From Phyllobacteriaceae bacterium UBA1940 (GTDB lineage: Bacteria; Pseudomonadota; Alphaproteobacteria; Rhizobiales; Rhizobiaceae), in assembly GCA_002336975.1 (NCBI GenBank), contig DDFA01000105.1, positions 1-11,519 of the forward strand: a DNA stretch of 11,519 bases. Reading direction: 5' to 3'. Shown piece after piece: positions 1 to 11,519 of this stretch. A program made the position numbers and the translations under genes. Each line of letters opens with the position of its first letter. Within the stretch, counting starts at the first letter, position 1. Below the pieces are notes generated by a model that saw only the letters and a program-made list of their open reading frames with translations, made no database searches and had not been told where the DNA came from.

Positions 1-14
1 CGTCCAATTGGACG
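1..14. repeat. Perfect 14-bp palindrome
   Basis: CGTCCAATTGGACG is identical to its own reverse complement and sits 26 bases beyond the aldolase stop codon. It has no loop and no T-run, so it does not look like a terminator. A dimeric-regulator operator for a gene beyond the left edge is the most natural reading. No protein can be assigned to it from this window. Confidence 0.4.
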
Positions 15-39
15 CGCGGCGCTCTGGCCATGAAACGGT

Positions 40-2097
40 CTAGCGCAACACCGCGGCAATGTTGCCGCCGTCGACGGTCGTCACGTCTCCGGTCGTGCGG
101 TCCGCCAGCGCATGGTGCAGAAACGCCTGCGCCACATGATCGGCGGTCACTTCCAGCCCCAGCAGATTGCCGCTCATATAGTCGCTTTGGGACAGACCGC
201 GCGCCTGCGAACGGCTGGCGATCATCTCGTCGGTCAGAAGGCCTGACCGGATGCGGTCGGCATTGACCGCGTTGGACCGGACGCCGATCGAACCATATTC
301 CAGCGCATATTGCCGCGACAGGAACAGGGTCGCGGCCTTCGGCAGCCCATAGGCGCCGAATTTCGGCCCCGGATTGACCGCCTGTTTCGACGTGTTGAAC
401 AACAGGACCCCGCCAGTGCCCTGCTGCTTGAACAGCCGCACCGCGTTTTGCGCCACGTCCTGATGCGAAAAGAAGTTGAGTTCAAAACTCTTGCGCAGCA
501 GCGCGTCATCGATTTCGCCGATGCCGCCTTCCCAGGCGGCGCCTGCGTTGGACACGACAATGTCGACGCCGCCAAAAACGTCGACCGCCTTGTCAAACGC
601 CGCGCGCACATCGGCCGGCCTGGTGACGTCCGCGCCGACGCCGATCGAATTGTTGCCAGCGGCCTTCGCCACGGCCGCAGCCCTGTCGCCGTCGAGATCG
701 ACGACCACGACATGCGCGCCATTGGCGGCAAACAGTTTTGCCGTCGCCGCCCCGATTGCGCCAGCCCCACCGGTGATCAGGGCCACCTGGCCGGTCAAGG
801 GTTTCGGCTTGTTGCCCGCAAGTTTTGCCTGCTCCAGCGACCAGTATTCCAGCTCAAACAGGTCCGACTTGGCCAGCGGACGGAAGTCGCCGATGGCCTC
901 GGCGCCCGACACGGCCTCAATCCACATCTCGCCGACATCAGACGCGATCCTGGCGTCCTTCAACGTTCGGCCGTGGCCGAACATGCCCAGCCCCGGCACG
1001 AGCGAGAGGCGAGGCATCGGATCGAGCATGGTGCGCTCCACATCGTCGCGCGCATCGTTGTCGGTGAAATAGCGTTTGTAGTCCCCGACATAGTCGCCGA
1101 TCGCCTTTTCCACCGCCGCACGATAGCCAGCGGCGTCACCCGCCACCGGGGCCGGCAGCACCACGGGTCCGGTCTTGATGCGGATCGACAGGTCCGGCGT
1201 CGAAACGCCCTGCCCGGCCAGGCGCGCGAGGTCCGCGCGGGCAAGAAAATCGAGGATTTTTGGCGAGGTGCGGAAGTCCGAGATCATGCGCTCGACGCGG
1301 CCCTCATCGTAACGGGCGGCGACCGCGCCGCGCAGCATCGGCGCGATCTCGGCGGGCGTCGCCAGATTTGCCGGCAGCGACGCACGGGCAGCCGCAGGTT
1401 TGCTGTTCCTCGCGACATAGTCCTCCGCCGCCGTCACCCAATGGATCATCCGGTCGTATGCGTCTTTCGCCGTTTCGGCGAATGTGAAGATGCCGTGCTT
1501 GTCGAGGATCAGCCCCTCGACCGAGGTATCCTGGTCAAAGATTTCGGCGGCGGCCTTTGCGAGGTCGAAACCCGGCTTGATGTAGGGCACATAGCCCATT
1601 TTCGGCCCGAAAACTTTTGCGATCAGTTCTCGCGATCCATCGCCCTGATCGACGATCGCAAGCACTGCGGTCGAGTGGGTGTGGTCGACAAATTTGTGCG
1701 GCAGGAAGGCATGCAACAGCGTTTCGACCGACGGGTTCGGCGATCCCGGATCGATCAGATTGGCGCGCTGGAGCGCCACCATGTCTTCGTCCGACAATTT
1801 GTCCAGCGCCCGGGCCTTTAGCAGCGGCTTCAATTTCACGGCCGGCAGACCCGCCGGCTCGATCACCGCCATGTCCCAACCCGATCCCTTGACGCACAGC
1901 ACGTCCCACTGGTCGCCGACCAGATCGGTCGCGGTCGACTTGACCGACGTATTGCCGCCGCCATGCAGCACCAGGCGCGGATCGCCGCCCAGCAGACGCG
2001 TCGTATAGACCCTCAACGCCAGGTCGCGGTCGACGCCCTTGGCGGCGTACGCTTTCACCATGGCTTCGGCGTCGGTCTGGTTCCAGAGATTTTTCAT
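40..2097 (-). CDS. Bifunctional class II aldolase / short-chain dehydrogenase
   Basis: 685 residues with two domains. The N-terminal class II (zinc) aldolase half (about 1-400) has the phosphate-binding GGGNTSVK at 46-53, a likely catalytic acid E125 (PSVETLLH), and zinc ligands in DHTH (138-141) and KHG (H201). The C-terminal Rossmann dehydrogenase half (about 433-685) has TGGAGAIG at 442-449, D467 after beta-2 (favouring NAD over NADP), NAG at 517-519, and catalytic S570, Y583 and K587 (YGLPK). The architecture and length match the rhizobial rhamnulose-1-phosphate aldolase/lactaldehyde dehydrogenase fusion (RhaD-like, about 700 aa). Here the neighbours are a methylthioribose kinase and isomerase, not rhamnose genes. 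The inferred substrate is therefore methylthioribulose-1-phosphate or 5-deoxyribulose-1-phosphate, giving DHAP plus methylthioacetaldehyde or acetaldehyde, which the dehydrogenase half would convert. It lies 24 bases after the regulator and is probably cotranscribed with it. The ribosome binding site is weak. No gene symbol is given because orthology to RhaD is not certain. Confidence 0.93.
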   Translation of the reverse strand: MKNLWNQTDAEAMVKAYAAKGVDRDLALRVYTTRLLGGDPRLVLHGGGNTSVKSTATDLVGDQWDVLCVKGSGWDMAVIEPAGLPAVKLKPLLKARALDKLSDEDMVALQRANLIDPGSPNPSVETLLHAFLPHKFVDHTHSTAVLAIVDQGDGSRELIAKVFGPKMGYVPYIKPGFDLAKAAAEIFDQDTSVEGLILDKHGIFTFAETAKDAYDRMIHWVTAAEDYVARNSKPAAARASLPANLATPAEIAPMLRGAVAARYDEGRVERMISDFRTSPKILDFLARADLARLAGQGVSTPDLSIRIKTGPVVLPAPVAGDAAGYRAAVEKAIGDYVGDYKRYFTDNDARDDVERTMLDPMPRLSLVPGLGMFGHGRTLKDARIASDVGEMWIEAVSGAEAIGDFRPLAKSDLFELEYWSLEQAKLAGNKPKPLTGQVALITGGAGAIGAATAKLFAANGAHVVVVDLDGDRAAAVAKAAGNNSIGVGADVTRPADVRAAFDKAVDVFGGVDIVVSNAGAAWEGGIGEIDDALLRKSFELNFFSHQDVAQNAVRLFKQQGTGGVLLFNTSKQAVNPGPKFGAYGLPKAATLFLSRQYALEYGSIGVRSNAVNADRIRSGLLTDEMIASRSQARGLSQSDYMSGNLLGLEVTADHVAQAFLHHALADRTTGDVTTVDGGNIAAVLR

Positions 2098-2121
2098 GTC
2101 GGGTGTCCGTATCTGTTTGGA

Positions 2122-3075
2122 TCAGGCGGGCGTGGCCGCCGGGGTATCGATCAAGGCTTCTGCCATGGCGCGCGAAAGCACGAGGTGGGAGGCAAAACGC
2201 CCTGCCAGAGCGGCGCGCAGCGGCTCGAGCTTTGCCGCCTCCTGCACCACCATCAGGCGCTGCGGGATCGCCCTGAAATCATCAAGGTCGGCGGAAATGC
2301 AGCGGCGGTTGTAGTCGCAGTCGAGCCAGGCCCCGGTCGCGTCGATCATCTGTCCGGCGATAACGCCCGCCGCGCCCTGCCGCCTCAGCGCGCGCAGTTC
2401 GGCCGCCGTCACCGCGCCGCACTTCACGACGTGGGCGTCCTCGTCGGCGACGCCGACCGAAAACAGCGCAATGTCGCATTCGCCGACGCCGGCCAGCTGT
2501 TCGCGGATGACGGGCTCGGCCCGCAGCGCCGAGGCCAGCGCCTCGGTCGACAGGATGAGCGGCGCGTAGAAATTCAGGCCCTTGGCGTTGAAGCGGCGCG
2601 CGATCTCCATCGTGCACTGGTCCGGGCGATAGGAATAGGGCGCGCCCAGATTGCCGCAAAGCTGCACCACCGTCACATCCTTCAGGTCTGCAAAGGCCAT
2701 CGCATCGGCGATGGCGTAGACGGTGCGCCCCCAGGCGACGCCGACCCGCTGGCCGCTCGTCACCATTGACAGGAAGACGCTGGCCCCAAGCGTCGGAACC
2801 TCGGCCTCGGGGTCGGGATAGGCGTTGCCGTCGGCAATCCAGACGCCTTCCAGGCCAAAACGATCTTCGAGCTGGCGCGCCAGCATTTCCGACGCGAACA
2901 GTTCGGTCGAGGTTGCTATGGTGACGATGCCGTTCTCGCGCGCCTTGCGCAGATACATGGCGACCGATGCGCGCGAGATGTTCAGCCGCCTGGCGACCTC
3001 ATCCTGGCGCAGGCCATGGGTGTAGTAGAGCCAGGCAGCCTTGTGAACGATCTGGTCGCCGGGACGCAGCGGCAT
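2122..3075 (-). CDS. SorC-family sugar-responsive transcriptional regulator
   Basis: 317 residues. A helix-turn-helix lies at about 22-46 (LRQDEVARRLNISRASVAMYL), followed by a SorC-type sugar-phosphate-binding C-terminal domain with family-typical stretches GVAWGRTVYAIADAM (112-126) and VVQLCGNLGAPYS (136-148). Members of this family usually act as tetramers and respond to a phosphorylated sugar, often the aldolase substrate. Context makes a 5-substituted ribulose-1-phosphate or ribose-1-phosphate the likely effector; this is inference. The start is supported by GAGG (3083-3086, minus strand), 7 bases upstream of ATG. Its promoter overlaps sequence shared with the divergent promoter region at 6841-6850, so autoregulation and control of the whole locus are plausible. 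Whether it represses or activates cannot be read from the sequence. Confidence 0.9.
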   Translation of the reverse strand: MPLRPGDQIVHKAAWLYYTHGLRQDEVARRLNISRASVAMYLRKARENGIVTIATSTELFASEMLARQLEDRFGLEGVWIADGNAYPDPEAEVPTLGASVFLSMVTSGQRVGVAWGRTVYAIADAMAFADLKDVTVVQLCGNLGAPYSYRPDQCTMEIARRFNAKGLNFYAPLILSTEALASALRAEPVIREQLAGVGECDIALFSVGVADEDAHVVKCGAVTAAELRALRRQGAAGVIAGQMIDATGAWLDCDYNRRCISADLDDFRAIPQRLMVVQEAAKLEPLRAALAGRFASHLVLSRAMAEALIDTPAATPA

Positions 3076-3093
3076 CGAGAATCCTCAATTTTC

Positions 3094-3124
3094 TGACATT
3101 AGTCAGCATGACTGGAAAATGTCA
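3094..3124. promoter_or_regulatory. Candidate operator in the SorC-regulator promoter
   Basis: TGACATT (3094-3100) and its exact inverse AATGTCA (3118-3124) face each other 24 bases apart centre to centre. Between them lies a second small dyad, AGTCA-GCA-TGACT (3101-3113), whose centre is offset by about two bases. The right half-site belongs to the 10-mer ATTGACATTT (minus strand, 3117-3126) that recurs at 6841-6850. A regulator binding site is the simplest explanation; the binding protein is inferred. Confidence 0.5.
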
Positions 3125-3125
3125 A
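3096..3125 (-). promoter_or_regulatory. Putative sigma-70 promoter of the regulator-aldolase unit
   Basis: On the minus strand, TTGACA (3120-3125) is followed after 18 bases by TAATGT (3096-3101). The -35 box is a perfect consensus; the -10 is weak. Transcription would begin near 3089, just ahead of the regulator's ribosome binding site. The terminator immediately upstream makes a separate promoter here necessary or at least useful. The same 18-base spacing recurs in both putative promoters at 6807-6871. Confidence 0.45.
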
Positions 3126-3162
3126 TTGATCGCGGTGGCAATCCGAAGGCTTCGCCGGCAGG

Positions 3163-3188
3163 AAAACGGGGCGGCCGAAGCCGCCCCG
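3163..3188 (-). terminator. Intrinsic terminator after the binding-protein gene
   Basis: A 9-bp perfect GC-rich stem (3167-3175 with 3180-3188) has a TTCG tetraloop as read on the minus strand, closed by C and G. It is followed by TTTT (3163-3166). It lies 15 bases after the stop codon of the periplasmic binding protein. It would end or attenuate the ABC-transporter transcript before the regulator gene. Confidence 0.85.
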
Positions 3189-3203
3189 CCAAGCCGGAAA
3201 AGA

Positions 3204-4247
3204 CTACTTGTTCGGATTTGGCATCCAGGCCGGCATGGCGACATTGGCATGGGCGAACTGGGGCATCTTGGCCGACAGGTCTTCCATGTTCTTGATGTCG
3301 TTGTCGTTCAGGTCCTTCTGGGTGATCAGGGTCGGCGGCACGATCACCTGCTTGCCTGGATCTTCGCCGGCCAGAAGCTGGGCGAGCGCGCGCACCGAGA
3401 CCTGGCCGACCACGGCCGGATTGGTCGCGGCGGTCGCCACCCAGGCGCTGCCGGGCTCGCGCATCGCCGAAATGTCGGCGGTGGAAATGTCGGCCGAATA
3501 GATTTTTACCGACGACGACAGCCCGGCCTCGTCCACCGCGATCTTCACGCCCTTGGCGAACTCGTCATAAGGCGCAAACATCACCTGAATGTCCGGATTG
3601 GCGGTCACGACCGAACGCGCCTGGTTGGCGACCGAGTTGGCGATCGGGTTGTCCAGCGTCCCGAACATCGCCACTTCGTTGATGCCAGGATATTTCGCCT
3701 TGAATTCCTTCCAGGTCTCGTCGCGGCGATCGAGCGGCGCGATGCCTGCGACATAGACGTAGCCGGCCTTCCAGCTTTCGCCATTGTCCTTCACCGCCTG
3801 CTCGAGCGCCAGACGCGCCAGGTCGCGGTCGGACTGTTCGATCTGCGGGATCTTGTCATTCTCGACATTGACGTCGAAGGCGACAACCTTGATGCCTGCG
3901 TCGACCGCGCGCTTGGCGGCTTCCTTCATCGATTCCGTCAGGCCATGCTGGATGATGATGCCATTGACGCCGAGCGCAATCGCCTGATCGACCATGTCGG
4001 CCTGCAGCGCCGCGTCCTGGCGGCTGTCGAGCACCTGCAACTGTACGCCCAGCGCCTTGGCCTGCGCCTCGACGCCGGCCAGATAGGCCTGGAAGAAGTC
4101 GCCGGTCGACAGGTAACGCACCAGCGCAATCTTGACGTCGCCCGGCTTGTCGAACGGGGCCGGCTTGTCCTGCGCAATGGCCGGCAGCGCAATCAGCGCC
4201 GAGGTTGCCAGCGCCAGGCCCGAAAATACTCTGCGAGTAATCCTCAT
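3204..4247 (-). CDS. Periplasmic sugar-binding protein of an ABC importer
   Basis: 347 residues from the chosen start. A signal peptide is evident: basic MRITRR, a hydrophobic core at about 8-22, and a likely cleavage after AIA at 23-25. The mature part is a type 1 (ribose/galactose-like, Peripla_BP_4) fold, with KIALVRYLSTGDFFQAYLAG near the N-terminus (39-58) and alternating Rossmann-like segments such as ALGVNGIIIQHG (91-102) and VVAFDVNVEN (121-130). It delivers the sugar to the permease and ATPase encoded just upstream in the same operon. The ligand is not readable from sequence; the flanking mtnK and mtnA suggest methylthioribose or 5-deoxyribose. The frame stays open upstream to 4334, but the signal peptide and GGAG nine bases before ATG fix the start at 4247. 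Confidence 0.92.
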   Translation of the reverse strand: MRITRRVFSGLALATSALIALPAIAQDKPAPFDKPGDVKIALVRYLSTGDFFQAYLAGVEAQAKALGVQLQVLDSRQDAALQADMVDQAIALGVNGIIIQHGLTESMKEAAKRAVDAGIKVVAFDVNVENDKIPQIEQSDRDLARLALEQAVKDNGESWKAGYVYVAGIAPLDRRDETWKEFKAKYPGINEVAMFGTLDNPIANSVANQARSVVTANPDIQVMFAPYDEFAKGVKIAVDEAGLSSSVKIYSADISTADISAMREPGSAWVATAATNPAVVGQVSVRALAQLLAGEDPGKQVIVPPTLITQKDLNDNDIKNMEDLSAKMPQFAHANVAMPAWMPNPNK

Positions 4248-4256
4248 GATGCTCTT

Positions 4257-4260
4257 CTCC
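4257..4260 (-). promoter_or_regulatory. Ribosome binding site deciding the binding-protein start
   Basis: GGAG on the minus strand lies nine bases before the ATG at 4245-4247. It supports the start that begins the signal peptide over the in-frame upstream alternatives, which would put about 29 unrelated residues in front of the basic signal-peptide start and would overlap the permease gene. Confidence 0.6.
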
Positions 4261-4284
4261 ATGTTTCCGCAGCCCGTTACGGTG

Positions 4285-5274
4285 CTAGCGCCTGCCCTGG
4301 TTTGAAAGGGCAAAGGTGAAAATGAGCGCGACAACGAGCACCGCGCCCTTGACGAAATCCTGGGTGTAGTAAGGCACGTTCATCATGGTGAGCCCCTGCA
4401 GCAGCACACCGACAAACAGCGCCCCGATTGCCGTGCCAAACGCATTCGGCTTGGCGGCGCCCAGCACCGCGTAGCCGATCAGCGCGGCGGCAACCGCATC
4501 CAGCAGCAGGTTATTGCCTGAGGCGATGTCGCCGCGTCCAAGCCTGGCGGCGAGCAAAATCCCGCCAATCGAGGCAAAGATTCCGGAAATGACATAGGCC
4601 CAGATCTTGTATGCCTTGACCGGCGCGCCAGCCAGTTCGGCGGCGCGGGCATTCGACCCGACGGCATACATCATCCGGCCGAAGCGGGTGTATTCCAGGA
4701 AGAACCAGATCAGCACCGCCAGCACGATCAGCACAACCACCGACACCGGCACGAGGTCCGGCAACACAAAATCGAAGCGGTGGCGGCCGAGCGCCAGGAA
4801 GGCGGGCGAAAACGTGCCGACCGCAGTCGATCCGTCAGGCAAGGTCATGCCGGCGGCGATCGACCGGCCCTCGGTCGGAATGCGCTGCAAGCCGACCAGC
4901 AGGAACATCATGCCAAGGGTCGCCAGCAAGTCCGGCACGCGCATGTAGACAATGATCAAGCCGTTCACCAGGCCGACCAGCGCGCCGATTGCGAGACAGA
5001 CGATCACCGCGACAATGGCGTTCTGCTCCAGCACGACCATCACATAGGCGGCGGCCATCATCGCGCTGGTGGCGACCGAACCGATCGACAGGTCAAACCC
5101 GCCGACGACCAGCGTGGCCGTGACGCCCAACGCCAGAATGCCGGTGATCGCGACCGACTGGAAAATGAACACGGCGGCCTGCGGCGTGGCAAAGCCGCTG
5201 GTCATCACCGAGAAAAACACCACCAGCCCGGCCAGGAGTGCGAGAAAGCCATATCGGATCAGCGTATCGGCCAT
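4285..5274 (-). CDS. Sugar ABC transporter permease (RbsC-like)
   Basis: 329 residues, strongly hydrophobic, with about eight to ten membrane segments (for example 7-26, 34-56, 85-109, 113-130, 175-193, 223-243, 258-272 and 308-323). Family motifs are present: GGFDLSIGS (58-66) in the ribose-permease style, and AVGSNARAAELAGAPV (204-219), which matches the conserved cytoplasmic coupling loop of RbsC/FrcC proteins contacting the ATPase. A homodimer in the inner membrane is expected for the family. The start codon overlaps the ATPase stop by one base (TGATG), implying translational coupling; the binding-protein gene begins 37 bases after its stop. Substrate specificity is inferred only from the locus. 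Confidence 0.93.
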   Translation of the reverse strand: MADTLIRYGFLALLAGLVVFFSVMTSGFATPQAAVFIFQSVAITGILALGVTATLVVGGFDLSIGSVATSAMMAAAYVMVVLEQNAIVAVIVCLAIGALVGLVNGLIIVYMRVPDLLATLGMMFLLVGLQRIPTEGRSIAAGMTLPDGSTAVGTFSPAFLALGRHRFDFVLPDLVPVSVVVLIVLAVLIWFFLEYTRFGRMMYAVGSNARAAELAGAPVKAYKIWAYVISGIFASIGGILLAARLGRGDIASGNNLLLDAVAAALIGYAVLGAAKPNAFGTAIGALFVGVLLQGLTMMNVPYYTQDFVKGAVLVVALIFTFALSNQGRR

Positions 5275-6779
5275 CAGGCAGCGCCTTTCATTGCGCCGCC
5301 CGCCACGTCGGCAAGCAGTCGGTCCATGTCGAGATTCTTGTTGCGGTGTTCGCCGACTATCGTGTGCTCGGACATCACAAATATCCGGTCGGCCGTCTCC
5401 AGCACTTCGTCGAGTTCGGTCAGGAACAGCAATGTCGCCCGGCCGGCCGCGCTGGCGCGCAGCTTGGCGGCGATGTCGCGCCTTGCGGAGATGTCGACGC
5501 CTTGAAACGGCTCATCCAAGATGAAGAAACGCGACGGCTGCGACATCCAGCGCGCCACCATCACCTTCTGCTGATTGCCGCCCGACAAGGTATTCATCAT
5601 GTCGGACTCGCTGCGGCAGACAATCGACAGATTGTCGATCTGGACGCGCGCCGCCTGGCGCTCCGCGCCATTGCGCATCACGCCGGCGCTGGAGAAGCGT
5701 TGCAGGAAGGGCAGCGTCACATTGCGATAGAGATTGAAGTCGCTGACAATGCCGCTCTCGGCGCGATCTTTCGCCACCAGAAACGCGCCGCGCTCGATCG
5801 CGTTGTGCGGCTTGACCGGCGCATATGGCCGGCCGTCGAGAACCATCGATCCCGACACCGGTTGCCTCAGGCCAAACAGCGTTTCGGCCAGGCGGGTCTT
5901 CCCGACGCCGACAAGTCCGGTGACCGCCACCACTTCGCCGTCGCGCAGCGACAGCGAAAACGGCTCGCTGCCGGGCTTCAGGCGCATGTCTATTGCTTCG
6001 AAAACGGGCTTGCCGCCGTCCTTGACGTCAATCGTGGCCGCCAGCGTCGAACGGCCAAGCATGGCCTCGACCGCGCCTTCATAGTCAAGCGGCTCGCCTT
6101 CGAACATGCCGGCGATTCGCCCGTCGCGCAGCGACACGATGCGGTCCGCGATACGGCGGATGTCCGACATGCGGTGCGAGATATAGAGGATCGCGACGCC
6201 ATGCGCGCGCAGCCGTTCGATCAATGCAAACAGCCGCTCGGCTTCAGCATTGGAAAGAGACGAGGTCGGCTCGTCGAGGATCATCACCCTGGGCTCGTGC
6301 GACATGGCGCGCGCTATGCTGACCATCTGGCGATCGGCCAGCGACAGCGAGGAAATGTCGGCGCGCAGATCAACGTCGAGCCCAAGCCGTCCAGCCACAT
6401 CTGCCGCTTTCCGGCGAACACGCCGCGGATTTACAAACAGGCGCGCGCCACGGCCCGACAGCCGGTCAAGCGTGAGATTGCTGGCAACATCCAGCGAAGC
6501 GACGACGCCGTCATTGATGTTCTGGTGCACCGTCACCACGCCGGCGCGCATGGCTTCCGCCGGACTTGACGGCGCAAACGGCTGACCGAGCAAGGTCATA
6601 GACCCGGAATTGGGCTCATGCACGCCGCTCATGATCTTGACCAGGGTTGATTTGCCGGCGCCGTTGGCGCCCATCAAGACAGTCACCTGACCCGCAAACA
6701 GATCGAGCGTTACGCCGTCCAGCACCCGGTACGGGCCAAACGACTTCCCCAGTCCGGCGATGCGGAACATGGCTGCCAT
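5274..6779 (-). CDS. Sugar ABC transporter ATP-binding protein (RbsA-like, two ABC domains)
   Basis: 501 residues, the usual size for the double-cassette ATPases of ribose-type importers. The first cassette has Walker A GANGAGKST (37-45), Q-loop Q86, a divergent signature LSLADRQ (144-150), Walker B VMILDEP (165-171) and switch H202. The second has a degenerate P-loop GLVGVGKT (288-295), a canonical LSGGNQQK (397-404) and Walker B FFILDEP (417-423). This unequal pair is typical of RbsA/MglA-type proteins. It energises uptake through the permease and binding protein encoded downstream. It is the first gene of the transporter operon and divergent from mtnK. GGAGGAG (6790-6796, minus strand) lies ten bases before the ATG and supports this start over an ATG three codons in. 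Confidence 0.94.
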   Translation of the reverse strand: MAAMFRIAGLGKSFGPYRVLDGVTLDLFAGQVTVLMGANGAGKSTLVKIMSGVHEPNSGSMTLLGQPFAPSSPAEAMRAGVVTVHQNINDGVVASLDVASNLTLDRLSGRGARLFVNPRRVRRKAADVAGRLGLDVDLRADISSLSLADRQMVSIARAMSHEPRVMILDEPTSSLSNAEAERLFALIERLRAHGVAILYISHRMSDIRRIADRIVSLRDGRIAGMFEGEPLDYEGAVEAMLGRSTLAATIDVKDGGKPVFEAIDMRLKPGSEPFSLSLRDGEVVAVTGLVGVGKTRLAETLFGLRQPVSGSMVLDGRPYAPVKPHNAIERGAFLVAKDRAESGIVSDFNLYRNVTLPFLQRFSSAGVMRNGAERQAARVQIDNLSIVCRSESDMMNTLSGGNQQKVMVARWMSQPSRFFILDEPFQGVDISARRDIAAKLRASAAGRATLLFLTELDEVLETADRIFVMSEHTIVGEHRNKNLDMDRLLADVAGGAMKGAA

Positions 6780-6806
6780 GACTGGCGAACTCCTCCATTG
6801 GGCATC

Positions 6807-6836
6807 AAGCTAAGGCTCAATCTGCGCAATTGTCAA
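6807..6836 (-). promoter_or_regulatory. Putative promoter of the ABC-transporter operon
   Basis: On the minus strand, TTGACA (6831-6836) is followed after 18 bases by TAGCTT (6807-6812). The -35 is a perfect consensus and forms the left arm of the inverted repeat at 6831-6847. Transcription would start near 6800, leaving a leader of about 20 bases that contains the GGAGGAG ribosome binding site. Confidence 0.45.
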
Positions 6837-6854
6837 CTCGATTGACATTTGACA
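6828..6854. promoter_or_regulatory. Candidate shared operator between divergent operons
   Basis: TGTCAA (6831-6836) and TTGACA (6842-6847) form a perfect inverted repeat around CTCGA. Outer AA (6828-6829) and TT (6849-6850) extend the symmetry across one mismatch. A further TTGACA at 6849-6854 makes a tandem direct repeat with the right arm. The 10-mer ATTGACATTT (6841-6850) is shared with the SorC-regulator promoter. A bound SorC-family protein would touch both -35 boxes. Confidence 0.55.
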
Positions 6855-6871
6855 GCGCACTGGACTAGCGT
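6842..6871 (+). promoter_or_regulatory. Putative promoter of mtnK-mtnA
   Basis: TTGACA (6842-6847) is followed after 18 bases by TAGCGT (6866-6871). The -35 is a perfect consensus and the -10 weak, as often seen in regulated alphaproteobacterial promoters. Transcription would start near 6878, about 40 bases ahead of mtnK. Confidence 0.45.
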
Positions 6872-6918
6872 CTCGTGACTGGTGATGATGGCGCCGGTTG
6901 ACGCATCGGGAGCAATGA

Positions 6919-8190
6919 ATGGCTGTCTCTGCCTACAAACCCTTGAATGTGGAGACGCTCGGCGCCCGGCTCGGCTCTGTTCCGGCCTTGCGCGACACTC
7001 TGGGCGATCCGGCCGGCTGGCGGGTGCGCGAGGTCGGCGACGGCAATCTCAATCTGGTCTTCATTGTCGAGAGCGATGCCGGCGGCCTGATCGTCAAACA
7101 GGCCCTGCCCTATGTGCGCCTGGTCGGCGAAAGCTGGCCGCTGCCGCTCAAGCGCAGCTTCTTCGAATATCATGCGCTGAGGCGTCAGGCCGCCCGCGAT
7201 CCCGGCCGGGTGCCCGAGGTGGTGCATTTTGACGAAAGCCAGGCGCTGATCGTCATGGAGTTCCTGACGCCACACGTCATCTTGCGCCATGCCCTGATCG
7301 AGGGCCGGATGCCTCCAAAAACCGCCACGGACCTTGGCCTGTTCATGGCGCGCACCCTGTTTCGCGGTTCGGACCTGTCAATGGCCGCCCGCGAGCGCAA
7401 GGCCGACCTGGCGCTGTTCGCCGACAATGTCGAACTGTGCGACATCACCGAAAACCTGGTGTTCACCGACCCCTATTTCGCTGCCGAACTCAATCGCCAC
7501 ACCTCGCCCCAGCTTGACGGGCTTGTGGCCCAGATACGCGCCGACACGGCGCTCAAGATGGAGGCACAGCGTTTAAAGCACGTGTTCGCCACCAGCGCCG
7601 AAACACTTGTGCATGGCGACCTTCACTCGGGCTCGATCATGGTCACAGACGACGATACCCGCGTCATCGACCCCGAATTTGCGTTCTATGGGCCGATGGC
7701 GTTTGACGTGGGCATGCTGTTCGCCAATTTCTGGATGAGCTTTTTTTCGCAACGCGGGCACGAACAAGCAGGCAGCCGGTCAAAACAACGCAACTGGCTG
7801 CTCGGCGTCATTTCCGGGACATGGTCCACCTTCCAGGCAGAATTCGAACGGCTTTGGATGACCGAGCGAAACGGCATGCTCTATGCCCGCAGCCTGTTCG
7901 AGGACCAGGGCGACGATGCGGGCGCCGCAAAAAGCCTGGCGCGGCTGATGACCCAGCTCGAACAGGATCTGTTCGGCTTTGCCGGGGTTGAAATCCACCG
8001 GCGCATCCTCGGGCTGGCGCACAATGCCGACTTCGAGACCATCGAGAACGAGGATTTGCGCGCCGGTTGTGAAACCAATGCGCTGAACTTCGGCTCCGAA
8101 ATCATCCGGCGCGCCAAGAATGGCCTGACCATCGCGGCGGCAAATGCTCTGGCGCGAGACATCGAAGCGGGCGGAGGTGCGGGCCGATGA
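6919..8190 (+). CDS. mtnK: S-methyl-5-thioribose kinase
   Basis: 423 residues of the aminoglycoside-phosphotransferase/choline-kinase fold. The nucleotide loop is DGNLNLVF (41-48) with the following lysine K60. The catalytic loop is [10 protein letters not shown] (232-241; D234 as base). The metal-binding DPE (251-253) is the DxE form that characterises MtnK instead of the DFG of other kinases. The family reaction phosphorylates the C1 hydroxyl of methylthioribose with ATP, in the cytoplasm. It overlaps mtnA by four bases (ATGA), so the two are translationally coupled. The start is supported by GGGAG (6908-6912), six bases before ATG. In this locus the kinase would act on sugar brought in by the divergent importer. 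5-Deoxyribose is a possible alternative substrate, since some MtnK-family members accept it. The kinase call is firm; the physiological substrate is less so. Confidence 0.93.
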
Positions 8191-9278
8191 AAGTTTCCAA
8201 CCGCCACTACCGCACCATCTGGCCGGCCGAAGACGGACGATCTGTCGAGATCATCGACCAGCGCTGGCTACCGCATGAATTCCGTGTCGTCAGGCTGGCG
8301 ACGACGGATGAGGTCGCCATCGCAATCCGCGACATGTGGGTGCGCGGCGCACCGCTGATTGGCGTCACCGCCGCCTACGGCGTCGCCATCGCCATGCTCG
8401 AAGACCCGTCCGACGAGGGCCTCGACCGGACCTGGGGCCAGCTTCACGAGACGCGCCCGACCGCGATCAACCTGCGCTGGGCGCTTGACGACATGCGCGC
8501 ACTTCTGCGTCCGTTGCCGCCGAGCGGCCGCGCTGAAGCCGCCTTTGCAAGGGCGGCTGAAATCGCCGACGAGGATGTCGAACTGAACCGCGGCATCGGA
8601 CGGCATGGCCTGTCCCTCATCCGACAGATCGCGGCCTCAAAACCTGCCGGTGAGCCGGTGCGCATCCTCACTCATTGCAATGCCGGCTGGCTGGCGACCG
8701 TCGACTACGGCACGGCGACGGCGCCGATCTACATGGCGATGGAAGAAGGCATTCCGGTGCATGTCTATGTGGATGAAACCCGGCCGCGCAATCAGGGCGC
8801 CCAACTCACCGCCTGGGAGATGGTCGGCGAAGGCGTACCGCATACGCTGGTTGTCGACAATGCCGGCGGCCACCTGATGCAGCACGGTATGGTCGACATG
8901 GTGATCGTCGGCACCGACCGCACGACCCGCAACGGTGATGTTTGCAACAAGATCGGCACCTATCTGAAAGCGCTTGCCGCCCGCGACAACAGCGTGCCGT
9001 TTTATGTCTCGCTGCCCTCGCCCACCATCGACTGGACGGTTGGCGACGGGGTCGCCGAAATCCCGATCGAGGAACGCTCGGGCGACGAGGTCTCGCTGGT
9101 GTGGGGCCGCACCGGAGACGGAAAGGTCGTCCAGGTTCGTATCTCGCCCGACGCGACGGAAGCCGCCAATCCCGCGTTCGATGTGACCCCGGCGCGACTG
9201 ATCACCGGCCTGATCACCGAACGAGGGATCGCCGAGGCGTCCGAAAGCGGCTTGCGCGGGCTGTTCCCGGAAGCGTGA
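8187..9278 (+). CDS. mtnA: S-methyl-5-thioribose-1-phosphate isomerase
   Basis: 363 residues, the normal length for the eIF2B-like MtnA family. RGAPLIG (53-59) is the phosphate-site segment. The catalytic cysteine lies in [11 protein letters not shown] (C164) and the catalytic aspartate in [19 protein letters not shown] (D244). The family converts methylthioribose-1-phosphate to methylthioribulose-1-phosphate, the next step after MtnK. The aspartate motif reads [10 protein letters not shown] where many MtnA proteins have GADRIAANGD, so this is a divergent subgroup, possibly with altered substrate preference. Its product would feed the class II aldolase at the left of the window. The C-terminus ([18 protein letters not shown]) looks complete, although relaxase-derived sequence begins within a few bases of the stop. 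Confidence 0.93.
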
Positions 9279-9279
9279 C

Positions 9280-9693
9280 GCCCAATGGCTCGAACCTGGC
9301 GGCCAGCAGGTGCGCGAGGCGATGGACCAGCGCCTCGAGCATCAAATCGAACAGGGCGACGCCACGCGAGCGCGGAACGGCCGCATCTTCTATCGGCGCA
9401 GCCTTCTCGCCACCCTGCGCGAGCGCGAGGTTGCCCGCGTCGGTGCGGAGATGACCGAGAGCAAAGGGCTGCCGTTCCGCGCCGCCACGGACGGCGAGAA
9501 CGTCAGCGGCAAGTTCACCGGCACCGTGCAGCTATCGAGCGGCAAGTTCGCCGTGGTCGAGCAATCCCATGAATTTACCTTAGTCCCTTGGCGGCCGGTC
9601 ATCGACCGCCAGCTCGGCCGCGAGGTCATGGACGTCGTGCACGGCGGATCGGTGTCGTGGCAGTTGGGCCGTCAGAGGGGATTGGGGCTGTAA
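9280..9693 (+). pseudogene. C-terminal remnant of a DUF3363-type conjugative relaxase
   Basis: This frame resembles the C-terminal part of VirD2-like relaxase/mobilisation nuclease proteins carrying DUF3363. The family-typical end is present as LVPWRP, then QLGREV, VSWQLG and the terminal GRQRGLGL. Family-like sequence starts at about 9280 (AQWLEPGG), right against the mtnA stop. From the first usable start (GTG 9310) 127 residues remain, with LVPWRP at 91-96 and GRQRGLGL at 120-127. Full proteins are several hundred residues long and carry the nicking domain with its catalytic tyrosine or histidines N-terminally; all of that is missing. The fragment cannot be a working relaxase and marks the edge of a former conjugative or mobilisable element. 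GC content resembles the left block, not the right. The family call is from remembered motifs and is less sure than the truncation itself. Confidence 0.7.
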
Positions 9694-9761
9694 GATTAGA
9701 ACGCATTGGAGCCCTGCGGGATGGGTAACGGCGCACTACCAGCGTTTCCTCGCGCCCTAGC

Positions 9762-9796
9762 CTGTGTCACATTGCTGCATATGCAGGTGAACACAG
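9762..9796. repeat. Dyad symmetry across the Crp/Fnr start codon
   Basis: The 12-bp perfect palindrome CTGCATATGCAG (9775-9786) contains the proposed ATG (9781-9783). It is flanked by outer inverted arms CTGTGTCAC (9762-9770) and GTGAACACAG (9787-9796), which match apart from one extra A. It could be an autoregulatory operator or an mRNA hairpin over the start codon. No Shine-Dalgarno sequence is visible upstream. Confidence 0.5.
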
Positions 9797-10341
9797 TCCT
9801 GAAGAATCACTTTCTAGAATTAGGCAAAGACCTCCATGTCGATGCCAATAGGTCATTGTTACGTGCGGGCGAGGTGGCCAGATACGTTTACCTTATCCAA
9901 TCAGGTGCCGTGCGTCTCTGTGTGCGCAATGCCGAAGGCGGAGAAACCAGCGTTCAGTTCTTCTTTGAGGGCGACATGGTTAGCTCGCTGGAAAGCATGG
10001 TGAGTGGTTGCCCTAGCGGGCTCGATCTAATCACCATGGAAGCGTGCCAGTTGCGTGTGTTGGACCGCAAAATAGTGCAGTCCAAGATTCAGCCCCATGC
10101 AAACCTGGTATCTGAACTGCTGGCGCTTACGCAACAGCGCCTTGTTGACTACATCAATCTTTACACCAGTGCTATCTCCCAAACGCCGACCCAGCGTTAC
10201 CAGACCATGCTGGCAACGCAGCCGGACAAGCTCGCACGTATTCCGCTGCACATTCTGGCGGGCTATCTGGGCGTAACCCCGGTACATTTGAGCCGTATTC
10301 GGCGAAATCTGAAATCCGCTACTGGGTCGCAGACGCTCTAG
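9781..10341 (+). CDS. Crp/Fnr-family transcriptional regulator
   Basis: 186 residues from the chosen ATG. A cyclic-nucleotide-binding-like beta barrel (about 18-100; LRAGEVARYVYLIQSGAVRLCVRN at 27-50) is followed by a dimerisation helix (about 105-130) and a helix-turn-helix at about 153-176 (HILAGYLGVTPVHLSRIRRNL). The phosphate-binding cassette is not the cAMP type: FFEGDMVSSLESMVSG (61-76) lacks the conserved GE-A-R pattern. There is no N-terminal cysteine cluster for an iron-sulfur centre. The effector is therefore unknown. The frame is open further upstream (TTG 9706, ATG 9721), but family similarity begins at 9781. GC and codon use are unlike the left block. It precedes a membrane-anchored dehydrogenase on the same strand and may control it or itself. 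Confidence 0.85.
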   Translation: MQVNTVLKNHFLELGKDLHVDANRSLLRAGEVARYVYLIQSGAVRLCVRNAEGGETSVQFFFEGDMVSSLESMVSGCPSGLDLITMEACQLRVLDRKIVQSKIQPHANLVSELLALTQQRLVDYINLYTSAISQTPTQRYQTMLATQPDKLARIPLHILAGYLGVTPVHLSRIRRNLKSATGSQTL

Positions 10342-10476
10342 ACATTTGTAAATGACAGCTTTGCATCGACCACGCACCATCGGTCGATCATCGCTTCTAT
10401 TGGCTCGGGTTGAGCGCATCACCTCGATGGGAATGGAGTGACAGCATAGCAACTTCCATATTCTAGAGGAACTTCG
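10342..10476 (+). other. 135-base spacer before the dehydrogenase
   Basis: No gene is visible. It holds an inverted repeat ATCGACC (10365-10371) / GGTCGAT (10382-10388), a small dyad CATTT-GT-AAATG (10343-10354), and the 7-mer TGACAGC twice (10353-10359 and 10439-10445). These could be regulator sites or a weak hairpin, but there is no T-run to call a terminator and no convincing -35/-10 pair. Confidence 0.35.
10465..10470 (+). promoter_or_regulatory. Ribosome binding site of the dehydrogenase gene
   Basis: AGAGGA ends six bases before the ATG at 10477, a good match and spacing that supports this start codon. Confidence 0.6.
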
Positions 10477-11412
10477 ATGGTGATTGATACCTCTGTTGCA
10501 CTACAAATAGGTGGTGCAGCACTTTTTGTCTGGGCGCTGGTCAATATGGCCCGCTGGATTTGGCTCTATTTTTGGCTACCGCAGCGTTCGATTGGAGAGC
10601 GCTTGGCCAAGCGTTTTGGCCCCGGTAGCTGGGCACTCATTACAGGCGCTAGCGACGGGTTGGGTAAAGCATTCGCACAAGAGTTGGCGTGCTATGGCTT
10701 CAACTTGATTCTGGTATCACGTACGCAGTCCAAGCTCGATCTACTAAAGGATGAAATTCAAGCGCAGGGCGTTCAAGTTCGTACTGTGGCAGCAGACTTG
10801 TCAAACACTTCCCCCCAAACCTACGAATCCCTAGCTATTGCCGCACAGGATGTAGATTTGTCGGTGCTCATCAATTGCGTAGGTACTACGGTGCATCGGC
10901 GCTATTGCGATGTAGCAGCCAAGACCCTGCGTCATCTGCTGGCCGTCAACGTCAGCACCACGGCCATCGTGACGCACACATTGCTTCCACTACTACTGCG
11001 CCATGCTACATCCACGGGGCGTCGTGCCGCCGTGCTTAATGTGGGCTCCATCGTCGGCCGATTCTACTGGCCCGGCACTCAGCTCTACGGAGCGTGCAAG
11101 GCATTTATCGATCACCTGAGCATTCCATTGGCCTATGAGTACCGCGATCAGTTGGATGTGCTGTCCTTCCAACCCACCGTCATGGCCACGGCAATGGCCG
11201 CTGGTACTGAACCAGGCGCTATCACCATCTCCCCAGAACGGGCTGCACATGCGGCACTATCCCACTTGGGGCATACGCTGACCTCCCACGGCCATTGGCG
11301 TCACGGCCTGCTCGCTGCGTTCTTGGTGATATTGCCATGCAGGATACGCAATGCACTTTTTCTGAAGGAGGCACTGGCGATGGGGGAGGTTGAGTTGGCG
11401 AATGGTAAGTAA
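10477..11412 (+). CDS. Membrane-anchored short-chain dehydrogenase (17-beta-HSD / 3-ketoacyl-CoA reductase-like)
   Basis: 311 residues. A hydrophobic N-terminal helix (about 9-34) precedes a classical dehydrogenase fold. Cofactor motif TGASDGLG lies at 56-63, and R82 after beta-2 favours NADP(H). N133-G136 (NCVG) replaces the usual NNAG. Catalytic residues are N158, S191, Y204 and K208 (YGACK). A second hydrophobic stretch (276-288) lies near the C-terminus. The N-terminal anchor, a TGASDG cofactor loop and the NxVG motif recall the HSD17B12/very-long-chain 3-oxoacyl-CoA reductase group, which reduce or oxidise steroid or long-chain acyl carbonyls at a membrane. The actual substrate cannot be told. 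It follows the Crp/Fnr gene by 135 bases and shares its lower GC. It is not related in function to the sugar locus as far as can be seen. Confidence 0.88.
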   Translation: MVIDTSVALQIGGAALFVWALVNMARWIWLYFWLPQRSIGERLAKRFGPGSWALITGASDGLGKAFAQELACYGFNLILVSRTQSKLDLLKDEIQAQGVQVRTVAADLSNTSPQTYESLAIAAQDVDLSVLINCVGTTVHRRYCDVAAKTLRHLLAVNVSTTAIVTHTLLPLLLRHATSTGRRAAVLNVGSIVGRFYWPGTQLYGACKAFIDHLSIPLAYEYRDQLDVLSFQPTVMATAMAAGTEPGAITISPERAAHAALSHLGHTLTSHGHWRHGLLAAFLVILPCRIRNALFLKEALAMGEVELANGK

Positions 11413-11519
11413 GCCACAGATTCAAGAAGGCAGCTTAGCCCATCTAAAAACGTTCCAGCGGACGAGGAAGTCTGCGGTTACGCGCACATCACGGGTAATT
11501 CGTAAATATGCGTCGTCGG
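11413..11519. other. Right-edge sequence without a recognised gene
   Basis: This stretch carries no convincing open frame or ribosome binding site. A short inverted repeat TTACG (11478-11482) / CGTAA (11501-11505) is present but too short to interpret. It could be an intergenic stretch or the start of another element cut by the window edge. Confidence 0.4.

Follow-up and report, generated by a model that had tools for sequence, protein, structure and literature searches.

The window, an entire contig of 11519 bases, carries between positions 40 and 9278 seven genes that probably form an inducible module for the import and cleavage of free 5-substituted ribose, likeliest 5-methylthioribose (MTR) and its analogue 5-deoxyribose, operating as a DHAP shunt that would end in a RhaEW-like aldolase/NAD-dehydrogenase. 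The source genome, a draft, has a completeness of 81% and a contamination of 5%. Profile searches of the window proteins recover, all at full length, the importer, MtnK, MtnA, fused aldolase/dehydrogenase and SorC regulator named in the original prediction.

On the plus strand, mtnK (6919..8190), of the S-methyl-5-thioribose kinase family, and mtnA (8187..9278) overlap by four bases, and their products pass the NCBIfam equivalog cut-offs with 481 bits on TIGR01767 (cut-off 275) and 425 bits on TIGR00512 (cut-off 279), respectively; the related structures are 2pyw and 2olc for MtnK and 1t9k for MtnA. The other five genes lie on the minus strand. The importer comprises a two-domain sugar ABC ATPase of RbsA/AraG type (5274..6779; profile match and two Walker A motifs), a ribose-type permease (4285..5274; profile match to BPD_transp_2), which overlaps the ATPase gene by one base, and a periplasmic binding protein that is the probable MTR/5-deoxyribose receptor (3204..~4247; the scan used 3204-4259, but the start is likely the ATG at 4247). 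These are followed by a SorC/DeoR-type sugar-binding transcriptional regulator (2122..3075), whose PF04198 sugar-binding domain scores 172 bits (cut-off 27), and by a bifunctional class II aldolase/short-chain dehydrogenase (40..2097), in which the Aldolase_II domain (approximately residues 31-227) and the SDR domain (approximately residues 434-681) are fused in one protein according to NF006192 and Pfam. The aldolase part displays HTH, GGGNTS and KHG and the SDR part the Ser...Tyr-x3-Lys arrangement, while HGDLH and IDPEF are found in MtnK and THCN and GTDR in MtnA, all of which we take to be the motifs expected for activity. Rfam returns zero family matches in the window at gathering cut-offs, and a SAM riboswitch or other known RNA was rejected on that result.

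In the proposed pathway the binding protein and the ABC transporter would bring the sugar in, MtnK would add a phosphate at C1 and MtnA would isomerise the product to a ribulose-1-phosphate, which the aldolase half would cleave to DHAP and (methylthio)acetaldehyde or acetaldehyde. Using NAD+, the SDR half may then convert the aldehyde to the acid, an oxidation that would both pull an unfavourable aldol cleavage forward and remove a toxic aldehyde. Aldol cleavage equilibria of about 1e-4 have been reported, as has the acceptance of both MTR and 5-deoxyribose by DrdK (PMC6079011). The predicted succession of kinase, isomerase and aldol cleavage as a DHAP shunt holds in its logic but not in the type of its aldolase, which is a fused RhaEW-like enzyme rather than Ald2 or DrdA. 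It is rather doubtful that, after the same import and cleavage, the SDR half instead works in the reductive direction, using NADH to turn the aldehyde into 2-(methylthio)ethanol or ethanol and serving detoxification and redox balance over full carbon use. SDR domains often reduce aldehydes, but the SDR part has an aspartate after its second strand (VVVD at 464), usually a sign of NAD(H), which counts against this direction. Reduction has parallels in the R. palustris Ald2 branch, which ends in 2-(methylthio)ethanol (PMC5893883), and in aerobic E. coli, where acetaldehyde from 5-deoxyribose accumulates as ethanol (PMC10986504). In contrast, the characterised fused relatives, the RhaEW enzymes, are described as oxidising in an NAD+-dependent manner to yield lactate and DHAP, with no products formed without NAD+, and the C. 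aurantiacus enzyme displays no activity with NADH (PMC3870299). Oxidation to the acid is the preferred direction for the window enzyme.

The Bacillus thuringiensis drdK-drdI-drdA cluster displays a similar kinase, isomerase and aldol cleavage to DHAP and acetaldehyde (Beaudoin 2018, PMC6079011), and four of the clusters shown in that paper likewise include genes for putative sugar transporters. Its aldolase is presented there as a single-domain FucA-type enzyme, whereas the window carries the fused aldolase/dehydrogenase together with a SorC regulator. Similarly, the E. coli DHAP shunt has a transporter and a regulator (MtnR) alongside, although those accounts describe a GRP-family permease, a separate Ald2 and CRP control where the window has an ABC importer (PMC10986504, PMC12632272). 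Relative to the E. coli mtnK-mtnA-ald2 locus (L213), the window MtnK, MtnA and regulator are 47%, 62% and 29% identical, respectively.

The fused enzyme shares with RhaEW the same fusion of a class II aldolase with an SDR but belongs to another subfamily and is linked to MtnK/MtnA rather than to rhamnose genes, while RhaEW orthologues are reported always to lie in rha loci (PMC3870299). It scores 1100 bits on NF006192 (cut-off 639) and 492 bits on the rhamnose equivalog TIGR02632, below the cut-off of 567.75; a rhamnose-linked copy accompanied by RhaI and RhaS above cut-off (L207) reaches 1151 bits. The tree places the window enzyme apart from four rhamnose-linked copies, and rhamnose-linked fused copies are 34-38% identical to it. 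A rhamnose or common-sugar locus, in which the fused enzyme would be RhaD and the importer would take ribose or rhamnose, is accordingly highly improbable. The low-scoring matches to TIGR02632 and to the RbsB and RhaS models lend it some colour, but the latter two reach only 51 and 44 bits where their cut-offs are 337 and 342, and fused enzymes of the rhamnose type (below 46% identity) lie near MtnK in 0/19 cases. No rhamnose family is found above cut-off in the ten window proteins scanned, and the rhamnose locus was rejected on these score, identity and neighbourhood controls.

The gene neighbourhood is conserved beyond the source genome. In a sample of 151 genomes of the family, with "near" defined as within 15 kb, the close importer occurs in 43 genomes, and MtnK is near every one of the 43 binding proteins classed as close (70% identity or more) but none of the 12 more distant ones (below 70%), a contrast with a Fisher p of 2e-12 when the relatedness of the genomes is ignored. 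The genes group together far more often than chance would allow. Of the 43 close binding proteins, 32 have a fused enzyme within the same 15 kb distance (25 at 60% identity or more, seven at 46-59%), and eight of 37 close fused enzymes have no MtnK nearby on their own contig. Among the 11 importer loci with no fused enzyme nearby, four encode an Ald2-like aldolase of a single domain on the same strand as mtnK-mtnA (L131, L133, L217 and L218), and none of the aldolases sought is found in three of the 43 (G028, G023 and G027). One further genome (G033, locus L204) holds mtnK, mtnA and the fused enzyme together with the importer absent. Relatives thus carry the same gene set with interchangeable final steps. 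A partial literature search returned no description of the importer combined with the fused enzyme.

The ligand of the importer is probably a free 5-substituted ribose, MTR or 5-deoxyribose, judging from the relatives of its binding protein. The nearest solved relative is 4ry8, titled as the T. lettingae 5-methylthioribose transporter binding protein, which is 38% identical and ranks above all ribose and rhamnose binders among the matches listed; the window protein belongs to the 4ry8/5ulb family. When compared at a list of RbsB residues that we take to be the sugar contacts, and with the out-of-frame row L134 excluded from the pocket and identity comparison, the window protein retains D89, R141, D215, F15 and F16, while R90, F164, N190 and Q235 are changed in the window protein/4ry8 to V/L, D/T, Y/W and T/T; 5ulb is without F15 and F16. 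Sister binding proteins that are 53-61% identical and not linked to MtnK display the same pocket changes, so the pocket residues do not discriminate and the ligand could have shifted.

The neighbours of these sisters bear on a further alternative, an unlikely one, in which the importer serves mainly to scavenge sulfur from MTR, the pathway freeing the methylthio group with carbon use secondary. Two sisters (L121 and L158) adjoin SfnB above cut-off, the former also lying with NtaA/DmoA-type monooxygenases and a MetQ-family gene, and a third (L118) is near a taurine binding protein. In contrast, these sisters are not with MtnK, the sister in L119 has no sulfur genes beside it but sugar-type neighbours, namely a gene resembling glycerol kinase and a different DeoR-like regulator, and no methylthio-releasing enzyme is recognised among the seven genes. 

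The ligand assignment draws further support from distant homologues of the binding protein (32-34% identical) in another family, which adjoin mtnK and mtnA in three of five loci, and in locus L162 mtnB, mtnC and a methionine aminotransferase gene come next, all above cut-off, a gene order that fits the predicted mtrACB importer (PMC3228920). As described for enterobacteria and Bacillus cereus, mtrACB is likewise a ribose-type ABC importer linked to mtnK/mtnA with a binding protein of the same family, but serves full methionine salvage controlled by MetJ or an S-box, whereas the window importer is coupled to an aldolase (PMC3228920).

An outside supply of free MTR is indirectly supported by the survey of genes that could release it internally. 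MTA phosphorylase is found above the curated cut-off neither in the source genome nor in 12 relatives from the same family. MTA nucleosidase passes its cut-off in one of 21 genomes, and no known internal origin of free MTR is thus seen; of the 13 genomes checked for the phosphorylase, the importer is known in the source genome itself, G030, G129 and G004. E. coli is reported to excrete MTR (PMC3228920). The dioxygenase MtnD (ARD) is not found in the source genome, an absence that is uncertain at 81% completeness; the same query gives family matches in five of 14 control genomes, two of them over the cut-off. Classical methionine salvage was rejected on the result for MtnD in the source genome.

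The regulator is 29% identical over 310 residues to E. coli MtnR/YjhU (E 4e-48) and probably acts at a palindrome, CAAnTGTCAA-N5-TTGACAnTTG (6827..6851, core 6831-6847), a putative operator located in the intergenic region from which the ATPase and mtnK genes diverge. The core is exact at this importer/mtnK promoter in the window, and the palindrome is present in all 76 named close loci having both genes (75 exact, one with one mismatch), across which its columns are conserved. Its presence tracks the similarity of the regulator. Among 22 further loci it is found in 11 and missing in 11, being present in 9/9 with a regulator at least 58% identical and absent in 9/9 with a regulator 35-40% identical, with the exception of L168, where the regulator is 34% identical yet the palindrome is there. 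In loci with the fused-enzyme/SorC unit on the opposite strand, no copy of the palindrome precedes that unit. The half-sites also read as -35 hexamers, and scanning 6700-7000 for consensus promoters gave no hit.

In relatives, a split transketolase and a RuBisCO-like protein accompany the module in 30 of 73 loci, directly after mtnA in 28. The window itself is without this branch, and no RuBisCO-like protein, the MTRu-1-P isomerase expected of an MTA-isoprenoid shunt, is found in the source genome with a query that matches 11 of the 151 genomes. We tentatively consider it possible that the importer-mtnK-mtnA module of these relatives feeds a second, non-aldolase cleavage. The RuBisCO-like protein would shift the carbonyl, converting 5-deoxyribulose-1-P or methylthioribulose-1-P to 1-deoxyxylulose-5-P or 1-methylthioxylulose-5-P, and the split transketolase would cut the C2-C3 bond, freeing glyceraldehyde-3-phosphate and transferring a C2 unit. 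The RuBisCO-like protein is poorly modelled (pLDDT 60), and its fold search served only to supply titles for chains that sequence searches had matched before. For Ochrobactrum anthropi, a RuBisCO-like protein has been cited as part of a hamamelose pathway, and a partial literature search returned no description of the transketolase/RuBisCO-like trio with the importer. The link offers a concrete substrate hypothesis for the RuBisCO-like enzyme; if true, it would assign a role to the RuBisCO-like proteins beside the module and describe a transketolase that accepts 1-deoxy sugars.

The chemistry of S-adenosylmethionine yields both MTR and 5-deoxyribose as widespread waste products. The model strain Sinorhizobium meliloti 1021 has a copy of the importer on pSymB, accompanied by mtnK, mtnA and the regulator but by neither the fused enzyme nor a RuBisCO-like protein within the 19 kb read, and this copy makes the ligand claim directly testable. 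The dedicated, conserved importer and the fused pulling enzyme suggest that many rhizobia and their relatives treat MTR and 5-deoxyribose waste as outside food.

All seven genes of the locus are intact within the left 9.28 kb of the window, itself one entire contig of a draft genome, in agreement with the original prediction of a self-contained set of importer, MtnK, MtnA, fused enzyme and SorC regulator. The genes for the ATPase, permease, binding protein, SorC regulator and fused class II aldolase/short-chain dehydrogenase (SDR) follow one another in that order on the minus strand and, judging from their spacing, could form a single transcript. mtnK and mtnA occupy the opposite strand and diverge from a 139-base gap shared with the minus-strand set; the ATPase and permease genes overlap, as do mtnK and mtnA. 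In profile searches MtnK and MtnA both exceed the curated equivalog thresholds; among solved structures, their relatives include the methylthioribose (MTR) kinase 2olc and the probable MTR-1-phosphate isomerase 1t9k, respectively. The fused enzyme scores 1100 bits on NF006192, above the cut-off of 639, and 492 bits on TIGR02632, short of the 567.75 required of a rhamnose equivalog. Sequence inspection reveals the motifs expected for activity in the window enzymes. Beyond mtnA (window 9310-9693 and 9706-11412) a C-terminal relaxase fragment (DUF3363) is followed by a CRP-type regulator and an SDR, and G+C drops from about 0.63 to 0.55; this right end is either a mobile junction or a misjoined contig end.

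The gene neighbourhood is kept beyond its own genome, as the prediction implied. A scan taking a single genome for each species confirmed at least 532 places, and the best 80, whose record titles name rhizobia and relatives, were compared. The 73 of these best 80 that reach at least 20 kb all carry the importer (binding protein, permease and ATPase) with MtnK and MtnA, and in 58 the full set of seven reaches 60% identity over 60% of length. Because these 73 loci are top matches, 151 genomes drawn evenly from the family were also searched, with four proteins, and the matches joined by position. There, every binding protein of at least 70% identity lies within 15 kb of MtnK (43/43), as against none of the 12 below 70%. 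Among 56 MtnK matches, 43 are near such a binding protein and 37 near a fused enzyme. Similarly, proximity of the fused enzyme to MtnK declines from 29/37 at 60% identity or more to 8/19 at 46-59% and 0/19 below 46%. In a phylum-wide draw, 25 of 397 genomes gave a binding-protein match at E 1e-40. Two loci of one genus (L137 and L138, genomes G316 and G318) each display one in-frame TAG in the binding-protein gene.

The rhamnose-type fused enzymes (loci L207-L210) belong to the class below 46% identity; in L207, RhaI and RhaS score above cut-off and the fused enzyme reaches 1151 bits on TIGR02632. In a quickly built tree of 35 fused-enzyme sequences these four rows separate from the rest with SH-aLRT 100, on long branches; the MtnK/MtnA-linked label needs 4 changes on this tree and thus does not define one clean clade. 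Within the 151 genomes, 32 of the 43 importer loci have a fused enzyme at 15 kb or less (identity at least 60% in 25 and 46-59% in 7). Four of the remaining 11 (L131, L133, L217, L218) encode on the mtnK-mtnA strand a single-domain aldolase resembling Ald2; the fused enzyme lies about 20 and 30 kb away in genomes G121 and G019, and on a separate contig in G086 (a short contig) and G068, and around the importer locus in G028, G023 and G027 the search turned up none of the aldolase types it targeted. Locus L204 groups mtnK, mtnA and the fused enzyme without an importer. Since Ald2 is the characterised aldolase of the dihydroxyacetone phosphate (DHAP) shunt, finding the fused enzyme in its place in importer loci is the best argument for the predicted function of the fusion. 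The closest characterised fusion, RhaEW, forms DHAP and lactate with NAD+, is inactive with NADH and yields no products without NAD+ (accessible text of PMC3870299). Equilibria of aldol cleavage are about 1e-4 (accessible part of PMC6079011), so an oxidising domain fused to the aldolase would pull cleavage forward. The importer-mtnK-mtnA locus L167, with no aldolase of the types sought, encodes, at L167:10725-12371, an LsrF-type thiolase (505 bits against a cut-off of 297) and a protein resembling ribulose-phosphate epimerase. A fucose-mutarotase-like gene adjoining the importer (L134:10360-10803; 70 bits, below the cut-off of 141) may encode a mutarotase acting on the sugar taken up. Eleven loci (L057:3747-4574 and 10 others), Mesorhizobium where checked, share a gene of 275 residues and uncertain family, which in most of them sits near mtnA.

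A transketolase split into two halves occurs together with a RuBisCO-like protein in 30 of the 73 loci (from the best 80 of at least 532 places), always as a trio. In 28 of the 30 the trio directly follows mtnA on the mtnA strand; L060:1814-4871 and L170:1832-4889 show trios that extend the mtnK-mtnA strand. In L037 the mtnA strand carries the trio as broken pieces, and in L097 it is on the opposite strand, past the binding protein. With fragments of the fused enzyme counted as present, 40 of the 73 loci have the fused enzyme only, 19 both, 11 the trio only and 3 neither. All 11 RuBisCO-like matches (E up to 1e-60) in the 151 genomes have MtnK, the importer and a fused enzyme no more than 15 kb away, and a Shinella plasmid has the ten genes annotated together. 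The protein search of this sample found no RuBisCO-like protein in the window's own genome or its two same-genus relatives. The nearest solved relative of the RuBisCO-like protein is 3qfw, titled RuBisCO-like protein from Rhodopseudomonas palustris; R. palustris RLP2 is 2qyg, and we infer that 3qfw is RLP1, the methylthioribulose-1-phosphate isomerase operating parallel to Ald2 in that organism (accessible part of PMC5893883). The transketolase C-half also matches 1-deoxyxylulose-5-phosphate synthase at 162 bits, below the cut-off of 466.

Between the ATPase gene and mtnK the window displays the palindrome CAAnTGTCAA-N5-TTGACAnTTG, with an exact core at 6831-6847. It recurs in all 76 named loci that have both genes, exactly in 75 and with a single mismatch in the other, its outer arms invariant or nearly so. 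Other matches at up to one mismatch number 3 in 1.6 Mb, one in L098, whose contig stops before mtnK. No match came from 20 shuffled loci, and in the named loci the fused-enzyme/SorC unit has none upstream. A further set of 22 loci, which partly come from the same genomes, divides into 11 with the palindrome and 11 lacking it: it accompanies regulators at least 58% identical in 9/9 and those 35-40% identical in 0/9, occurs in L168 with a regulator 34% identical, and is present in 1 and absent from 2 of 3 loci where no regulator was found. This tracking of regulator similarity, confounded by kinship, supports the palindrome as a putative site of the SorC regulator, which resembles E. coli MtnR at 29% identity; the half-sites are also equal to a -35 hexamer. 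For E. coli MtnR, the proposed site (CAAAT...ATTTG; L213 about 4214) resembles the outer arms of this palindrome, with different spacing.

Kinase-isomerase-aldolase clusters, some with sugar transporters (PMC6079011), the E. coli shunt along with its regulator (PMC10986504, PMC12632272), and a predicted MTR importer (PMC3228920) are described in the accessible parts of these papers. In the literature searched, mostly outside subscription papers and in part, neither a RhaEW-like fusion combined with such genes nor the trio is described. Sister binding proteins of 54-61% identity (L118, L121, L158) stand beside SfnB, NtaA/DmoA-type monooxygenases and taurine or MetQ-family genes, and possibly belong to importers of another sulfur sugar; the L119 neighbourhood is unlike these. 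Methylthioadenosine (MTA) phosphorylase above cut-off is absent from the window's own genome and 12 same-family relatives, with 6 of 8 order-mates passing, and MTA nucleosidase exceeds its own cut-off in a single genome of 21, a same-genus relative. Five PNP_UDP_1 matches in the own genome are, by best model, two purine phosphorylases, two uridine-phosphorylase-like proteins (below cut-off) and an AMP nucleosidase. Although a divergent MTA enzyme could escape the search and the own genome is 81% complete, the presence of MtnK alongside no known internal source of free MTR points to import.
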